Shown: one piece after another, positions 1-64,000 of the stretch | Position numbering within the stretch: the stretch's first letter is position 1 | Layout of the letters: each line of letters begins with the position of its first letter | NCBI GenBank assembly: GCA_902363375.1 | Contig: CABIZX010000005.1 | Coordinates: forward strand, 186,001 to 250,000 | Direction: 5' to 3' | Source of the DNA: Clostridiaceae bacterium | Lineage (GTDB): Bacteria > Bacillota > Clostridia > Clostridiales > Clostridiaceae | DNA: 64,000 nucleotides | Position numbers and translations under genes: made by a program | The notes under the pieces: model-generated | What the model saw: the letters and a program-made list of their open reading frames with translations, nothing else | Databases searched by the model: none | Told to the model about the DNA's origin: nothing

Positions 1-669
1 TATATAGCTTACTTCCAAGCATATACTAACACTTATGCTCCTGTAGAAGTACTAAGAGAAAAATATGATGAAGCTCTATTACAGGATGATGTAGTAGGCC
101 TTGCTATTGCTACAAGACCAGATTGCTTAGAGGAAGATGTATTAGACTTATTAGAGGAATATTCAAATAAGCTATATACCTGGGTGGAACTTGGGCTTCA
201 GACTAGTAACGACAATACAGCCACTTTTATTAACAGGGGGTATAAGTTAGAGGTTTTCAAAAAGGCAGTTGAGGAATTACATAAGAGAAACATAGATGTG
301 GTTGCACATATAATCTTTGGACTTCCAGGGGAGAGTAAGGAAGATATGCTAAACACAGTTAAATATATTTCTAAATTACCTATAAAGGGAGTGAAAATGC
401 ATCTTCTTCATGTAATGAAAAATACAAGACTTGAAAAACTTTTAAATGAAGGTGAGTTTAAGTTATTAGAAATGGACGAATACATTGATCTTATAACTGA
501 AGCTATAACTATACTACCTCAGGATGTAGTAATTCACAGGCTTACAGGGGATGCTCCAAGAGATTTATTAGTAGGACCTATGTGGAGCTTAAAGAAATGG
601 GAAGTATTAAATGCTATAGATGACAAGTTAGAGTCTGAGGACTTATATCAAGGAAAATATTATAAATAG
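1..669 (+). CDS. Radical SAM protein, TIGR01212/YtqA family (5' truncated)
   Basis: The gene is open from the first base of the window, so its N-terminus, including the CX3CX2C iron-sulfur motif expected of radical SAM enzymes, lies outside. What remains is the C-terminal part of the TIM barrel: an AYFQAYTNTYAP stretch near the start, then LAIATRPDC, WVELGLQT and HIIFGLPGE, in the order and spacing seen in YtqA-like (TIGR01212) proteins. A C-terminal segment with HRLTGDAPRD and WSLKKWEV is also typical of this family. The family resembles the Elp3/MiaB radical SAM enzymes and has been linked to RNA modification, but the substrate of this member cannot be read from the sequence. It ends 42 bp before the ComB-like gene and may share its transcript. 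Confidence 0.88.
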   Translation, partial: YIAYFQAYTNTYAPVEVLREKYDEALLQDDVVGLAIATRPDCLEEDVLDLLEEYSNKLYTWVELGLQTSNDNTATFINRGYKLEVFKKAVEELHKRNIDVVAHIIFGLPGESKEDMLNTVKYISKLPIKGVKMHLLHVMKNTRLEKLLNEGEFKLLEMDEYIDLITEAITILPQDVVIHRLTGDAPRDLLVGPMWSLKKWEVLNAIDDKLESEDLYQGKYYK

Positions 670-711
670 GATAAATATTATTTATTTATATAATCATAGG
701 GGGGATAATAC

Positions 712-1431
712 ATGAACATTGATGTAGTTATATCTGCAGAGCATATTAAACCAGAAAAGTTTAAAGGTAGGGTGATAGTTGTTATTGATGTACTAAGAGC
801 TACTTCAGTAATGGTTACTGCATTAAATAATGGTTGTGATAAAATTATACCTGTAAAAGAGATAGAAGAGGCTATAGATATTGCAAGGGAAGATAGAGAC
901 TATTATCTTCTAGGAGGAGAACGAGGAGGAGTAAAAATAGAAAACTTTGATTTTTCTAATTCGCCTCTAGATTATACTAGGGAAATAGTAAAAGGAAAAA
1001 GTCTTGTAATGACTACTACAAATGGAACTAGAGCTATTAAAAATAGTGAGGAAGCAGATAGAATATTTATTGCTTCTTTAATTAATGGAAGAGCAGTAGC
1101 AGAAAAGTTAGCTAAGCTAAATAAGGATGTAACCTTTGTAAATGCAGGAACCGATGGAGAGTTCTCCATGGATGATTTTATAACTAGTGGATATATAATT
1201 GACTGTTTAAAAGATATTATAAAAGATGAGTGCACCTTAACAGATATAGCTAAAACCTCAGAATATATTTATAAAACTAATCCGAGCATAATCAGCTTCG
1301 TAAAAGATGCACTTCACTATAAAAGGATGAAGGAGCTTAATTATTACAATGACTTAAGGTATTGCCTTTCAAAGGACTTAGTAAGTATAGTTCCAGAGTA
1401 CAGGGATGGGAAAATAAAAATATATGAATAA
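712..1431 (+). CDS. comB: ComB-like 2-phosphosulfolactate phosphatase
   Basis: This 239-residue protein matches the ComB family from end to end. It opens with a short beta strand, then VIVVIDVLRATS near residues 21-32, LLGGERGG around 67-74 and MTTTNGTRAI around 100-109, all hallmarks of the family's Mg-dependent active site. ComB hydrolyses 2-phosphosulfolactate to sulfolactate. In methanogens this feeds coenzyme M synthesis. In spore-forming Firmicutes sulfolactate is a known spore component, which is the more plausible role here, but that is inference. The ATG follows a GGGGGATAATAC ribosome binding site. A hairpin with a T-tract about 100 bp downstream ends the transcript. Confidence 0.85.
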   Translation: MNIDVVISAEHIKPEKFKGRVIVVIDVLRATSVMVTALNNGCDKIIPVKEIEEAIDIAREDRDYYLLGGERGGVKIENFDFSNSPLDYTREIVKGKSLVMTTTNGTRAIKNSEEADRIFIASLINGRAVAEKLAKLNKDVTFVNAGTDGEFSMDDFITSGYIIDCLKDIIKDECTLTDIAKTSEYIYKTNPSIISFVKDALHYKRMKELNYYNDLRYCLSKDLVSIVPEYRDGKIKIYE

Positions 1432-1526
1432 TAATAGATTAAATTTATTATTAAATCATGCAAATTACTTTTTATCTATTTAAAAAGAAAAAATTAAACA
1501 ATAAAATTAAAGATTTAAAGTTTCTT

Positions 1527-1724
1527 TTAAGAGCTACTACTTTTAGTAGTTCTTTTTCTTTTAGCTAAAGTCAAGAATATAACCTCGTATATAACAGTAT
1601 ATAAGGTAAAGAGAGCTATGAAAACAATCTGCTCAATACCACTCATTTTAGCAGTAGCAAACAATATTATTATAGGGAAACAGAAAACAATTTGAACAAA
1701 TCGGAGTATAGATAATCCTTTCAT
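1527..1724 (-). CDS. Small two-helix membrane protein of unknown function
   Basis: This encodes about 65 residues. I start it at the ATG at 1724, which is preceded by AAAGGTGATGTT, rather than at the upstream TTG at 1742. Two hydrophobic segments (roughly residues 6-24 and 29-51) are separated by a short polar loop, and the tail is basic and serine-rich (KRKRTTKSSSS), probably cytoplasmic. I do not recognise a family. It is transcribed towards comB, and its last codons form part of the comB terminator hairpin. It may be a genuine small membrane protein, but the support is only the ribosome binding site and the hydrophobicity pattern. Confidence 0.5.
   Translation of the reverse strand: MKGLSILRFVQIVFCFPIIILFATAKMSGIEQIVFIALFTLYTVIYEVIFLTLAKRKRTTKSSSS
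1529..1562 (+). terminator. Rho-independent terminator of comB
   Basis: AAGAGCTACTA and TAGTAGTTCTT form a short stem followed by a T-rich run on the plus strand. It overlaps the last codons of the small convergent gene on the minus strand. Confidence 0.6.
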
Positions 1725-2000
1725 AACATCACCTTTTACCAAATATTACTATATTAATATTGTTACACGTTTAGAACCTACATTCAATAAAAACTGTATA
1801 ACAAATTCATACTAGATAATTCTTATATTTTAAAAAAACTAAGGGATAAGATTATATTATGTAAAAATAAGTTCAAATCATAGGATACGACAATAAAAGC
1901 GCATATATAAAATCATAGTTTATGTATTTCTATAAAAAATTTAATAAAGTAGGTTCATATAAGGACAAGCTGAATAAAATATTATTGAGGGGGAATATCT

Positions 2001-2255
2001 ATGGATTTTTTAAATTATATTACAGAAAATGCATTGATTCTAATACCAATACTATCTATAGTTGGTATGATTTTAAAGGGGTCCGAGAAAATAAACAATA
2101 AATATATACCAATAATATTACTTCCTATAGGAATATTATTATCTATGGGACTTATGCACAGCATTAGTGCTGATGCTATAGTTCAAGGTATATTAGTTAC
2201 TGGAGCTAGTGTATATGCTCACCAATTAATAAAACAAAGTAAAAAATCAGATTAA
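2001..2255 (+). CDS. Phage-type holin family protein (Hol44/holin superfamily V-like)
   Basis: The 84-residue protein has an N-terminal hydrophobic segment (about 10-25), a short basic turn containing KGSEKINNKY, and two more hydrophobic stretches (about 36-50 and 60-72), ending in a charged tail (KQSKKSD). This layout and the wording of the second half fit the small phage holins of the Hol44 type common in Clostridium. Holins make membrane lesions that release endolysin. No endolysin or other phage gene is adjacent, so this is an orphan copy that may be a domesticated or regulated export protein. A GAGGGGGAATATCT ribosome binding site precedes the ATG. Confidence 0.7.
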   Translation: MDFLNYITENALILIPILSIVGMILKGSEKINNKYIPIILLPIGILLSMGLMHSISADAIVQGILVTGASVYAHQLIKQSKKSD

Positions 2256-2267
2256 GCATAAATAAAT

Positions 2268-2299
2268 GGGTAGATATCTTAGCAATAAGATATCTACCC
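2268..2299. terminator. Bidirectional terminator hairpin with GCAA tetraloop
   Basis: A perfect 14-bp stem (GGGTAGATATCTTA and its complement) closes a GCAA loop of the GNRA type. It lies between the converging holin and rRNA methyltransferase genes and has U/A-rich flanks on both sides, so it can end both transcripts. Confidence 0.75.
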
Positions 2300-2312
2300 T
2301 ATTTAAAAGTAT

Positions 2313-3488
2313 TTAAACTACTTGGAAAATATAAAACTTTAAATAATATGATTCATCACTATTCCAAAGAATTGGATGATCAGGGGCTTGTGTTTTAAAT
2401 TCTACTTGTCTTAAAGTAACTTTTGCATCCTTAGCTGCACTGGCAATAGTATCTCTAAATAGCTCAGGATTCATAAAATGAGAGCATGAACAAGTTATAA
2501 AATAACCACCTTTATTTACTAATTTCATACCTCTAAGATTTATCTCTTTGTAGCCTCTTGTAGCACTTTTTATAGTTGAACGAGATTTTGTAAAGGCTGG
2601 TGGGTCAAGAATAACCACATCATATTTTCTACCTTCATCAGACCATTCACGAAGTACATCAAAAGCATTGTGACATTCAAACTTAACAATATCTTGTAAA
2701 TTGTTAAGCTCAGCATTACGTCTACAGAATTCTACTGCATGCTCTGATATATCTACCCCTAATACTAATTTAGCACCAGCTACTCCAGCATTAAGTGCAA
2801 AGGAACCAGTGTGAGTAAAGCAGTCTAGAACAGTAGCATCTTTACAAAGTTTATGTATAGCAGCTCTATTTTCTTTCTGGTCTAAGAAAAATCCTGTTTT
2901 TTGACCATTTTCAATATCCACATAATATTTAACACCATTTTCAACTATTTGAACCATAGTATCAAAAGGCTCTGTCAAGAATCCCTTAACTTGTTCCATG
3001 CCTTCAAGAATTCTAACCTTAGCATCGCTTCTCTCATAGATTCCCTTAGCACCATATTCTTCTACTAAAATTTTTACAACTATATCCTTATATTTATCAA
3101 TCCCTAAAGCTAAAGATTGAATAACGTAATAATCTCCTAGCTTATCAATTATAAGACCAGGTACAAAGTCTGCTTCTCCAAATAAAAATCTGCAGCTAGA
3201 TGTATCTATAACTTTTTTTCTGTATTCCCAAGCTGCTCTAAGTCTTTTTCTAAAAAACTCTTCGTCAATCTCTTCATTGATATCTCTAGTCATAATTCTT
3301 ATAGCTATTTTTGAAACATCATTTATATATCCTTTACCTATAAATTCTTCTCTGCAATTATATACTTCTACAATATCGCCATTTTCATATTCACCTTCGA
3401 ATTCTTCAATATCAGTAGAGTAAACCCAAAGATGGCCATTTTCAACACTTTTTCCTTTTCCTTTAAGTAGATAGAATCTGCAAGTCAT
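2313..3488 (-). CDS. Class I SAM-dependent rRNA large-subunit methyltransferase (RlmI-like)
   Basis: This 391-residue protein has the RlmI/YccW architecture. An N-terminal PUA RNA-binding domain (about 1-75) is followed by a small linker domain and a C-terminal Rossmann methyltransferase domain. Visible motifs are NGQKTGFFLDQ, the SAM-binding loop DCFTHTGSF near residue 221, acidic motif II (VLGVDIS), DPPAF near 297 and TCSCSHF near 335, whose cysteines fit the catalytic Cys of 5-methylcytosine RNA methyltransferases. RlmI methylates a cytosine of 23S rRNA in E. coli. The exact target here is inferred from the family. It is a single-gene unit between two terminators or spacers. Confidence 0.88.
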   Translation of the reverse strand: MTCRFYLLKGKGKSVENGHLWVYSTDIEEFEGEYENGDIVEVYNCREEFIGKGYINDVSKIAIRIMTRDINEEIDEEFFRKRLRAAWEYRKKVIDTSSCRFLFGEADFVPGLIIDKLGDYYVIQSLALGIDKYKDIVVKILVEEYGAKGIYERSDAKVRILEGMEQVKGFLTEPFDTMVQIVENGVKYYVDIENGQKTGFFLDQKENRAAIHKLCKDATVLDCFTHTGSFALNAGVAGAKLVLGVDISEHAVEFCRRNAELNNLQDIVKFECHNAFDVLREWSDEGRKYDVVILDPPAFTKSRSTIKSATRGYKEINLRGMKLVNKGGYFITCSCSHFMNPELFRDTIASAAKDAKVTLRQVEFKTQAPDHPILWNSDESYYLKFYIFQVV

Positions 3489-3726
3489 TTATATCCTCCT
3501 ATTATTAAAACAACTGATTATTAATAATAACTCATATTGTTAGATTTAAAAATTAAACTTTATTTAGACTTATTATAGTATAAATTTATATAATGGATTT
3601 TGCAAATAAATTATTTATTTTTTACCATAGAAAATTTTTTATGAGTAAAGTATAATATTCTTGGTTTGAATTTTTGATTAAACATTATTTATATAGAGTA
3701 GTCACAAGGATATAGGAGGAAAATAG

Positions 3727-5283
3727 ATGAGTATACTTACAGTTAAAAATATAAGTCATGGGTTTGGGGATAGAGCAATATTTGAAGATGTATCCTTTAG
3801 ATTATTAAAAGGTGAGCACGTTGGTTTAATTGGAGCTAATGGTGAAGGTAAATCTACTTTTATGAATATAATAACTAGTAAACTTATGCCAGATGAGGGA
3901 CAAGTAATATGGTCTAATAATGTGAGAGTAGGATATATGGATCAGCATGCTGCTTTAGAGCAGGGGCTAACTATAAGGGACGTATTAAGAGATGCCTTTA
4001 AATATCTATTTGACCTAGAAGTAGAAATGAATGAGCTTTATGGAAAAATGGGAGAAATGAACGAAGATGAAATGAATAAGGTCTTAGAGAGAACGGCAGT
4101 TATTCAAGATATGTTAGATAATAATGGATTTTATGTTATAGATGCAAAGGTTGAGGAAGTTGCTAAAGGATTAGGACTTCTTGATGTAGGACTAGATAAG
4201 GATGTAACAGCTCTAAGTGGAGGACAAAGAACTAAGGTTTTACTTGCAAAACTTCTACTAGAAACTCCAGATATTTTACTTCTAGACGAGCCTACAAACT
4301 ATTTAGATGAAGCTCATATAGAATGGCTTAAGAGATATCTACAGAGTTATGAGAATGCATTTATTCTAATATCCCACGATATTCCTTTCTTAAACTCTGT
4401 AATCAACCTTATATACCATGTGGAAGATAGAAAGTTAAGTAGATATGTAGGAGACTATGAAGAATTTAAAAGAGTATATGAAGCAAAGAAGGAGCAGCTT
4501 GAAAGAGCATATGAAAGACAACAAGCTGAGATTGCAAGGCTTGAAGATTTCGTAGCAAGAAATAAAGCCAATGTTGCTACATCTAACATGGCTAAGTCTA
4601 GACAAAAGAAATTAGATAAAATGGATAGAATAGAACTTTCTAAGGAAAAGCCAAAGCCAACCTTCAACTTTAAAACTGGAAGAGCATCAGGTAAGGTTAT
4701 ATTTGAAACTAAAGATTTAGTTATAGGATATGATAGTCCATTAACAAAGCCTCTTAATATTTCCATGGAAAGAGGACAAAAAGTTGCCCTTGTTGGAGCT
4801 AATGGACTTGGGAAAACTACACTCCTTAAGAGCTTAATGGGAGAGATAAAGCCTATAAGTGGAGAAGTAACTCTAGGGGATTATCAACAAATAGGATACT
4901 TTGAGCAGGAGGGAGCATCAGGGAATAAAAACACTTGTATAGAAGAATACTGGCAAGAGTTCCCAAGCTGCACTCAATATGAAGTTCGTGCAGCATTAGC
5001 TAAATGTGGCTTAACTACAAAACACATAGAAAGTATGGTTATGGTGTTATCTGGAGGAGAAGCTGCTAAAGTAAGACTAGCAAAACTTATAAATAAGGAA
5101 ACAAACATATTAATCCTAGACGAGCCTACAAACCACTTAGATGTAGAAGCTAAGGATGAATTAAAAAGAGCATTACAAGAATATAAAGGAACTATATTAT
5201 TGGTTTGCCACGAACCAGAGTTTTATAAAGATGTAGTAACAGATATATGGAACTGTGAGGAATGGACAACTAAAATAGTATAG
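3727..5283 (+). CDS. ABC-F family ATPase (tandem nucleotide-binding domains)
   Basis: The 518-residue soluble protein has two ABC ATPase domains and no membrane segments, which defines the ABC-F class. The first domain has Walker A GANGEGKST (36-44), signature LSGGQ (163-167) and LLLDEPT (184-190). A charged, helical ABC-F linker follows (about 235-310). The second domain has GANGLGKTT (357-365), signature LSGGE (about 441) and ILDEPTNHLD. Members of this family act on ribosomes as translation factors, and some protect them from antibiotics. The sequence resembles the housekeeping YbiT/YkpA type more than the known resistance proteins, but I cannot settle that without alignment. The ATG has an AGGAGG site and a terminator follows directly. 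Confidence 0.9.
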   Translation: MSILTVKNISHGFGDRAIFEDVSFRLLKGEHVGLIGANGEGKSTFMNIITSKLMPDEGQVIWSNNVRVGYMDQHAALEQGLTIRDVLRDAFKYLFDLEVEMNELYGKMGEMNEDEMNKVLERTAVIQDMLDNNGFYVIDAKVEEVAKGLGLLDVGLDKDVTALSGGQRTKVLLAKLLLETPDILLLDEPTNYLDEAHIEWLKRYLQSYENAFILISHDIPFLNSVINLIYHVEDRKLSRYVGDYEEFKRVYEAKKEQLERAYERQQAEIARLEDFVARNKANVATSNMAKSRQKKLDKMDRIELSKEKPKPTFNFKTGRASGKVIFETKDLVIGYDSPLTKPLNISMERGQKVALVGANGLGKTTLLKSLMGEIKPISGEVTLGDYQQIGYFEQEGASGNKNTCIEEYWQEFPSCTQYEVRAALAKCGLTTKHIESMVMVLSGGEAAKVRLAKLINKETNILILDEPTNHLDVEAKDELKRALQEYKGTILLVCHEPEFYKDVVTDIWNCEEWTTKIV

Positions 5284-5289
5284 AAACAC

Positions 5290-5325
5290 AAAAAAGAGTT
5301 AGAATCAAATCTAGCTCTTTTTTTG
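5290..5325 (+). terminator. Rho-independent terminator after the ABC-F gene
   Basis: AAAAAGAGTTAGA and TCTAGCTCTTTTTTT form a stem with a short loop and a run of seven T. Confidence 0.85.
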
Positions 5326-5383
5326 AAGTAATTTCCTTTACAATATAAAATTAAGAGAATATGATAAAATAGAATTTAACATG

Positions 5384-5543
5384 AGGTATCTTCGAAAAAT
5401 AAATAAGTCAAAAATAGGAAGTATATTTTGAGTTAGACAAGGAAACAGGTTCCGCAGATAGTAGCACTATCTAAGGGTTCTGTTGACGCAGTGTAACACA
5501 AAATAGACGAACATTCTGACTTATTATTTATTTTCAGATACCT
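5384..5543. repeat. 160-bp MITE-like palindromic element
   Basis: The two ends are imperfect inverted repeats of about 27 bp. Each begins AGGTATCT, continues GAAAAATAAATA or GAAAATAAATAA, and finishes with AAGTCA. A second nested pair (TATTTTGAGTTA near 5423 and TAACACAAAATA near 5494) and a central GATAGT-AGC-ACTATC hairpin make the whole unit one long imperfect palindrome. It has no coding capacity. It sits between the ABC-F terminator and the FliB gene. It could be a non-autonomous mobile element or a structured RNA. No second copy was seen in this window. Confidence 0.55.
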
Positions 5544-5574
5544 TAAATATATAATAAAAACTTTGAGGTGAAAA

Positions 5575-6732
5575 ATGAAAATAAGAGTACCAAAATATCT
5601 TAATAAATTCAAATGTATAGCAGATAAATGTGAGGATACATGTTGCGCTGGTTGGGAAATTGTTATTGATGAAGAAACTTATGATTACTATGAAAATCTT
5701 AGTGGTAGCTTTGGTGAAAGACTAAGAAGTGAGATAGTTAATGATGGAGAAGATAATATATTTGTATTGAAAAATGGCAATTGTGCCTTTCTAAATGAAA
5801 ACAAATTGTGTGATATATATAATGAACTTGGGGAAGATGGCCTTTGCTATACTTGCAAGAAGTATCCTAGATATATAGAGGAGTTTGGAAGCTTACGAGA
5901 AATAGGTATATCACTTTCTTGTCCAGAAGCAGCAAGAATAATGCTAGGTGATTCTAATAAAGTGGAGTTTGAGTTAAGTGAAAATGATGAGTTCATAACT
6001 TCTTATAACGATATTGATGCCATGCTATTTATTGAACTTATGCAATGTAGAAGTATAATTTTTAATATACTTCAAAATCGTAATATTGATTTAAATATAA
6101 GAGCATCTATAATTCTTAACTTTGGAAAGGAAATTCAAGATAGGATAGATGAGGCCGATTTAGCTACTTTAAAGGCCATTAAAGAAAGATATATAGATAA
6201 AAATTTTATAAATAATACTATTAATGATTTGGATAAGAATATCAATGATAAAGAAGAGTGGTATAATGATATAGAAGAGCATCTTAATGTATTTAAAAGC
6301 TTGAAGCATATAAATGATAGTGATCCACTAGGGTTAGATAAGATGTTATCTTATATTGAAGGTAGTTCCAAGGAGAGAAAAATTTATCTAGATAAATACA
6401 AAGAATTTAATATTTTTTATGAAGATAATATGTATAAGTTTGAAAATATATTAGTTTACTTTGTGTTTAGATATTTTATGAAAGCTGTCTTTGATTATGA
6501 TGTGGCTGCCAAAATAAAGACTGCAGTGGTGAGCTATTTAATGATTAAGCAGTTATGTGTAGTAAGGTGGATAGAAAGTGGAGACTTTAATGATGAAGAT
6601 ATTGTAGATATAAGTCATACTTATTCTAAGGATATTGAACATTTAGAGGAGAATATAGACACCTTGGCAGAGAGTTTTAAAACTAATTCTGTATTTAAAG
6701 AAGATAGAATTATAAATATGTTAATGAACTAA
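5575..6732 (+). CDS. fliB: FliB-like flagellin lysine-N-methylase
   Basis: The 385-residue protein begins MKIRVPKYL and carries the cysteine pattern of the FliB family: C14, C19, C23, C24, then NGNCAFL, KLCDIY, GLCYTCKKYPR and LSCPEAAR in the first 125 residues. These cysteines probably bind a metal or Fe-S centre. The remaining 250 residues are mainly helical and poorly conserved, as usual for the family. FliB methylates surface lysines of flagellin in Salmonella. No flagellar gene lies nearby, so the target here is inferred only from family membership. The ATG follows a GAGGTG site just after the palindromic element. Confidence 0.82.
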   Translation: MKIRVPKYLNKFKCIADKCEDTCCAGWEIVIDEETYDYYENLSGSFGERLRSEIVNDGEDNIFVLKNGNCAFLNENKLCDIYNELGEDGLCYTCKKYPRYIEEFGSLREIGISLSCPEAARIMLGDSNKVEFELSENDEFITSYNDIDAMLFIELMQCRSIIFNILQNRNIDLNIRASIILNFGKEIQDRIDEADLATLKAIKERYIDKNFINNTINDLDKNINDKEEWYNDIEEHLNVFKSLKHINDSDPLGLDKMLSYIEGSSKERKIYLDKYKEFNIFYEDNMYKFENILVYFVFRYFMKAVFDYDVAAKIKTAVVSYLMIKQLCVVRWIESGDFNDEDIVDISHTYSKDIEHLEENIDTLAESFKTNSVFKEDRIINMLMN

Positions 6733-6833
6733 AAATATGGTATTAAATAATTAAGTAATATTTAGCTACTTCGATTTTAAAATATTAGATTACAAATGAA
6801 AAGGTTAAAGTTATAGTATGGAGAAGGAGAGAT

Positions 6834-7589
6834 ATGGAACATTATAAAATTTTAGGCGTTGATAAAAATGCATCTATGGAAGAGATAACAAAAGCTTATG
6901 AAGATAAAGTAAATAAATTTAAAGAAGAGATAGAAGATGAAAGAAGAGCAAAGTCCTTTATAAAAGTATTTGATGAAGCTTATGAGAAGATAAAGGAAGA
7001 GAGAGAACAAAATCAGCAAACTGTGATTATAGATAATCAAGTGAAAGATTTAAATAATAACTTTCATAAAGATGATAGTAATAGATATGAAAGCTTTAAT
7101 GAATATGAACAAGAATCTACATTTAGTAGAGAAAAGAAGAGATCATCTTCAAAGAGTACATCAATAAGAAAACAAAAAAGATCTAAAAAGAAGTCTACAG
7201 AAGATAGAGACGATATTAAATCTGAAAAACAAAGTAAAAGGGACAGTAGTAGAAAATCAGGAAGTAATAAAAAGAGTAATGAATCTTCCCTTACTCAATT
7301 GTCACTTAAGATATTGTTCATGCCTGTGGTAGCTATATTATCAATAATAATATTTATATGCAAAATATTAAATATAATATCTTGGGTTGCATCTAAGATT
7401 ATAATAATAGCAGCTATAGCTATATCTGCTATTCATGGATATCAAATTTATATTGGACATGCTATTCAATATAAGATATTTGTATTATGTGCTGTGGGCT
7501 TTGTAGCTTCTTTATTTTTACCAGGCATTCTAAAAGTTCTTGTATCTACCTTAAGCAAAGTAAATAATAAATTAAAAAAGTTTATATAA
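6834..7589 (+). CDS. J-domain-like membrane protein lacking the HPD motif
   Basis: Residues 1-60 follow the helix pattern of a J domain (EHYKILGVDKNASMEEITKAYEDKV, and later FDEAYEKI), but the loop that should contain His-Pro-Asp reads VNKFKEEIEDE, so the DnaK-stimulating tripeptide is absent. A long polar linker (about 65-155) rich in Lys, Ser, Arg and Asp follows. The C-terminal third contains at least two or three hydrophobic segments (about 161-180, 184-201 and 213-232), placing the protein in the membrane with the J-like part probably cytoplasmic. Function is unknown. It may tether or scaffold rather than act as a co-chaperone. The gene has a GAGAAGGAGAG ribosome binding site and its own terminator. 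Confidence 0.65.
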   Translation: MEHYKILGVDKNASMEEITKAYEDKVNKFKEEIEDERRAKSFIKVFDEAYEKIKEEREQNQQTVIIDNQVKDLNNNFHKDDSNRYESFNEYEQESTFSREKKRSSSKSTSIRKQKRSKKKSTEDRDDIKSEKQSKRDSSRKSGSNKKSNESSLTQLSLKILFMPVVAILSIIIFICKILNIISWVASKIIIIAAIAISAIHGYQIYIGHAIQYKIFVLCAVGFVASLFLPGILKVLVSTLSKVNNKLKKFI

Positions 7590-7609
7590 AAACTTAATAT
7601 ATTAAAAGT

Positions 7610-7680
7610 GAAACTGAAATCTAATGAATAGTATCTTGTTTATATCGCAGGAAAAATTCATAGTGATTTCAGTTTTTTAT
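7610..7680 (+). terminator. Terminator after the J-like gene
   Basis: AAACTGAAATC (7611-7621) pairs with GATTTCAGTTT ahead of a T6 run. An inner ATGAA/TTCAT pair extends the stem. The long loop overlaps an AT-rich reading frame that I do not accept as a gene. Confidence 0.75.
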
Positions 7681-7885
7681 TATAATATTCGCTTTCGTTT
7701 ATACATTATGGATTTTCTAAAATTATATATAGTTATAAATATAGATATATATATATTAAATAGCATTAATTATAAATATATAAAGTTTTATTATATATAC
7801 AATAAGATAAAGAGATTTATTTACGATAATTTATTCATATAGTAAAATATGTTATAAATAAATTTGTATAGTAATTGGGGAGAAT

Positions 7886-9205
7886 ATGAAAAGGGGATTA
7901 AGATTAATACCATTATTTTTATTATTTATAATTCTTTTAACTGGATGTGCAAAAGAAAAAGAAAATCCGGAAGTGAAAGCATTGAAAGAAAATATAATAC
8001 CAATAAGTACAGTAGAAGCTGGTAGTGGCTTTGAAGATTTAATGCCACTTAAGGATATATTAAAGGATAAGAAGATAGTTGCTATGGGGGAAGCAACACA
8101 TGGGACTAGTGAATTCTTTAAGATGAAGCATAGGTTCTTTAAATTTTTAGTAGAAGAGATGGGATATAGAGTATTTGCTATGGAATGTGATGGTGGTGGA
8201 GGACAAGTCATAAATGACTATATTTTAAATGGTGAAGGTAACTTAGATGAAATTATGGAATCTATAAAGTATGAAGTGTTTAAAGCCGAGGAAATAAAGG
8301 ATATGATAGAGTGGATGAAGAAGTATAATGATGATTCGTCTCATGAAGAAAAGATTAAATTTTATGGATTTGATATGGAAAATATAAAGAGTACTCTTCC
8401 TAAGCTTAGTTATTACTTAGGAAAGCTTGATAAAGGTTTGCAGGCTAAGGTAAAAGAAGATATTCTTCATTCACTATATAAGGGCAATATTATAGGGCTT
8501 AATAATGAAGAAATTCATGATATGTTAGCTGATATAAATGAATTTAAGAAAGATATGGAGAATACAAAAGAAAAATATTTAAATAATAACTTAGAGAATG
8601 AATATGAGCTAGCATTATGGAATCTAAGTCTGATAACTCAATATACAGAGTACTATGTAGAGAGTAGTAAGAGTAATGATTTGATGAATCAATCACCTAC
8701 AGCAAGTAATTTGAGAGATAAATATATGGCTAGTAACGTTAAGTGGATACAGGAGTATGAAAGTAGATTAGGAAATGATAAAGTTATGCTGTGGGCACAC
8801 AACTTACATGTATCATATATGGATGGTAATTTTAAATATATGAGTAGAAATTTAAAGGAAATGTATGAAGATGAATATTACTCTCTAGACTTTGAATTCT
8901 CTAGAGGAAGCTTTAATGCAACTAATATGTCTACTGGGATTTTGACAAAATTTGATATAGATAATAATGCTCCTGAATATTTAGCTTATAAATTTTATAA
9001 AACCGAGATACCTATATCATTTCTAGATTTCAATTCAGCATCTAAGAGTAAAGAGGTATCAGAAATGCTATCAAAGAACCAAACTTTTAATCTTATTACT
9101 TCATATTATGATGATACAATACCAAGAAGTTTTCAATATATACCGAGAAATTTATTTGATGGATTAATATATATTAAAGAAACTACAGCTTCTAAACCAC
9201 AATAG
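7886..9205 (+). CDS. Erythromycin esterase family lipoprotein
   Basis: The 439-residue protein starts with a lipoprotein signal ending in LLTGC, with the lipidated cysteine at residue 21, so it should be anchored on the outer face of the membrane. The mature part is an erythromycin-esterase (EreA/EreB-like) domain. It shows MGEATHGTSEF with Glu69 and His72, a further histidine at KHRFF (His82), FAMECDGGGG near 97-106, KFYGFDME near 165, and WAHNLHVSYM near 303-312. These are the positions of the family's catalytic Glu and His residues. Many members are not macrolide esterases, so substrate and any resistance role are unknown. It is monocistronic, with a hairpin downstream. Confidence 0.8.
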   Translation: MKRGLRLIPLFLLFIILLTGCAKEKENPEVKALKENIIPISTVEAGSGFEDLMPLKDILKDKKIVAMGEATHGTSEFFKMKHRFFKFLVEEMGYRVFAMECDGGGGQVINDYILNGEGNLDEIMESIKYEVFKAEEIKDMIEWMKKYNDDSSHEEKIKFYGFDMENIKSTLPKLSYYLGKLDKGLQAKVKEDILHSLYKGNIIGLNNEEIHDMLADINEFKKDMENTKEKYLNNNLENEYELALWNLSLITQYTEYYVESSKSNDLMNQSPTASNLRDKYMASNVKWIQEYESRLGNDKVMLWAHNLHVSYMDGNFKYMSRNLKEMYEDEYYSLDFEFSRGSFNATNMSTGILTKFDIDNNAPEYLAYKFYKTEIPISFLDFNSASKSKEVSEMLSKNQTFNLITSYYDDTIPRSFQYIPRNLFDGLIYIKETTASKPQ

Positions 9206-9291
9206 CCATTATCAAGATAAAAATATGATTTTATTTAGTGGGACTTTTGTATAATAGTTCAAAGTTTTATATTTATATAGATTAATAATTA

Positions 9292-9325
9292 AAAGTAAGG
9301 TGTATTAGGATATATGCCTTACTTT
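9292..9325 (+). terminator. Terminator after the esterase-like gene
   Basis: AAAGTAAGG and CCTTACTTT pair around an 11-15 nt loop and are followed by GTTTTTAA. Confidence 0.7.
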
Positions 9326-9425
9326 GTTTTTAATCTATAATAGAGTTAAGGGGTATTTAGTAAAAACTAAATATTAAATCTTTGCATCGAAAGCAATAAA
9401 CAATATTTAAAGTTATATCAATAGT

Positions 9426-9454
9426 TTGACATAAAAATTACCATAGGATAATAT
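9426..9454 (+). promoter_or_regulatory. Sigma-A promoter of the cobalamin riboswitch leader
   Basis: TTGACA (9426-9431) and TAATAT (9449-9454) are separated by 17 bp. Transcription would start near 9461, just upstream of the riboswitch aptamer. Confidence 0.75.
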
Positions 9455-9483
9455 GATATTAAGAATTGAATATTATGAAAAAT

Positions 9484-9675
9484 GGGTTTAGTTATAATTT
9501 TATATAACTGATTAAAAGAGAAGTTGGGTGCAAATCCCACGCGGTCCCGCCGCTGTAAGAGAGAAGTTTTCTTCTAAGATGCCACTGTTTTTATGGGAAG
9601 GCAGAAGAAAATGATGATGCTCAAGCCAGAATACCTGCCTACTTTTTGCGCTATAATTCTACGAGAGATGGAAGG
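9484..9675 (+). promoter_or_regulatory. Cobalamin (B12) riboswitch aptamer
   Basis: The conserved core is plain to read. GGGTGCAAATCCCACGCGG leads into TCCCGCCGCTGTAA (about 9525-9558). Then come ATGCCACTG, GGGAAGGC, GATGATGC and the B12 box AGCCAGAATACCTGCC at 9624-9639. This is the standard adenosylcobalamin-type aptamer order. A terminator hairpin lies 30-70 nt downstream, suggesting transcriptional control in which ligand binding favours termination. The gene that follows is of unknown function. The boundaries are approximate. Confidence 0.93.
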
Positions 9676-9706
9676 GTGTGATAAATTTATGATAAATATG
9701 ATTTAG

Positions 9707-9740
9707 AACCTTTTAGTTTTAGTAGCTAAAAGGTTTTTTT
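9707..9740 (+). terminator. Riboswitch-associated intrinsic terminator
   Basis: AACCTTTTAG (9707-9716) pairs with CTAAAAGGTT (9726-9735) and is followed by a T run. It lies between the cobalamin aptamer and the start of the 141-residue gene, and probably serves as the expression platform. Confidence 0.85.
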
Positions 9741-9788
9741 TATTTTAATAAGATATTGTTTTTAATTATTAGTTAGGAGTGATTAGAT

Positions 9789-10214
9789 ATGAAAAGAGCT
9801 GAATTTGATAAAGAGGGTTTAGCGTTAGTTGCATCAGATGTATTAATTAGCTTGAGAAGTTTAGATGATATTATAGAGATAAACAAAACAGAAGTAGATT
9901 CAATAGAAGATAGTTTCAAGTTAGAGTTTACTAAATTCATAGAACTTCTAGAAAAGTATATGAGTAAGTGTTTAGTTACTATAAGTGAACCTTATAATGA
10001 AAATTTATATAGTGTAAGTATTGATAAGTCTGTAGATGCTGGATTTTTACCTGAAATATCAACAGATTTTTATAACTACCTAAAAGGCTTTAGACATTGC
10101 GAGGAATCAATAAGGAGCATAGATTTTAATGAGTTATATAAATTTTATGTAGATAATCATGATAATATAGTTAATCTATATCATCATATGATAGAATTTT
10201 CAAATAAGTTGTAG
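9789..10214 (+). CDS. Conserved-looking hypothetical protein downstream of a cobalamin riboswitch
   Basis: This 141-residue soluble, acidic and mostly helical protein has no signal peptide, membrane segment or metal motif that I recognise. Two cysteines (CLVTISEP, RHCEES) and a C-terminal YHHMIEF segment stand out but match no known site. The ATG follows TTAGGAGTGATTAGAT, and the start lies about 50 nt after the riboswitch terminator, so B12 should control its expression. The usual targets of such switches are B12 synthesis, B12 uptake or B12-independent isozymes. This protein looks like none of them. Function unknown. Confidence 0.7.
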   Translation: MKRAEFDKEGLALVASDVLISLRSLDDIIEINKTEVDSIEDSFKLEFTKFIELLEKYMSKCLVTISEPYNENLYSVSIDKSVDAGFLPEISTDFYNYLKGFRHCEESIRSIDFNELYKFYVDNHDNIVNLYHHMIEFSNKL

Positions 10215-10391
10215 AAGTAGGAAATAATTATTATGTTATAATAGTATAAATAATATAGCTATATATGGTTTAATTGGAGGTTTATATCTATATCATTATT
10301 TAATATAGATCATGCTAAATAGCATAGATGGAGTTTCTTTACTAAATCTTATATGTTATTATAAAATATTTATATTGATGAGGGGAAAGCT

Positions 10392-10871
10392 ATGAGAAGA
10401 AAAGATAGGGAGTTAACTAATCAAGAAGACTATGTGCAAGTTTTAGAAGAGTGTAAAGTTTGTAGAATCGCTATGATAGATAAGGAAAAGCCATATGTTA
10501 TACCAATAAACTTTGGATATGAGTTTAAAGGCCATGAACTTATACTATATTTACATTGCTCAAGTGAAGGTAGAAAAATTAATGCATTGACATCAAATAA
10601 TGAAGTATGCTTTGAAATGGATTGTATGCATGAATTAATTGAGGGTAAAACAGCTTGTTCTTATGGATATGCATATGCTAGCATAATTGGAGATGGAAAA
10701 GTAGAATTTATTGAAGATTTACAGGAAAAAGAAATAGCACTGAAAGCAATTATGAAGCATCAGACAGATAAAGATGACTTTGCATTTGAAGAGTCTGTGG
10801 TAAGAAATCTTACTGTTTTTAGGATAGTATCAACAAGTTTCACAGGAAAGTCAAGGAAAAAGAGAATTTAA
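10392..10871 (+). CDS. Pyridoxamine 5'-phosphate oxidase-fold flavoprotein, NimA-like
   Basis: The 159-residue protein has the split-barrel FMN-binding fold of the NimA/pyridoxamine oxidase-related family. Diagnostic pieces are MRRKDRELT at the N-terminus, CKVCRIAMIDKEKPYVIPINFGYEF around 24-48, LYLHCSSEGRKINALTSNNEVCFEMD, and YASIIGDGKVEFI. NimA proteins are associated with nitroimidazole reduction. Most clostridial homologues are of unknown substrate, so resistance should not be assumed. The gene has a GAGGGGAAAGCT ribosome binding site, an AT-rich promoter region upstream (TATAAT-like at about 10235) and a strong terminator downstream. Confidence 0.85.
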   Translation: MRRKDRELTNQEDYVQVLEECKVCRIAMIDKEKPYVIPINFGYEFKGHELILYLHCSSEGRKINALTSNNEVCFEMDCMHELIEGKTACSYGYAYASIIGDGKVEFIEDLQEKEIALKAIMKHQTDKDDFAFEESVVRNLTVFRIVSTSFTGKSRKKRI

Positions 10872-10910
10872 TATAAAAGAAATACATTAATAAAGTAATA
10901 AATGAAAACT

Positions 10911-10955
10911 AAAAAAGAGGAGATACCAAAATAATTTAGGTTCTCCTCTTTTTTA
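10911..10955. terminator. Terminator between NimA-like and DUF1002 genes
   Basis: AAAAAAGAGGAGA pairs with TCTCCTCTTTTTT around an 18-nt loop. A/T runs on both sides let it serve both converging genes. Confidence 0.85.
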
Positions 10956-10986
10956 GTTATAGAATTATAAATTTTATAAAATCAAC

Positions 10987-11892
10987 CTAACCTTCATTTG
11001 AATTGAAAAGTGAAGAGAAAAAGTCCTTGATCCATGTAAATAATTTATCAAAGAAGCCGGAATCTTTAAGTTCTTTACCTAATGATGCCATCTCTTCTTT
11101 GAACTTAGAAGCACTTTTATCTAGAGTATCTTTAAGTTTAGAATAATCTAAGTCTAGGTCATTTATGTCAGACATTAATGAAATCATATTATTTTCAATG
11201 TTAGCACTTATATCCACGTCATATTTATTTGCCACTTCTTCTACAATCTTTTTAATTTCTTTTTCAGTAGAAGGCTTGTCTTTAATAACGGCTGTTTTAA
11301 CTTCATTAATAATTGCAGAAGCTTCTGTATCACCAACTTCTTCAGCTAAGTCTAAAGATACGTCTATTTCTTTTTGTGCAGCTTGTTTATTAGATGTAGA
11401 TAGTTCTCCACCCATTATGTTCTCAGCACCAGCAAGTATTCCTGCAAGAGCAGATTCTCCTGTTACTGGGAAAGGAGCAGAAGCTATAACATCTGCATTT
11501 AATATTCCAGAAGTAATTAATGCATTAGCAAGCATATCATTAGTTACTAAAGTTAGGTTTGAAGAGGTAACTGTTACGCCAGATTCTTTTTGAAGCAACT
11601 TAACATAGGCACTTGAATACCATCCACCTGTAAAGTTGGCTAGTTCTTTCTCATCAAGACCAAATTGTTTTAAGGCCATTTTACTGTCTACATATATAGC
11701 TTCAATATCATCTGGGGCTTTAAAAGCTTTTCGTAACTCAGCTTCTTGACTATCGCTTAAATCTGAACCAAAACTTAGAATTTCACCACTTGGATATTCA
11801 CCACGAATATCTGCAAAGGCACTTGTAGGTATAGATATACATGTAATAATACCTAATGTTATAGCTAATTTTTTAAAAAATTTCTTTGACAT
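10987..11892 (-). CDS. Secreted DUF1002 (YpuA-like) protein
   Basis: The 301-residue protein starts with a Sec signal peptide (basic MSKKFFKK, hydrophobic stretch to about residue 24, cleavage after AFA). The mature protein fits DUF1002. It contains LSFGSDLSDSQEAELRKAF, a VTSSNLTLVTNDML-like strand region, alanine-rich segments with APFPVTGESALAGILAG, and long C-terminal helices. It ends with an amphipathic FTWIKDFFSSLF segment that could touch the membrane. The B. subtilis relative YpuA has no firm function. It is transcribed alone on the minus strand, with an AAGGAGAATTTA ribosome binding site. Confidence 0.82.
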   Translation of the reverse strand: MSKKFFKKLAITLGIITCISIPTSAFADIRGEYPSGEILSFGSDLSDSQEAELRKAFKAPDDIEAIYVDSKMALKQFGLDEKELANFTGGWYSSAYVKLLQKESGVTVTSSNLTLVTNDMLANALITSGILNADVIASAPFPVTGESALAGILAGAENIMGGELSTSNKQAAQKEIDVSLDLAEEVGDTEASAIINEVKTAVIKDKPSTEKEIKKIVEEVANKYDVDISANIENNMISLMSDINDLDLDYSKLKDTLDKSASKFKEEMASLGKELKDSGFFDKLFTWIKDFFSSLFNSNEG

Positions 11893-12103
11893 ATTAAATT
11901 CTCCTTATACTTAAAAGATAAGTAATATACTTTATATAACTAATTATATATATTATATTTCATATTGGTATACCATAGAATAAATTTTAATAAATTTGTA
12001 AGAAAGATTAAAAGTAAATTAACTGTGACATCTATAGAAATTAAACATATTTAGTACTAAAATGGAATTAAAGTTAAATTTTAAAATGAAGGTGGGGATT
12101 AGG

Positions 12104-13507
12104 ATGTATAAAAAACAAATAGAAGAATACTTTCAAAATCATAAGGATGAAATGTTAAATGATATATGTGATTTGATAAGAATAAGAAGTGATAGGTCAG
12201 AGGCAAAGGAAGGAATGCCTTTCGGAGAAGGACCTGCAAAGGCACTAGAAGCGGCATTATCTTTAGCAGATAAAATGGGATTTAAAACTAAAAATTATGA
12301 TAATTATGTAGGCGCTATTGATTTTAACGATAAAGAAAAACAACTAGATATTTTAGCACATCTAGATGTAGTACCTGTTAGTGATGATTGGACAGTTACA
12401 AAACCTTTTGAACCACTTATAAAAGATGGAAAGCTATATGGAAGAGGCTCAGCAGACGATAAAGGACCAGCTTTAGCAGCACTTTATGCTCTAAAAGCAG
12501 TTAAAGATTTAAATATACCTTTAAGTAAGAATGTTCGTCTTATATTAGGTACAGACGAGGAATGTGGAAGCTCTGATATAGCACATTACTATAAAGAAGA
12601 AAAAGAAGCACCTATGACCTTTTCACCTGATGCAGATTTCCCAGTTATAAACATTGAAAAGGGCGGATTACATAGTCCTTTTGAAAGTAAATTTGAAGAA
12701 GATAATAAACTCCCAAGAGTTGTCTCTATGACAAGTGGAGTAAAAGTAAATGTAGTTCCAGATACAGCTACAGCAGTAGTAGAAGGATTTAGTGAAGAAG
12801 AAATAAGTAAATACTGTGAAAAAGCAGGTAAGAATACAGGCTTGAAGTTTACCTTTAGCAAAGATGGTGAGACTTGGGTTATAAATGCTAAAGGAGCAGG
12901 AGCACATGCATCTACTCCTCAAAATGGAAATAATGCTCTTACAGGAATGTTAGAGTTGCTTGCAGCTATGCCATGTGCTAAAAGTGAAGGATTTAAAAGA
13001 TTATGTGCTGTTAATAAGCTATTCCCTCATGGTGATTTTAAAGGAAAGGCTTGTGTAGTTAAGATGAGTGATGAGCTTTCCGGTGAATTAACCATGTCAT
13101 TAAATATATTTAAATATAACACTACAGAATTAAGTGGAACTTTTGACTGTAGAGCACCACTTTGTGCAACTAATGAAAATTTACGTAATGTTATAAGAGA
13201 TAATATGGTTAAGGATAATATAATTTTATCCAAGGATGATGTATATCCATCTCACCATGTTGATGAAAACTCTGAGTTTATACAAACCCTTTTAAGATGC
13301 TATGAGGAATATAGTGGACAAAAAGGAAAATGCATAGCTATAGGTGGAGGTACTTATGTTCATCATCTTAAAAATGGGGTAGCATTTGGATGCACAATGC
13401 CTGGCACTGATAATAATTTACACGGTGATGATGAGTTTGCTGTAATAGATGAACTTCTACTTAGTGCTAAAATCTTTACTCAAGTAATTATTGATTTATG
13501 TAAATAA
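12104..13507 (+). CDS. pepV: Dipeptidase PepV (M20 family)
   Basis: I start this at the ATG at 12104, which follows GAAGGTGGGGATTAGG, giving 467 residues, the usual PepV length. The M20 zinc peptidase motifs are visible: LAHLDVVPVSDDW with the first metal His and Asp, GRGSADDKGP with the bridging Asp, GTDEECGSSD with the catalytic Glu and metal Glu, FSPDADFP, and the late GGGTYVHHLKNGVAFG. A dimer or lid domain is inserted in the middle. PepV removes N-terminal residues from dipeptides in the cytoplasm. It is a single-gene unit with a hairpin terminator downstream. Confidence 0.92.
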   Translation: MYKKQIEEYFQNHKDEMLNDICDLIRIRSDRSEAKEGMPFGEGPAKALEAALSLADKMGFKTKNYDNYVGAIDFNDKEKQLDILAHLDVVPVSDDWTVTKPFEPLIKDGKLYGRGSADDKGPALAALYALKAVKDLNIPLSKNVRLILGTDEECGSSDIAHYYKEEKEAPMTFSPDADFPVINIEKGGLHSPFESKFEEDNKLPRVVSMTSGVKVNVVPDTATAVVEGFSEEEISKYCEKAGKNTGLKFTFSKDGETWVINAKGAGAHASTPQNGNNALTGMLELLAAMPCAKSEGFKRLCAVNKLFPHGDFKGKACVVKMSDELSGELTMSLNIFKYNTTELSGTFDCRAPLCATNENLRNVIRDNMVKDNIILSKDDVYPSHHVDENSEFIQTLLRCYEEYSGQKGKCIAIGGGTYVHHLKNGVAFGCTMPGTDNNLHGDDEFAVIDELLLSAKIFTQVIIDLCK

Positions 13508-13519
13508 GTATATTAAAGC

Positions 13520-13575
13520 TTAGTAACCTAGTGGGGATGAGAGCATAAAATTTTATCATCCTTACTAGGTTATAT
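13520..13575 (+). terminator. Terminator-like hairpin after pepV
   Basis: TAACCTAGT...GGATGA pairs with TCATCC...ACTAGGTTA, a long stem with a central bulge, followed by TATTTTAT. The next 290 bp up to the oxidoreductase are AT-rich, and I see no further structure there. Confidence 0.65.
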
Positions 13576-13866
13576 TTTATAATTAGATGTATATGCTAAT
13601 TTTAAAAGGGTACATATTTAAACACATGAAATTTTACATATATAAGAGTGTATAAAGTTTACCATATAAATATATAAAATTTTAAATAGGAAACTATATG
13701 AATATAGAGAATTACTTACATAGGAATTTTAATATAATGTACTGTAAGTATTTTTAATAGACTAAGTTATATATTTGATTATTAAAAACTGCTAAGATAT
13801 ATTTATAATTAATGTATGATATTATGTTACTATAGGTGAAGGTTTTAAAGGAAGGTGAAATATTTG

Positions 13867-15231
13867 ATGGAATTTAACTACAGTGAATTAACTGGAGATG
13901 TAGTTACAAGAGAGGATTACAGCTATGAGAAAGATAGAAAACAATGGAATAGAGCTATTGAGAAATATCCTTTAGTAATCGTATATTGCTACAGTTATGA
14001 AGATGTTCAAAATTCAATACAATGGGCTAAGAAAAACAATATTTCTATTAGGATAAGATCAGGTGGACATCACTATGAAGGATATTCCACTGGCAATGAT
14101 GTAATGATTATTGATGTTAGCAGAATGAATGGAATTTATATAGATGAAGAGAAAAGTATAGTTAAAATATATGGTGGAGTCAGAAATAGAGAAATGTATG
14201 AAGCACTAGGAGCTAAGGGATATCCTTTTCCAGGAGGAGGATGTCCAACTGTTGGAGTAGTAGGATTTACCCTAGGAGGTGGATGGGGTTATTCTTGTAG
14301 ATTTCTAGGACTTGGATGTGATAGTTTAAAAGAAGTAGAGATTATAGATTATGAAGGCAAAATTATAACTTTAAATAAGGAATGCAATGAGGATTTATTT
14401 TGGGCTTGTACTGGAGGTGGTGGTGGTAACTTTGGCGTAGTTGTTAGCATGACTTTTGCTTTACCGAAAAAAATAGATAAAGCTACTTTAATAAATATAG
14501 ATTATCCTAATATGACCAAGGATAGTATGTTTAATATATTTAATGTTTGGCAGGAGAACTTTAATAGCCTAGATGAAAGAATGAATATAAAGCTAGCTAT
14601 ATACAACTCAAAATATAAAGGTATGGGAGCTAAAATAACTGGAGTTTTCTATGGTAAACTAGAAGAAGCTAACGAGATTTTGATGTCTTTTAAAGCTATT
14701 GCAACTAATATGAATATAACTATGGAATATACTACAGTTTTAGAAGTAAACAGAAAGATCCAAGATAGCCATCCAGATTATGAAAGTTATAAATCTACAG
14801 GAAGATTTGTAAATAGAATTTATACAATGGAAGAGATGGAGTCGTTAATAGATTTAATTGAAAATAGAGCAGAGGGGTCTATTTATACAGCTTTATCATT
14901 GTATGGATTAGGTGGAGCTGTTGCAAAGGTAGATAAAGAAAAAACTGCTTTCTATTATAGAGATTCTATAGCTATTATGGGTTTACAATCCGTTTGGGAG
15001 GAATCAGAGTATGCACCCTTTAATAGGACATGGGTCCTAGAGAAGTTTAAGTATATAGAATCAGTTACTGAGGGTTCATTCATTAATTTCCCATTTAAAG
15101 AACTTTCTAATTATGAGGAGCAGTATTATGGAGAGAATATGAGTAGGTTAAGAAGCATTAAAGGTAAATATGATCCTAAAAATATATTTGATTTTCCTCA
15201 AGTAATTAAGTCTATAGATAATAATAAATAA
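13867..15231 (+). CDS. FAD-linked oxidoreductase with berberine-bridge (BBE) C-terminus
   Basis: The protein is about 454 residues from the ATG at 13867. A TTG at 13864 and a GTG at 13855 are in frame, but the AAAGGAAGGTG ribosome binding site overlaps the GTG. The N-terminal PCMH-type FAD domain shows IRSGGHHYEGYS, where the first His corresponds to the covalent flavin ligand, and GGGCPTVGVVGFTLGGGWG, whose Cys fits the second (6-S-cysteinyl) link, so bicovalent FAD is likely. The C-terminal BBE motif is YYGENMSRLRSIKGKYDPKNIFDFPQ. Such enzymes oxidise sugars or secondary metabolites using oxygen, which is notable in an anaerobe. No signal peptide is present. Substrate is unknown. Confidence 0.85.
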   Translation: MEFNYSELTGDVVTREDYSYEKDRKQWNRAIEKYPLVIVYCYSYEDVQNSIQWAKKNNISIRIRSGGHHYEGYSTGNDVMIIDVSRMNGIYIDEEKSIVKIYGGVRNREMYEALGAKGYPFPGGGCPTVGVVGFTLGGGWGYSCRFLGLGCDSLKEVEIIDYEGKIITLNKECNEDLFWACTGGGGGNFGVVVSMTFALPKKIDKATLINIDYPNMTKDSMFNIFNVWQENFNSLDERMNIKLAIYNSKYKGMGAKITGVFYGKLEEANEILMSFKAIATNMNITMEYTTVLEVNRKIQDSHPDYESYKSTGRFVNRIYTMEEMESLIDLIENRAEGSIYTALSLYGLGGAVAKVDKEKTAFYYRDSIAIMGLQSVWEESEYAPFNRTWVLEKFKYIESVTEGSFINFPFKELSNYEEQYYGENMSRLRSIKGKYDPKNIFDFPQVIKSIDNNK

Positions 15232-15292
15232 TTTGTGAATAATAAATTTAATTAATAAACGTAAAACATACTAGATTTTTTTAGGAGATAAA

Positions 15293-15751
15293 ATGATGGA
15301 AAAATTTGAAGGACAACTTAAAGAAGCTATGGGAAAAGGTGGAGCATATATAGAAATACCTTTTGATGTAGAGAAGGTTTTTGGAGCCAAGAGAGTTAAA
15401 GTAAAAGCAACCTTTGATAATGTACCTTATAGAGGCTCCATAGTTAGAATGAGTACAGAGTGTCATATAATAGGAGTTACTAAGGATATAAGGAAAAAGA
15501 TAAAGAAAGATATTGGAGATTATGTTGAAGTTACGGTTGAAAAAGATGATGAAGAAAGAGTAATTGAGCTTTCAGAGGATTTTAAAATAAGGATTGAAGA
15601 GTCAAAGGAAATACATGATTTTTGGAATAGTCTATCTTACTCTAATCAGAAGAAATATGTATCTAATATAGAGTCTGCTAAAAAGGAAGAAACAAGAAAG
15701 AAGCGTATAGATGATGCCATAAATAAATTAATTAATAAAGAAAAGTTATAA
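15293..15751 (+). CDS. DUF1905 plus YdeI-like domain protein
   Basis: The 152-residue protein joins an N-terminal DUF1905 barrel (EGQLKEAMGKGGAYIEIPFDVEKVFG, VPYRGSIVRM, HIIGVTKDIRKKIKKDIGDYVEVTVEKD) to a C-terminal YdeI/OmpD-associated helical region (FWNSLSYSNQKKYVSNIESAKKEETRKKRIDDAINKL). The second half is the motif of the YdeI group, which has been linked to bacteriocin tolerance in other bacteria. No biochemical activity is established. It lies 60 bp after the FAD oxidoreductase, has a TTTAGGAG site, and may be co-transcribed with it. Confidence 0.8.
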   Translation: MMEKFEGQLKEAMGKGGAYIEIPFDVEKVFGAKRVKVKATFDNVPYRGSIVRMSTECHIIGVTKDIRKKIKKDIGDYVEVTVEKDDEERVIELSEDFKIRIEESKEIHDFWNSLSYSNQKKYVSNIESAKKEETRKKRIDDAINKLINKEKL

Positions 15752-15807
15752 TTCAATCTGAAGACATAGTGTGATATGAAAAATAAAACTTAATAAATTG
15801 TATGCTG

Positions 15808-15841
15808 AAATCCCTGTAATACAAATGTATTACAGGGATTT
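15808..15841 (+). terminator. Terminator-like hairpin after the DUF1905 gene
   Basis: A perfect 15-bp stem AAATCCCTGTAATAC / GTATTACAGGGATTT has an AAAT loop. The T-tract after it is weak, but the position between converging genes fits termination. Confidence 0.65.
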
Positions 15842-15865
15842 CCAATAAGTTTTGGGCTTGTAATA

Positions 15866-15937
15866 GACTCTAGCTTCATTTCCTTTAGAAATTCCTGGGG
15901 GGGATAAATTTTAAAGGGAATTTTATGAACCTAGAGT
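15866..15937. repeat. Long imperfect hairpin with a G7 loop
   Basis: ACTCTAGCTTCAT (15867-15879) and ATGAACCTAGAGT (15925-15937) match at 12 of 13 positions as inverted repeats. An inner CCTTTAGAAATT / AATTTTAAAGGG pair extends the stem. The loop contains CCTGGGGGGGATA. It lies between two convergent genes and outside both terminators. Confidence 0.45.
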
Positions 15938-15945
15938 ATGTATAA

Positions 15946-15975
15946 ACTACAACCTAGAATATACTAGGCTGTAGT
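15946..15975 (-). terminator. Terminator-like hairpin after the YmaF gene
   Basis: ACTACAACCTAG and CTAGGCTGTAGT pair with one G-T wobble around a 6-nt loop. It sits 35 bp beyond the stop codon of the minus-strand YmaF gene. Confidence 0.6.
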
Positions 15976-16010
15976 CATTCTAAACTATATTAAATCAAAT
16001 TATTTGTAGA

Positions 16011-16520
16011 CTAGTATCTTCTTCTTTCACATTCAGTTGGTGCTTCAATTAAAGTTGCAAAATTATATTCATGAGTATGACCATCTCTACAAGTAGTTCT
16101 TCCTTTTACAAAGTGAACGTGCTTTCCATTTCCAACATAAATAGCTGGGCCAGTTGTATCACAAATTTCATGGAAGTGACGATCAGCGAAATCAGTATTT
16201 GTTTCAAGTCTATGAACGTGTGAATTACCACGAGGTATAGCTTCGCCAGTTACACCACAGAATCTATGGTTGTGGATATAGCAATCGTTACAAGCAAATT
16301 TTGTACTACCTTGGAATTCATGAACGTGCCTTTGCTCTCTTCTATCTCTGTCTCTATCTCTGTCATCGTCTCTATCTCTATCTCTGTCTCTGTCGCAGTC
16401 ATTATCAAAGAATCTAGAAGAATTGTTATCATATTCATCAAAATCATTAAATTGATCGAAGTTATCGAAGTCTTCAAAGTTATTATTAAAATTATCCCAA
16501 TTATTATATCTATTGCTCAT
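16011..16520 (-). CDS. YmaF family protein with Asp-Arg repeat tract
   Basis: The 169-residue protein has three parts. Residues 1-38 are Asn/Asp/Phe-rich (FNNNFEDFDNFDQF). Residues about 42-62 are an alternating Asp-Arg tract (DRDRDRDRDDDRDRDRDR). Residues 63-169 form the YmaF domain, with repeated His-x-His units (HVHEF, HNH, HVHRL, HFHEI, HVHFV, HTHEY) plus cysteines (FACNDCYIHNHRFCG). The regular His and Cys spacing suggests metal binding, but YmaF has no assigned function. The Asp-Arg tract is encoded by a simple hexanucleotide-like repeat and may vary in length. A GGGGGG-type ribosome binding site precedes the ATG. Confidence 0.8.
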   Translation of the reverse strand: MSNRYNNWDNFNNNFEDFDNFDQFNDFDEYDNNSSRFFDNDCDRDRDRDRDDDRDRDRDRREQRHVHEFQGSTKFACNDCYIHNHRFCGVTGEAIPRGNSHVHRLETNTDFADRHFHEICDTTGPAIYVGNGKHVHFVKGRTTCRDGHTHEYNFATLIEAPTECERRRY

Positions 16521-16892
16521 TTAATTTTACCCCCCAGTGCCTTATCGGCATATTATATACTATGACCTTTTAAATATATTGGTGACATCTTTAATACGTT
16601 TTTTAAAAAATATTTTTTAATATTCTTTGTATAATAGATAGATTTCAAATAAAAATTAATGGAGAGTACTATCATTCTATAAAGATGTTAAATATTTATA
16701 AAATAAAAACTATTATATGTAAATGAAAATATTAAGCGTGGTATAATTAAAGTAATAATACAGAAGGGGAATGGTATATGTAAAATTAAATATTGGAATA
16801 TGTTAATATTTATATTGTATTAGACGTGTATATTATTATAGTTATAATGATATAAAAAATTAAACAATTGTATTTAGGGGGAAAGAGTATTA

Positions 16893-18173
16893 ATGGACGA
16901 TGGTAGTATTATGCTGATTATTAGTATTGCAGTACTAATTTTAATGTCAGCATATTTTTCTGCAACAGAGACTGCATTCTCAAGTTTAAATAGAGTAAGA
17001 TTGAAGAGTATGGCTAATAGTGGGAATCGGAGAGCTAAACAAACATTGGCTTTATCAGAGGATTTTGATAATATACTTTCAACTTTACTAATAGGAAATA
17101 ATATAGTAAATATATTATCGGCATCTATTGCTACTATATTATTTACTACGCACTTTGGTAATTCCGGAGTTACTATATCAACTGTAGTAATGACGATTCT
17201 TGTATTAATATTTGGAGAAATATCTCCTAAAAGTATTGCTAAGGAATCACCTGAAAAGTTTGCAATATTTTCTACTCCAATTTTAAAAGGATTTGTGATT
17301 ATATTTACTCCTTTTAACTATTTATTTAGGATTTGGAAAAGGTTGTTATACAAAATATTTAAGGTAGAAAATCGTAAATTTATCACGGAAGATGAATTAC
17401 TTACAATTGTAGAAGAAGCAGAGAATGATGGTGGAATTGATGAGCATGAGAGTAAGTTAATACAATCGGCTATAGAGTTTAATGATCTTGATGCAAAAGA
17501 AATATTAACTTCAAGAGTAGATTTAATTGCTATTTCAAGTACGGCTTCGATAAATGAAATTAAAGAGGTATTTAAAAATAATAGTTTTTCAAGAATTCCG
17601 ATATTTGAGAATACTATCGATAAGATTGTTGGAGTTATACATCAAAGAGATTTCTATGAGTCTATAGAAAGTGGAAATTTGAATATCAAAAATATAATAA
17701 AACCAATTATCTGTGTCACACCTAATACAAAGATATCTCAATTGCTAAAGAACTTTCAAAAGGATAAAACGCATATGGCAGTTGTAGTTGATGAGTTTGG
17801 AGGAACTAAAGGAATTGTAACGCTGGAAGATGTATTAGAGGAGTTAGTAGGAGAAATTTGGGATGAACATGATGAAATTATAGAGTATTTTAAAAAGATA
17901 GATGAGCAGAAATATTTAGTAATGTGTTCAGCTGATTTGAAGGATTTGTTTGATAAGTTTAATTTAAGCTATAATGATGATTATGAATCTAATACAGTGA
18001 GTGGATGGGTATTGGAGGAATTTGGTCATATACCTAAGGCCGGAGATAGTTTTATATATGAAAACTTATTAGTTACAGTGACAAAAACAAATTACACAAG
18101 GGTTCTTGAAATTAGCATAGAATATAATTCATTAGATTATAAAGAAGATGTAAGCAGGCAAATTTCCTGTTAA
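16893..18173 (+). CDS. Hemolysin/CorC family membrane protein (DUF21-CBS-CorC_HlyC)
   Basis: The 426-residue protein has an N-terminal DUF21/CNNM membrane domain with the SAYFSATETAFSSLNRVR motif (about 19-36), LLIGNNIVNI and LIFGEISPKSIAKE. A pair of CBS domains (about 205-325; SRIPIFENTIDKIVGVIHQRDF, AVVVDEFGGTKGIVTLEDVLEELVGEIWDE) and a C-terminal CorC_HlyC domain follow. CNNM/CorC proteins are implicated in magnesium or other cation efflux. Despite the name, haemolytic activity is not expected. The preceding 372 bp divergent gap holds AT-rich promoter DNA and no clear structure. The gene has an AGGGGGAAAGAG site and its own terminator. Confidence 0.9.
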   Translation: MDDGSIMLIISIAVLILMSAYFSATETAFSSLNRVRLKSMANSGNRRAKQTLALSEDFDNILSTLLIGNNIVNILSASIATILFTTHFGNSGVTISTVVMTILVLIFGEISPKSIAKESPEKFAIFSTPILKGFVIIFTPFNYLFRIWKRLLYKIFKVENRKFITEDELLTIVEEAENDGGIDEHESKLIQSAIEFNDLDAKEILTSRVDLIAISSTASINEIKEVFKNNSFSRIPIFENTIDKIVGVIHQRDFYESIESGNLNIKNIIKPIICVTPNTKISQLLKNFQKDKTHMAVVVDEFGGTKGIVTLEDVLEELVGEIWDEHDEIIEYFKKIDEQKYLVMCSADLKDLFDKFNLSYNDDYESNTVSGWVLEEFGHIPKAGDSFIYENLLVTVTKTNYTRVLEISIEYNSLDYKEDVSRQISC

Positions 18174-18181
18174 TCATAAAT

Positions 18182-18216
18182 AAAAATAGTAATAACTCAA
18201 GGTTATTACTATTTTT
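18182..18216 (+). terminator. Terminator after the CorC-type gene
   Basis: AAAAATAGTAATAAC and GTTATTACTATTTTT form a perfect stem with a short TCAAG loop followed by T residues. Confidence 0.85.
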
Positions 18217-18271
18217 ATTTATATGGATTAATATATTAAATTATTGCGAAATTAAGGTGTTAATAATGTTG

Positions 18272-18952
18272 CTATAATGTAAGACTTAAAGCTATAAAAC
18301 CTTGCCCCACATAGTAACATAATAAGTTTAAGGCTGTCATATAAGAAGGTGATTTTTTGTGGAAATATATGAAACATAAGATTAAATCAGATATAAAGAA
18401 TAGACACGCTCCTACTATGATAAGGGTTATGCTCAAAAAGTCTTTATGAATTAGTTCAGTTAAAGATAGAGCTCGTGTAAGCATAAAGCTAATTATAATA
18501 GAATAAGTGATAACTAATTTATAAGCACCTTTGAAGTTAAATCCTTTTATTAGTTTTAAGAGTAAAATAGAGATTGATGAGATTAATATAAATAACAATA
18601 TATGCTTTATCAGTACAGGTGTAAGAGTAGCAAAGGCTAGAGAAAAGAGTATGTGGGCAATTGAAAAGCTAATTAATCCATATATGAACATTTTACTAAT
18701 TTCGTCAGACTGATTATTATTAAAAGCAAGAAATATATCTCCAACTAGGGAAGCTATTAATGCCATAAGTATAAAAATAAAGTATTGTGAATTTGAATAA
18801 ATTGATTTATAGCCGCATACACAAATTGATATAAACAATAGACTAGTAATTGTTTTAATAATGGGCATTCTATAGCCGTGAGGATGATAATTAAAGTATA
18901 TTAGAAATCCTAGTGATATTAGCATGAGTAGAAAAAATATAAGAGACAACAT
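18272..18952 (-). CDS. YhhN/TMEM86 family membrane protein (lysoplasmalogenase-like)
   Basis: I start it at the ATG at 18952, directly after an ACAAGGAGGGTTAAGT ribosome binding site, giving 226 residues rather than the longer frame. The protein is almost entirely hydrophobic, with seven to eight predicted membrane helices. Family-like polar residues inside the membrane are visible in ALIASLVGDIFLAF, FSIAHILFS, SDLILCF and NLLCYYVGQGFIALS. In animals TMEM86 hydrolyses the vinyl-ether bond of lysoplasmalogens. Clostridia make plasmalogens, so a lipid-turnover role is plausible, but this is inference. Confidence 0.8.
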   Translation of the reverse strand: MLSLIFFLLMLISLGFLIYFNYHPHGYRMPIIKTITSLLFISICVCGYKSIYSNSQYFIFILMALIASLVGDIFLAFNNNQSDEISKMFIYGLISFSIAHILFSLAFATLTPVLIKHILLFILISSISILLLKLIKGFNFKGAYKLVITYSIIISFMLTRALSLTELIHKDFLSITLIIVGACLFFISDLILCFIYFHKKSPSYMTALNLLCYYVGQGFIALSLTL

Positions 18953-19172
18953 ACTTAACCCTCCTTGTAATACTAATGTTAAGATGATTATATCATATAT
19001 TACATATAAGTAAAACAATGGAAGGAAAGATATTCAATTGCTGATAGAAAATATAGGTTGATTTTTATTAACTAATGTTTTAATATTAAATTACATAGAT
19101 TTCAAGAAAAGAGAGGTTTTTTTGTGAGTGTTTAGTATCTAGAATAGTAATTAAATATTAATCTAAAAATTA

Positions 19173-19313
19173 GGGTATTTTATTACCTTTATTTGTTGTG
19201 GGATTAATTACAACTATTAGAGATACAAGTCCACGAAATTTACCTTAGGATAGCAATAGCTATCTTTATTAATGGCAAGTTTAAAGCTGTGGGAGTATCC
19301 ATAGCTTTTTTAT
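19173..19313 (+). ncRNA. Candidate structured leader or small RNA ending in an intrinsic terminator
   Basis: Four hairpins follow in order: GGGTATTTTATTACC, GTTGT...ACAAC, GATAG-CAATAG-CTATC, and a 10-bp terminator stem AAAGCTGTGG / CCATAGCTTT with a GAGTAT loop and T6 (19283-19311). The flanking genes are divergent, so no upstream plus-strand gene exists for this terminator to end. The transcript must begin inside the gap and either stop here as a small RNA or act as an attenuator for the MutS2-like gene 57 bp downstream. I could not match it to a known riboswitch class. Confidence 0.5.
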
Positions 19314-19369
19314 TTTAGAAATCTATGAAGGGTTTCATGGACTTAATAATAAGTAAAGGAATCGTGAAA

Positions 19370-21277
19370 ATGAATATTAGTACATTGGAAAAATTACATT
19401 ATAATCAAATTAAAGAAATAGTTAAGTTATATTGTGTAAGTGGACTAGGAAGAGAATTATTAGATAAGCTTAAACCTAGTAATAATATTAAACAAGTAAA
19501 AAGGATGTTAGAGGAAACATCAGAAGGTAGGAGGCTTATAGATGCTTCTTATCATATGCCTTTAAAAGGAATATTCAATATTATACCTTTAATAGAAAAG
19601 ATAGAGAAAGGCTCAGTTCTTGAACCATCAGAATTAACTACAATAGATAACTTCTTGCGTGGATGTAGAAAGGTTAAAGTTTTTATAAAGGATAAAGATG
19701 GGTATGCACCAACCTTAAGTGCATATGGGGAAAGTATTACGGAATTAAAATATATAGAGGAAGAAATAGAGATATCTATAAAGGGCAGTATAGTAGATTC
19801 TAATGCAAGTAAAGAACTCAAAAGGATTAGAAGGCACATTGAAAGTTGTGAAGATAAAATAAAGGAAAAGTTAGATAAATTCATAAAAAGTAGTGCTAAT
19901 AAAGAATATATTCAAGAGTTTTTTATTAGTCAAAGGAATGGAAGATATACAATCCCTATAAAAGCTTCTTATAAGAACCAGGTTCAAGGTACTATAGTGG
20001 AGGTATCTCCCAAAGGCACTACAGTATTTATAGAGCCTAATTCCATATCAAAGTACACTACAGAACTAACTACATTAAAATCAGAAGAAGCTATGGAGGA
20101 ATATAGAATACTTGCAACCTTAACGGATATGATATTTGAGAGGATTAAGGATTTAAAAATAAATATAGAAATAATTGCAGAGTATGATATGATTCTAGCA
20201 AAAGCAAAGTATAGTAAGGATATATGTGGAATACAACCAATTTTAAATAACCATGGATATATAAATATAATTAAGGGTAGATATCCTCTAATCAAAGATG
20301 CAGTACCACTAGATTTTAATATAGGTGATGACTATAGAACTTTGATTATAACTGGACCTAATGCAGGTGGAAAGACTGTTGTATTAAAGACTGTAGGACT
20401 TCTTACTTTAGCTACACAAAGTGGATTTCATATAGGGGCAGAGGCTGGTAGTGAAATAGCTATATTTGATAATATATTTGTAGATATTGGAGATGACCAA
20501 AGTGTAGAGAATGCTTTAAGTACATTCTCTTCTCATGTTAAGAATCTTAGTGGAATTTTAAGGGAGGGCAATAAAAATACTCTTCTTCTTCTTGATGAGA
20601 TAGGAAGTGGCACAGAACCTAATGAAGGGGCAGCACTTGCAATTGCAATTTTAGAGGAGTTTTATCATAAGGGGTGTATTACTGTTGCATCTACCCATTA
20701 TGGTGAAATTAAGAATTTCTCTCAGAGTCATCCGGATTTTGAAAATGCAGCGATGGAATTTAAAAAAGAGACTTTAGATCCGCTATATAAGCTTTCTATT
20801 GGGAAGAGTGGAAATAGTAATGCTCTTTATATTTCAAAGAAGATGGGAATTTCAGATAAGATAATAGAAAGAACAAGAAAATATATTGAAACTAAGGATT
20901 ATAACTATGAATTATTAAAAGAAAGTAAGGTTATCGAAGATAAGGAAGTAGAAAGCAAAGAGGAGAAGATTTATAATTATGTAAAGGGAGATAGAGTTAT
21001 AGTACTAGATGAGAAGCTTTCAGGAGTTGTATATAAGGAAAAAGATGGATTTAATAATATAGTAGTATTTATAGATGGTAAATTCATTGAAGTAAATTAT
21101 AAGAGATTAAAGTTAGAGGTTAGTGCCTCTGAATTATATCCTGAAGATTATGATTTAAATCAGATTTTTGTAGAATATAAAGAGAGAAAACTAGAACATG
21201 ATATAGAAAGAGGTTCAAAAAAAGCGCTTAAAAAAATACAGAAGGAATCTAAGAAAGGAATTGTAAACAATAATTAA
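19370..21277 (+). CDS. MutS2-like ATPase lacking the Smr nuclease domain
   Basis: From the ATG at 19370 (AGTAAAGGAATCGTGAAA upstream) the protein has 635 residues. It has a MutS-type core/lever region (about 1-300), including the YTIPIKASYKNQVQGTIVEVSPKGTTVFIEP motif typical of MutS2. The MutS ATPase follows: Walker A TGPNAGGKT, FVDIGDDQSVENALSTFSSH, Walker B LLLLDEIGSGTEPNEGAALA and ASTHYGEIK. It ends with a coiled-coil and KOW-like segment. True MutS2 is about 785 residues and finishes with an Smr endonuclease domain, which is missing here. Recent work links MutS2 to collided ribosomes and recombination. This paralogue's role is unknown. Confidence 0.85.
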   Translation: MNISTLEKLHYNQIKEIVKLYCVSGLGRELLDKLKPSNNIKQVKRMLEETSEGRRLIDASYHMPLKGIFNIIPLIEKIEKGSVLEPSELTTIDNFLRGCRKVKVFIKDKDGYAPTLSAYGESITELKYIEEEIEISIKGSIVDSNASKELKRIRRHIESCEDKIKEKLDKFIKSSANKEYIQEFFISQRNGRYTIPIKASYKNQVQGTIVEVSPKGTTVFIEPNSISKYTTELTTLKSEEAMEEYRILATLTDMIFERIKDLKINIEIIAEYDMILAKAKYSKDICGIQPILNNHGYINIIKGRYPLIKDAVPLDFNIGDDYRTLIITGPNAGGKTVVLKTVGLLTLATQSGFHIGAEAGSEIAIFDNIFVDIGDDQSVENALSTFSSHVKNLSGILREGNKNTLLLLDEIGSGTEPNEGAALAIAILEEFYHKGCITVASTHYGEIKNFSQSHPDFENAAMEFKKETLDPLYKLSIGKSGNSNALYISKKMGISDKIIERTRKYIETKDYNYELLKESKVIEDKEVESKEEKIYNYVKGDRVIVLDEKLSGVVYKEKDGFNNIVVFIDGKFIEVNYKRLKLEVSASELYPEDYDLNQIFVEYKERKLEHDIERGSKKALKKIQKESKKGIVNNN

Positions 21278-21344
21278 CCTATGTATTCTTATAGATAATA
21301 TTGTCCATAATATAAAAAGATTTTGTTAATTAATGGAGGAAATT

Positions 21345-22526
21345 ATGGCAATAGAAAAAAGTTTAGTTCAAGGATTTTTAAAACAATTTGATACAGTTCC
21401 TTTTACAGTAAAGTATAAGGATGAAGAGGAATTTATTATAGGTGAAGGTGAACCTAGATTTAAAATAGCTATAAAAAAGCTACCTAGTAAAGCGGATTTA
21501 CTAAAAAGTACTTCTCTTGCTCTAGGAGAAGCTTATATGAATGGAGATATAGATTTAATAGAAGGGGATTTATATTATGTTCTAGATACTTTATTAAGCC
21601 ATATAGATAAATTCACCTTAGATATTAAGGGGCTAAAAAAGCTCCTTAATACATCTACATCTATAAAACATCAAAAGGGAGAAGTATGTTCTCATTATGA
21701 TCTAGGCAATGAATTCTACAGGTTGTGGCTTGATAAAACTATGAGCTATTCCTGTGCCTATTTTAAAAATGATAATGATACATTAGAAGAGGCACAGATG
21801 AATAAAATACATCATATACTTAATAAGCTTAATTTAAAAGAAGGTATGAGTTTATTAGATATTGGATGTGGATGGGGTTATTTACTAGTAGAAGCTGCTA
21901 AGAAATATAAGATTCATGGTGTTGGGATAACTCTTAGTGAAGAGCAGTATAAGGGATGTATGGAGTTAATTAAAAAGGAAAATCTAGAGGATTATCTACA
22001 GGTTAAACTTTTAGATTATAGAAATCTAAAGGATTCAGATATGACTTTTGATAGAGTAGTTAGTGTTGGTATGATAGAACACGTTGGAAGGGAAAACTAT
22101 AGTTTATTTTTTGATAATGTAACTTCCGTATTAAAGCCTAAGGGTGAATTCTTATTACACTATATAAGTAGTCTTCGTGAGTCTCCAGGGGATCCATGGA
22201 TTAAGAAATATATTTTTCCAGGTGGTGTAATCCCAAGTATAAGAGAAATAATGGATACTGCTTGTGACTATAGGTTTTATACCATTGACGTGGAAAGTTT
22301 GAGACTTCACTATAAGAAAACGCTACTTTATTGGTATAAAAACTTTGAAGATAATATTGATGAAATAAAAAAAATGGTAGATGAAAGATTTATAAGAATG
22401 TGGAGAATATACCTATGCTCCTGTGCAGCTTCCTTTAATAATGGTGTAATAGATTTACATCAAATGCTATTTACTAAAGGAGCCAAGAATGACCTGCCAC
22501 CTACAAGAGAATATATGGATAAATAA
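21345..22526 (+). CDS. cfa: Cyclopropane-fatty-acyl-phospholipid synthase family methyltransferase
   Basis: The ATG at 21345 lies correctly after TTAATGGAGGAAATT, giving 393 residues. The protein has the CFA synthase layout: a small N-terminal lipid-binding domain (about 1-100), then a SAM-dependent methyltransferase with HYDLGNEFYRLWLDKTMSYSCAYF, the SAM loop LLDIGCGWGYLL (about 170-181), GITLSEEQY, MIEHVGRENY with the family's catalytic Glu/His context, and KYIFPGGVIPS. CFA synthase adds a methylene group to membrane unsaturated fatty acids, consistent with clostridial cyclopropane lipids. It follows the MutS2-like gene by 67 bp and may share its transcript. Confidence 0.9.
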   Translation: MAIEKSLVQGFLKQFDTVPFTVKYKDEEEFIIGEGEPRFKIAIKKLPSKADLLKSTSLALGEAYMNGDIDLIEGDLYYVLDTLLSHIDKFTLDIKGLKKLLNTSTSIKHQKGEVCSHYDLGNEFYRLWLDKTMSYSCAYFKNDNDTLEEAQMNKIHHILNKLNLKEGMSLLDIGCGWGYLLVEAAKKYKIHGVGITLSEEQYKGCMELIKKENLEDYLQVKLLDYRNLKDSDMTFDRVVSVGMIEHVGRENYSLFFDNVTSVLKPKGEFLLHYISSLRESPGDPWIKKYIFPGGVIPSIREIMDTACDYRFYTIDVESLRLHYKKTLLYWYKNFEDNIDEIKKMVDERFIRMWRIYLCSCAASFNNGVIDLHQMLFTKGAKNDLPPTREYMDK

Positions 22527-22534
22527 TTTTAAAG

Positions 22535-22606
22535 AATAAGGGGCTTTCTAAAAATAAACTAATATAAGCAATATTAGTAATATGTTTTAGAAAAGTCCCT
22601 TATTTT
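22535..22606 (+). terminator. Terminator after the cfa-like gene
   Basis: AATAAGGGGCTTTCTAAAA pairs with TTTTAGAAAAGTCCCTTATT across a loop of about 33 nt and is followed by TTTA. Confidence 0.75.
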
Positions 22607-22648
22607 AAAGCTTAAGAAATATGAGGCTTAGTTTATTTATATAAAGAT

Positions 22649-23092
22649 TTAATTTTTTATAATGTGAGTTTCTATAACTTGAAGTTCTTTGATTAGTTCT
22701 TGTCTAACAAAGCCCTTTGTATTGACGTTATCTGAAGTTATAACTCTTATCTCATACCATAGAGTTTCTAGGGTTTCAACTGCATCTAGAATCTCTACTT
22801 TTGTATTCATAGATATAGAGCGAATTATAGGACTATTGCTGAGAGGTGATATATAGAGGGAGCAACGTTTTAATGTCTCACCTGTATAAAACTTTATTGG
22901 ATGATAATATATTTTTAGACTATCATTAGGTTTATTAATAGTATTTAACTGAGAGGTTAAACTATTATTTTGTTTTGTAAGAACTCTTACCTGAATATTT
23001 TGTTTATTATATTTATCATTTAAAAGATAATAGAGAATTCCCAATCCACCAGATGTAAGAAGTAGGACATAAATAAAAAAAGTTTTTATCAC
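22649..23092 (-). CDS. Membrane-anchored SH3-like domain protein
   Basis: The 147-residue protein begins with one hydrophobic segment (about 4-24) that should act as a signal anchor. A short coiled-coil follows (QNIQVRVLTKQNNSLTSQLNTI, about 32-53). The extracytoplasmic part (about 75-140) has the beta-strand pattern of a bacterial SH3 domain: LYISPLSNSPIIRSISMNTKVEIL, LWYEIRVI and KGFVRQELIKEL. Such domains often bind the cell wall or other proteins. No enzymatic domain is fused. Function is unknown. It is monocistronic on the minus strand. Confidence 0.6.
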   Translation of the reverse strand: MIKTFFIYVLLLTSGGLGILYYLLNDKYNKQNIQVRVLTKQNNSLTSQLNTINKPNDSLKIYYHPIKFYTGETLKRCSLYISPLSNSPIIRSISMNTKVEILDAVETLETLWYEIRVITSDNVNTKGFVRQELIKELQVIETHIIKN

Positions 23093-23231
23093 GAATATAC
23101 CTCCATAAAAGAGCTTGCTAGTATAAATATATTCATCATATTTATGAAATAGAATTGATATAGGAAATACGTAATATTATTAAAAACAATGAAAGTTTGG
23201 TGATATAATTTTAAATAAGGAGTTGATGAAT

Positions 23232-23711
23232 GAAATGGCTAACGTTAAAACTAATGTTATGAGAATATTAGATAAGGAGAATATAGTTTATAATATATAT
23301 ACATATGAAGTAAGGGATAATTCTATAGATGGAATATCGGTAGCTAATAAGCTGGGAATATCAGTTGAAAAAGTATTTAAGACCCTTGTTACAAAAGGAC
23401 ATAGTGGAGATTTTTATGTTTTTGTAATTCCTGTAGCAAAAGAATTAAATCTTAAGGCAGCAGCAAGAAGTGTAGAAGAAAAATCAGTTGAGATGATAAA
23501 AGTTAATGATATGCTCAAAATAACTGGGTATATAAGAGGTGGATGCTCGCCTATAGGAATGAAAAAAGCTTATACTACTGTAATTGATGAATCATCTGTG
23601 GACTTAGATAGAATCATTGTAAGTGGCGGTAAAATTGGATTTCAGGTTGAAATAAATCCTAAAGATTTAATTAGATTAGTAAATGCAAAAACAAGTTCTA
23701 TTACGAGTTAA
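23232..23711 (+). CDS. ybaK: Cys-tRNA(Pro)/Cys-tRNA(Cys) deacylase YbaK
   Basis: I prefer the ATG at 23232, since the AAGGAG site lies only 3 nt from the earlier ATG but about 9 nt from this one. The product has 159 residues and matches YbaK: MRILDKENIVYNIYTY at the N-terminus, SVEKVFKTLVTKG with the conserved lysine, VIPVAKELNLKAAARS, and GYIRGGCSPIGMKK with the GxxSP-like loop. YbaK hydrolyses cysteine mischarged on tRNA(Pro). The gene stands alone between its own start and a convergent terminator. Confidence 0.9.
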   Translation, partial: EMANVKTNVMRILDKENIVYNIYTYEVRDNSIDGISVANKLGISVEKVFKTLVTKGHSGDFYVFVIPVAKELNLKAAARSVEEKSVEMIKVNDMLKITGYIRGGCSPIGMKKAYTTVIDESSVDLDRIIVSGGKIGFQVEINPKDLIRLVNAKTSSITS

Positions 23712-23727
23712 ATTATAGGTTTTATAT

Positions 23728-23783
23728 AAAAATAAAAGGTTGTCTTACAAAAGAAATTAGTTCTTAGTAAGGCAACCTTTAAA
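23728..23783. terminator. Terminator shared by ybaK and the HAD gene
   Basis: AAAAGGTTGTCTTAC pairs with GTAAGGCAACCTTT around a 24-nt loop, with A/T runs on both sides between the convergent genes. Confidence 0.8.
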
Positions 23784-23788
23784 AACAA

Positions 23789-24442
23789 TTATATAGCTAA
23801 AGAATAATTGATGTAATCTAATATAAAGTCATCAGCTAGAATCTTCATATCATCATGTTGATTCTTAGAGTGTTCATCATATACACCGATAACCTTCATT
23901 CCAGCTTTTTTAGCTCCTTGTATAGCTTGAAGCAAGTCTTCAAAGACCACACAATTATTTGGAGAAACCCCTAATTTATCGGCTGTAAGAAGATAAACAT
24001 CTGGAAAATCTTTACCTCTTTTAACTTCATTAGTTAATGTTATTGTATCAAAGTATTCATATATTCCATTAGCTTTTAAGCAAGCTTCCAAAAGTAGATG
24101 GTTATTACTTGTAGCTAGTGCAATTTTAATATTATTTTTTTTAAGCTTATCAAGAAAATCTTTAACACCGGGCTTTAGACTCACTTTATTACAATATGAT
24201 TCATAGGCCATATCATTCCAATGCTTTTTTATTTCTTCTATATCATAAGGTAAATTAAATTCATTTTTAAAGTAAATGGCTACTTCATTAAAGCTAAGAT
24301 GAGCAATATCCTGATTTAATGATGGAGGCACACTTAAATTATGTTTAGCTAGGTACTCTCGATCAATTTCATTCCATACCCACATAGAGTCAACTAAAGT
24401 ACCATCCATATCAAAAATTGCAGCGTCTATATTTTTAAACAT
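23789..24442 (-). CDS. HAD superfamily phosphatase, beta-phosphoglucomutase-like
   Basis: The 217-residue protein shows all HAD motifs: the nucleophile loop FDMDGTLVDS (residues 10-19), motif II ALATSNN (about 110), the motif III lysine in EVKRGKDFPDVY, and motif IV VVFEDLLQAIQGAKKAG. A helical cap of the beta-phosphoglucomutase type sits between motifs I and II. It could be a sugar-phosphate phosphatase or mutase. The cap residues do not let me choose a substrate. It is monocistronic, with GGGGGTGATGAT before the ATG. Confidence 0.85.
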   Translation of the reverse strand: MFKNIDAAIFDMDGTLVDSMWVWNEIDREYLAKHNLSVPPSLNQDIAHLSFNEVAIYFKNEFNLPYDIEEIKKHWNDMAYESYCNKVSLKPGVKDFLDKLKKNNIKIALATSNNHLLLEACLKANGIYEYFDTITLTNEVKRGKDFPDVYLLTADKLGVSPNNCVVFEDLLQAIQGAKKAGMKVIGVYDEHSKNQHDDMKILADDFILDYINYSLAI

Positions 24443-24605
24443 ATATCATCACCCCCGCATATTACGATAACAAATAAAACTTTTAATGTAAAGGAAATTA
24501 TATGGAATAACTAAAACTATGTAATCTAACCTAATAAGAAATATAAAAGCGAATGTAATTAAATTAAGGACATATAATGTATTAGTAAAATACAAGGGGG
24601 AGACT

Positions 24606-25028
24606 ATGAAATTTTTAGGAGGTTTTTGGGGTGTTATTTCTATCATATTCACTTTAGCAGCATTATCAAGATTAATATCTTCTGGATTTTATGATAAATT
24701 TATTAGAGGATTATCAAAGAAAAAGTATAAGAGGATTATTAATTTAACAATAAATATAAATAGTTCATTAGAAGAGAATCATGGAGTATTTGGAATATGT
24801 GCTTGTATTTCTGCTACAATCCATATTTTACTTATGAATACAAATGTAGAATTTTCTTTTTGGGGAATGCTAACCTTTATAAGTCTTCTGTTAATAGTAA
24901 TTACCGGAGCTATAAATAAATTTATTTATAGAGATAAGAAAGGGCAACTAAAGGGATATCATAAAACTATAGTACTAATATATATTGTCTCTTTGATAAT
25001 TCATATAATTTTTAGCAAGTACATCTAA
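24606..25028 (+). CDS. Four-helix membrane protein, possible diheme cytochrome b
   Basis: The 140-residue protein has four hydrophobic helices (about 5-25, 58-77, 84-103 and 118-137). Helix 2 carries His59 and His73, and helix 4 carries His119 and His133, each pair exactly 14 residues apart. This is the spacing by which cytochrome b and ferric-reductase-like domains hold two stacked hemes between two helices. I do not recognise the family by wording, so the heme claim is inference from the pattern. A basic loop (GLSKKKYKR) lies between helices 1 and 2. The gene is monocistronic, with a GGGGGAGACT site and a terminator shared with tRNA-Pro. Confidence 0.55.
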   Translation: MKFLGGFWGVISIIFTLAALSRLISSGFYDKFIRGLSKKKYKRIINLTININSSLEENHGVFGICACISATIHILLMNTNVEFSFWGMLTFISLLLIVITGAINKFIYRDKKGQLKGYHKTIVLIYIVSLIIHIIFSKYI

Positions 25029-25059
25029 TTCTAATATATGATTATTAAAAATAGAAAAT

Positions 25060-25090
25060 AAAAAAGGAACATGATTTTCATGTTCCTTTT
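25060..25090. terminator. Bidirectional terminator between membrane gene and tRNA-Pro
   Basis: AAAAGGAACATGA and TCATGTTCCTTTT form a perfect stem. The minus-strand side has a T-rich tail, so it ends the tRNA transcript as well as the plus-strand gene. Confidence 0.85.
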
Positions 25091-25165
25091 GGTCGGGGTG
25101 ACAGGGATTGAACCTGCGACCTCATGGTCCCAAACCACGCGCGCTCCCATCTGCGCCACACCCCG
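25090..25165 (-). tRNA. tRNA-Pro (anticodon UGG)
   Basis: Read on the minus strand, this is a 76-nt cloverleaf with encoded CCA. The acceptor stem is CGGGGTG/CACCCCG and the anticodon stem CGTGG/CCATG closes loop TTTGGGA (anticodon TGG). The T arm is GCAGG-TTCAATC-CCTGT. Confidence 0.97.
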
Positions 25166-25377
25166 CTGACAAAATTAATTATATGATATATTTAAATGAT
25201 TGTCAACACATTTTATGCAAAAATTTTTGCTATAAATATATTATATTTTAAAGTTCATAAAATGAGCTATAAAAATAGTATATTGTAAATAATAAAAGAT
25301 GTCACTATATAGTATAGAACTTTAATGAATCTATTGATATAATATCTCTAGCAATGAAGATCGGAGGAATACAAAAG

Positions 25378-25803
25378 ATGAAGGAGTATAAGTTTAGTGA
25401 GGCTTCAAAGAGGTATATGAGAAAACAACTATCTAATAGTATACTTTTATCAAGCCTTCTACTGATAATTACAATAGGATTATTTATAAAGAAAAATCTT
25501 TTTTATGGAAGACTTTTATTGGCCATTTTTATCTTAGGATTGATAGTTACAATTCTTGTTACTAAAAAGGTTAGAATAATTAATGATTTAATTTATATAA
25601 AGATATATAAAGACAAGTTTGAATTAAATAACAATATGAATGAAAAGTCAAAAACTCTTTACTTTAGAGACGTAAATAAAGCTATGAAAGATAAAAAAGG
25701 AATTATTTTTTACGTAGGTAAAAGAGACTATAGAATAATTGCAAGTTTTTTAGAGCAAAATGAAATTGATGAACTTTGGAAGAGATTTTCTAAATATCAG
25801 TAA
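25378..25803 (+). CDS. YcxB-like membrane protein
   Basis: The ATG at 25378 has a CGGAGGAATAC site 9 nt upstream, giving 141 residues. Two hydrophobic helices near the N-terminus (about 23-38 and 44-61) are followed by a C-terminal soluble beta-rich part containing IYIKIYKDKFELNN, FRDVNKAMKDKKGIIFYVGKRDYRIIASFL and ELWKRFSKY. This resembles the YcxB domain of small Firmicute membrane proteins, which has no known function. It is monocistronic, with a strong terminator. Confidence 0.6.
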   Translation: MKEYKFSEASKRYMRKQLSNSILLSSLLLIITIGLFIKKNLFYGRLLLAIFILGLIVTILVTKKVRIINDLIYIKIYKDKFELNNNMNEKSKTLYFRDVNKAMKDKKGIIFYVGKRDYRIIASFLEQNEIDELWKRFSKYQ

Positions 25804-25849
25804 ATATGATTGTGACTTTAAGTAAATATAATTTTTAGTTTATAAATTT

Positions 25850-25890
25850 TAAGGCTATGGTTAAATTGAATTTTAACTATAGCCTTTATT
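25850..25890 (+). terminator. Terminator after the YcxB-like gene
   Basis: AAGGCTATGGTTAAA and TTTAACTATAGCCTT form a long stem followed by TATTTAA. Confidence 0.8.
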
Positions 25891-26032
25891 TAAAATATGG
25901 GTGCATGCTAGTGATATCAAGTATGAAAGTTATATAACAATAAATCGGAAATAATATGTTTACAATAAATAAATTCTATACTTTAACCTAAAAGCATAAC
26001 TATATATTATTCTGTAATTAGGAGGTACATTG

Positions 26033-27268
26033 ATGAATAAAATGAATCTAGCAACCTTAGGGATAGTTATATTAATTATTTTGGGATTAGTGTGGATTAT
26101 ATGCTTTGATAATATTGATAGAGATAGTAATGAAGCAATTAATAAAGAAAGAGAAGTTATAACCTATGATGAGATAAAGGGTGTTTGGCTATCTTATTTA
26201 GATATATCTTCTATGCTTAAAGGTAAAAATGAGAAGGAATTTAGAAGAAATATATCTGAAGTAATAAAGAAGGTAGAGGATATGGGATTAAATACTTTAA
26301 TAGTTCAAGTGAGGCCATCCTCAGATGCATTATATGAATCTAAATACTATCCTTGGTCAATATATTGTACTGGTACAGAGGGGGAAAATCCAGGATATGA
26401 TCCTCTTGAGGTTATTTTAGAAGAATCACATTCAAAGAATATCAGGGTAGAAGCTTGGGTTAACCCATATAGAGTTAGAATTGATAGTGAGAAATTACCT
26501 TTGTCAGAAATTAATCCAGCTAGTAAATGGATAGAAGAAGGTAGTGATAATATAATAAAATATAATAATGAAATATACTATAACCCTGGGAAGAAAGAAG
26601 TTAGAGAACTTATAGTAAATGGTATAAAAGAAATAGTAGAGAATTATGCTGTTGATGGAATACACTTTGATGACTACTTTTATCCATCTAGTGATGAATC
26701 TATAGACCAAAAAGCCTACGGAGAATATGTAAGCTCGGGAGGAAATTTAGAGTTAGATAGTTGGAGAAGAGAAAATATTAATATACTTGTAAAACAGGTG
26801 TATTCAGCTATTAAAGATATAAATCCCAAGGTAACTTTTGGAATAAGCCCACAAGGCTCCATGAACAATAACTATAACAGTCAATTTATTGATGTAAAGG
26901 AGTGGGTTCAAAATCCAGGGTATATTGATTATATTTGTCCTCAAGTATATTATGGATTCTTAAATGATAACAGTAATTTTGAAAAAGTCATTGAGGAATT
27001 TAATGATCTTATTACAGAGCCTACAGTAAAATTATATGTGGGGTTAGCTGCTTACAAAATTGGAACTGAAGATACTTGGGCAGGAAATGGAAAGAGTGAA
27101 TGGAAAAATAGTAAGGATATTTTGAAAAAACAAGTTGAGGCTTCAAGAAAGCTAGAAAAATATGATGGTATATTACTATTTAGATATGATTCTATATTTA
27201 ATCCGTCATCAGAAGTTGAGGGACAGATAAAAAAAGAGATGGAAAGCTTAAGAGCAATACTTAAATAA
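26033..27268 (+). CDS. Family 10-like glycosyl hydrolase (GHL10/YngK type), membrane anchored
   Basis: I use the ATG at 26033, 6 nt after AGGAGGT, giving 411 residues. A single N-terminal hydrophobic segment (about 5-25) should act as signal anchor, leaving the enzyme outside. The catalytic domain matches GHL10 (formerly DUF187): KGVWLSYLDISSML, LNTLIVQVRPSSDALYESKYYPWS, GYDPLEVILEESH, VEAWVNPYRVR, NPGKKEVRELI, VDGIHFDDYFYP and YIDYICPQVYYGF. The paired acidic residues in HFDDYFYP fit an active site. Relatives are suspected to cut cell-wall or exopolysaccharide glycans. Substrate is not established. Confidence 0.88.
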   Translation: MNKMNLATLGIVILIILGLVWIICFDNIDRDSNEAINKEREVITYDEIKGVWLSYLDISSMLKGKNEKEFRRNISEVIKKVEDMGLNTLIVQVRPSSDALYESKYYPWSIYCTGTEGENPGYDPLEVILEESHSKNIRVEAWVNPYRVRIDSEKLPLSEINPASKWIEEGSDNIIKYNNEIYYNPGKKEVRELIVNGIKEIVENYAVDGIHFDDYFYPSSDESIDQKAYGEYVSSGGNLELDSWRRENINILVKQVYSAIKDINPKVTFGISPQGSMNNNYNSQFIDVKEWVQNPGYIDYICPQVYYGFLNDNSNFEKVIEEFNDLITEPTVKLYVGLAAYKIGTEDTWAGNGKSEWKNSKDILKKQVEASRKLEKYDGILLFRYDSIFNPSSEVEGQIKKEMESLRAILK

Positions 27269-27271
27269 AAA

Positions 27272-27375
27272 GAGCTATCCTAAATCAGTTTATTAATATC
27301 TCTATGGGTATGACAAAAGTGTCTATAAGTTCTGTTTTACCTTAATTTAAGATTTAGATTGATTTAGGACAGCTT
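27272..27375 (-). terminator. Long-loop hairpin, probable terminator of the phzF-like gene
   Basis: AGCTATCCTAAATCA (about 27277-27291) and TGATTTAGGACAGCT (about 27360-27374) match at 14 of 15 positions as inverted repeats. Only the minus-strand exit has a T-tract (CTCTTTTTATTT), so it most likely ends the minus-strand gene. The loop of about 70 nt is unusually long. Confidence 0.5.
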
Positions 27376-27394
27376 GTCTTGGAAGTATAGATGA

Positions 27395-28315
27395 CTATTT
27401 GTAAGGTATTTCTATGGTTTTTTCTATGCTACCTATACCGCCTACTTTAATTATATAGTCATTATCTTTAAATTCTCCTTTACAGATAATTTCACTTGGA
27501 TTATCCATGTAGTAGCCCTGTTCACAGGAAATAGTTAGAGTATCAGTAAAGTTAAGTATGTTATGCTTCATAATATATGAGCATAGGGCACCGTTAGATG
27601 TGCCAGTAGCGCTTTCTTCGTCTATTCCTACACTTGGGCCAAAGTTCCTAGTTGCTACTGAACTTTCAGGATTCTCTGTTTCTAAAGAAAATGCATGAAG
27701 ACCAACCAAATTTAAGGCATCAGTATACTCCTTTAATGCTTGGAAGTTTGGAGAAATCCTTTTCAGTACATCTAAAGATTTCACTGGGAACATTATATCT
27801 TTAAGTCCTGTAGAAATTATCATAGGTTTTAATTGGTAGCCTTTAATTCCTGCATCATCTTCACTAATACCTAATATGTGGCAGAGTTCTTCTATATTAT
27901 CAATGTATGAGTAAAAAATAGGGCTTGTCTGAGTCATAAGTACGTAAGAAATTTTGTTATCAGCGAAATAAATCTCTATGTCTAAAATACCAGCTAGAGT
28001 TTTTTGCTTTAATTTTACTGGATTGGTGTTTGGAGTAATATAGCCAAGTTTGGCTAAAGTATAAAAAGTAGCAATAGTAGCATGTCCACATAAATCAACT
28101 TCTGTTGAAGGTGTAAAAAATCTAACCTCATAATCATAATCACTACAGTTAGATTTTATAACAAAGGCAGTTTCAGAGAGGTTTACTTCCTTTGCTATGA
28201 ATGCCATATCATTAGAAGAAAGATCATTACAGTCGATGACTACACCAGCTTTATTTCCACCAATACCGTTATGAGTAAAGGCATTAACTATGTATGTTGT
28301 TTTATTTAAATTCAT
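27395..28315 (-). CDS. PhzF family isomerase-like protein
   Basis: The 306-residue protein matches the PhzF/YddE family across its length. Visible are the N-terminal TYIVNAFTHNGIGGNKAGVVID, NLSETAFV with the family's catalytic Glu, the conserved VDLCGHATIAT, RNFGPSVGIDEESATGTSNGALCSYI near 225-250, and a C-terminal GEF..VGGIG segment. PhzF isomerises an intermediate of phenazine synthesis, but most bacterial homologues are of unknown substrate, and no phenazine genes are here. It lies 92 bp downstream of murC on the same strand and could be read through from it. Confidence 0.88.
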   Translation of the reverse strand: MNLNKTTYIVNAFTHNGIGGNKAGVVIDCNDLSSNDMAFIAKEVNLSETAFVIKSNCSDYDYEVRFFTPSTEVDLCGHATIATFYTLAKLGYITPNTNPVKLKQKTLAGILDIEIYFADNKISYVLMTQTSPIFYSYIDNIEELCHILGISEDDAGIKGYQLKPMIISTGLKDIMFPVKSLDVLKRISPNFQALKEYTDALNLVGLHAFSLETENPESSVATRNFGPSVGIDEESATGTSNGALCSYIMKHNILNFTDTLTISCEQGYYMDNPSEIICKGEFKDNDYIIKVGGIGSIEKTIEIPYK

Positions 28316-28392
28316 TTTATCACCTCATATATATTTTAATTATAGCTATCCCAGTAGAAGAGATAGCTATAATATGATATTTATATTAAAAA

Positions 28393-29769
28393 TTAATCTG
28401 CTAAATACATTTCTCCAACAAGATTTACATCTCCTGCACCTATAGTTATTATAAGATCTCCATCCTTAGCATTTGATTTTAAGTAATCAACTATTTCATT
28501 GAAACTATGGTAATTTATCGCATTTACGCCAGTAAGCCTTATAGCATCACCAAGTTTTAGAGAACTTACAATTCCAGTATTTTTTTCACGGGCAGCATAT
28601 ATATCTGCTAATAACAAGTTATTTACACCATTAAAAGTTTTTACGAAATCATCAAAGAGAGTTATAGTTCTAGTATAAGTGTGGGGTTGAAATACCACAT
28701 ATAAATCTTTATGAGGATAGTTTTTACAGGCATTGAGGGTAGCTAGAATTTCTGTTGGATGATGAGCATAGTCATCAATTACGCTAACACCATTTTTAGA
28801 ACCTTTAAACTCAAATCTTCTATGAGTTCCCTTAAAATTAGATAAACCTTTTATAATGGAATCTTTAGAAATATTAAGTGCTAATGAAGTACATACAGCA
28901 GCTAAAGAATTAAGAACATTGTGTTCTCCAGGTACACTTAAGTTTATAGAAAATAGAATTTCATCTTTTTTATATAAATCATAGGAACCACATCCAAGTG
29001 AGTTATAGGTTATATTTTTAGCTGTATATTCACCGTTTTTTATGCCATAGGTCATTATATTGCATTTATGACCATCAAGTATGTTATTAACATTTTTATC
29101 ATCACTATTACATACAAGAAAGCCATCTTCAGGTATGATATCAATAAATTTATTGAATGTATCTTTTATATGATTTATATCTCTGTAAAAGTCTAGGTGG
29201 TCTGCATCAACATTTAAAATTATTCCTATATAAGGGTGAAACTTTAAGAATGATTCTTTATATTCACAGGCTTCAGTGACAAAATAATCACTATTTCCAG
29301 CAAGGACATTACCTTGTATAATATCTAATTCACCACCGACTAATATGGTAGGGTCCACTTGTTCTTCAATCACAATATGAGCAATCATTGAAGTTGTAGT
29401 AGTTTTACCGTGAGTACCAGCAACGGCCACATTATATTTATGACCAAGCATTATTTTACCTAAGAATTCAGCTCTGTCCATCATAGGAATATTTAGTTCG
29501 ATAGCCTTTTGAAGTTCAGGATTATCTTGGCTAATAGCAGCTGTGTAAACCACTAAATCTGAATCCTGTATGTTATCAGAGCTATGGCCTATATATATTT
29601 TTGCACCTTTATTTCTAAGTTTTTCAATTATATTTGAATTTTTCATATCAGAACCTGAGACAGTATATCCATTTTTAAGCAAGATTTCAGCAAGCCCGCT
29701 CATACTAATGCCCCCGATACCTATAAAATGAACCTTTTTATGTTTATCTTGTAAAAAATCAAAACTCAT
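28393..29769 (-). CDS. murC: UDP-N-acetylmuramate--L-alanine ligase MurC
   Basis: I start it at the ATG at 29769, preceded by GGGAGTTGTTATTAT. This gives 458 residues, the normal MurC length. Motifs include [18 protein letters not shown] for UMP-muramic acid binding, [16 protein letters not shown] (the ATP P-loop, about 109-124), [23 protein letters not shown], the [12 protein letters not shown] segment and [10 protein letters not shown]. The enzyme adds the first amino acid of the peptidoglycan stem peptide. It is transcribed away from the conserved block, possibly together with the PhzF-like gene. Confidence 0.95.
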
Positions 29770-30106
29770 ATAATAACAACTCCCATACAAAATAATATTA
29801 CATTCATGAATTTTATATATTTAAAATATAATTATAGATTTATCTAATAATTATGATGTTTGTATAAAAATAAATGAATACCTATTATAGATTATATACA
29901 AAAACATTCATAAAAAACACATATATTTTAGAAAGCCTTTGAATTTATATAATTGAAAAAATTTTACAAGCAATATGGTAGAAAATTCAGAAAAATGCTT
30001 TCCTAAATTGAATAAATATGTTAAAATTAAAACAATCACAATTATTTAAAAACTACATGTATTAATGAAAATCGTAAATATTTATACTCGATATCAATTT
30101 TTATAA

Positions 30107-30129
30107 CTATTAGATGATATGTCTAATAG
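30107..30129 (+). promoter_or_regulatory. Inverted repeat upstream of the 47-residue ORF
   Basis: CTATTAGA and TCTAATAG are perfect 8-bp inverted repeats separated by TGATATG. They end 11 bp before the ribosome binding site of the small ORF, so this could be an operator or a leader hairpin. Confidence 0.35.
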
Positions 30130-30154
30130 AAAATTTATAGGGGAGAGTGTTAAA

Positions 30155-30298
30155 ATGTTAACAATTATGTTGGGGGAGTATTTTAATTGGCAACGAAACA
30201 TCGATGGTGAAGAAAAGGATAAAATACTTGATATCTATGATGAAGATGAAATTATGGGTATAGAGGTTGAATATTTATCATGGCAATTTAGCTTGTAA
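30155..30298 (+). CDS. Small acidic protein of 47 residues, unknown
   Basis: This short frame has a strong ribosome binding site, ATAGGGGAGAGTGTTAAA, before its ATG. The peptide begins MLTIMLGEYFNWQ and ends EYLSWQFSL, with a highly acidic centre (DGEEKDKILDIYDEDE). Its net charge and composition differ from random AT-rich frames in this genome, which are Ile/Lys/Asn/Tyr-rich. A bidirectional terminator follows within about 35 bp of the stop, so the unit has ribosome binding site, ORF and terminator. No signal peptide or membrane helix is present. I do not recognise it. Confidence 0.6.
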   Translation: MLTIMLGEYFNWQRNIDGEEKDKILDIYDEDEIMGIEVEYLSWQFSL

Positions 30299-30330
30299 AT
30301 TAGAAATATATTTTAAAGTCTCTATAGTAT

Positions 30331-30382
30331 AAAAAAGCAAAAATCCTAATCTATATAATAGCTTAGGATTTTTGCTTTTTTA
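30331..30382. terminator. Bidirectional terminator (small ORF / HutG-like gene)
   Basis: AAAAAAGCAAAAATCCTA and TAGGATTTTTGCTTTTTT form an 18-bp stem with a loop of about 15 nt. It overlaps the last bases of the minus-strand gene. Confidence 0.85.
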
Positions 30383-31402
30383 ATTAAGACTATTGTATTC
30401 TAGGCTTTTAAGTTTGCAAATCGTATTTACAAGAGAGAATATAATTACTCCAGCTAAGTTAGAAGTGATATTATCTTTATCAAATCTAGGAGCTACTTCA
30501 CATATATCAAAGGTTAGGACTCTGTTAGATTTTAAGATATGTTTAAGTAGTTTTATAACTATTTCGGGATTTAGACCTAGAGTTTGAGTAGAACTAACAC
30601 CTGGCGCAAAGGCCGCAGAGAATACATCTGAGCAAATAGTTACATATATATAGTCCTGATTTCTCATAAAGTTATTTAATTCTCTCAAAAGCTGCCAACC
30701 ATCACTATAGAGTATATTTTTAGCCAATGTATATTTAACACCTAGTTTATTTGCAGTTTTAAATAAATCTACTGTATTACTGTGTTCCTGTATGCCTATA
30801 CAAAAATAAGAAAAGTCCATGTCTTTATCATGACATATATCAGAAATCTGTCTAAACATAGTTCCGGAACTACCCTCATTATTATATGGACGCAAATCAA
30901 AGTGAGCATCAAAATTTATAATACCTATTTTAGGATTAGATGATATTTTATCTATATGGGTAAGAGCTCCATTGTAGTTCCCAAAGGCTGTCTCATGTCC
31001 ACCACCGAGGACTATGGGGAATATATTTAAATCCAATAGCTTGGACACACAATCACTTAAAAGTTTTTGTCCTTCAGCAAGAGATATATCTTCAACTATT
31101 ATATCTCCGGCATCAAAAATATTTACTGATTTATTAAAAGTACAGGGAAGATTCGAAAGCTCTTTTCTTATGAATATAGGACCGTTCATAGCACCTGTGC
31201 GGCCTTTATTTTTCTTCACGCCTTCATCACAACAAAATCCTAAAAGAGCAAAATTTAATCCATCCATAGGTTCAAGGTCATCTCGACAAAGATCTAGAGG
31301 TCTAATCCATTGATGCCACCTAAAAGCATCAAAATTATCATTACTATCGACTCTGCCTTTCCATAAATCTTTATTCATAGGTTCATAGTTTTTAATAAAC
31401 AT
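30380..31402 (-). CDS. Ureohydrolase family protein, formimidoylglutamase (HutG)-like
   Basis: The 340-residue protein is an arginase-fold enzyme. Visible metal-site segments are PIVLGGGHETAFGNY (His), GIINFDAHFDLRPY (Asp, His, Asp) and CSDVFSAAFAPGVS. The last corresponds to the usual D-x-D-x-x-x-P segment but keeps only one of the two aspartates, with Cys-Ser before it. The FRWHQWIRPLDL N-terminal region and AFAPGVSSTQTLGL fit formimidoylglutamase better than agmatinase or arginase. HutG releases formamide from N-formimidoyl-glutamate in histidine breakdown. No other hut gene is present here, so the assignment rests on sequence alone. Confidence 0.78.
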   Translation of the reverse strand: MFIKNYEPMNKDLWKGRVDSNDNFDAFRWHQWIRPLDLCRDDLEPMDGLNFALLGFCCDEGVKKNKGRTGAMNGPIFIRKELSNLPCTFNKSVNIFDAGDIIVEDISLAEGQKLLSDCVSKLLDLNIFPIVLGGGHETAFGNYNGALTHIDKISSNPKIGIINFDAHFDLRPYNNEGSSGTMFRQISDICHDKDMDFSYFCIGIQEHSNTVDLFKTANKLGVKYTLAKNILYSDGWQLLRELNNFMRNQDYIYVTICSDVFSAAFAPGVSSTQTLGLNPEIVIKLLKHILKSNRVLTFDICEVAPRFDKDNITSNLAGVIIFSLVNTICKLKSLEYNSLN

Positions 31403-31604
31403 AAAATCACCTCACGAGTAACTTCTTAGTAGTATTATACGTTTACAGTATAAGTCAAAGCAGAAATATTATCAATGTTATATATAAAATAAAAAATTCA
31501 AAAATAATAGTTATATTTTAAAAATATCTACATATACATTAAAAAAACGGACATTCATTAATTTATGATTCAATTATAATTTTTAGTAATGAATAAAAAT
31601 AATA

Positions 31605-31633
31605 TTGACAATTGAACATGTGTTCGCTATCAT
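31605..31633 (+). promoter_or_regulatory. Sigma-A promoter of the 77-residue gene
   Basis: TTGACA (31605-31610) and TATCAT (31628-31633) are spaced by 17 bp. The LexA-type box occupies most of the spacer, so a bound repressor would block polymerase. Confidence 0.7.
31613..31626 (+). promoter_or_regulatory. LexA/DinR (SOS) box
   Basis: The sequence TGAACATGTGTTCG matches the Gram-positive LexA consensus CGAACRNRYGTTYG at 13 of 14 positions, with both GAAC and GTTC half-sites intact. It lies between the -35 and -10 hexamers of the promoter. Confidence 0.75.
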
Positions 31634-31665
31634 ATAAGTATGATAACAAATAGGGGGGTAAAAAG

Positions 31666-31899
31666 ATGAGAAACAAAGATTTGTTTATTGAGTTAAAGTA
31701 TAAGGCAGATGGTCAAGGGCTTGAGGGTATAAATTTTTTAGAAGATGATACAACTATAGGTGGGCAAAAATATATGTTATGTGGTGGAGTTTTAAATAAA
31801 AATGGAGGTAAGCTTTTATTTAAAGCTAGAAATATACAAGAAGCTAATGAGTTTACCAAAAGAAATCCTTTAACTTCAAAGATAGTAGTATGCAGTTAA
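31666..31899 (+). CDS. Small protein under predicted SOS control, unknown
   Basis: The 77-residue soluble protein follows an AGGGGGGTAAAAAG site. It has a beta-strand start (DLFIELKYKADGQG), a central GGQKYMLCGGVLNKNGGKLLFKA part and a helix ARNIQEANEFTKRNPL, ending in IVVCS. The EANEFTKRNPL wording faintly resembles YCII-like small dimeric domains, but that is only a suggestion. The promoter carries a LexA box, so expression should rise after DNA damage. Neighbours (HutG-like gene, purR) give no functional hint. A hairpin terminator makes it a single-gene unit. Confidence 0.7.
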   Translation: MRNKDLFIELKYKADGQGLEGINFLEDDTTIGGQKYMLCGGVLNKNGGKLLFKARNIQEANEFTKRNPLTSKIVVCS

Positions 31900-31914
31900 T
31901 ATATATCATAAAAT

Positions 31915-31972
31915 TAAGAGCTCTCTCAAAATGAAGATTTATCAAATCTTTATTCTGAGGTAGCTCTTTTGA
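31915..31972 (+). terminator. Terminator after the SOS-box gene
   Basis: AAGAGCT and AGCTCTT close a long stem, with an inner AAGATTT/AAATCTT pair, ending in TTTTGATTT. The remaining gap to purR (about 280 bp) contains only a TAATTGTA-TGG-TACAATTA palindrome at 31980-31998. Confidence 0.75.
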
Positions 31973-32251
31973 TTTACCGTAATTGTATGGTACAATTATA
32001 AATATATAACCTTCATGAAGATGATATTAATAGAAATTAAAAGTTTGATTATATACGTTTTAAACTTGGATATCTATTCAAGATCTTAATTTATGATTAA
32101 GTTACATAAGAAGGAATATATTAATATAAAACTTTTTAATATTATTCCATAAAAATATTAGAAAATAATTGTAATGTAGAAGCAAAACATATAGAATAAA
32201 AATGAACGATAAAGCTTAAAATAAAGATAAAATTCGGAAGGATATAGTTAG

Positions 32252-33082
32252 ATGGAGAAAATTAAAGATAAGTTTAGTAGAAACCAGAGAGTTATCGGTA
32301 TAACAAAAGTTTTAACTGAAAATCCTAATAAAGTTATAACATTAAATTTATTTACAGAAAAATTTAATGCAGCGAAATCTACTATTAGTGAAGATATAGT
32401 TATAGTTAGAGAAGTCATAGAAGCATTATCTATGGGAAAAATAGAAACAGTTGCAGGTGCTGCAGGTGGAATAAGATTTATAAATGAAAAATCTAGTGCA
32501 GATAAGAAGCAATTTTTAGAAGATTTATGTGAAGCTTTAAGACAAAAGTCTAGAGTTGTACCAGGTAATTTTTTATATATAACGGATATAGCATACAATC
32601 CAAGTATTATTCAAAATGCAGCTATAATACTTGCAAGTAAATTTAAAGATATGAATGTAGACTATGTTGTAACAATAGAAACTAAAGGGATTCCATTGGG
32701 TTATGAAGTTGCAAAACAATTGGGAGTACAACTAGTTACAGTAAGACATGATAGTAAATATACAGAAGGAACAACGGTAAGTATAAATTATGCTTCAGGT
32801 TCAAGTAATAGACTTAGAACTATGACTTTATCAACAAAATCTATGACAAGAAGTAGTAGGTGTGTATTTGTAGACGACTTTATGAGAGGTGGAGGAACTG
32901 CAAAGGGAATTAAAGAACTTTTAAGTGAATTTGATAGTGAATTACTAGGTAGTGGTTTTTTAATAGATAATGTAGAAGTTAGTGATAAACTTGTAGATGA
33001 CTACGTTTCTTTAGTAAATTTCTATGGTATTGGAGAAGATGGGGTTGCAATAGTTAGACCATCTGATGAAAAAAACAAATAA
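32252..33082 (+). CDS. purR: Pur operon repressor PurR
   Basis: The 276-residue protein joins an N-terminal winged helix (about 1-75, KFSRNQRVIGITKVLTENPNKVITLNLFTEKFNAAKSTISEDI) to a phosphoribosyltransferase-fold effector domain. The PRPP-binding loop reads VFVDDFMRGGGTAKG (about 206-220). Other landmarks are GGIRFI, VVPGNFLYITDI and VRHDSKYTEGTTVSINYASGS. In Bacillus PurR represses purine genes and PRPP relieves repression. It begins the conserved purR-spoVG-glmU-prs order. The ATG has a GGAAGGATATAG site. Confidence 0.95.
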   Translation: MEKIKDKFSRNQRVIGITKVLTENPNKVITLNLFTEKFNAAKSTISEDIVIVREVIEALSMGKIETVAGAAGGIRFINEKSSADKKQFLEDLCEALRQKSRVVPGNFLYITDIAYNPSIIQNAAIILASKFKDMNVDYVVTIETKGIPLGYEVAKQLGVQLVTVRHDSKYTEGTTVSINYASGSSNRLRTMTLSTKSMTRSSRCVFVDDFMRGGGTAKGIKELLSEFDSELLGSGFLIDNVEVSDKLVDDYVSLVNFYGIGEDGVAIVRPSDEKNK

Positions 33083-33105
33083 ATTGCAAATAAAATTGAA
33101 AATGT

Positions 33106-33112
33106 TTCGACA
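33106..33112 (-). promoter_or_regulatory. Spo0A box (0A box) upstream of spoVG
   Basis: TTCGACA reads TGTCGAA on the minus strand, a perfect match to the 0A core. It lies just upstream of the sigma-H-type promoter of spoVG. Confidence 0.55.
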
Positions 33113-33116
33113 AATA

Positions 33117-33143
33117 GAAGGAATTACAATATATTAGTAGAAT
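33117..33143 (+). promoter_or_regulatory. Sigma-H-type promoter of spoVG
   Basis: GAAGGAATT (33117-33125) matches the sigma-H -35 RWAGGAXXT, and GAAT at 33140-33143 matches its -10 core, with 14 nt between. spoVG is a classic sigma-H gene in Bacillus. Confidence 0.65.
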
Positions 33144-33177
33144 AATACATGAAAGCACATCTTGGAGGTGGAATTTC

Positions 33178-33462
33178 ATGATAATTACAGATGTTAGAAT
33201 TAGAAAGATTACCACAGAAGGAAAAATGAAAGCAATAGTATCTATAACATTAGATAATGAATTTGTTGTTCATGATATCAAAATAATTGAAGGACAAAGT
33301 GGTAACTTTATAGCTATGCCTAGTAGAAGAACACCTGATGGGGAGTTTAAGGATATAGCGCATCCAATTAATACGGAAACAAGAGAGAAAATTCAAAAAT
33401 CTATACTTGACGAGTATGAAAAAGTTAAAAATGAAGAGCAAGTAGAAGATGAAATAGTCTAA
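33178..33462 (+). CDS. spoVG: Regulator SpoVG
   Basis: The 94-residue protein is SpoVG throughout: [60 protein letters not shown] and the C-terminal helix [13 protein letters not shown]. SpoVG binds nucleic acids and affects septation, cortex formation and virulence gene expression in Firmicutes. The ATG follows CTTGGAGGTGGAATTTC. Upstream are a Spo0A box and a sigma-H-like promoter. An AAAAAGGAG-CATAGAA-CTCCTTTTT terminator lies immediately downstream. Confidence 0.97.
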
Positions 33463-33466
33463 TTAT

Positions 33467-33496
33467 AAAAAGGAGCATAGAACTCCTTTTTATTTT
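33467..33496 (+). terminator. Terminator after spoVG
   Basis: AAAAAGGAG and CTCCTTTTT form a stem with a 7-nt loop and a T-rich tail. Confidence 0.85.
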
Positions 33497-33539
33497 GTGT
33501 GTTGTTAAACTATAGTTTTGTATAAAAAATATACTTTGG

Positions 33540-33568
33540 TTGAAAAAGTATAACAGTTTCAATATAAT
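33540..33568 (+). promoter_or_regulatory. Sigma-A promoter of glmU-prs
   Basis: TTGAAA (33540-33545) and TATAAT (33563-33568) are separated by 17 bp. They lie about 200 bp before glmU, leaving a long AT-rich leader. Confidence 0.6.
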
Positions 33569-33764
33569 AAGTATAGAAGTAATATATAAATATAATAATT
33601 ATGATAGATTAATATTAAAAAAATAAGAAATATTAGTATTAAATTGCAATGCAATAATTTAAAAGAAAATATTATATGTAATTTATGTGAAGGGTTTAAA
33701 ACGTTTTACTTAATCTTTCTATAAATGACCTACCTAGTATATTTAAAGTGAAGAGGTGTGTGAA

Positions 33765-35135
33765 TTGTATAAATGTGCTATAATTCTGGCTGCAGGTGAA
33801 GGTAAAAGAATGAAATCCAATACTCCTAAGGTTTTACACAAAGTTTGTGGAAAAGAAATGATAAATCATGTAATAGATAATATAAGAAAATCTGGAGTAG
33901 AAGAAGTAAGTATAGTTATTGGAAAAGGTGCTGACAAGGTTAGAAAAGAAACTGAAAATAGAAATGTATTCTATTCAGTTCAAGAAGAACAATTAGGTAC
34001 TGGTCATGCTGTAATGTGTGCAGAAGAATTTTTAAAAGGGAAAAAAGGTTCTGTAGCTATATTTGTTGGAGATGGCCCTTTAATAACAGAAGAAACAGTA
34101 GCAAAGCTTACTAAATATCATGAAGAGGAAAAATGTAGTGCTACAATATTGACATCTATAATGAGTGATCCTCTAAAGTATGGAAGAATTATTAGAAACA
34201 CTCAGGGTGAAGTAGAAAAAATTGTAGAGTTTAAGGATTGCAACGAAGAAGAAATTAATGTTAATGAAATTAATTCAGGTATGTATTGTTTTGACATAGA
34301 TACTTTATTGAACACTTTAGGAAAACTTAATAACAATAATAATCAAGGTGAATATTATCTAACTGATGTTATCGAGATATTAAAGAGTGAAGGAAAAAAA
34401 GTTGGAGCTATTGCTGTAGATGTAGAAGAAATTACTGCTGTTAATTCAAAGGTAGAGCTTTCAGTTGCAAATGAAATAATGAGAAATAGAATAAATAGAA
34501 AGCACATGGATAATGGAGTTATAATTATAGATCCTAAAAACACATATATAGAATGCGATGTAACTATAGGTCAAGATACTGTAATCTATCCGGGAAATGT
34601 AATAGAAGGATCTACAGTAATCGGTGAGAATTGTTTATTATATTCAAATAACAGAATAACTAATAGTACAATTGGTGATGATGTAACTATAGAAAATTCT
34701 GTAGTATTAAATAGTGCAGTTGGAGATAATACTACAGTTGGTCCTTTTGCTTATATAAGACCAGAAACAACTATAGGAAATAATGCAAGAATAGGAGATT
34801 TTGTTGAAATCAAAAAATCTACTATCGGAAATGGAACTAAAGTATCACATTTAACCTATATAGGGGATGCAGAAGTAGGAGAAAAATGTAACTTTGGATG
34901 TGGAACTGTTGTAGTAAACTATGATGGAAAAGCAAAATACAAAACTACAATTGGAAATAATGTATTTATAGGATGTAACACTAACCTAGTATCTCCAGTG
35001 GAAGTAGAAGATGATACTTATATTGCAGCTGGATCAACAATAACAGAAAAAGTACCAGAGGGATCTTTAGCTATAGCAAGAGCTAGGCAGATAAATAAAG
35101 AAAACTGGGTATATGATAAAAACAAAAACAAATAA
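33765..35135 (+). CDS. glmU: Bifunctional UDP-GlcNAc pyrophosphorylase / glucosamine-1-P acetyltransferase
   Basis: The likely start is the TTG at 33765, which has AAGAGGTG 6 nt upstream. The in-frame GTG at 33756 lies inside that site. This gives 456 residues, the usual GlmU length. The N-terminal uridyltransferase shows [30 protein letters not shown] and VGDGPLI. The C-terminal left-handed beta helix has many hexapeptide repeats, then [35 protein letters not shown] and [10 protein letters not shown]. GlmU makes UDP-GlcNAc for peptidoglycan. It is followed by prs after 21 bp, one operon. Confidence 0.96.
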
Positions 35136-35156
35136 AGTTTTAGGAGGATTACATAA

Positions 35157-36116
35157 ATGATAAGCCATGGAAGAAACATTAAAATCTTTGCAGGAAACTC
35201 GTATCCTGAATTAGCTGCAGATATTGCAAACAGACTAGGACTTTCAGTTGGAGAAAGTCAAGTTACTACTTTCAGTGATGGAGAGATTGCTGTAAATATT
35301 GGAGAAACTGTTAGAGGACTTGATGTTTTCGTTATACAACCAACTAGTGCTCCAGTAAACAACAATTTGATGGAACTTTTAATTATGATTGATGCCCTTA
35401 AGAGAGCTTCAGCAGGAAGAATAACAGCGGTTATACCATACTATGGATATGCGCGTCAAGACAGAAAAGCAAAGGCTAGAGATCCAATTACAGCTAAATT
35501 AGTTGCAGACTTAATTACAGCAGCAGGAGCAGATAGAGTTTTAACTATGGATTTACATGCGGCTCAAATACAAGGATATTTCAATATACCAGTAGATAAT
35601 TTAGTTGGTTCACCAATACTAAGCGATTACTTCATAGAAAAAGGCTTTAAAGACTGTGATGATGTAGTAGTAGTTTCACCGGATCTTGGAAGTGTTACAA
35701 GAGCAAGAAAATTCGCTGATAAGTTAAATGCTCCAATAGCGATTATTGATAAGAGAAGACCAAAGGCTAATGTAGCTGAAGTTATGAATATAATAGGGGA
35801 AGTAAAAGGTAAAAAAGTTATATTGATAGATGATATGATAGATACAGCTGGTACTATTTGTAATGGTGCTAATGCTTTAGTTAAGATGGGAGCTACAGAA
35901 GTATATGCTTGCTGCTCACATGCTGTACTTTCAGGCCCAGCTATAGAAAGATTAGAAGCATCAGCAATAAAAGAGTTGGTTATGCTTGATAGTATTCATT
36001 TACCAGAAGAAAAAATGTTAGATAAGATAAAAATATTATCAATAGCGCCTTTATTTGCAGAGGCAATTAGAAGAATATATGAAGAAGTTTCTGTAAGTAA
36101 ACTTTTTGATGAATAG
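35157..36116 (+). CDS. prs: Ribose-phosphate pyrophosphokinase
   Basis: The 319-residue protein is a class I PRPP synthetase. It shows [36 protein letters not shown], the flexible loop [37 protein letters not shown] and the PRPP signature [14 protein letters not shown]. It converts ribose-5-phosphate and ATP to PRPP for nucleotide, His and Trp synthesis, and PRPP is also the PurR ligand encoded nearby. It is co-transcribed with glmU and ends at a strong terminator. Confidence 0.97.
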
Positions 36117-36157
36117 TCTTAATGTTGATAATGTAAAGTTAATAGTATTATAGCTTT

Positions 36158-36192
36158 AATTAGGGGAGGAAGTTTTTCTTCCCCTATTTTGA
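36158..36192 (+). terminator. Terminator after prs
   Basis: TAGGGGAGGAAG and CTTCCCCTA pair with a T-rich loop and are followed by TTTTGA. Confidence 0.8.
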
Positions 36193-36367
36193 TATAAATT
36201 GGAATATTTTTATCTTTGACTTTATAAATATTCTGTTAAAAATATTAATTTTAATAAGAAAGTACTTGGACTTAAATTTATTGTTATATAATATTATAAA
36301 AGATAGTATATAACAATTATATTCATAAAATAAATAAAAATACTTTGAGTGTTCGGGAGGAATATCA

Positions 36368-37054
36368 ATGGAAGGAAACTTAGGTAAAATATTAGTTGTT
36401 GACGATGATAAAAATATATGTGAAGTAATAAAGATGTATCTAGAAAATTCAGGATATAACGTTAAGGTATCAAATGATGGAAGGGAAGCCCAAGAGGCAT
36501 TTACTAACTATAAGCCTGATTTAGTGCTTTTAGATGTTATGTTACCATACTTAGATGGTATAGATGTATTGAAGTGGATAAGAAGAGATAGTGAAACACC
36601 AGTTATAATGATAACTGCTAAGGGAGAAACTTTTGACAAAGTTTTAGGACTTGAACTTGGTGCAGATGATTATATTGTTAAACCTTTTGAGCCAAAGGAA
36701 CTTATGGCTAGAGTTAAAGCTGTTTTAAGAAGATATACAGCGGAAGGAGATAGCAAGGAAACATTAACTTTTGATAACTTAGTTATAGATATAAATTCAT
36801 ATAATGTAACATATAAGGGACAAGAAATTAAGATGCCACCTAAAGAATTTGAATTATTGCATTTCTTAGCAAGTAATAAAAATAGAGTGTTTACAAGAGA
36901 ACAATTACTTTGTGAAGTGTGGGGATATGATTATCCAGGAGATTCAAGAACTGTAGATGTTCATGTAAAAAGATTAAGAGAAAAGATATCAGGAGGAGAT
37001 AACTGGCAATTAGAAACTGTCTGGGGAGTTGGATATAAATTCGAGGTGAAATAG
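36368..37054 (+). CDS. OmpR/PhoB-type response regulator, WalR-like
   Basis: The 228-residue protein has a receiver domain (about 8-120) with acidic pocket VDDDK, phosphoacceptor Asp in LVLLDVMLP (about 57), conserved Thr in MITAKG and Lys in YIVKPFEP. A winged-helix DNA-binding domain follows (about 130-226; PPKEFELLHFLASNKNRVFTREQLL, WGYDYPGDSRTVDVHVKRLREKI). It is directly followed by its sensor kinase and then by an HtrA-like membrane protein. That order recalls the walRK (yycFG) operons of Firmicutes, which also end in an HtrA gene. The auxiliary yycH/yycI genes are missing. Cell-wall control is therefore a reasonable but unproven role. Confidence 0.9.
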   Translation: MEGNLGKILVVDDDKNICEVIKMYLENSGYNVKVSNDGREAQEAFTNYKPDLVLLDVMLPYLDGIDVLKWIRRDSETPVIMITAKGETFDKVLGLELGADDYIVKPFEPKELMARVKAVLRRYTAEGDSKETLTFDNLVIDINSYNVTYKGQEIKMPPKEFELLHFLASNKNRVFTREQLLCEVWGYDYPGDSRTVDVHVKRLREKISGGDNWQLETVWGVGYKFEVK

Positions 37055-38479
37055 ATGGTGAAAAATAGCTTGTTTTCGAAAATGGTTGTTACTTATACCA
37101 TTATAATAACGGTAAGCTTTACTATCTTAGCTGCGTTTCTCTCATTTTGGTTTCAGGATTATTTTATAAAGACAAGGCAAAAAGAGCTTGCTGGTCAAGT
37201 AGATATAATTGAAAAATTGGCTACGGATTATTTAAAAGGTTCACTATATTATGAAGACTTAACTAAAGGAATGAAATTTATATCATCTTATATAGGTGAA
37301 GACATAGTTCTAGTTGATAGCAATGGATATGCTTACTCTGTTACATCTATTAAATATGCCCCACTTATAGGAAAACAGATTTTTCATGGAAGTTTAGAGA
37401 AAGTAAATAGCAATGATTATATAAATTCTTTTAATGAGTATGGAGTTTACGTAGACGAAAAAACATATGTTATGATGGAGATTATAAAGGATACCAATGA
37501 ACAATCTATAGGTGCTACGTTAATTAGTGTATCAACGGATACATTAGATAACTCATTATCCAATGTTTATCAGATTATTTGGTTATCGGCAGTATTTGCA
37601 GTAATAGCTTCTTGTATTGTAATTTATTATTTTTCTCAAAAGATGATAGTAAATCCATTGTCAGAAATGAGTTTTGTTGCAAAAAAAATTGCTCAGGGAG
37701 ATGTAGATAAGAGAGTTGAAATTCATTCCGATGATGAAATGGAAGAATTTGCAAATGCATTCAATGTAATGGCGGATTCTCTACAGAAGGTAGAAGAAAA
37801 TAGAAAAGAATTTATCTCAAATGTTTCTCATGAATTAAGGTCTCCAATTACATCCATAAAAGGATTTATAGGAGGAATTTTAGATGGAGTAATTCCAGAA
37901 GAAAAGTATAAGTATTACTTAAATATAACCTATGAGGAAATACAAAGATTAGCAAGGCTTATCAATGATCTTTTAGATTTATCAGCTGTCGAATCTGGAA
38001 CATATACACTAAATAAAATACCCGTAGATATTAATGAGATAGTAAGAATATGCATATTAAGAAATGAAAATAGAATAAGAAATAAAAACTTAGATGTACA
38101 GGTGTTTTTTGAAGGTAGTGAACTGTGGGTAATTACAGATGAGGATAAGATAATACAAGTTGTTACTAATCTTTTAGATAATGCTATTAAATATGGGAAA
38201 GATGATGGACTTATAAAGATATCATGTAGAAAAAAAGGTAAAAAGGCACATATATCAATTTTTAATGAAGGTCCTACAATAGATGAAGAAGATATTAAGC
38301 ATATATGGGAAAGATTCTATAAAGGTGATAAATCAAGAACACAGAAAGTTAGTACAGGACTAGGGCTTTCTATAGTTAAAAAGATTATTGGTTTACATGA
38401 TGAAGAAATATGGGTATGTAATAAAGATAATGGAGTTGAATTTACATTTACACTGCATTTAGCTAAGAAGAGCATGTAA
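37055..38479 (+). CDS. Sensor histidine kinase, WalK/PhoR-like
   Basis: The 474-residue membrane kinase has TM helix 1 (about 10-32), an extracytoplasmic sensor of about 140 residues, TM helix 2 (about 172-193), HAMP (about 194-248, NPLSEMSFVAKKIAQGDVDKRV), HisKA with the phospho-His in FISNVSHELRSPITSIKGF (about 265), and an ATPase domain with N box VVTNLLDNAIKYG and G boxes including STGLGLSIVKKI. There is no PAS domain between HAMP and HisKA, unlike classic WalK. The ATG directly follows the regulator's stop codon, so the two are translationally coupled. Confidence 0.93.
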   Translation: MVKNSLFSKMVVTYTIIITVSFTILAAFLSFWFQDYFIKTRQKELAGQVDIIEKLATDYLKGSLYYEDLTKGMKFISSYIGEDIVLVDSNGYAYSVTSIKYAPLIGKQIFHGSLEKVNSNDYINSFNEYGVYVDEKTYVMMEIIKDTNEQSIGATLISVSTDTLDNSLSNVYQIIWLSAVFAVIASCIVIYYFSQKMIVNPLSEMSFVAKKIAQGDVDKRVEIHSDDEMEEFANAFNVMADSLQKVEENRKEFISNVSHELRSPITSIKGFIGGILDGVIPEEKYKYYLNITYEEIQRLARLINDLLDLSAVESGTYTLNKIPVDINEIVRICILRNENRIRNKNLDVQVFFEGSELWVITDEDKIIQVVTNLLDNAIKYGKDDGLIKISCRKKGKKAHISIFNEGPTIDEEDIKHIWERFYKGDKSRTQKVSTGLGLSIVKKIIGLHDEEIWVCNKDNGVEFTFTLHLAKKSM

Positions 38480-38511
38480 TAATCTCGAGACTAGGCAGAA
38501 AGGGGGCTATT

Positions 38512-39651
38512 ATGAGCAATTTTAACGATGATTACAAGGATGCTAGAGCAAAGATAACTTTTAATAAAATAAAAAGAAGACACAAAGGTAAGATTGTTGT
38601 AGTTACTATATTTTGTTTATTTATAGCCTCTTTAGGTGGAGCTGTTACAACTTTAGTAATAAACAATGAAAATGAAGATGATAATTACTATGTTCAAGAT
38701 AGTAATGATGATCAAGGGTTGGAAGTTAATGCAACAAATTTAAAGATTCAAACTGCAGCTGAAAAAGTATCTCAATCTGTTGTTTCGGTCATTAAGGTTA
38801 TTACGGATAATAAATGTACAAAAGAGACAAATGTTGGAGTAGGTATTGCTGTAGAAGATGGGCAGTATGTTATAACTAGCTACTTAGGCATTGAGGATGC
38901 AACTAGCATTAAGGTAAAATTACACAATGATGTTGTATATAATGCTTCAATTATAGGTTTTGACAGTATTTATGATGTGGCTATGATTAAAATTGACGGA
39001 GAACCTCTAAAACCTATAGATATAGCTAAGAACTCCACTAAGGTTAAGAAAGGCGATAGAGTTATTAATGTAGGAAATCCTCTAGGTAGGTCATTTAGTG
39101 AAAATATAGAGATTAGCACAGTATTAGGTACTAGAGAAAACATAATGTTTAAAAATAGAGAAACTAAGGTGTCAGAGTCTTTAAGAATGATAAAGACATC
39201 AGTTACTCCTAAGCTTATTAATACAGGAGCTGCTCTATGTAACTTAGATGGCGAGCTTATAGGTGTAAATAATACCACCATGACATATCACAATGAATTC
39301 TCAAAAAGTAGCTTTTATATATCATCTGAAGACTTGGAGCCTATTACTCATGGAATTCTAGACAAACAGAATTCTCTTATAAATCATATGGGAGTATACG
39401 GAGAGGAAGCTATTTCACAAAGGGAAGATGGCGTCGAAGGTGTATATGCGAAAGAGGTTACCAGAAATGGTCTAGCATATGAAGCTGGAATTAGACCTAC
39501 AGATATAATTGTAAAAGTTAACGACACCAAAATTAATACTGTTAGTGATATAAATTCTATAATGAGTAAGTTTAAAAGTGGAGAGATGATAAAGTATACG
39601 GTATTTAAAAAGGGTAATTATGTTGAATTTAAAATAAAAATTCCGGAATAA
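38512..39651 (+). CDS. Membrane-anchored HtrA-like protein with degenerate catalytic triad
   Basis: The 379-residue protein has a cytoplasmic N-terminus, one TM helix (about 27-50), a trypsin-like HtrA domain (about 80-280) and a PDZ domain (about 290-379, VYAKEVTRNGLAYEAGIRPTDIIVKVNDTKI). In the protease domain only the Asp is kept (YDVAMIKID, Asp155). The segment that should read TNNHV is TSYLG, so His is Leu125, and the GNSGG serine loop reads INTGA, so Ser is Thr238 and one Gly is lost. It should therefore be proteolytically inactive. It lies 32 bp after the sensor kinase and is probably its partner or a sensor of misfolded envelope proteins. Confidence 0.85.
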   Translation: MSNFNDDYKDARAKITFNKIKRRHKGKIVVVTIFCLFIASLGGAVTTLVINNENEDDNYYVQDSNDDQGLEVNATNLKIQTAAEKVSQSVVSVIKVITDNKCTKETNVGVGIAVEDGQYVITSYLGIEDATSIKVKLHNDVVYNASIIGFDSIYDVAMIKIDGEPLKPIDIAKNSTKVKKGDRVINVGNPLGRSFSENIEISTVLGTRENIMFKNRETKVSESLRMIKTSVTPKLINTGAALCNLDGELIGVNNTTMTYHNEFSKSSFYISSEDLEPITHGILDKQNSLINHMGVYGEEAISQREDGVEGVYAKEVTRNGLAYEAGIRPTDIIVKVNDTKINTVSDINSIMSKFKSGEMIKYTVFKKGNYVEFKIKIPE

Positions 39652-39655
39652 TATA

Positions 39656-39688
39656 AAAAGTAGCATTTAAGATGCTACTTTTGTTTTT
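39656..39688 (+). terminator. Terminator after the HtrA-like gene
   Basis: AAAAGTAGCAT and ATGCTACTTTT pair around TTAAG with a downstream T run. It closes the regulator-kinase-HtrA operon. Confidence 0.85.
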
Positions 39689-39789
39689 AAAGAAAACTTC
39701 TAGTATAATAGTCAAGGGAGATTATTTTTTATAGAAATACTGTTTTATATATGGAATTATTAATGAGATAAAATATTTTGGAGGTAGTT

Positions 39790-40359
39790 ATGTATTTAGT
39801 TGTAGGTTTAGGAAACCCGGGAGATAGATATGATAAAACTAGACATAATGTTGGTTTTGATGTAATTGATATGTGTGAAAAAAAGTATAACTTTAGTATA
39901 AATAGGACAAAATTTAAAGGTGTATATGGTGAGAGCAATATAGACAGTGAAAGGGTTATATTTCTAAAACCTCAAACTTATATGAATCTAAGTGGTGAGA
40001 GCGTTAGAAGTATAATAGATTTTTATAAAATACCAATAGAAAATATTATAGTTATATATGATGATATTAGTTTAGAGGTTGGAAGACTTAGAATAAAAGG
40101 AAAAGGAAGTGCAGGAGGTCATAATGGTATTAAAAATATCATTGCGCATTTAGGAACTGATAGTTTTCCAAGAATAAAAGTAGGAATTGGACAGCCAACC
40201 TATGATTTAGTAGAATTTGTGACAGATAGATTTTCTAGCGAGGATAGAGTAATTATAGAAAAATCATTTGAAGCAGCTGTAGAAGCAGTAGGTGTGATAA
40301 TAAAAGAAGGAATTAATGTGTCTATGAATAAATTTAATTCTTTTAATGCAGGGAAGTAG
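39790..40359 (+). CDS. pth: Peptidyl-tRNA hydrolase
   Basis: Translation should start at the ATG at 39790, with TTTTGGAGGTAGTT upstream, giving 189 residues. The Pth signatures are [24 protein letters not shown] with the catalytic His (about 20), [44 protein letters not shown] and [11 protein letters not shown]. The enzyme releases peptides from stalled peptidyl-tRNAs. mfd follows after 21 bp, the usual pth-mfd pairing near the origin. Confidence 0.96.
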
Positions 40360-40380
40360 TAGAATTTAAGAGGTGATATT

Positions 40381-43300
40381 TTGAGACTAAAGGGAGTAAT
40401 GACACCTTTAAAGTTAAGTAGTGAATTTAAAGATATAAATAGATGTATAAATAATGATAAATATCCAATAGGTATACATGGTATTTCGGAATCAGGTAAA
40501 AGCTACTTATTATATGGTGTTTATGAAGAAATAGAGAAAAGTATGCTTGTGCTAACCCATAATGATATGGAAGCTAAAAACATATATGAGGATCTTAGTT
40601 TTTATTGTAATGATGTATATTATTTTCCTACAAGGGAAGTTACCTTTTATAATATAGAGGCAGTATCAGGAGATTTAAGATGGGAAAGGTTAAAAGTACT
40701 AAATAAGATTCTTGGAGAAGAAAGAAATATTATTGTAACTTCAATAGAAGCTTTAGCAGCATCCTATGCGCCTGTGGAGTTGTTTAAGAAATTTTCTTTT
40801 GAAATTTCTGTAGGAAGTATACTTGATATAAGAGAACTAAGTGAAAAACTTGTTCAGTGTGGTTATGAAAGATGTAGCGTCGTAGAAAATATAGGTCAAT
40901 TTTCAATAAGAGGGGGGATAATAGATATTTATCCACCTATTAGTAGCATGCCTTTTAGAATCGAGCTTTTTGATGATGAAGTAGACTCTATAAGAACTTT
41001 TAATAAAGAAACACAAAGAAGTATAGATAAAGTAGATGGAATCGAGATATTTCCAGCTAAAGAGATAATTCTTACAGAGGAATTTGTAAACTTAGCAAAG
41101 GAAGAAATTATAGATGAATTAGAAGGAGCTGTATCAAGATTTAAAAAATCTAAAGATAAGGAAGCTCTGGAAAGAATAAATTCTACAGTTAAAGCAAATT
41201 TAGAAAGCTTAGAAGAAACTTGGAGTTTTGAAACTATAGATAGCTATGTGCCTTATTTTTATAAAAATAAGACTACATTTTTGGATTATTTTAAAGATAG
41301 CATAATTGTAGTGGATGACGTAAATAGATCTATGGGTAAGCTTGATAGCGTATATTTTGAGTTTGAAGAGAATTATGAGAATTTTTTAAGTCGAGGTAAT
41401 ATTTTACCAAAACAAGGTGAGCTTTTAATACCTAAAGATATGATTGAAGAAGTTTTGGAAGAAAGAAAGGTTATTACATTACAAAGCATTTCAACTACTA
41501 CTAAGATATTAAAACCGAGAAATTTAATTTCATTTTCTCAAATAACAATCCATGATTATCATGGACAATTAGACATGCTTATTGAAGATATTATAGAAAA
41601 AAAGAAAAAAGGATATAGAACTTTAATTTTATCAGGAACAAGAACAAGAGGAGAAAGATTAATTAATACTTTAAGAGACAGAGGTATAGAAGCTACTTAT
41701 AAAGATTTAGTTTCAAGTATACAAGAAGGAGAGGTAGTAGTAACCTTTGGAAGCTCTATTAAAGGATTTGAATATCCTAATTTAAAAGTATGTGTTATAT
41801 CAGACTCAGAGGTGTTTGGTCAATCGAAACGAAAAGCCACAAGGAGAATTACTAAAAAAGGTGCCGGAAAAATAAAAAGTTTTACGGATTTAAAGCTTGG
41901 TGATTATGTAGTTCATGTAAACCATGGTATAGGGGTATATAAAGGTATTAATCAATTAGATGTACAAGGAAATAAAAAGGATTATCTAGTTTTAGAGTAT
42001 AACTCTGGAGATACTTTATATGTACCTGTAGAGCAACTTGATTTAGTACAAAAATATATTGGTGGCGAAGGTAAGGCTCCTAAGATAAATAAGTTAGGTG
42101 GAAGTGAATGGGCGAAGGCAAGAAGTAAAGTTAAAAAATCTGTAGAGGATATTGCAGAAGATTTGGTTAAACTTTATGCTATCAGATCCACATTGAAAGG
42201 TCATAAATATGCTGAGGATACACCTTGGCAAAGTCAATTTGAAGGAGAATTTCCTTATGAGGAGACTCCAGACCAGCTAACAGCTATAGAAGATATAAAA
42301 AAGGACATGGAAAGCGATAAACCTATGGATAGACTTCTCTGCGGAGATGTTGGATATGGAAAGACAGAAGTTGCTCTTAGAGCTGCTTTTAAGTGTGTTA
42401 TGGATGGAAAGCAGGTAGCTATATTAGTACCTACGACTATACTTGCAGAGCAGCACTATAAGAATATGTTAAAAAGGTTTTCTGACTTCCCTATTAAGAT
42501 AGGTATGATCAGTAGATTTAGAACTGCTTCACAAGTTAAAGAAACCTTAAATGCATTAAGAGAAGGAAATCTTGATATTATAGTTGGGACACATAAATTA
42601 TTACAAAAAAGTGTAGTCTTTAAGGATTTAGGTCTATTAATTGTAGATGAAGAGCAAAGATTTGGAGTTAGTCACAAGGAAAAAATAAAGGAAATAAAGA
42701 AAAATATAGATGTATTAACTTTAAGTGCTACCCCTATTCCAAGAACTCTACATATGTCCTTAACAGGGGTAAGAGATATAAGTATAATAGAAACTCCTCC
42801 AGAAGAAAGATATCCTATTCAAACTTATGTTGTTGAATTTAATGACCAACTTATAAGAGATGCAATAATTAGAGAAATGAATAGGGGAGGACAAGTATTT
42901 TTTGTATATAATAGAGTAGAAACTATCAGTGATATGGCAACGTATTTACAAAAACTTGTACCAGAGGCTAGAGTTGCCATAGGTCATGGTCAGATGACTG
43001 AGAGGGAATTAGAAAAGGTTATTATAGATTTTGTAGATAAGAAATATGATATACTTTTGAGCACGACTATAGTAGAAACTGGAATAGACATACAGAACGC
43101 TAATACTATGATAATAGCAGATGCGGATAAGATGGGATTGTCACAATTATATCAATTAAGGGGAAGAGTTGGTAGAACTAATAGAATAGCCTATGCCTAC
43201 TTTACTTATACTAAGGATAAAGTTCTCACAGAAGTGGCAGAAAAGAGATTAAAAGCTATAAAAGACTTTACGGAATTAGGGTCAGGATTAAAAATAGCCA

Positions 43301-43896
43301 TGAGAGACTTGGAAATAAGAGGTGCAGGAAACATTATGGGTGCAGCCCAATGTGGTCATATGTCTGCAGTGGGATATGATCTATATTGTAGAATGCTTGA
43401 AGAAGCTGTTAGTCTTGTAAAAGGTGAGGCAGATAAGGAGGCTATAGAGACTACAGTAGATATGAAAATTGATGCATATATTCCAAGTAATTATATACAG
43501 GATGAGACTCAAAAAATACAGGTTTATAAAAAGATTGCCTCCATTGAATCCTATGAACATATGCTTGATGTTATTGAGGAAATTGAAGATAGATATTCCA
43601 ATATTCCACATAGCGTCTATAACTTAATGAATATAGCTTACTTGAAAGCTATTTCTAGAGATATTGGGGTTCTCGAGATAAAAGATACAGGAATCCAAGT
43701 GATGATAACCTTTAAGGATAAATCATATTTAACTTCAGAAATGGTGAAATATATATTAGAGAATTATAAAAAGCAGATTACATTTAAAATGGGAGATGTT
43801 CCAGTTTTAGTGTATAAGAGTAAGGATATGAATAAAAAAGAATTATTGGATAAACTTATAAATATTATTAAGGATTTATCAATAATAGGTAAATAG
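40381..43896 (+). CDS. mfd: Transcription-repair coupling factor Mfd
   Basis: The 1171-residue protein has the full Mfd architecture: UvrB-like N-terminal modules (about 1-340), the RNA polymerase interaction domain near 490-560 (GDYVVHVNHGIGVYKGI, LEYNSGDTLYVPVEQLDLVQKYIG), RecG-like helicase domains with Walker A LLCGDVGYGKTEVA and DEEQRFG, the VDIQNANTMII and QLYQLRGRVGR motifs, and a C-terminal TRCF domain. It displaces stalled RNA polymerase and recruits UvrABC. The start is TTG, with AGAGGTGATATT upstream. It is in an operon with pth. Confidence 0.97.
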   Translation: MRLKGVMTPLKLSSEFKDINRCINNDKYPIGIHGISESGKSYLLYGVYEEIEKSMLVLTHNDMEAKNIYEDLSFYCNDVYYFPTREVTFYNIEAVSGDLRWERLKVLNKILGEERNIIVTSIEALAASYAPVELFKKFSFEISVGSILDIRELSEKLVQCGYERCSVVENIGQFSIRGGIIDIYPPISSMPFRIELFDDEVDSIRTFNKETQRSIDKVDGIEIFPAKEIILTEEFVNLAKEEIIDELEGAVSRFKKSKDKEALERINSTVKANLESLEETWSFETIDSYVPYFYKNKTTFLDYFKDSIIVVDDVNRSMGKLDSVYFEFEENYENFLSRGNILPKQGELLIPKDMIEEVLEERKVITLQSISTTTKILKPRNLISFSQITIHDYHGQLDMLIEDIIEKKKKGYRTLILSGTRTRGERLINTLRDRGIEATYKDLVSSIQEGEVVVTFGSSIKGFEYPNLKVCVISDSEVFGQSKRKATRRITKKGAGKIKSFTDLKLGDYVVHVNHGIGVYKGINQLDVQGNKKDYLVLEYNSGDTLYVPVEQLDLVQKYIGGEGKAPKINKLGGSEWAKARSKVKKSVEDIAEDLVKLYAIRSTLKGHKYAEDTPWQSQFEGEFPYEETPDQLTAIEDIKKDMESDKPMDRLLCGDVGYGKTEVALRAAFKCVMDGKQVAILVPTTILAEQHYKNMLKRFSDFPIKIGMISRFRTASQVKETLNALREGNLDIIVGTHKLLQKSVVFKDLGLLIVDEEQRFGVSHKEKIKEIKKNIDVLTLSATPIPRTLHMSLTGVRDISIIETPPEERYPIQTYVVEFNDQLIRDAIIREMNRGGQVFFVYNRVETISDMATYLQKLVPEARVAIGHGQMTERELEKVIIDFVDKKYDILLSTTIVETGIDIQNANTMIIADADKMGLSQLYQLRGRVGRTNRIAYAYFTYTKDKVLTEVAEKRLKAIKDFTELGSGLKIAMRDLEIRGAGNIMGAAQCGHMSAVGYDLYCRMLEEAVSLVKGEADKEAIETTVDMKIDAYIPSNYIQDETQKIQVYKKIASIESYEHMLDVIEEIEDRYSNIPHSVYNLMNIAYLKAISRDIGVLEIKDTGIQVMITFKDKSYLTSEMVKYILENYKKQITFKMGDVPVLVYKSKDMNKKELLDKLINIIKDLSIIGK

Positions 43897-43981
43897 GTAT
43901 AACCGCTATTTATTTAATAGTATTTTTATGGTAAAATTAAATATCGATAACAACTAAAAAAACCGAATGGAGGATAATAAA

Positions 43982-44983
43982 TTGATAAAATTAAAGAAGA
44001 TTCTGGCAGGTCTAATGGCATCCACTTTAATGCTTTCAGCAGTTGGATGCGGAATGATAGAAAAAACAGAAGCAGGTATTAATAAGACGGTAGTGGCTAA
44101 GGTTTATAAAGAAAAAATTACCTTAGGAGAAGTAGACAGTAGATTAGCTACAGTTTATGAGCAGGTTAAGGCTCAATATGGTGAGAATTATAAGGAAAAT
44201 ACTGAAGCTATGGAATATATCAAGCAACAGAGATTAAGTGTGCTTGATACTATGGTTAATGATATTGTTATAAAAAATAACGGAACAAAATTAGGTGTTA
44301 TACCTTCAGATGAAGAGGTAAATAAGAAAGCAAAAGAGCAATTGGATGAAATAAAAAAATCATTTGAAACTGATGAGGAATATCAAAGTGCACTTAAAGC
44401 TGCTAGAGTTACAGAGGAAAGCTTTTTAGAAGAATTAAAACCAGCAGTAATATCTAACATAGTATATGAAGATGTAGTTAAGGATGTTAAGGTAACTGAT
44501 GAAGAAATAAAAAGTTATTATGATAGTAATCAAAATTCATATACAGAAAAGCCTAATAGGGTTAAGCCAGCTCATATATTAGTTAAGACAGAGCAAGAGG
44601 CAAAGGATATAATTGCAAGATTAGATAAGGGAGAAGATTTTGCTAAACTTGCCGCTGAAAAAGGTACTGATGGGACAAAAGATAATGGTGGAGATTTAGA
44701 TTGGATTGAATATACAAGTAATCAATATGATAAAACATTCTTAATGGCTGCAATAAGTCTTGAAAAGGGTACGTATACTAAAACACCTGTATCAACTCAA
44801 TTTGGATTTCATATTATAAAGTGTCTAGATAAGGAAGAATATCCAGTTAGACCTATAGATGAAGTTAAAGAAGCGATTAAGAACACATTATTAGAACAAA
44901 ATCAATATAATAAATGGGTAGAGACAGTAACTGCTTGGCAAAAGGATGCAAACATAAAACTATATGAAGATAGAATAAGTTAA
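43982..44983 (+). CDS. prsA: PrsA/SurA-type peptidylprolyl isomerase lipoprotein
   Basis: I start at the TTG at 43982, with GAATGGAGGATAATAAA upstream, giving 333 residues. The first ATG lies within the ribosome binding site. The signal peptide ends in a lipobox LSAVGC with the lipidated Cys at residue 23. A SurA-like N-terminal chaperone region (about 35-190) surrounds a parvulin PPIase domain (about 195-290: KPAHILVKTEQEAKDIIARL, DLDWIEYTSNQ, VSTQFGFHIIKCLD). It folds exported proteins at the membrane. It occupies the conserved position between mfd and spoVT. Confidence 0.93.
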   Translation: MIKLKKILAGLMASTLMLSAVGCGMIEKTEAGINKTVVAKVYKEKITLGEVDSRLATVYEQVKAQYGENYKENTEAMEYIKQQRLSVLDTMVNDIVIKNNGTKLGVIPSDEEVNKKAKEQLDEIKKSFETDEEYQSALKAARVTEESFLEELKPAVISNIVYEDVVKDVKVTDEEIKSYYDSNQNSYTEKPNRVKPAHILVKTEQEAKDIIARLDKGEDFAKLAAEKGTDGTKDNGGDLDWIEYTSNQYDKTFLMAAISLEKGTYTKTPVSTQFGFHIIKCLDKEEYPVRPIDEVKEAIKNTLLEQNQYNKWVETVTAWQKDANIKLYEDRIS

Positions 44984-44987
44984 GATT

Positions 44988-45042
44988 TAATAAAAAATAG
45001 GATTAGTGTCATATTTGGCACTAATCTTATTTTTTATTAATG
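44988..45042 (+). terminator. Terminator after prsA
   Basis: AATAGGATTAGTGTCA and TGGCACTAATCTTATT form a stem followed by T6. Confidence 0.85.
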
Positions 45043-45058
45043 AAAAAATTTCTAGGAT

Positions 45059-45087
45059 GTATAAAATTTACGTTAAGAAGGATAATA
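45059..45087 (+). promoter_or_regulatory. Sigma-G-like promoter of spoVT
   Basis: GTATA (45059-45063) and GATAATA (45081-45087) are spaced 17 bp. They resemble the forespore sigma-G elements GMATR and CATNMTA, which control spoVT in Bacillus. Confidence 0.45.
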
Positions 45088-45127
45088 ATAGCATTAATAA
45101 TATTTACATAAATAAGGAGGATATTTA

Positions 45128-45676
45128 ATGAAAGCCACAGGAATAGTAAGAAGAATAGATGACTTAGGTCGTGTTGTAATACCGAAAGAAATAAGAAGAA
45201 CATTAAGAATTAGAGAAGGAGACCCACTTGAGATATTTACAGATAGAGATGGTGGCGTTATATTGAAGAAATATTCACCAATAGAAGAACTAAGTGAGTT
45301 TTCTAAAGAGTATAGTGAAGCACTACATCAGACCATTGGCAATATAGTTGTAATTTGTGATAAGGATTCAGTTATATCTGTAAGTGGTGGTATGAAAAAG
45401 GATTATTTAGATAAAAAAATTAGTAATGAAGTAGATAAGATCATGGAAATGCGTAAGGCAACACTATTAGATAAGAGTTCGCAAGGGTTAATACCTATAT
45501 GTGAAGGTGAATCGGTAGATGAGTACACAACACAAGTTATAGCTCCTATAATTGCAGAAGGAGATACTGTGGGAACAGTAATTATAGCTTCAAAAGAAAA
45601 TGTGAAGTTTGGTGAATTAGAGTTAAAGCTTGCGGAAACAGCAGCTTCATTCTTAGGGAAACAAATGGAACAATAG
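45128..45676 (+). CDS. spoVT: Stage V sporulation transcription factor SpoVT
   Basis: The 182-residue protein has an N-terminal AbrB-type swapped-hairpin DNA-binding domain (MKATGIVRRIDDLGRVVIPKEIRRTLRIREGDPLEIFTD, residues 1-39) and a C-terminal GAF-like domain (about 55-180). SpoVT modulates sigma-G-dependent transcription in the forespore and spore germination properties. AAGGAGGATATTTA precedes the ATG. It is monocistronic, with its own promoter and terminator. Confidence 0.96.
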   Translation: MKATGIVRRIDDLGRVVIPKEIRRTLRIREGDPLEIFTDRDGGVILKKYSPIEELSEFSKEYSEALHQTIGNIVVICDKDSVISVSGGMKKDYLDKKISNEVDKIMEMRKATLLDKSSQGLIPICEGESVDEYTTQVIAPIIAEGDTVGTVIIASKENVKFGELELKLAETAASFLGKQMEQ

Positions 45677-45717
45677 ATGATTAAAAGCATAATTATCTAT
45701 AAAATGAAATTAAGACA

Positions 45718-45771
45718 GATAAAATGTCATAAGTGTGAATGCTAATTCACATCTTATGACATTTTATTTTG
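45718..45771 (+). terminator. Terminator after spoVT
   Basis: AAAATGTCATAAGTGTGAAT pairs with ATTCACATCTTATGACATTTT, a very stable stem with a GCTA loop and T-rich tail. The next 230 bp to the flippase gene show no clear element. Confidence 0.85.
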
Positions 45772-46001
45772 CATATAGCTTATTTTCATTAAAAAGGACT
45801 TTTTAAAGATATAAAGAGAGAATATATCAATGGATTACTGAATTCATAATGGTTATATGATAATGTTTATGATTAGTTAATATGTGGTAGTAATTCTTTT
45901 ATTAATTCTGGAGAATACAGAGATATATTATATGCATTAAGTAATAAAATGTTTCTTCTTAAAATACTTATTAATTATACAAAGTATTTTGAGGAGGAAG
46001 T

Positions 46002-47537
46002 ATGAAAAAACAATCGCTTTTAAAAGGAACTATGATTTTAGGTATAGCTACAATTTTTGCACGATTTCTAGGATTATTTTTTAGAATACCAATACAAGGT
46101 TTGATTGGGGATCAAGGCATGGGATATTATCAAATGTCATACCCTTTATATATGACTTTTGTAGCAATAGCCTCAGGTGTACCTATTGCCATGTCAAAAC
46201 TAATTTCAGAATTTAATGCTCATAATAATACTCATGCTGTTAGACAAGTACTTAAACAAACATTTAGAATAATGATTCCTCTAGGTATATTAGCCTCATT
46301 TTTAATGTTATACTTTGGAGACAATATTATAACTTTATTAAAGTGGGATGAGAAGTCTTATGAATCTTTTATGATTATATCTATAGCACCTATATTTGTA
46401 TGTATTATGTGTACATTTAAAGGATATTTTCAAGGACTTCAAAATATGAATAATACGGCCATGGCACAAATCATAGAGCAAATAGGTAGAGTTGTATTTG
46501 GAGTATTAGGGGCTTATTTGTTACTTCCTAAAGGGATTGAGTATGCAGCAGCGGGGGCTGCTTTCGGAACATTAGCAGGGGGAGTACTAGGAAGCATTTA
46601 TCTAGTAATAAAATATTTTTTTACAAAGCCTAAATCTAATAATATAAAAATCAAAGGGAGTAATAAAATATTATCAACTTTAGCACAAGCAGCATTTCCG
46701 ATATCTATAGGTGCAGCTGTAGGGACAATTATGTCTTTAATTGATTCAATAATAGTACCTCAAAGACTTTTAGTTGCAGGATACACTGTTCAAGAGAGTG
46801 CGGTATTATATGGACAATTTACAGGTAAAGCTATGACTCTTCAAAATATACCATTAGCACTTTCCATTGCACTATGTTCAGCCTTAGTACCTATAGTGTC
46901 AGAAGTATATTCTATGCATAACCAAAAGGAGCTATATAGAAGAGTTAATATGGTATTTAAGCTATCTTTTGTCATAGGAATTCCAAGTGCACTAGGATTA
47001 TTCTATTTATCAAAGCCTATAATGGGCTTAGTATTCATGGGGGACGTGTCTGGTCATGAGATACTTAAATTGTTATCTTTATCAATACCGTTCATTATAA
47101 TAACTCAGACAACTACCTCACTTTTACAGAGCTGTGGTAGATATATGAAGCCAGTATATTATCTTGGGATAGGGTGTATATTTAAAATAATTATTACTTA
47201 TATTCTAGTAGGTAATGGTAATTTTAATATATATGGTGCAATAATTGGAAGTATAATAGGGTATGCAGTAACTAGCACTTTAAATTTAATAGAAGTTAAG
47301 AGACTGTTAAAAGTAAAGATAAGTATATATGAAGTATTTATAAAACCTTTATTTGTGTCATTAATTATGATAATATCTGTTGTTTTTATATATAATAATG
47401 TCTATAATTATACACAGAGTAATGGAATATCTTGCTTAACATCTATTTTCTTTGGCGTAGTAATATTTGGAGTATTACTGATTATATTCAGAATATTTAC
47501 TATTGAAGATGTAAAAGGAAAACTCATTAAAAACTAA
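46002..47537 (+). CDS. Polysaccharide/lipid II flippase-like protein (SpoVB/YabM, MOP superfamily)
   Basis: The 511-residue protein has about 14 hydrophobic helices and family features of the oligosaccharide flippase group: an N-terminal GTMILGIATIFARFLGLFFRIPIQGLIGDQGMGYYQM, ASGVPIAMSKLI, and CTFKGYFQGLQNMNNTAMAQIIEQIGRVVFG. The position before mazG matches yabM of B. subtilis. Related proteins (SpoVB, MurJ) move lipid-linked precursors across the membrane. The substrate here is not known. It is followed by the mazG gene after 17 bp. Confidence 0.88.
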   Translation: MKKQSLLKGTMILGIATIFARFLGLFFRIPIQGLIGDQGMGYYQMSYPLYMTFVAIASGVPIAMSKLISEFNAHNNTHAVRQVLKQTFRIMIPLGILASFLMLYFGDNIITLLKWDEKSYESFMIISIAPIFVCIMCTFKGYFQGLQNMNNTAMAQIIEQIGRVVFGVLGAYLLLPKGIEYAAAGAAFGTLAGGVLGSIYLVIKYFFTKPKSNNIKIKGSNKILSTLAQAAFPISIGAAVGTIMSLIDSIIVPQRLLVAGYTVQESAVLYGQFTGKAMTLQNIPLALSIALCSALVPIVSEVYSMHNQKELYRRVNMVFKLSFVIGIPSALGLFYLSKPIMGLVFMGDVSGHEILKLLSLSIPFIIITQTTTSLLQSCGRYMKPVYYLGIGCIFKIIITYILVGNGNFNIYGAIIGSIIGYAVTSTLNLIEVKRLLKVKISIYEVFIKPLFVSLIMIISVVFIYNNVYNYTQSNGISCLTSIFFGVVIFGVLLIIFRIFTIEDVKGKLIKN

Positions 47538-47554
47538 AAGAGGAGTAGATTCAA

Positions 47555-49018
47555 ATGATTACAGTGGTTGGGTTAGGACCAGGTTCTAAAGAGGCATTAA
47601 CCATCGGTGTACTAGAAACTTTAAAGAATAATAAAAATATATACTTTAGAACAGAGAAGCACCCTAATATTAAATACTTAGAGTCTATGGGTGTAAAATT
47701 TAATACTTATGATAGATTTTATGAAGAATATAATAATTTTGACCATATATATAAGGCTATTGCAGAAGATCTTATAAAAATTCATGAAAAAGAAGGAGCT
47801 TTGGTATATGCAGTACCAGGACATCCTCTTGTGGCAGAAAAATCTGTAACATTATTATTAGAGCTTTGCAAAGAAAAGGGTATAGAAACTACATTGATGC
47901 CATCAGTAAGCTTTGTAGATGCTGTTATAGAAAGCTTAAAACTTGATCCTATAGAAGGCGTAAAGATAATAGATGCTTTTGATATAAAAGATCAAGTTAT
48001 GGATAAAAGACTAGGAGTTATAATAACTCAGGTCTACAATAAGTTCATTGCATCAGAAGTAAAGTTAGCTTTATGTGAGTATTATAGTGATGATAGTGAT
48101 ATATACTTTGTAAGAGCCGCAGGCATACAGGGAGAAGAGAGTATAAGAAAAATTAAATTATATGATCTAGATAGACAGGAAGATATAGATTATTTAACTT
48201 CAATCTATATTCCGAAAGATGTTAAAGGACCTAAGGATTTTCAAGATTTGCTTAATGTAATGTCCATCCTTAGAAGTGAAGATGGGTGTATGTGGGATTT
48301 AGAGCAGACCCATGAATCTTTAAAAAGAGCTTTAATTGAAGAATGTTATGAAGTTATTGAAGCTATAGATGAAATGGACGATAATAAGCTTATCGAAGAA
48401 TTGGGGGACTTACTGTTCCAAGTAGTGTTCCATGCACAAATTGGTAAAGAAGAAGGTTATTTCAATATAAATGATGTTATAGCAGGCATAACTGAGAAAA
48501 TGATAAGTAGGCATCCACATATATTTTCAGATGTAAAGGTTAGAGATACAGAGGAGATATTAGACAATTGGGATCAGATTAAAGTAAAAGAAAAGAATTT
48601 CACTAATTATACAGATGAATTAAAGCATATTCCAAGATGTTTACCAGGGTTAATAAGAGCAGAAAAGGTTCAAAGGAAAGCTGGCAAGGTAGGATTTGAT
48701 TGGGATGATGTAGAACCAGCTATGGAAAAAGTTTTAGAAGAGTTACAAGAGATAAAAGATGTATATAAAACTTCAGATGTGTCAAAAATACAGGAAGAAG
48801 TAGGAGATTTAATCTTCGCTACAGTAAATATTGCAAGACTTCTTGACATTGACCCAGAATTTGCAGTAAATTATACTATAGATAAATTTATAAAACGCTT
48901 CCAATTTATTGAGGAATCTGGGATTAAAAAGGGCAGTGATATAAAAACGATGACCTTGGAAGAGATGGAAATCCTATGGAATGAATCTAAAAAACATGAT
49001 TTATCGCTTAAAAGATAA
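47555..49018 (+). CDS. mazG: Tetrapyrrole-methylase-like / MazG fusion protein (YabN)
   Basis: The 487-residue protein fuses two domains. Residues 1-220 form a tetrapyrrole methylase-type SAM fold (VVGLGPGSKEALTIGVLETL, YAVPGHPLVAEKSV). Residues about 235-487 are a tandem MazG nucleoside triphosphate pyrophosphohydrolase with GCMWDLEQTHESLKRALIEECYEVIEAID, EELGDLLFQVVFHAQI, and the second EEVGDLIFATVNIAR. MazG hydrolyses non-canonical NTPs. The methylase-like half has no clear substrate. Position and architecture match B. subtilis YabN. Confidence 0.93.
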   Translation: MITVVGLGPGSKEALTIGVLETLKNNKNIYFRTEKHPNIKYLESMGVKFNTYDRFYEEYNNFDHIYKAIAEDLIKIHEKEGALVYAVPGHPLVAEKSVTLLLELCKEKGIETTLMPSVSFVDAVIESLKLDPIEGVKIIDAFDIKDQVMDKRLGVIITQVYNKFIASEVKLALCEYYSDDSDIYFVRAAGIQGEESIRKIKLYDLDRQEDIDYLTSIYIPKDVKGPKDFQDLLNVMSILRSEDGCMWDLEQTHESLKRALIEECYEVIEAIDEMDDNKLIEELGDLLFQVVFHAQIGKEEGYFNINDVIAGITEKMISRHPHIFSDVKVRDTEEILDNWDQIKVKEKNFTNYTDELKHIPRCLPGLIRAEKVQRKAGKVGFDWDDVEPAMEKVLEELQEIKDVYKTSDVSKIQEEVGDLIFATVNIARLLDIDPEFAVNYTIDKFIKRFQFIEESGIKKGSDIKTMTLEEMEILWNESKKHDLSLKR

Positions 49019-49128
49019 ATTTTTGAAAGAAAAAGAAGGATTCTAGATAATTTGTAAGAATATTGTAAGTATTATTTTATGTAATAAAAATATAGATTAC
49101 ATAAAATTAACATTAAGGAGGTACTATT

Positions 49129-49404
49129 GTGAACAAATCAGAATTAATAGCAAAAATGGCTGAGAAATCAGGACTAACAAAAAAAGATAATGAGACAGTA
49201 TTAAAGGCATTTATAGAAAGTGTTGAAGAAGCTCTTGAAGGTGGAGAGAAAGTTCAACTAGTTGGATTTGGTACTTTTGAAACTAGAGAGAGAGCTGCTA
49301 GAGTAGGAAGAAATCCAAGAACAAAAGAAGAAATACAAATCCCAGCATCTAAAGTTCCTGTTTTTAAAGTAGGAAAAGAATTCAAAGATATAGTAAATAA
49401 ATAA
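49129..49404 (+). CDS. hup: DNA-binding protein HU
   Basis: The 91-residue HU protein starts with a GTG after AAGGAGGTACTATT. It has NKSELIAKMAEKSGLTKKD, VQLVGFGTFETRERAARVGRNPRTKEEIQIPASKVPVFKVGKEFKDIV, including the DNA-inserting proline arm. It compacts and bends chromosomal DNA. A terminator follows within 10 bp. Confidence 0.97.
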   Translation: MNKSELIAKMAEKSGLTKKDNETVLKAFIESVEEALEGGEKVQLVGFGTFETRERAARVGRNPRTKEEIQIPASKVPVFKVGKEFKDIVNK

Positions 49405-49411
49405 TTATTTG

Positions 49412-49446
49412 AAAAAGCCTAGAAATATTCTGGGTTTTTTCTTCTA
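49412..49446 (+). terminator. Terminator after hup
   Basis: AAAAAGCCTAGAA and TTCTGGGTTTTTT pair around a short loop, with G-T wobbles, followed by CTTCT. Confidence 0.75.
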
Positions 49447-49511
49447 TTTTAAGGAATACTGGATAAAGTATAAATATATTAAAAATTTTGTATAACCTAA
49501 GGGGGTAAATT

Positions 49512-49772
49512 ATGAGATTAGATAAGTACTTAAAAGTTTCGAGAATAATTAAAAGAAGAACTGTGGCTAAAGATGTATGCGAGAATGGAAGAGTATCAAT
49601 AAATGGGAAGGTTGCAAAACCAAGCACTACTGTAAAAGAAGATGATATAATAGAAATTCAATTTGCAAATCAATTGCTTAAAGCAAGAATTATAAATATT
49701 GCTAATCACGTTAATAAAGAAGATGCAAAAAGCATGTACGATATAATTAGTGGAGAAGAAGACAAGGAATAA
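49512..49772 (+). CDS. rqcP: S4-domain ribosome quality control protein RqcP (YabO/HslR-like)
   Basis: The 86-residue protein is an S4 RNA-binding domain: MRLDKYLKVSRIIKRRTVAKDVCENGRVSINGKVAKPSTTVKEDDIIEIQF. RqcP binds the 50S-peptidyl-tRNA complex and helps RqcH add alanine tails to stalled chains. It keeps the yabO position between hup and yabP. AAGGGGGTAAATT precedes the ATG. Confidence 0.92.
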   Translation: MRLDKYLKVSRIIKRRTVAKDVCENGRVSINGKVAKPSTTVKEDDIIEIQFANQLLKARIINIANHVNKEDAKSMYDIISGEEDKE

Positions 49773-49855
49773 ATAATAGTAATAGCATAAATTAATTTTT
49801 GGTGAATATATCTTTATAGAAAGCTAATATATTCTTGAGGTTTAAGGAGGATATT

Positions 49856-50152
49856 ATGGAACAAAATAAGGATATATCATTAGAAAATAAAAAAAGTTTT
49901 ATTACGTTGGAAAATAGAAAAAAGATGACTTTAGATGGAGTTTTAGAAATAATAAGTTTTAATGATGAACAAATACTTATTATTACGGTACTAGGGGATA
50001 TGGATATCAGAGGTGAAGAGCTAAAGATGACCAAGCTGGATGTTCAAAATGGGGATGTGGTGATAACTGGTAAAATATCTTATATAGTATATACGAGTGA
50101 AGAAAAGAGACCAAAGAAACAAAGTAGCATTATTTCTAAAATATTCAGGTGA
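49856..50152 (+). CDS. yabP: Sporulation protein YabP
   Basis: I take the ATG at 49856, with TTTAAGGAGGATATT upstream, giving 98 residues. The YabP core is ENRKKMTLDGVLEIISFNDEQILIITVLGDMDIRGEELKMTKLDVQNGDVVITGKI. In Bacillus yabP-yabQ are sigma-E genes needed for cortex formation. A GAATATA...CTAATATA pair at about 49803-49830 could be a weak sigma-E promoter. yabQ begins 8 bp after its stop. Confidence 0.93.
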   Translation: MEQNKDISLENKKSFITLENRKKMTLDGVLEIISFNDEQILIITVLGDMDIRGEELKMTKLDVQNGDVVITGKISYIVYTSEEKRPKKQSSIISKIFR

Positions 50153-50159
50153 TTAAGTT

Positions 50160-50552
50160 ATGATATTTGATATGGGTAGACAAATAACATTATTTATATT
50201 CTCCTTATTTAGTGGAATGCTAGTTGGTATCTTTTTTGATGTATATAGAGTAATAAGAGGATTTGAAGAGCCGGGAACTGTAATAACAGCCATACAAGAT
50301 TTATTGTTCTGGATACTCACTGGAATTATAGTATTTATTTTTATGATGTATACAAATTATGCTTATATGAGTTTTAATGTATTTGTGTATAATGGTATTG
50401 GACTTTTTGTTTATTTTAAGTTATTTAGCCATATATTTCTATTAGGGTATGGAAAGATATTGAATGCTATATTAACTATTTTTAGAGTAATGTTTTATTA
50501 CTTGTTCTATCCTATAAGAATTATTTTTCATAAAATAATAAAAAAAATATAA
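50160..50552 (+). CDS. yabQ: Spore cortex biosynthesis protein YabQ
   Basis: The 130-residue protein has four hydrophobic helices (about 8-25, 40-60, 68-85 and 95-115) and the YabQ-type beginning QITLFIFSLFSGMLVGIFFDVYRVIRGFE. It localises to forespore membranes and is required for cortex synthesis in Bacillus. Its ribosome binding site AGGTGA overlaps the yabP stop, so the pair is translationally coupled. Confidence 0.92.
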   Translation: MIFDMGRQITLFIFSLFSGMLVGIFFDVYRVIRGFEEPGTVITAIQDLLFWILTGIIVFIFMMYTNYAYMSFNVFVYNGIGLFVYFKLFSHIFLLGYGKILNAILTIFRVMFYYLFYPIRIIFHKIIKKI

Positions 50553-50676
50553 AATAATAATATTAAGGGTTGAAGAAAATAAAAATTCAAATTACAATAT
50601 AGCTATAGGCTAATTTGGCTACATAGAACAAGATGTATGTCAAAGGCACTACTTGTGATGAGGAAGGATAATCGAT

Positions 50677-50943
50677 ATGAAGAAATTCAGCTTAAAAAAG
50701 ATAGGTCTTTTACTTATAGCTCTTTATGTAGGATTTACGTTTATAAATCAGCAATTAATAATGTTTAGACAGCATAGGGATATTGATAACTATACTTCGG
50801 AATTGCAGGCGGTGCAAGAAAAAAATCAAAAGTTACAGGATGAAATAAAGCTATCAAAGGATAGTAGATATATTGAAAAACTTGCAAGAGAAAAGCTTGG
50901 GTTAATTAAAGAAGGAGAATCTCCTGTAATAGACAGTAAGTAA
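50677..50943 (+). CDS. divIC: Septum formation initiator DivIC/FtsB family
   Basis: The 88-residue bitopic protein has a short basic N-terminus, one TM helix (about 9-27, with the FINQQLIMFRQ motif after it), a coiled coil (about 36-60, ELQAVQEKNQKLQDEIKLSK) and the conserved RYIEKLAREKLGLIKEGE tail. DivIC works with FtsL and DivIB at the division septum. The gene is in its usual place before the S1-domain gene. Confidence 0.92.
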   Translation: MKKFSLKKIGLLLIALYVGFTFINQQLIMFRQHRDIDNYTSELQAVQEKNQKLQDEIKLSKDSRYIEKLAREKLGLIKEGESPVIDSK

Positions 50944-51023
50944 AATAAAATTTGCTATAATTCATAATATTGATTATAGTATATATAAATTTAAATTATA
51001 AATTTAAGGAGGGTCTTTTCAAT

Positions 51024-51440
51024 ATGACCTTAAAGGCTGGAAGCATTATAGAAGGTAAAGTAGTAAATATCACAAATTTTGGTGCATTTGTTGAAGTGGA
51101 GGGAAAAACAGGCTTAGTTCATATATCAGAAGTGTCTGATGTGTTTGTTAAGAATGTGCATGATCATCTGAAAGAAAATGATGTAGTTAAAGTTAAAGTA
51201 ATATCTGTAGATGATAATGGCAAGATGAGTCTATCAATAAAACAAGCTGGAACACCTAAAAAGTCTTGCAAACCTGTAGACATAGATTGGGAGAAGGAAA
51301 AAACTAAGAGTGTAGCTGCAGGAAGCTTTGAAGATAGAATGTCAAAATTCTTAAAGGATAGTGAAGAAAGATTTCAAGATCTTAAGAGACATCAAGATGG
51401 TGGAAAAGGTAGAGGATACAGTAGAAAAGGATATAATTAA
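51024..51440 (+). CDS. S1 RNA-binding domain protein (YabR-like)
   Basis: The ATG at 51024 follows AAGGAGGGTCTTTTCAAT, giving 138 residues. Residues 1-72 are an S1 domain (LKAGSIIEGKVVNITNFGAFVEVEGKTGLVHISEVSDVFVKNVHDHLKENDVVKVKVISVDDNGKMSLSIKQA). The tail is basic, with an EDRMSKFLKDSEERFQDLKRH helix and a Gly/Arg-rich end. The homologue in Bacillus (YabR) is a general RNA-binding protein of uncertain role. It occupies the same position. Confidence 0.9.
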   Translation: MTLKAGSIIEGKVVNITNFGAFVEVEGKTGLVHISEVSDVFVKNVHDHLKENDVVKVKVISVDDNGKMSLSIKQAGTPKKSCKPVDIDWEKEKTKSVAAGSFEDRMSKFLKDSEERFQDLKRHQDGGKGRGYSRKGYN

Positions 51441-51584
51441 ATTTTATACCTAAAGAATTAGAGGGTGCTTGTACAGGTACCCTTATTTGCTCTACAAAAA
51501 TTAAAGATAAATATGGATAATATGTTTTGTTTGAGCAGATTTAAGATAAGGAATAAAAAAATAGAAAAAACTATAGAAATACTG

Positions 51585-51613
51585 TTGACATAGACAATAA
51601 TATACCATATAAT
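51585..51613 (+). promoter_or_regulatory. Perfect consensus sigma-A promoter of the tRNA cluster
   Basis: TTGACA (51585-51590), a 17-bp spacer and TATAAT (51608-51613) match the consensus exactly. The first tRNA begins 33 bp after the -10. Confidence 0.92.
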
Positions 51614-51645
51614 AAATATTGTCGCTGAAAGGTGATAGCAGAAAT

Positions 51646-51734
51646 GCTGGAGTGGCGGAACAGGCAGACGCACAGGACTTAAAATCCTGCGGTGGTTAAA
51701 CACCGTACCGGTTCGATTCCGGTCTTCAGCACCA
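51646..51734 (+). tRNA. tRNA-Leu (anticodon UAA), copy 1
   Basis: An 89-nt class II tRNA with a long variable arm (GGTGGTTAAACACC), acceptor stem GCTGGAG/CTTCAGC, anticodon loop CTTAAAA with anticodon TAA, and encoded CCA. Confidence 0.97.
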
Positions 51735-51739
51735 AATAA

Positions 51740-51815
51740 CGCGGGGTGGAGCAGTTGGCAGCTCGTCGGGCTCATAACCCGAAGGTCGCAGGTTCAAGTC
51801 CTGCCTCCGCAACCA
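51740..51815 (+). tRNA. Initiator tRNA-fMet (CAU), copy 1
   Basis: 76 nt. The first base pair C1-A72 is mismatched and the anticodon stem has three G-C pairs (TCGGG/CCCGA) around CTCATAA, both marks of the initiator tRNA. CCA is encoded. Confidence 0.96.
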
Positions 51816-51818
51816 TGT

Positions 51819-51895
51819 GGCGGAATAGCTCAGCTGGCTAGAGCATTCGGTTCATACCCGAAGGGTCGTAGGTTCAAGTCCTATTTCCGCTACCA
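51819..51895 (+). tRNA. Elongator tRNA-Met (CAU), copy 1
   Basis: 77 nt with anticodon loop TTCATAC between TTCGG and CCGAA. A tRNA-Ile2 (lysidine) identity for this CAT tRNA is not excluded, but the acceptor GGCGGAA/TTCCGCT and loop sequence favour elongator Met. Confidence 0.88.
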
Positions 51896-51927
51896 TATTT
51901 TAAAATAAATAAAATGCCAAGTACTAT

Positions 51928-52016
51928 GCTGGAGTGGCGGAACAGGCAGACGCACAGGACTTAAAATCCTGCGGTGGTTAAACACCGTACCGGTTCGATT
52001 CCGGTCTTCAGCACCA
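51928..52016 (+). tRNA. tRNA-Leu (UAA), copy 2
   Basis: Identical in sequence to copy 1, with encoded CCA and the same long variable arm. Confidence 0.97.
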
Positions 52017-52021
52017 AATAA

Positions 52022-52097
52022 CGCGGGGTGGAGCAGTTGGCAGCTCGTCGGGCTCATAACCCGAAGGTCGCAGGTTCAAGTCCTGCCTCCGCAACCA
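52022..52097 (+). tRNA. Initiator tRNA-fMet (CAU), copy 2
   Basis: Identical to copy 1, including the C1-A72 mismatch. Confidence 0.96.
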
Positions 52098-52100
52098 TGT

Positions 52101-52177
52101 GGCGGAATAGCTCAGCTGGCTAGAGCATTCGGTTCATACCCGAAGGGTCGTAGGTTCAAGTCCTATTTCCGCTACCA
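52101..52177 (+). tRNA. Elongator tRNA-Met (CAU), copy 2
   Basis: Identical to copy 1. Confidence 0.88.
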
Positions 52178-52209
52178 TATTTTAAAATAAATAAAATGCC
52201 AAGTATCAT

Positions 52210-52298
52210 GCTGGAGTGGCGGAACAGGCAGACGCACAGGACTTAAAATCCTGCGGTGGTTAAACACCGTACCGGTTCGATTCCGGTCTTCAGCACCA
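52210..52298 (+). tRNA. tRNA-Leu (UAA), copy 3
   Basis: Identical to the first two copies. The spacer after it reads AATGA instead of AATAA. Confidence 0.97.
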
Positions 52299-52303
52299 AA
52301 TGA

Positions 52304-52379
52304 CGCGGGGTGGAGCAGTTGGCAGCTCGTCGGGCTCATAACCCGAAGGTCGCAGGTTCAAGTCCTGCCTCCGCAACCA
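52304..52379 (+). tRNA. Initiator tRNA-fMet (CAU), copy 3
   Basis: Identical to the other initiator copies and the last gene of the cluster. The terminator begins directly after its CCA. Confidence 0.96.
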
Positions 52380-52381
52380 TG

Positions 52382-52417
52382 AAATGGATTGAATGCATAT
52401 TCAATCCATTTTTATTT
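52382..52417 (+). terminator. Terminator of the tRNA cluster
   Basis: AAATGGATTGAAT and ATTCAATCCATTT form a perfect stem around GCAT with a T-rich tail. Confidence 0.88.
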
Positions 52418-52531
52418 TATCCAAAATAATCTTATAAAATTTAATAAGGGTTAATAATATTTTTATAGGACAAGAATTTTTAATAGTGTTAATAAATAGA
52501 TTTATTTTAATCTATAAAACTATGGCGCCTA

Positions 52532-52589
52532 ATTGGAATAATATATTTATGTTTAAAAACAATTTAAAATATAAATATATTATTCCAAT
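52532..52589. repeat. Perfect 19-bp inverted repeat with 20-nt loop
   Basis: ATTGGAATAATATATTTAT (52532-52550) is repeated as its exact reverse complement at 52571-52589. It lies in the 460-bp gap between the tRNA terminator and spoIIE, where no gene ends. It has no T-tract typical of a terminator. Confidence 0.6.
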
Positions 52590-52808
52590 ATTATTTTATG
52601 AAAAATATTTTCCCCATGAAACCTTTTTTAAGTAGTATTCATGACATAAAAATATAGAAAATTAATATATGAATGCATATATGTATATAGATGGTGAAGC
52701 TATACTATAAGCCTAATATACTAACAATATAGGGGGTTTAATCAATAGAGAAAAGAGAAATAAAATGGAAAATGTTGTAATAATATTTATTGTGTTTGCT
52801 CCCAGTAA

Positions 52809-52841
52809 ATTACATTTATTTCCACATGCAGTTGATATAAT
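52809..52841 (+). promoter_or_regulatory. Candidate spoIIE promoter with 21-bp spacing
   Basis: TATAAT at 52836-52841 has no good -35 at 17 bp, but ATTACA (52809-52814) lies 21 bp upstream. Spo0A-activated promoters such as spoIIE and spoIIG of Bacillus have this long spacing. No clear 0A box is visible nearby, so confidence is low. A short ACCTGTA/TACAGGT hairpin follows. Confidence 0.3.
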
Positions 52842-52877
52842 GAACCTGTAAAAAAAATACAGGTAGGTGGAATTGTT

Positions 52878-55280
52878 ATGCAATATGGAGAGAATATTAG
52901 GACTTATAAAAGAATAAAAAGTGATACAGTGACTAGTAATGAAAGGGATAACGACGGCACAAGGATAGTAGCAAAGAGCATTATGTTCTTCTGTGTTGCC
53001 ATTTTAGTTAGTAGGGTAATAATGATAAACAAATCTGCACCTTTTGGAATTGCATTTTTGCTTACTATATTATTTATTGGGGATAATCGATTATCTTTAG
53101 TTGTTGGATTAGGATCTATATTAGGATACATAACTACAATAGGTATGCTTGATAATTATTTAATGTATATAACTATAGTTCCAACCTTAGTTATAATATG
53201 TTTAATTTTAAATAGCTTTATTAAAAAGAGACTCCAGAAGGGTATTATTATAGGAGTGACTTTAATAATGATTTTCGCATATACTATGTTAGTAAATCAG
53301 TATTCTTTAATATTAAGTATTAGCAATACTATATTAGAAGGAATAGGAATAATACCAGTATATTTAATATTAGAATACAGTATGAATAGCTTTAAAAAGA
53401 TAAGAACAAAACATCTGTTTTCTCATGAAGAAATAGTTTCTATGAGTATATTAATATCTTTAATAATTGCAGGAACTTGGGGAATTAAAGTTTTCAATAT
53501 ATCAATTTTAAGTGTGCTTAGTATTGCAACAGTATCTATTATAGGATATGTTTGTGGGACAAGCGTTGGGGCCACAGCTGGAATTGCTATGGGTGTCATT
53601 GTAGGTATGTCTAGTCAAAATATTTTTGGCTATGCAACAGTATTAGGGTTATGTGCTTTAACTTCAGGGATGTTTAGGGAAGGTGGTAAACTGATATCAG
53701 CTTTATCTTCATTTATAGTATTTTGTATAATGAAGATTTATATAAGCACTTACATGCCAGAAGGAGTTTCGCAATTTATATTAGCAGAAGGAATTTTATC
53801 CATGGGGATATTTATAATTATACCTAGTAGCTTATATGAAACTATATCTAGCGAATTAGATATAGAGAAAAAAAGTATAAGATATGAAGATGGGTATGTT
53901 AATAAAGTAAAAGGTATATTTACAGAGAGATTAGATAAGTTCTCGGAAGTACTTTTAAATATGGCAGCTACATTAAATAATTTAGCTGATAATGATAAGT
54001 TAGATATGAGTAGCAAGAGTAGTGGACTGATAGAGAATTTAGCTAATAGGGTGTGTAACAATTGCGATACATGTGGTATATGTTGGGGAAGAGAGATGAT
54101 TAGCACTTATAAAGCTTTTGGTGAGCTTTTAGAAAGTGTTCAAAACAAAACTAATATCTTCCCACAATTATTAGAAAAGAAATGTATCAAGAAAGCTTCG
54201 TTAATCAGGAATACTGAAGATATTATAAATAAGTTTATAATAAATGAAATGTGGAGGAGTAGATTAGCGGAAGGAAGAGAATTAATTGCAAATCAATTTA
54301 GTAATATGGCTAAGTCTGTAGATGAAATCATGGAAGAGTTTTCATCAGACTTTAATGAAGATAAGGATTCAGAGAAAAAAATTATAAGAATTCTAGAAAA
54401 GTATGATATAGAAGTGGAAGATGTATTTGCTATAAAAGATAAAAATGAAAGATTAAATATACAGATAACATGTAATTCTTGCAATGGAAGAAATTTATGT
54501 ACAAAGAAGATGCTTCCTCTAATTAATGATTGTGTAGATTATAAGATGAAATTAAAGAATGATGGATGCAAAATTAATCCATTAACTAATAAATGCACAG
54601 CATTGTTTGAAGAAGTACCAAGGTTTGGAGTAACCACTAGTGTAGCTAGAGCATGTAAAGATGGACAAACTATTTTTGGAGATAACTTTAATTTTGGAGA
54701 AGGATACGATGGTAATTATATGATGGTACTTAGTGATGGTATGGGATCGGGGCCTCAAGCAGGACGAGAAAGTAAGGCAGTGGTAGAACTCATTGAAAAA
54801 TTTACAGGTGCTGGATTTAGTAGAATTACCGCTATAAATACAGTTAACTCTATAATGAGTCTTAAATTTTCCGAGGATGAAAAGTTTTCTACTGTAGATT
54901 TAAGTGCAATTGATTTATATAGTGGGGAAATAGATTTTATGAAAGTTGGTGCTGTAGCTAGCATTATAAAAAGTGGAGATACTATAGACATTATTAAATC
55001 TAGAAGTCTCCCTATTGGTATATTAGATGAAGCGGATATAGAGATTCATAGTAAGAAAGTAAAAAGTGGAGATATAATTGTTATGCTCACAGATGGAATT
55101 ATAGATTGTGATGAAGAGTCTAGTGGAAAAGTAGATTGGATATTGGATTATTTGTGTAGGAATGATAATGGAAGTCCAGAAGAATTATCTAAGGGTTTGC
55201 TTAATGAAGCAAAGAAAATTGGAAGGAATAAAGTTAAGGACGACATGACAGTTATGGTTTCTAAAATTCATATAGCCTAA
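52878..55280 (+). CDS. spoIIE: Stage II sporulation protein E
   Basis: The 800-residue protein has a polar N-terminus, about ten TM helices (about 30-320), a central oligomerisation region rich in cysteines (NRVCNNCDTCGICW near 400; ITCNSCNGRNLCTKK near 535) and a C-terminal PP2C-type phosphatase domain (about 590-800) with LSDGMGSGPQAGRESKAVVEL, FSTVDLSAIDLYSGEIDFMKVGA and MLTDGIIDC. SpoIIE dephosphorylates SpoIIAA to activate sigma-F in the forespore and helps polar septation. AGGTAGGTGGAATTGTT precedes the ATG. Confidence 0.97.
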   Translation: MQYGENIRTYKRIKSDTVTSNERDNDGTRIVAKSIMFFCVAILVSRVIMINKSAPFGIAFLLTILFIGDNRLSLVVGLGSILGYITTIGMLDNYLMYITIVPTLVIICLILNSFIKKRLQKGIIIGVTLIMIFAYTMLVNQYSLILSISNTILEGIGIIPVYLILEYSMNSFKKIRTKHLFSHEEIVSMSILISLIIAGTWGIKVFNISILSVLSIATVSIIGYVCGTSVGATAGIAMGVIVGMSSQNIFGYATVLGLCALTSGMFREGGKLISALSSFIVFCIMKIYISTYMPEGVSQFILAEGILSMGIFIIIPSSLYETISSELDIEKKSIRYEDGYVNKVKGIFTERLDKFSEVLLNMAATLNNLADNDKLDMSSKSSGLIENLANRVCNNCDTCGICWGREMISTYKAFGELLESVQNKTNIFPQLLEKKCIKKASLIRNTEDIINKFIINEMWRSRLAEGRELIANQFSNMAKSVDEIMEEFSSDFNEDKDSEKKIIRILEKYDIEVEDVFAIKDKNERLNIQITCNSCNGRNLCTKKMLPLINDCVDYKMKLKNDGCKINPLTNKCTALFEEVPRFGVTTSVARACKDGQTIFGDNFNFGEGYDGNYMMVLSDGMGSGPQAGRESKAVVELIEKFTGAGFSRITAINTVNSIMSLKFSEDEKFSTVDLSAIDLYSGEIDFMKVGAVASIIKSGDTIDIIKSRSLPIGILDEADIEIHSKKVKSGDIIVMLTDGIIDCDEESSGKVDWILDYLCRNDNGSPEELSKGLLNEAKKIGRNKVKDDMTVMVSKIHIA

Positions 55281-55411
55281 AATAACAAGGTTAATGAATT
55301 GAAAAGTGAAGAAGTGTGTAAACATTTCTTCTTTTTTTCTTATATTTATTTTAAAGTTCTTACATTTATGATATTATGACTTAAAACTATATTTTTAGGA
55401 AGTGTTTTTTT

Positions 55412-56842
55412 ATGATAGAAAAAGAGCGGATTAAAGTGCATAGTAATAGTATGAGAGATAAGGTTATTGAAGCTATTGACAGAAATAAAATGATAAATAA
55501 AGGCGACAAGATTATAGTTGCATTGTCTGGTGGTCCTGACTCTCTAAGTTTAATGCATGTATTATCTACATTGGTAGATAGATATGAGATAAAATTATAT
55601 GCAGCTCATGTAAACCACATGCTAAGAGGTAGTGAATCGGATGAAGATGAGGCTACATGTAGAAGATTTTGTGAAAAAAATAATATTGAGTTTTTTAGTA
55701 AGTCTATAGACATAAATGCTATGGCTAATGAAAATAATATATCTACAGAGATGGCTGGTAGAGATGCTAGATATAAATTTTTTGAAGAACTTCTAAAAAA
55801 ACTTGATGCAGATAAAGTTGCATTAGCACATAATCTTAATGATCAAGCAGAAACTGTACTTATGAGATTAATGAGAGGAACTGGAATAGAAGGTCTTGTA
55901 GGAATTAAACCAGTAAGAGATGAGATATACATAAGGCCAATAATAAATATTAGTAGAAAAGAAATAGAAGACTACTGTGAAGAAAATACACTTTTAGCAA
56001 GAATAGATCAAACAAATTATGAACCTATATATTCAAGAAATAAAATTAGATTAGAATTAATACCATATATTCAACAAAACTTTAACTCTGATATAATATC
56101 AACTTTAAATAGAATGTGTGAGTTAATGAAAAGAGATGAGAGTTATATTCAAGAAAATGTAATCAAAGTTTTTCAAAAATATTGTGATATAGGAGAAGAT
56201 AAGGTTATAATATATAAAGATGCATTTTATCTTCATCCATCCTTAATAAGTAGAGTAATAAGAAGAGCTCTATTAGAGATTAAAGGTGATATAAATAATA
56301 TTCAAAGTATACATATCGATAATATCATAGATCTACAAAAATCTAATACAGGAAAATTTACGGTTGTTCCTAGGGAAATATTAGTTAAGAATGTATATGG
56401 AAATATTGAAATAACAAGGCAGAAAAAAAGCTGCAAAGAGAATATAAATATCATTAGAGAGCTTAAATTTGGAGATAATAATATTAAAGAATTAGGTATT
56501 AAAATTAGCATAAGACCTATAGAAGATAGTAAAAATGTGAAATTTAAATCTAATGATAATATAAAATATTTTAATAGTACAAATGTAAAACATATATCAT
56601 TGAGATTTAGAAAAAATGGAGATAGGTTTTCACCTCTTGGAATGAAGGGAAGTAAAAAGTTAAAGGATATATTTATAGACTTAAAAATCCCTAGAGAAGA
56701 AAGAGATTTTATACCGTTACTTTGTTTTGATGAAGATATCTCATGGATTATAGGACATAAAATAAGTGATAAATTTAAAATCCATGAAGGAGTAAAAAAT
56801 ATTATAGAAGTAAGTGTGGAAAGGCAGGAAGAACATGAATAA
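55412..56842 (+). CDS. tilS: tRNA(Ile)-lysidine synthetase TilS
   Basis: The 476-residue protein starts its catalytic domain with the PP-loop VALSGGPDSLSLMHVL (about 38-53), then AAHVNHMLRGSESDEDEATCRRFC, LAHNLNDQAETVLMRLMRGTGIEGLVGI, and YSRNKIRLELIPYI. The C-terminal TilS domain includes LRFRKNGDRFSPLGMKGSKKLKDIFIDLKIPREERDFIPLL. It converts the wobble C of the CAU tRNA-Ile2 to lysidine. Its last 8 bp overlap hpt, so the two are translationally coupled. Confidence 0.96.
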   Translation: MIEKERIKVHSNSMRDKVIEAIDRNKMINKGDKIIVALSGGPDSLSLMHVLSTLVDRYEIKLYAAHVNHMLRGSESDEDEATCRRFCEKNNIEFFSKSIDINAMANENNISTEMAGRDARYKFFEELLKKLDADKVALAHNLNDQAETVLMRLMRGTGIEGLVGIKPVRDEIYIRPIINISRKEIEDYCEENTLLARIDQTNYEPIYSRNKIRLELIPYIQQNFNSDIISTLNRMCELMKRDESYIQENVIKVFQKYCDIGEDKVIIYKDAFYLHPSLISRVIRRALLEIKGDINNIQSIHIDNIIDLQKSNTGKFTVVPREILVKNVYGNIEITRQKKSCKENINIIRELKFGDNNIKELGIKISIRPIEDSKNVKFKSNDNIKYFNSTNVKHISLRFRKNGDRFSPLGMKGSKKLKDIFIDLKIPREERDFIPLLCFDEDISWIIGHKISDKFKIHEGVKNIIEVSVERQEEHE

Positions 56843-57374
56843 GGACATTAAAGAAGTTTTATTAACTGAAGAGGTTTTGGCTGAAAAAATTAAAGAAATA
56901 GGAGCTAAAATATCAAAGGAATATGAGGGTAGAGATTTAATTCTACTTGGAATCTTAAAAGGATCAGTAATGTTTATGGCTGATCTGATGAAAAACATAA
57001 CTATACCATGTAAGATGGACTTTATGGCTGTATCTAGTTATGGAGATGCTACAGAATCATCTGGAATAGTGAAAATAATAAAAGATTTAGATTTCGAGAT
57101 AAAAGGCAAGGATGTATTAATAGTAGAAGATATTATAGATAGTGGAGTAACTCTTAAATATCTTATAAAGTATTTAGGTGCTAGAAATCCAAGAAGCTTA
57201 GAAATAGCATGTTTACTTAATAAGCCTGAGAGAAGAAAGGAAGAGCTTACTGTTAAGTATCTTGGATTTGATGTTCCGGATTATTTCTTAGTAGGATATG
57301 GTCTAGACTATGCTGAGACTTATAGAAATCTTCCTTATATAGGAATATTAGATGAACATGTATATATGAAGTAG
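56835..57374 (+). CDS. hpt: Hypoxanthine phosphoribosyltransferase
   Basis: The ATG at 56835 is preceded by GGCAGGAAGAAC and lies inside the end of tilS. The 179-residue protein is a purine salvage transferase: LILLGILKGSVMFMADLMK, MDFMAVSSYGDATESSGIVKIIKDLD, the PRPP motif VLIVEDIIDSGVTLKYL and VPDYFLVGYGLDYAETYRNLPYIG. It makes IMP or GMP from hypoxanthine or guanine. The tilS-hpt-ftsH order is conserved in Firmicutes. Confidence 0.96.
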   Translation: MNKDIKEVLLTEEVLAEKIKEIGAKISKEYEGRDLILLGILKGSVMFMADLMKNITIPCKMDFMAVSSYGDATESSGIVKIIKDLDFEIKGKDVLIVEDIIDSGVTLKYLIKYLGARNPRSLEIACLLNKPERRKEELTVKYLGFDVPDYFLVGYGLDYAETYRNLPYIGILDEHVYMK

Positions 57375-57518
57375 TAAAGCTTTATATTATATATGTATCA
57401 ATTTAAAAGTAGAATGTATAGTAGTTCATTAATAATTAATATTATTAATGTTGTAAAGGAAAAACTCATATGATAGAATTTTTAGTGATATTGAACCGTA
57501 GAGAGAGGGGGGCTTCAA

Positions 57519-59516
57519 ATGAAAAAAATTTCTAGTGCAACAATTTGGTTTTTAGTACTAATACTGGTTATATTTTCTGCACTATCATTATTCGATAGTA
57601 CAGGAACTTTAAAAGAAATAAGTGTAACAGAATTTGAGAAATATATGCAGCAAAAACAAGTATCAGCTATACAGGTATCATCAGATGGTACATCAGTAAG
57701 AGGTAAGCTAAGTGATGACACTGAATTTACTGTAAATATTTTAAAAGATAGATACTTACAAGTACTTAAAGAGAATCCTAATCCTAATATGAATGAAAAT
57801 TATGATCCACCTGCAACAGTACCAGTTTGGATGCGAATTTTACCTACTCTTCTTGTGATAGGAATGGTAGTATTATTCTGGATAATGTTTATGAATCAGT
57901 CTAGTGGAAGCGGTGGCGGTGGCGGCCGTGGTGTTATGAGCTTTGGTAAAAGTAAAGCTAAAATGGCAGTACCTCTAGAAGGAGATAAAAAGATTACATT
58001 TAAAAATGTAGCTGGAGCAGATGAGGAAAAACAAGAACTTGAAGAAATAGTAGACTTTCTTAAAAATCCTAAGAGGTACATGGAAGTTGGAGCTAGAATT
58101 CCTAAAGGAGTGTTATTAGTTGGTCCTCCAGGAACTGGAAAGACACTTTTAGCAAAGGCAGTTGCAGGAGAGGCTGGAGTTCCGTTTTTCAGTATATCAG
58201 GGTCTGACTTCGTTGAGATGTTTGTTGGAGTTGGAGCTTCAAGAGTTAGAGACCTATTTGAGCAAGCTAAGAAGAACTCTCCTTGTATTATATTTATAGA
58301 TGAGATTGATGCTGTTGGTAGACAAAGAGGCGCTGGTATGGGCGGTGGCCATGATGAAAGAGAACAGACATTAAACCAACTTCTTGTTGAAATGGATGGA
58401 TTTGGTGTAAATGAAGGAATAATAATGGTTGCTGCTACAAACAGACCAGATATATTAGACCCAGCACTTTTAAGACCAGGTAGATTCGATAGACAAATAG
58501 TTGTTGGTGTACCTGATATTAAAGGAAGAGAAGAAATATTAAAGGTTCACTCTAGAAACAAACCTTTAAATGAAGATGTAGATTTAGGAATACTTGCTAA
58601 GAGAACACCTGGATTTACTGGTGCAGATCTCGAAAACTTAATGAATGAAGCTGCTTTATTAACTGTTAGAGCAAGAAGAAAAGTTATAACTATGGAAGAG
58701 CTAGAGGAATCTATAACTAGAGTAATGGCTGGTCCAGAGAAGAAATCTAGAGTTATTAGTGAAAAAGATAAAAGATTGACTGCATATCATGAAGCAGGTC
58801 ATGCAGTGGTATCTAAGTATCTACCTAATTCCTATGCGGTACATGAAATTAGCATCATTCCAAGAGGTATGGCAGGAGGGTATACTCTTCACTTACCTAA
58901 TGAAGATACAGCATATACATCTAAGTCTAAACTAAGAGATGATATGGTTGGTCTTCTTGGAGGAAGAGTTGCTGAAGCGTTAATTCTTGGAGATATAAGT
59001 ACCGGTGCTAAAAATGATATAGATAGAACTACCTCAATAGCTAAAAAAATGGTTATGGAATATGGTATGACAGATGCTTTAGGACCTATATCATTTGGTA
59101 AAGATGATGGCGAAGTGTTTATGGGAAGAGACTTTGGAAGAACAAGAGATTTCTCAGAAGAAGTTGCATCTAAGATAGACAGAGAGATAAAAGCATTAAT
59201 TGATGAAGCTTATGAAAGAACAGAAACCATTCTTAAAGAGAATATAGATAAACTTCATGATGTTGCGAAGGCTTTACTTGAAAGAGAAAAACTTACTGCA
59301 GAAGAATTTAATGCAATAATGGAAGGAAAAACTCTTGCAGAGTTTGATGAAGAAAAAGAAAAACTAGATTCTCCAAGAGAAGATAGTAACAATAATTCAA
59401 GTGATAAATTTCAAGATTGGAATGTAGAAGCTCTTAAAGATGAAGTCTTAGCAGATGATAACCAAGATGAAAGCATTACTTTAGACAATGAGAACAACAC
59501 ATATAAAGAAAGTTAA
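57519..59516 (+). CDS. ftsH: ATP-dependent zinc metalloprotease FtsH
   Basis: The 665-residue protein has TM helix 1 (about 7-24), a small external domain, TM helix 2 (about 107-127), a glycine-rich [12 protein letters not shown] linker, the AAA ATPase (Walker A GPPGTGKT about 202-209, Walker [37 protein letters not shown]) and a zinc protease domain with HEAGH at about 424-428. The C-terminus is acidic and low in complexity. FtsH degrades misfolded membrane and regulatory proteins. GAGAGAGGGGGGCTTCAA precedes the ATG. Confidence 0.97.
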
Positions 59517-59527
59517 TACATTGTTTT

Positions 59528-59560
59528 AAAAGCACAGCAGTAGCTGTGCTTTTTTTATAA
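59528..59560 (+). terminator. Terminator after ftsH
   Basis: AAAAGCACAGC and GCTGTGCTTTT pair around AGTA with a T7 tail. Confidence 0.9.
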
Positions 59561-59701
59561 AAACAATTATGTTATAATGAACTTAAAATAGAAAAATATT
59601 GAAAATGCTACAGGAACTATATTCATAGTTATAACAACTTAATTTATTTCTGAATTTTGGAAATATAAAGTCAAATATTTATAATGCTTAGGAGGTTAAT
59701 T

Positions 59702-61372
59702 ATGAAAACTGATATTGAAATTGCTCAAAGTGCAAAGATGCAACCAATTCTAGAGGTGGGAAAGAGTTTAGGCCTAACTGAGGATGACTTAGACCTTTAT
59801 GGAAAGTATAAAGCAAAAATATCTTTAGATGTTCTTGAAAATAGGAAAGATAAAGAAGATGGGAAGCTTATATTAGTTACAGCTATAAACCCCACTCCAG
59901 CAGGTGAAGGTAAATCAACAGTAACTATTGGTCTTGGTCAAGCTCTTTGTAATTTAAATAAAAATGCAGTTATAGCATTAAGAGAGCCTTCATTAGGTCC
60001 AGTTTTTGGAGTTAAAGGAGGAGCAGCTGGTGGTGGATATGCTCAAGTTGTACCAATGGAAGATATAAACCTTCATTTTACAGGAGATATGCATGCCATT
60101 ACTACAACAAATAACTTGTTAGCTGCAGCTATAGATAATCATATTCATCAAGGAAATGAACTTAGAATAGATTCTAGAAGAATTATATTTAAAAGAGTTT
60201 TAGATATGAATGATAGAGCACTTAGAAATATAGTAGTTGGTATGGGTGGAAAAGCAAATGGATTTTTAAGAGAAGATGGATTTACGATTACGGTTGCTTC
60301 TGAAATTATGGCTATATTATGTTTATCTAAAGACCTTATGGATCTTAAGGAACGTTTTGGAAGAATACTAGTTGCTTATGATCTTGATGGAAATCCAATT
60401 TATTGTAAGGATTTAAAGGTACAAGGTGCTATGGCAATGTTAATGAAAGATGCTATAAAACCTAATTTAGTACAAACTTTAGATAATACACCAGCAATAA
60501 TTCATGGGGGCCCTTTTGCTAATATAGCTCATGGCTGTAACAGTATTCTTGCAACTAAGATGGCGTTAAAGTTGGGTGATTATGCTATTACAGAAGCTGG
60601 ATTTGGTGCAGACTTAGGAGCAGAGAAGTTCTTTGATATCAAATGTAGATATGGAAATTTAAAACCAAGTTGTGTAGTTCTAGTTGCAACAATTCGTGCA
60701 TTAAAGCATCATGGTGGAGTTAAAAAGGAAGAATTAAATATTTCCAACGTAGAGGCTTTAGCTAAAGGAGTTGTTAATCTAGAGAAGCAAATAGAGAACA
60801 TACAAAAATTCAAAGTTCCAGTAGTTGTTGCTATAAATAAATTTATATCAGATAGTGATGCGGAAATTAAATTTATAGAGGAATTCTGTAAATCAAAAGA
60901 TGTAGAAGTTTCTTTAACTGAAGTTTGGGAGAAAGGAGCAGAAGGTGGAAAAGATTTAGCAAATAAAGTTATTTCAACTATAGAGAATAAGGAAAGTAAT
61001 TTCCAAGTTTTATATAGTGAAGAATTAGATGTTAAAGAAAAAATAAAAATTATTGCAAGGGAAATATATGGAGCTGATGATGTTGAGTTTTCAGCAATAG
61101 CTAAGAAGCAAATTAGTGAAATAGAAAAATTAGGTCTTCATAAAGTGCCTATATGTGTAGCAAAAACTCAGAACTCACTTTCAGACAATCCTACTTTATT
61201 AGGAAGGCCAACAGGATTTAATATATCAGTAAAAGAAGTTAAAGTATCAAATGGAGCGGGATTTATAGTTGTGCTAACAGGAACTATAATGACTATGCCT
61301 GGTCTTCCAAAGGTCCCAGCTGCAAATAAAATAGATATTCATGAAGATGGAACTATAGAAGGGTTATTCTAG
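59702..61372 (+). CDS. fhs: Formate--tetrahydrofolate ligase
   Basis: The ATG at 59702 follows GCTTAGGAGGTTAATT, giving 556 residues, the standard length. Signatures are the P-loop [18 protein letters not shown] (about 66-83), [36 protein letters not shown], and [33 protein letters not shown]. It forms 10-formyl-THF from formate and is central to one-carbon metabolism in clostridia. It is monocistronic. Confidence 0.97.
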
Positions 61373-61421
61373 AAGGCTTAATTATCAAGATTAATCCTTT
61401 ATGAAGTTAGAGATTTATATT

Positions 61422-61466
61422 AAAATGCTAATTCTATTATAATTTATGGAATTAGCATTTTTTTAT
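61422..61466 (+). terminator. Terminator after fhs
   Basis: AATGCTAATTCTAT and ATGGAATTAGCATT form a stem followed by T7. Confidence 0.85.
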
Positions 61467-61653
61467 AAAGTTTAATAATAGGAATTAAAATTTTTTAAAG
61501 CAGAATACTATATTCAAGAAGGATTTAGTATAAATAAATTAGAAATGTGAAATTCACAGAAAAATGAATTAAAACTTGCAAATAATATGTACAAATGGTG
61601 TGAAATGTGTTATCATAATATACGGTAAAGTTAATATGTCAGGAGGCAGTAAA

Positions 61654-63138
61654 ATGAATAAACTTGAAGTGTTTAATTCACTTAAAGATACATCATATTT
61701 AGGCGGTGGAGAAAATCAAGTACAGATGCAACATAACCTAAATAAACTTACAGCTAGAGAAAGAGTTCTTGCATTATTAGATGAAGGAACGTTTGTAGAA
61801 ATAGGTGCTCTTATTTCAGGAAATGGAGCAGGTGTAATTACTGGTCATGGGACTATAGATGGAAGATTAGTTTTTGTTTATAGTTTAGACTACATTGTAG
61901 AAGGTGGAGCTTTTACAAAGGTTATGGGGAAAAAGATAGTAAATCTTCTTGAAAATGCTGCAAAAATAGGTGCTCCTGTAGTTCAAATCATTGATTCTAT
62001 AGGTGGAAAATTAAATCAAGGAATGGAATTACTTGCTTCTTACGGACTAGTGTTAAATAAATATGCTAAACTAAGTGGTGTTGTTCCAAGAATATCAGTT
62101 ATATGTGGACCATGTAATGGAATTACATCATTACTTGGAACTATGAGCGATGTAGTGATTGCTGTAGATGATATAAGCGATTTAAGCGTATCTTCTTTAG
62201 GAAAGCTTACTGGAAAAGAAGGCAAATATGTAGATAAGTCTATGGTAAGCAATGGAGAGAGTGCTAATAAAAATGGTAATGCACATATAAATGCTACTAC
62301 TGAAGGAGAAGCATTCCAAGTGGTAAGAAGTTTAATTTCTTATATGCCATCAAACAACTTAGAGTTACCTGCTATGGACAACGAAGATTTAAATCTAAAT
62401 GTAGGCAAGTTAAATCTTGATGAAATGGTTGAAAAAGATAGTTACTCCTTAGATGAAATTTTAAATTCTATAATTGATGAAAATAGCGCTATAGAATTAT
62501 ATAAAGGATTTGCTACTAACTTTAAAACTGTGCTTGGAAAAGTTAATGGATTGACAGTTGGAGTTATATTAAACTCTGGGAATAAAGAAATTGATAATCT
62601 AGGAGCAAATAAAGTTGCAAGCTTTGTAAGATTATGTGATAGCTTTAATATATCTATCGTAAGTTTAGTAGATACAAAAGGAGTTACAGTTTCTTTAGAG
62701 GAAGAGAATGATGGTCTTGCTAAGAATATAGGAAAGCTTATGTATTCATTAATTGATGCTACAGTTCCAAAGTTATCTTTAATTATTGGAGAAGCCTATG
62801 GTATTGGATATGAAATTTTAGCTTCAAGAGAATCAGCTTTTGATATTACGATGGCTTGGCCAACAGCAAAAGTATGTTTAACAAATCCAGAAGAATATAT
62901 TAAAGGTTTATATAGAGATGAGATATTTAACTCAGAAGATCATAGAAAAGGAGAAAAAGAAGTAATAGCTAAGTACTATGACGAAGTTACAAGTCTATAT
63001 AATTTAGCTAACATTGGAATGATAGATGATGTAATAAAGCCAAGTGAAAGTAAACAGAGAATATTTGCTATGCTAGATATGCTACAAAGTAAAAGAGAAG
63101 TAAAGTATCCTAAAACACATGGTAGTACATTAGTTTAG
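61654..63138 (+). CDS. Carboxyltransferase subunit of a biotin-dependent decarboxylase (MmdA/acyl-CoA type)
   Basis: The ATG at 61654 has GTCAGGAGGCAGTAAA upstream, giving 494 residues. It has the tandem crotonase-like carboxyltransferase fold: KLTARERVLALLDEGTFVEIGALI, GAGVITGHGTIDGRLVFVYSLDY, and ASYGLVLNKYAKLSGVVPRISVICGPCNG in the N-terminal half, and SFVRLCDSFNISIVSLVDTKGV and IIGEAYGIGYEIL in the C-terminal half. With OadG-like and biotin-carrier genes downstream, it should transfer a carboxyl from an acyl-CoA (methylmalonyl- or related) to biotin. The exact acyl-CoA is not evident. Confidence 0.85.
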   Translation: MNKLEVFNSLKDTSYLGGGENQVQMQHNLNKLTARERVLALLDEGTFVEIGALISGNGAGVITGHGTIDGRLVFVYSLDYIVEGGAFTKVMGKKIVNLLENAAKIGAPVVQIIDSIGGKLNQGMELLASYGLVLNKYAKLSGVVPRISVICGPCNGITSLLGTMSDVVIAVDDISDLSVSSLGKLTGKEGKYVDKSMVSNGESANKNGNAHINATTEGEAFQVVRSLISYMPSNNLELPAMDNEDLNLNVGKLNLDEMVEKDSYSLDEILNSIIDENSAIELYKGFATNFKTVLGKVNGLTVGVILNSGNKEIDNLGANKVASFVRLCDSFNISIVSLVDTKGVTVSLEEENDGLAKNIGKLMYSLIDATVPKLSLIIGEAYGIGYEILASRESAFDITMAWPTAKVCLTNPEEYIKGLYRDEIFNSEDHRKGEKEVIAKYYDEVTSLYNLANIGMIDDVIKPSESKQRIFAMLDMLQSKREVKYPKTHGSTLV

Positions 63139-63150
63139 GAGGAATAAGAT

Positions 63151-63528
63151 ATGATAGAAACATTTTTGAAAAATTTCACTTTGGAGAACTTAACATTTGC
63201 ATTAGGTGTATCTGCCACTGCTATGATAATAGTATTTGGAGTATTATTGGTGCTTATGTATATAATTAAGTTGCAAAGCTTCTTATTAGGAAAGGATTAT
63301 AAGAAAAGTCCTAAAACAAATGAAGAATCTAAAGAAGTACCAGTTGCTATAGAAAAAGAAAATACAGATACTGTACAGATGGTAGATCTTAATAAGGAAT
63401 ATGAATTAGTTGCTGCAATAATGGCTGCGCTATCTACACATACTGGCAAATCACTAGATGAACTAAATATAAAGAGTATTAAAAGAGTTAATAATAATTC
63501 AAGTTGGAGAAGTGCTTCTATTAAATAG
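63151..63528 (+). CDS. OadG-like sodium-pump decarboxylase gamma subunit
   Basis: The 125-residue protein has one N-terminal TM helix (about 17-40) and the OadG-type C-terminal end ELVAAIMAALSTHTGKSLDELNIKSIKRVNNNSSWRSASIK. A charged Lys/Glu-rich linker lies between. It anchors and assembles the decarboxylase complex on the membrane. AGGAGGAATAAG precedes the ATG, 12 bp after the carboxyltransferase gene. Confidence 0.85.
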   Translation: MIETFLKNFTLENLTFALGVSATAMIIVFGVLLVLMYIIKLQSFLLGKDYKKSPKTNEESKEVPVAIEKENTDTVQMVDLNKEYELVAAIMAALSTHTGKSLDELNIKSIKRVNNNSSWRSASIK

Positions 63529-63554
63529 AAGATATTGTTAGGAGGATATTTCGA

Positions 63555-63974
63555 ATGAAAAAGTATAATGTTACAGTCAATGGAAATTTATATCAAGTAG
63601 AGGTAGAGGAAGTAAAGGGTGAATTTGCCACACCAGTGATGCCGGTAGCACCAGTAGCACCAGTAGCACAGGCAACACCAGTAGCACAAGCAGCACCAGT
63701 AAGTACACCAGCACCAGCGGCACCAACAGCTGCACCGGCAAAAGTAGCATCAACTGCATCAGGAGCTAAGGCAGAAGCACCAATGCCAGGAACTATAGTT
63801 AAAGTAGTTGCAACTAAAGGAGCAACAGTTAAACAGGGAGATGTTCTATTTGTACTTGAAGCTATGAAAATGGAGAATGAGATTATGTCTCCAGCAGATG
63901 GAACTATAGTTGAGATAAATGTAACACAAGGAGCCGCAGTTAATACTGGAGATATATTAGCTGTTATTGCATAA
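63555..63974 (+). CDS. Biotin carboxyl carrier protein of the decarboxylase
   Basis: The 139-residue protein has a short N-terminal beta strand (KKYNVTVNGNLYQVEVEEV), a long Ala/Pro/Val-rich flexible hinge (about 26-72, PVAPVAPVAQA repeats) and a C-terminal biotinyl domain (about 73-139) with APMPGTIVKV and EAMKMENE. Lys105 in MKM is the biotin site. The hinge lets biotin move between carboxyltransferase and membrane subunit. AGGAGGATATTTCGA precedes the ATG. Confidence 0.93.
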   Translation: MKKYNVTVNGNLYQVEVEEVKGEFATPVMPVAPVAPVAQATPVAQAAPVSTPAPAAPTAAPAKVASTASGAKAEAPMPGTIVKVVATKGATVKQGDVLFVLEAMKMENEIMSPADGTIVEINVTQGAAVNTGDILAVIA

Positions 63975-63990
63975 TAGGAGGTTAACTTAA

Positions 63991-64000
63991 ATGAATGTTT
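63991..64000 (+). CDS. Start of next gene, probably decarboxylase beta subunit (3' truncated)
   Basis: TAATAGGAGGTTAACTTAA is followed by ATGAATGTTT at the window edge, 16 bp after the biotin carrier stop. Only three codons are present. By gene order the sodium-translocating beta subunit (OadB/MmdB) is expected, but this cannot be seen. Confidence 0.45.

Follow-up and report, generated by a model that had tools for sequence, protein, structure and literature searches.

Among the closest described counterparts of the gene considered here are yneA of Bacillus, sosA of Staphylococcus and sulA of E. coli, each a small gene dedicated to the SOS response and repressed by LexA, features that the gene considered here probably shares. 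YneA combines a membrane segment with a LysM domain and SosA has a membrane segment, while E. coli DinI is an acidic, cytosolic alpha/beta SOS protein of about 80 residues. For clostridia, the accessible portions of the published accounts describe a YneA-like gene divergent from lexA in C. thermocellum (PMC8457756), boxes of the GAAC-N4-GTTT/C class at the lexA, recA and uvrB genes of C. difficile (PMC4234289), and a C. acetobutylicum LexA regulon made up, in its authors' words, of 'at least' recA, lexA and a DNA-repair radical-SAM gene (PMC3828012). As far as the accessible text of each extends, the LexA target lists for C. difficile (PMC4234289) and C. acetobutylicum (PMC3828012) name no small gene of the kind described below. 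C. difficile cells mutated in lexA form filaments, and the available part of that report names no protein behind the filamentation (PMC4689574). The other relevant group is the YciI family (PF03795), to which H. influenzae YciI and Burkholderia TftG belong; TftG, in the portion of the account available, is a dehydrochlorinase of the YciI superfamily that requires a His-Asp dyad (PMC7641849).

The elements of the locus in the window (the whole 64 kb stretch of DNA analysed) are collected in Table 1. The initial annotation had described a LexA-type box between the -35 and -10 elements of a good promoter, a 77-residue gene with its own terminator downstream of it, and no other such box in the window, and each part of this description holds. 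The box TGAACATGTGTTCG differs from CGAACRNRYGTTYG at one position (13/14), is the sole match in the window to CGAACNNNNGTTCG at no more than one mismatch (0.09 expected) and coincides with the single exact occurrence of GAACNNNNGTTCG (0.06 expected). When three mismatches are allowed, the box pattern of the initial annotation is found 39 times in the window against 33.9 by chance, which is no excess; because the loose pattern occurs at chance frequency, the evidence rests on the one good site and its conservation. The promoter has 11 of 12 matches and a 17-nt spacer, making it the joint best, with one other, among 36 promoter-like sites in 3.8 kb, and the box sits inside the spacer, 2 nt 3' of the -35 and 1 nt 5' of the -10. 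The terminator hairpin is followed by a short U run and none of 200 shuffles is equally stable; it is absent from the list returned by a simple terminator scan. Coding support comes from nucleotide differences that fall mostly at third codon positions in the 10 pairs formed by five orthologues, most strongly in the close pairs (4, 2 and 21 differences at the three codon positions between the window and C. sulfidigenes), and on this comparative footing we regard the ORF as a real coding gene.

Table 1. Features of the small-gene locus, in window coordinates
Feature	Position	Strand	Basis
-35 element TTGACA	31605-31610	+	promoter scan
LexA-type (SOS) box TGAACATGTGTTCG	31613-31626	+	pattern match and conservation in relatives
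-10 element TATCAT	31628-31633	+	promoter scan
G-rich ribosome-binding site GGGGGG, 7 nt 5' of ATG	31653-31658	+	sequence
77-codon ORF, ATG at 31666, YciI-like small protein of a putatively SOS-controlled family	31666-31899	+	
Intrinsic terminator hairpin	about 31911-31976	+	-25 kcal/mol, z -5.3

The window protein has 24 close relatives at 62-97% identity, those named being from C. sulfidigenes, C. subterminale and Clostridium sp., and a further orthologue is found in C. punense. With the GTDB family of C. sulfidigenes, a near relative of the window, as the reference set (206 genomes), a 25-member profile matches 157 genomes and a broader 55-member profile 163. A class-wide sample gives matches in 19 of 391 genomes, 12 of them strong and all within the same family. 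Among the seven weak matches, six, together with a second weak copy in one genome (G030), are YciI-looking proteins with DP present and a box of at most 7/10, and the last (L211) is not YciI-like. In a large protein set there are 162 matches; the named sources among the 120 listed are Clostridium, Haloimpatiens, Clostridiaceae and Bacillota, and the labels among the matches listed are mostly 'hypothetical protein', with a few 'YCII-related domain' or 'YciI family'. Presence of the small gene is weakly associated with presence of LexA (odds ratio 3.6, p 0.03), and seven genomes carry the gene with no LexA domain detected.

To follow the box we used loci picked by protein and not by box, namely the 30 best protein matches, 100 more of those listed and a further 30, which with the window itself amount to 161; among the 163 genomes with a match, 153 are represented by these 160 genome loci and ten lay outside those listed, and several second gene copies were left out. 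These loci are related by descent and the counts are therefore not independent. Boxes were scored on the ten fixed bases of CGAAC-N4-GTTCG in the 250 nt preceding the chosen start. A box not conserved upstream of orthologues would, by the initial annotation's own terms, have refuted it, and the comparison shows the opposite: a box of at least 8/10 lies upstream at 150 of the 161 loci and one of at least 9/10 at 112. At 141 of the 150 boxed loci a box fills the gap between a -35 that matches in at least 5/6 positions and a -10 that matches in at least 4/6, the exact spacing of the window (2 nt and 1 nt) being shared by 115. At the other nine the box follows a TATAAT-like element by no more than 12 nt. 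The first 131 loci comprise 32 with a score of 10/10, 59 with 9, 29 with 8 and 11 with 7 or less, and the further 30 loci comprise 10, 11 and 9 with scores of 10/10, 9 and 8 respectively. By comparison, 20 of 1,112 control 250-nt tiles, cut from these loci at a distance from the gene, reach 8 and none reaches 9 or 10, simple shuffles of the upstream DNA score at least 8 in 55 of 2,620 cases (one of those 9), and the -35/-10 layout is met at 335 of 8,050 random positions. Seven of the 11 loci without a box are non-canonical members in the sense given below (L046, L055, L039, L089, L099, L075 and L116).

The number of boxes varies, with one at 68 loci (the window among them), two at 81 and three at one, so that 82 of the 161 have at least two. 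At 61 of the 81 two-box loci the boxes are spaced by 26-30 bp (for example L085, L097 and L111), one being in the promoter, and the second box of two-box loci lies near the expected transcription start. When L001-L004 are aligned with the window, all five sequences agree in the half-sites GAAC and GTTCG and in TATTGACA before them, whereas the remaining upstream DNA drifts, and TTGACA stands just 5' of the box in the window and in all four orthologues. The C. punense box is a perfect palindrome, CGAACAATTGTTCG, and L067 has the 10/10 box CGAACAGAAGTTCG upstream of a protein whose end is identical in sequence to that of the homologue CPAST_c01570 (P0034, C. pasteurianum DSM 525). Among the homologues over which the box was followed, identity to the window protein is as low as 22%. 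Flanking genes vary among lineages; in C. punense they are transporter-like and GGDEF-like (as read), and purR is not adjacent. Because the neighbouring genes change while the box stays, the adjacency to purR, to which the initial annotation had given weight, is judged from these comparisons to be incidental.

Whether recA and lexA carry the same class of box, a check proposed with the initial annotation, was examined in relatives. GAAC-N4-GTTCG lies just 3' of the -10 at four of six recA copies, one copy in each of four genomes. We located 31 lexA genes in 34 loci, of which 30 are boxed, typically with AGAACATAAGTTTG; their scores are 8/10 in 27, 9/10 in three and 6 in one, and 10/10 is never reached. 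The boxes of the small gene are thus usually more complete palindromes than the box of lexA itself. Genome-wide, GAACNNNNGTTC is not enriched over its reversed control, with 18 sites against 19 in C. sulfidigenes (G001) and 20 against 39 in C. punense (G002), and GAACNNNNGTTYG (GAAC-N4-GTTYG) shows little excess in C. sulfidigenes, with 23 sites against 18. Twelve of these 23 sites are inside ORFs and 11 are intergenic, the latter including those of recA, lexA, the small gene, an integrase, Rpn-like genes and a radical-SAM gene (as read from protein starts). The boxed radical-SAM gene resembles the one in the C. acetobutylicum LexA regulon, as described in the accessible part of that account (PMC3828012).

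C. sulfidigenes and C. punense have two full-length recA genes each, and a LexA box is present at only one copy per genome (L026 and L031 versus L028 and L030). Three Rpn/PD-(D/E)XK-like genes of C. sulfidigenes (L219, L231 and L232, as read) have upstream GAAC-N4-GTTTG boxes. Inspection by eye of the 34 Clostridiaceae lexA loci (L164-L192 among them) shows a divergent gene for a small Cys-rich protein of the CxxCGKC type in 26 and a divergent DEAD-box helicase gene in three; the Cys-rich gene may share the box of lexA. No obvious YneA candidate is divergent from lexA in these 34 loci.

The window protein alone gives no convincing family match and is not matched by PF03795 (YCII). The family as a whole does point to YciI: 32 of 82 members have weak PF03795 hits, with E values no higher than 0.1 and 1e-4 as the best, L056, the best of four full-length relatives scanned, reaches 24.0 bits with a cut-off of 24, and a profile-profile comparison (hhalign) with canonical YciI-like paralogues gives a probability of 99.3 and an E of 4e-20. 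The canonical paralogues compared (L084, L107, L124 and L162) all four match PF03795. What the small protein shares with YciI is the core layout and the motif KYxxxGG...GGxxxFxAxxxxEA; it differs in lacking the His-Asp dyad, in having a linker for the first helix in the model, and in its SOS-type promoter. The dyad motifs F..H..YL and DP are present in five of 131 proteins, the four paralogues above and L137, and are lacking in the window protein, as in all of the other 126 (the non-canonical members) and, by a similar test, in the 30 later ones. Among the first 131 loci the box accompanies 119 of the 126 non-canonical genes and one of the five canonical ones (p 1.3e-4), and in three genomes (G149, G153 and G090) it is at the dyad-less copy and not at the canonical copy. 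Both copies are boxed in G101, where the canonical paralogue (L162) has the His and Asp motifs together with a LexA box of 9/10, a combination in which it stands alone among the five.

The proteins are about 75-100 residues long, with a median pI of 9.3 and a median net charge of +4. Unlike YneA and SosA, they have no membrane-type segment (19-residue hydropathy of at least 1.6; 0 of 131 proteins) and no LysM match, and unlike yneA the gene is not divergent from lexA in the window or in the loci read. Models with pLDDT of 66 and 68 consist of strands and one helix, and the full-length member, which also has the last strand, is modelled as beta-beta-beta-alpha-beta (pLDDT 68), a loose linker standing where YciI has its first helix. 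With such moderate-confidence models a Foldseek search found nothing at an E of 0.001 or lower, and comparison with the ferredoxin-like fold, from a model of pLDDT 68, gave generic fold matches only. Judged by its predicted properties, the protein is a diverged YciI (PF03795) relative without the His and Asp of that family, soluble and basic; it appears to have kept the YciI beta-sheet and second helix and has lost the segment with the catalytic His as well as the catalytic Asp.

We consider it very probable that the small gene is under LexA/SOS regulation in Clostridiaceae, and the original suggestion of a dedicated LexA-controlled small protein gains support from a comparison reaching far beyond the window. 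Judging from the geometry and its conservation, LexA bound between the -35 and the -10 would occlude the promoter and block RNA polymerase; following established SOS biology, DNA damage would bring about RecA-stimulated self-cleavage of LexA and free the promoter, and its release would yield a soluble, basic product of some 75-100 residues. By the general logic of SOS control, the boxes of the small gene, which are usually better palindromes than that of lexA and are often doubled, point to a gene that would be held tightly repressed and expressed late, in the manner of effectors damaging to the growing cell. Since the His-Asp dyad is missing, the protein would most probably act by binding a partner and not by catalysis, and this partner might, as a guess prompted by the tight control, the solitary gene and the lack of an obvious YneA at the lexA loci, belong to division or replication, a process that would be held back during repair; nothing among the evidence gathered points directly to either. 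On balance, and with modest confidence, we favour a tightly LexA-repressed, non-enzymatic binding inhibitor that would be made late in the SOS response and serve as a checkpoint or growth-restraint factor, holding division or replication back while repair proceeds. A bolder form of this proposal, in which a YciI-derived non-catalytic protein would be the SOS checkpoint effector of the Clostridiaceae and would fill, from the cytosol and with an unrelated fold, the role of YneA in Bacillus or SulA in E. coli, we hold to be doubtful. As the same kind of gene occurs with the same switch across most of the family, it is probably a real, uncharacterised part of the clostridial DNA-damage response.

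The protein could act on the SOS machinery itself, binding RecA filaments, LexA or a polymerase in the manner of E. coli DinI or RecX. Its small size, predicted solubility and alpha/beta character, together with a LexA box and a presence in 163 of 206 family genomes, would suit such a modulator, and it resembles DinI in being, by prediction, a small cytosolic alpha/beta SOS protein; an analogous function needs no DinI match. However, the DinI and RecX families are absent among the Pfam matches listed, and DinI is acidic whereas this family is basic, so that the charges are opposite, and we regard this alternative as unlikely. The same basic character (pI and net charge as above) is consistent with a repair accessory that binds nucleic acid, either damaged DNA or RNA, as are the possible ferredoxin-like layout, of a type common in such proteins, and the DNA-binding regulators among the weak fold matches; this is a less likely explanation again. 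A YciI-type enzyme that clears a toxic small molecule or a damaged nucleotide under stress would be in keeping with the distant relation to YciI and with the dehydrochlorinase activity of TftG in this superfamily (PMC7641849, available portion), but the dyad that TftG requires is absent from all 126 and 30 non-canonical members tested, which makes this role improbable.

A further explanation is that the palindrome arose by chance or is neutral, with the gene lying outside SOS control. The near-control frequency of GAAC-N4-GTTYG in C. sulfidigenes (23 against 18) and the location of 12 of the 23 sites within ORFs are what can be said for it; against this are the contrast between 150 of 161 loci and 20 of 1,112 control tiles, the fixed spacing to the -35 and -10, and the retention of the box across changed neighbourhoods, and we consider it very improbable indeed. 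The initial annotation had also put forward a toxin. One of the toxin-antitoxin kind is unlikely because the gene is single, has its own promoter and terminator, lacks constant neighbours, and gave no match in plasmid and phage collections when one relative (P0034) was used as the query.

About four in five genomes of the family match the profile and nearly all the loci read are boxed, yet the labels are mostly 'hypothetical protein'. The gene would offer a single-gene handle on which proteins run the physiological, as distinct from the repair, part of the Clostridium SOS response, and it would represent an enzyme fold re-used under damage control, apparently without the catalytic residues. 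Among the open-access titles and abstracts listed, none describes a YciI-like protein of Clostridium under SOS control. Elsewhere in the window, a 47-residue ORF on the + strand at 30155-30298 has counterparts of 66-70% identity in C. sulfidigenes (L001) and UBA1056 (L002) and is matched by neither Pfam nor NCBIfam.
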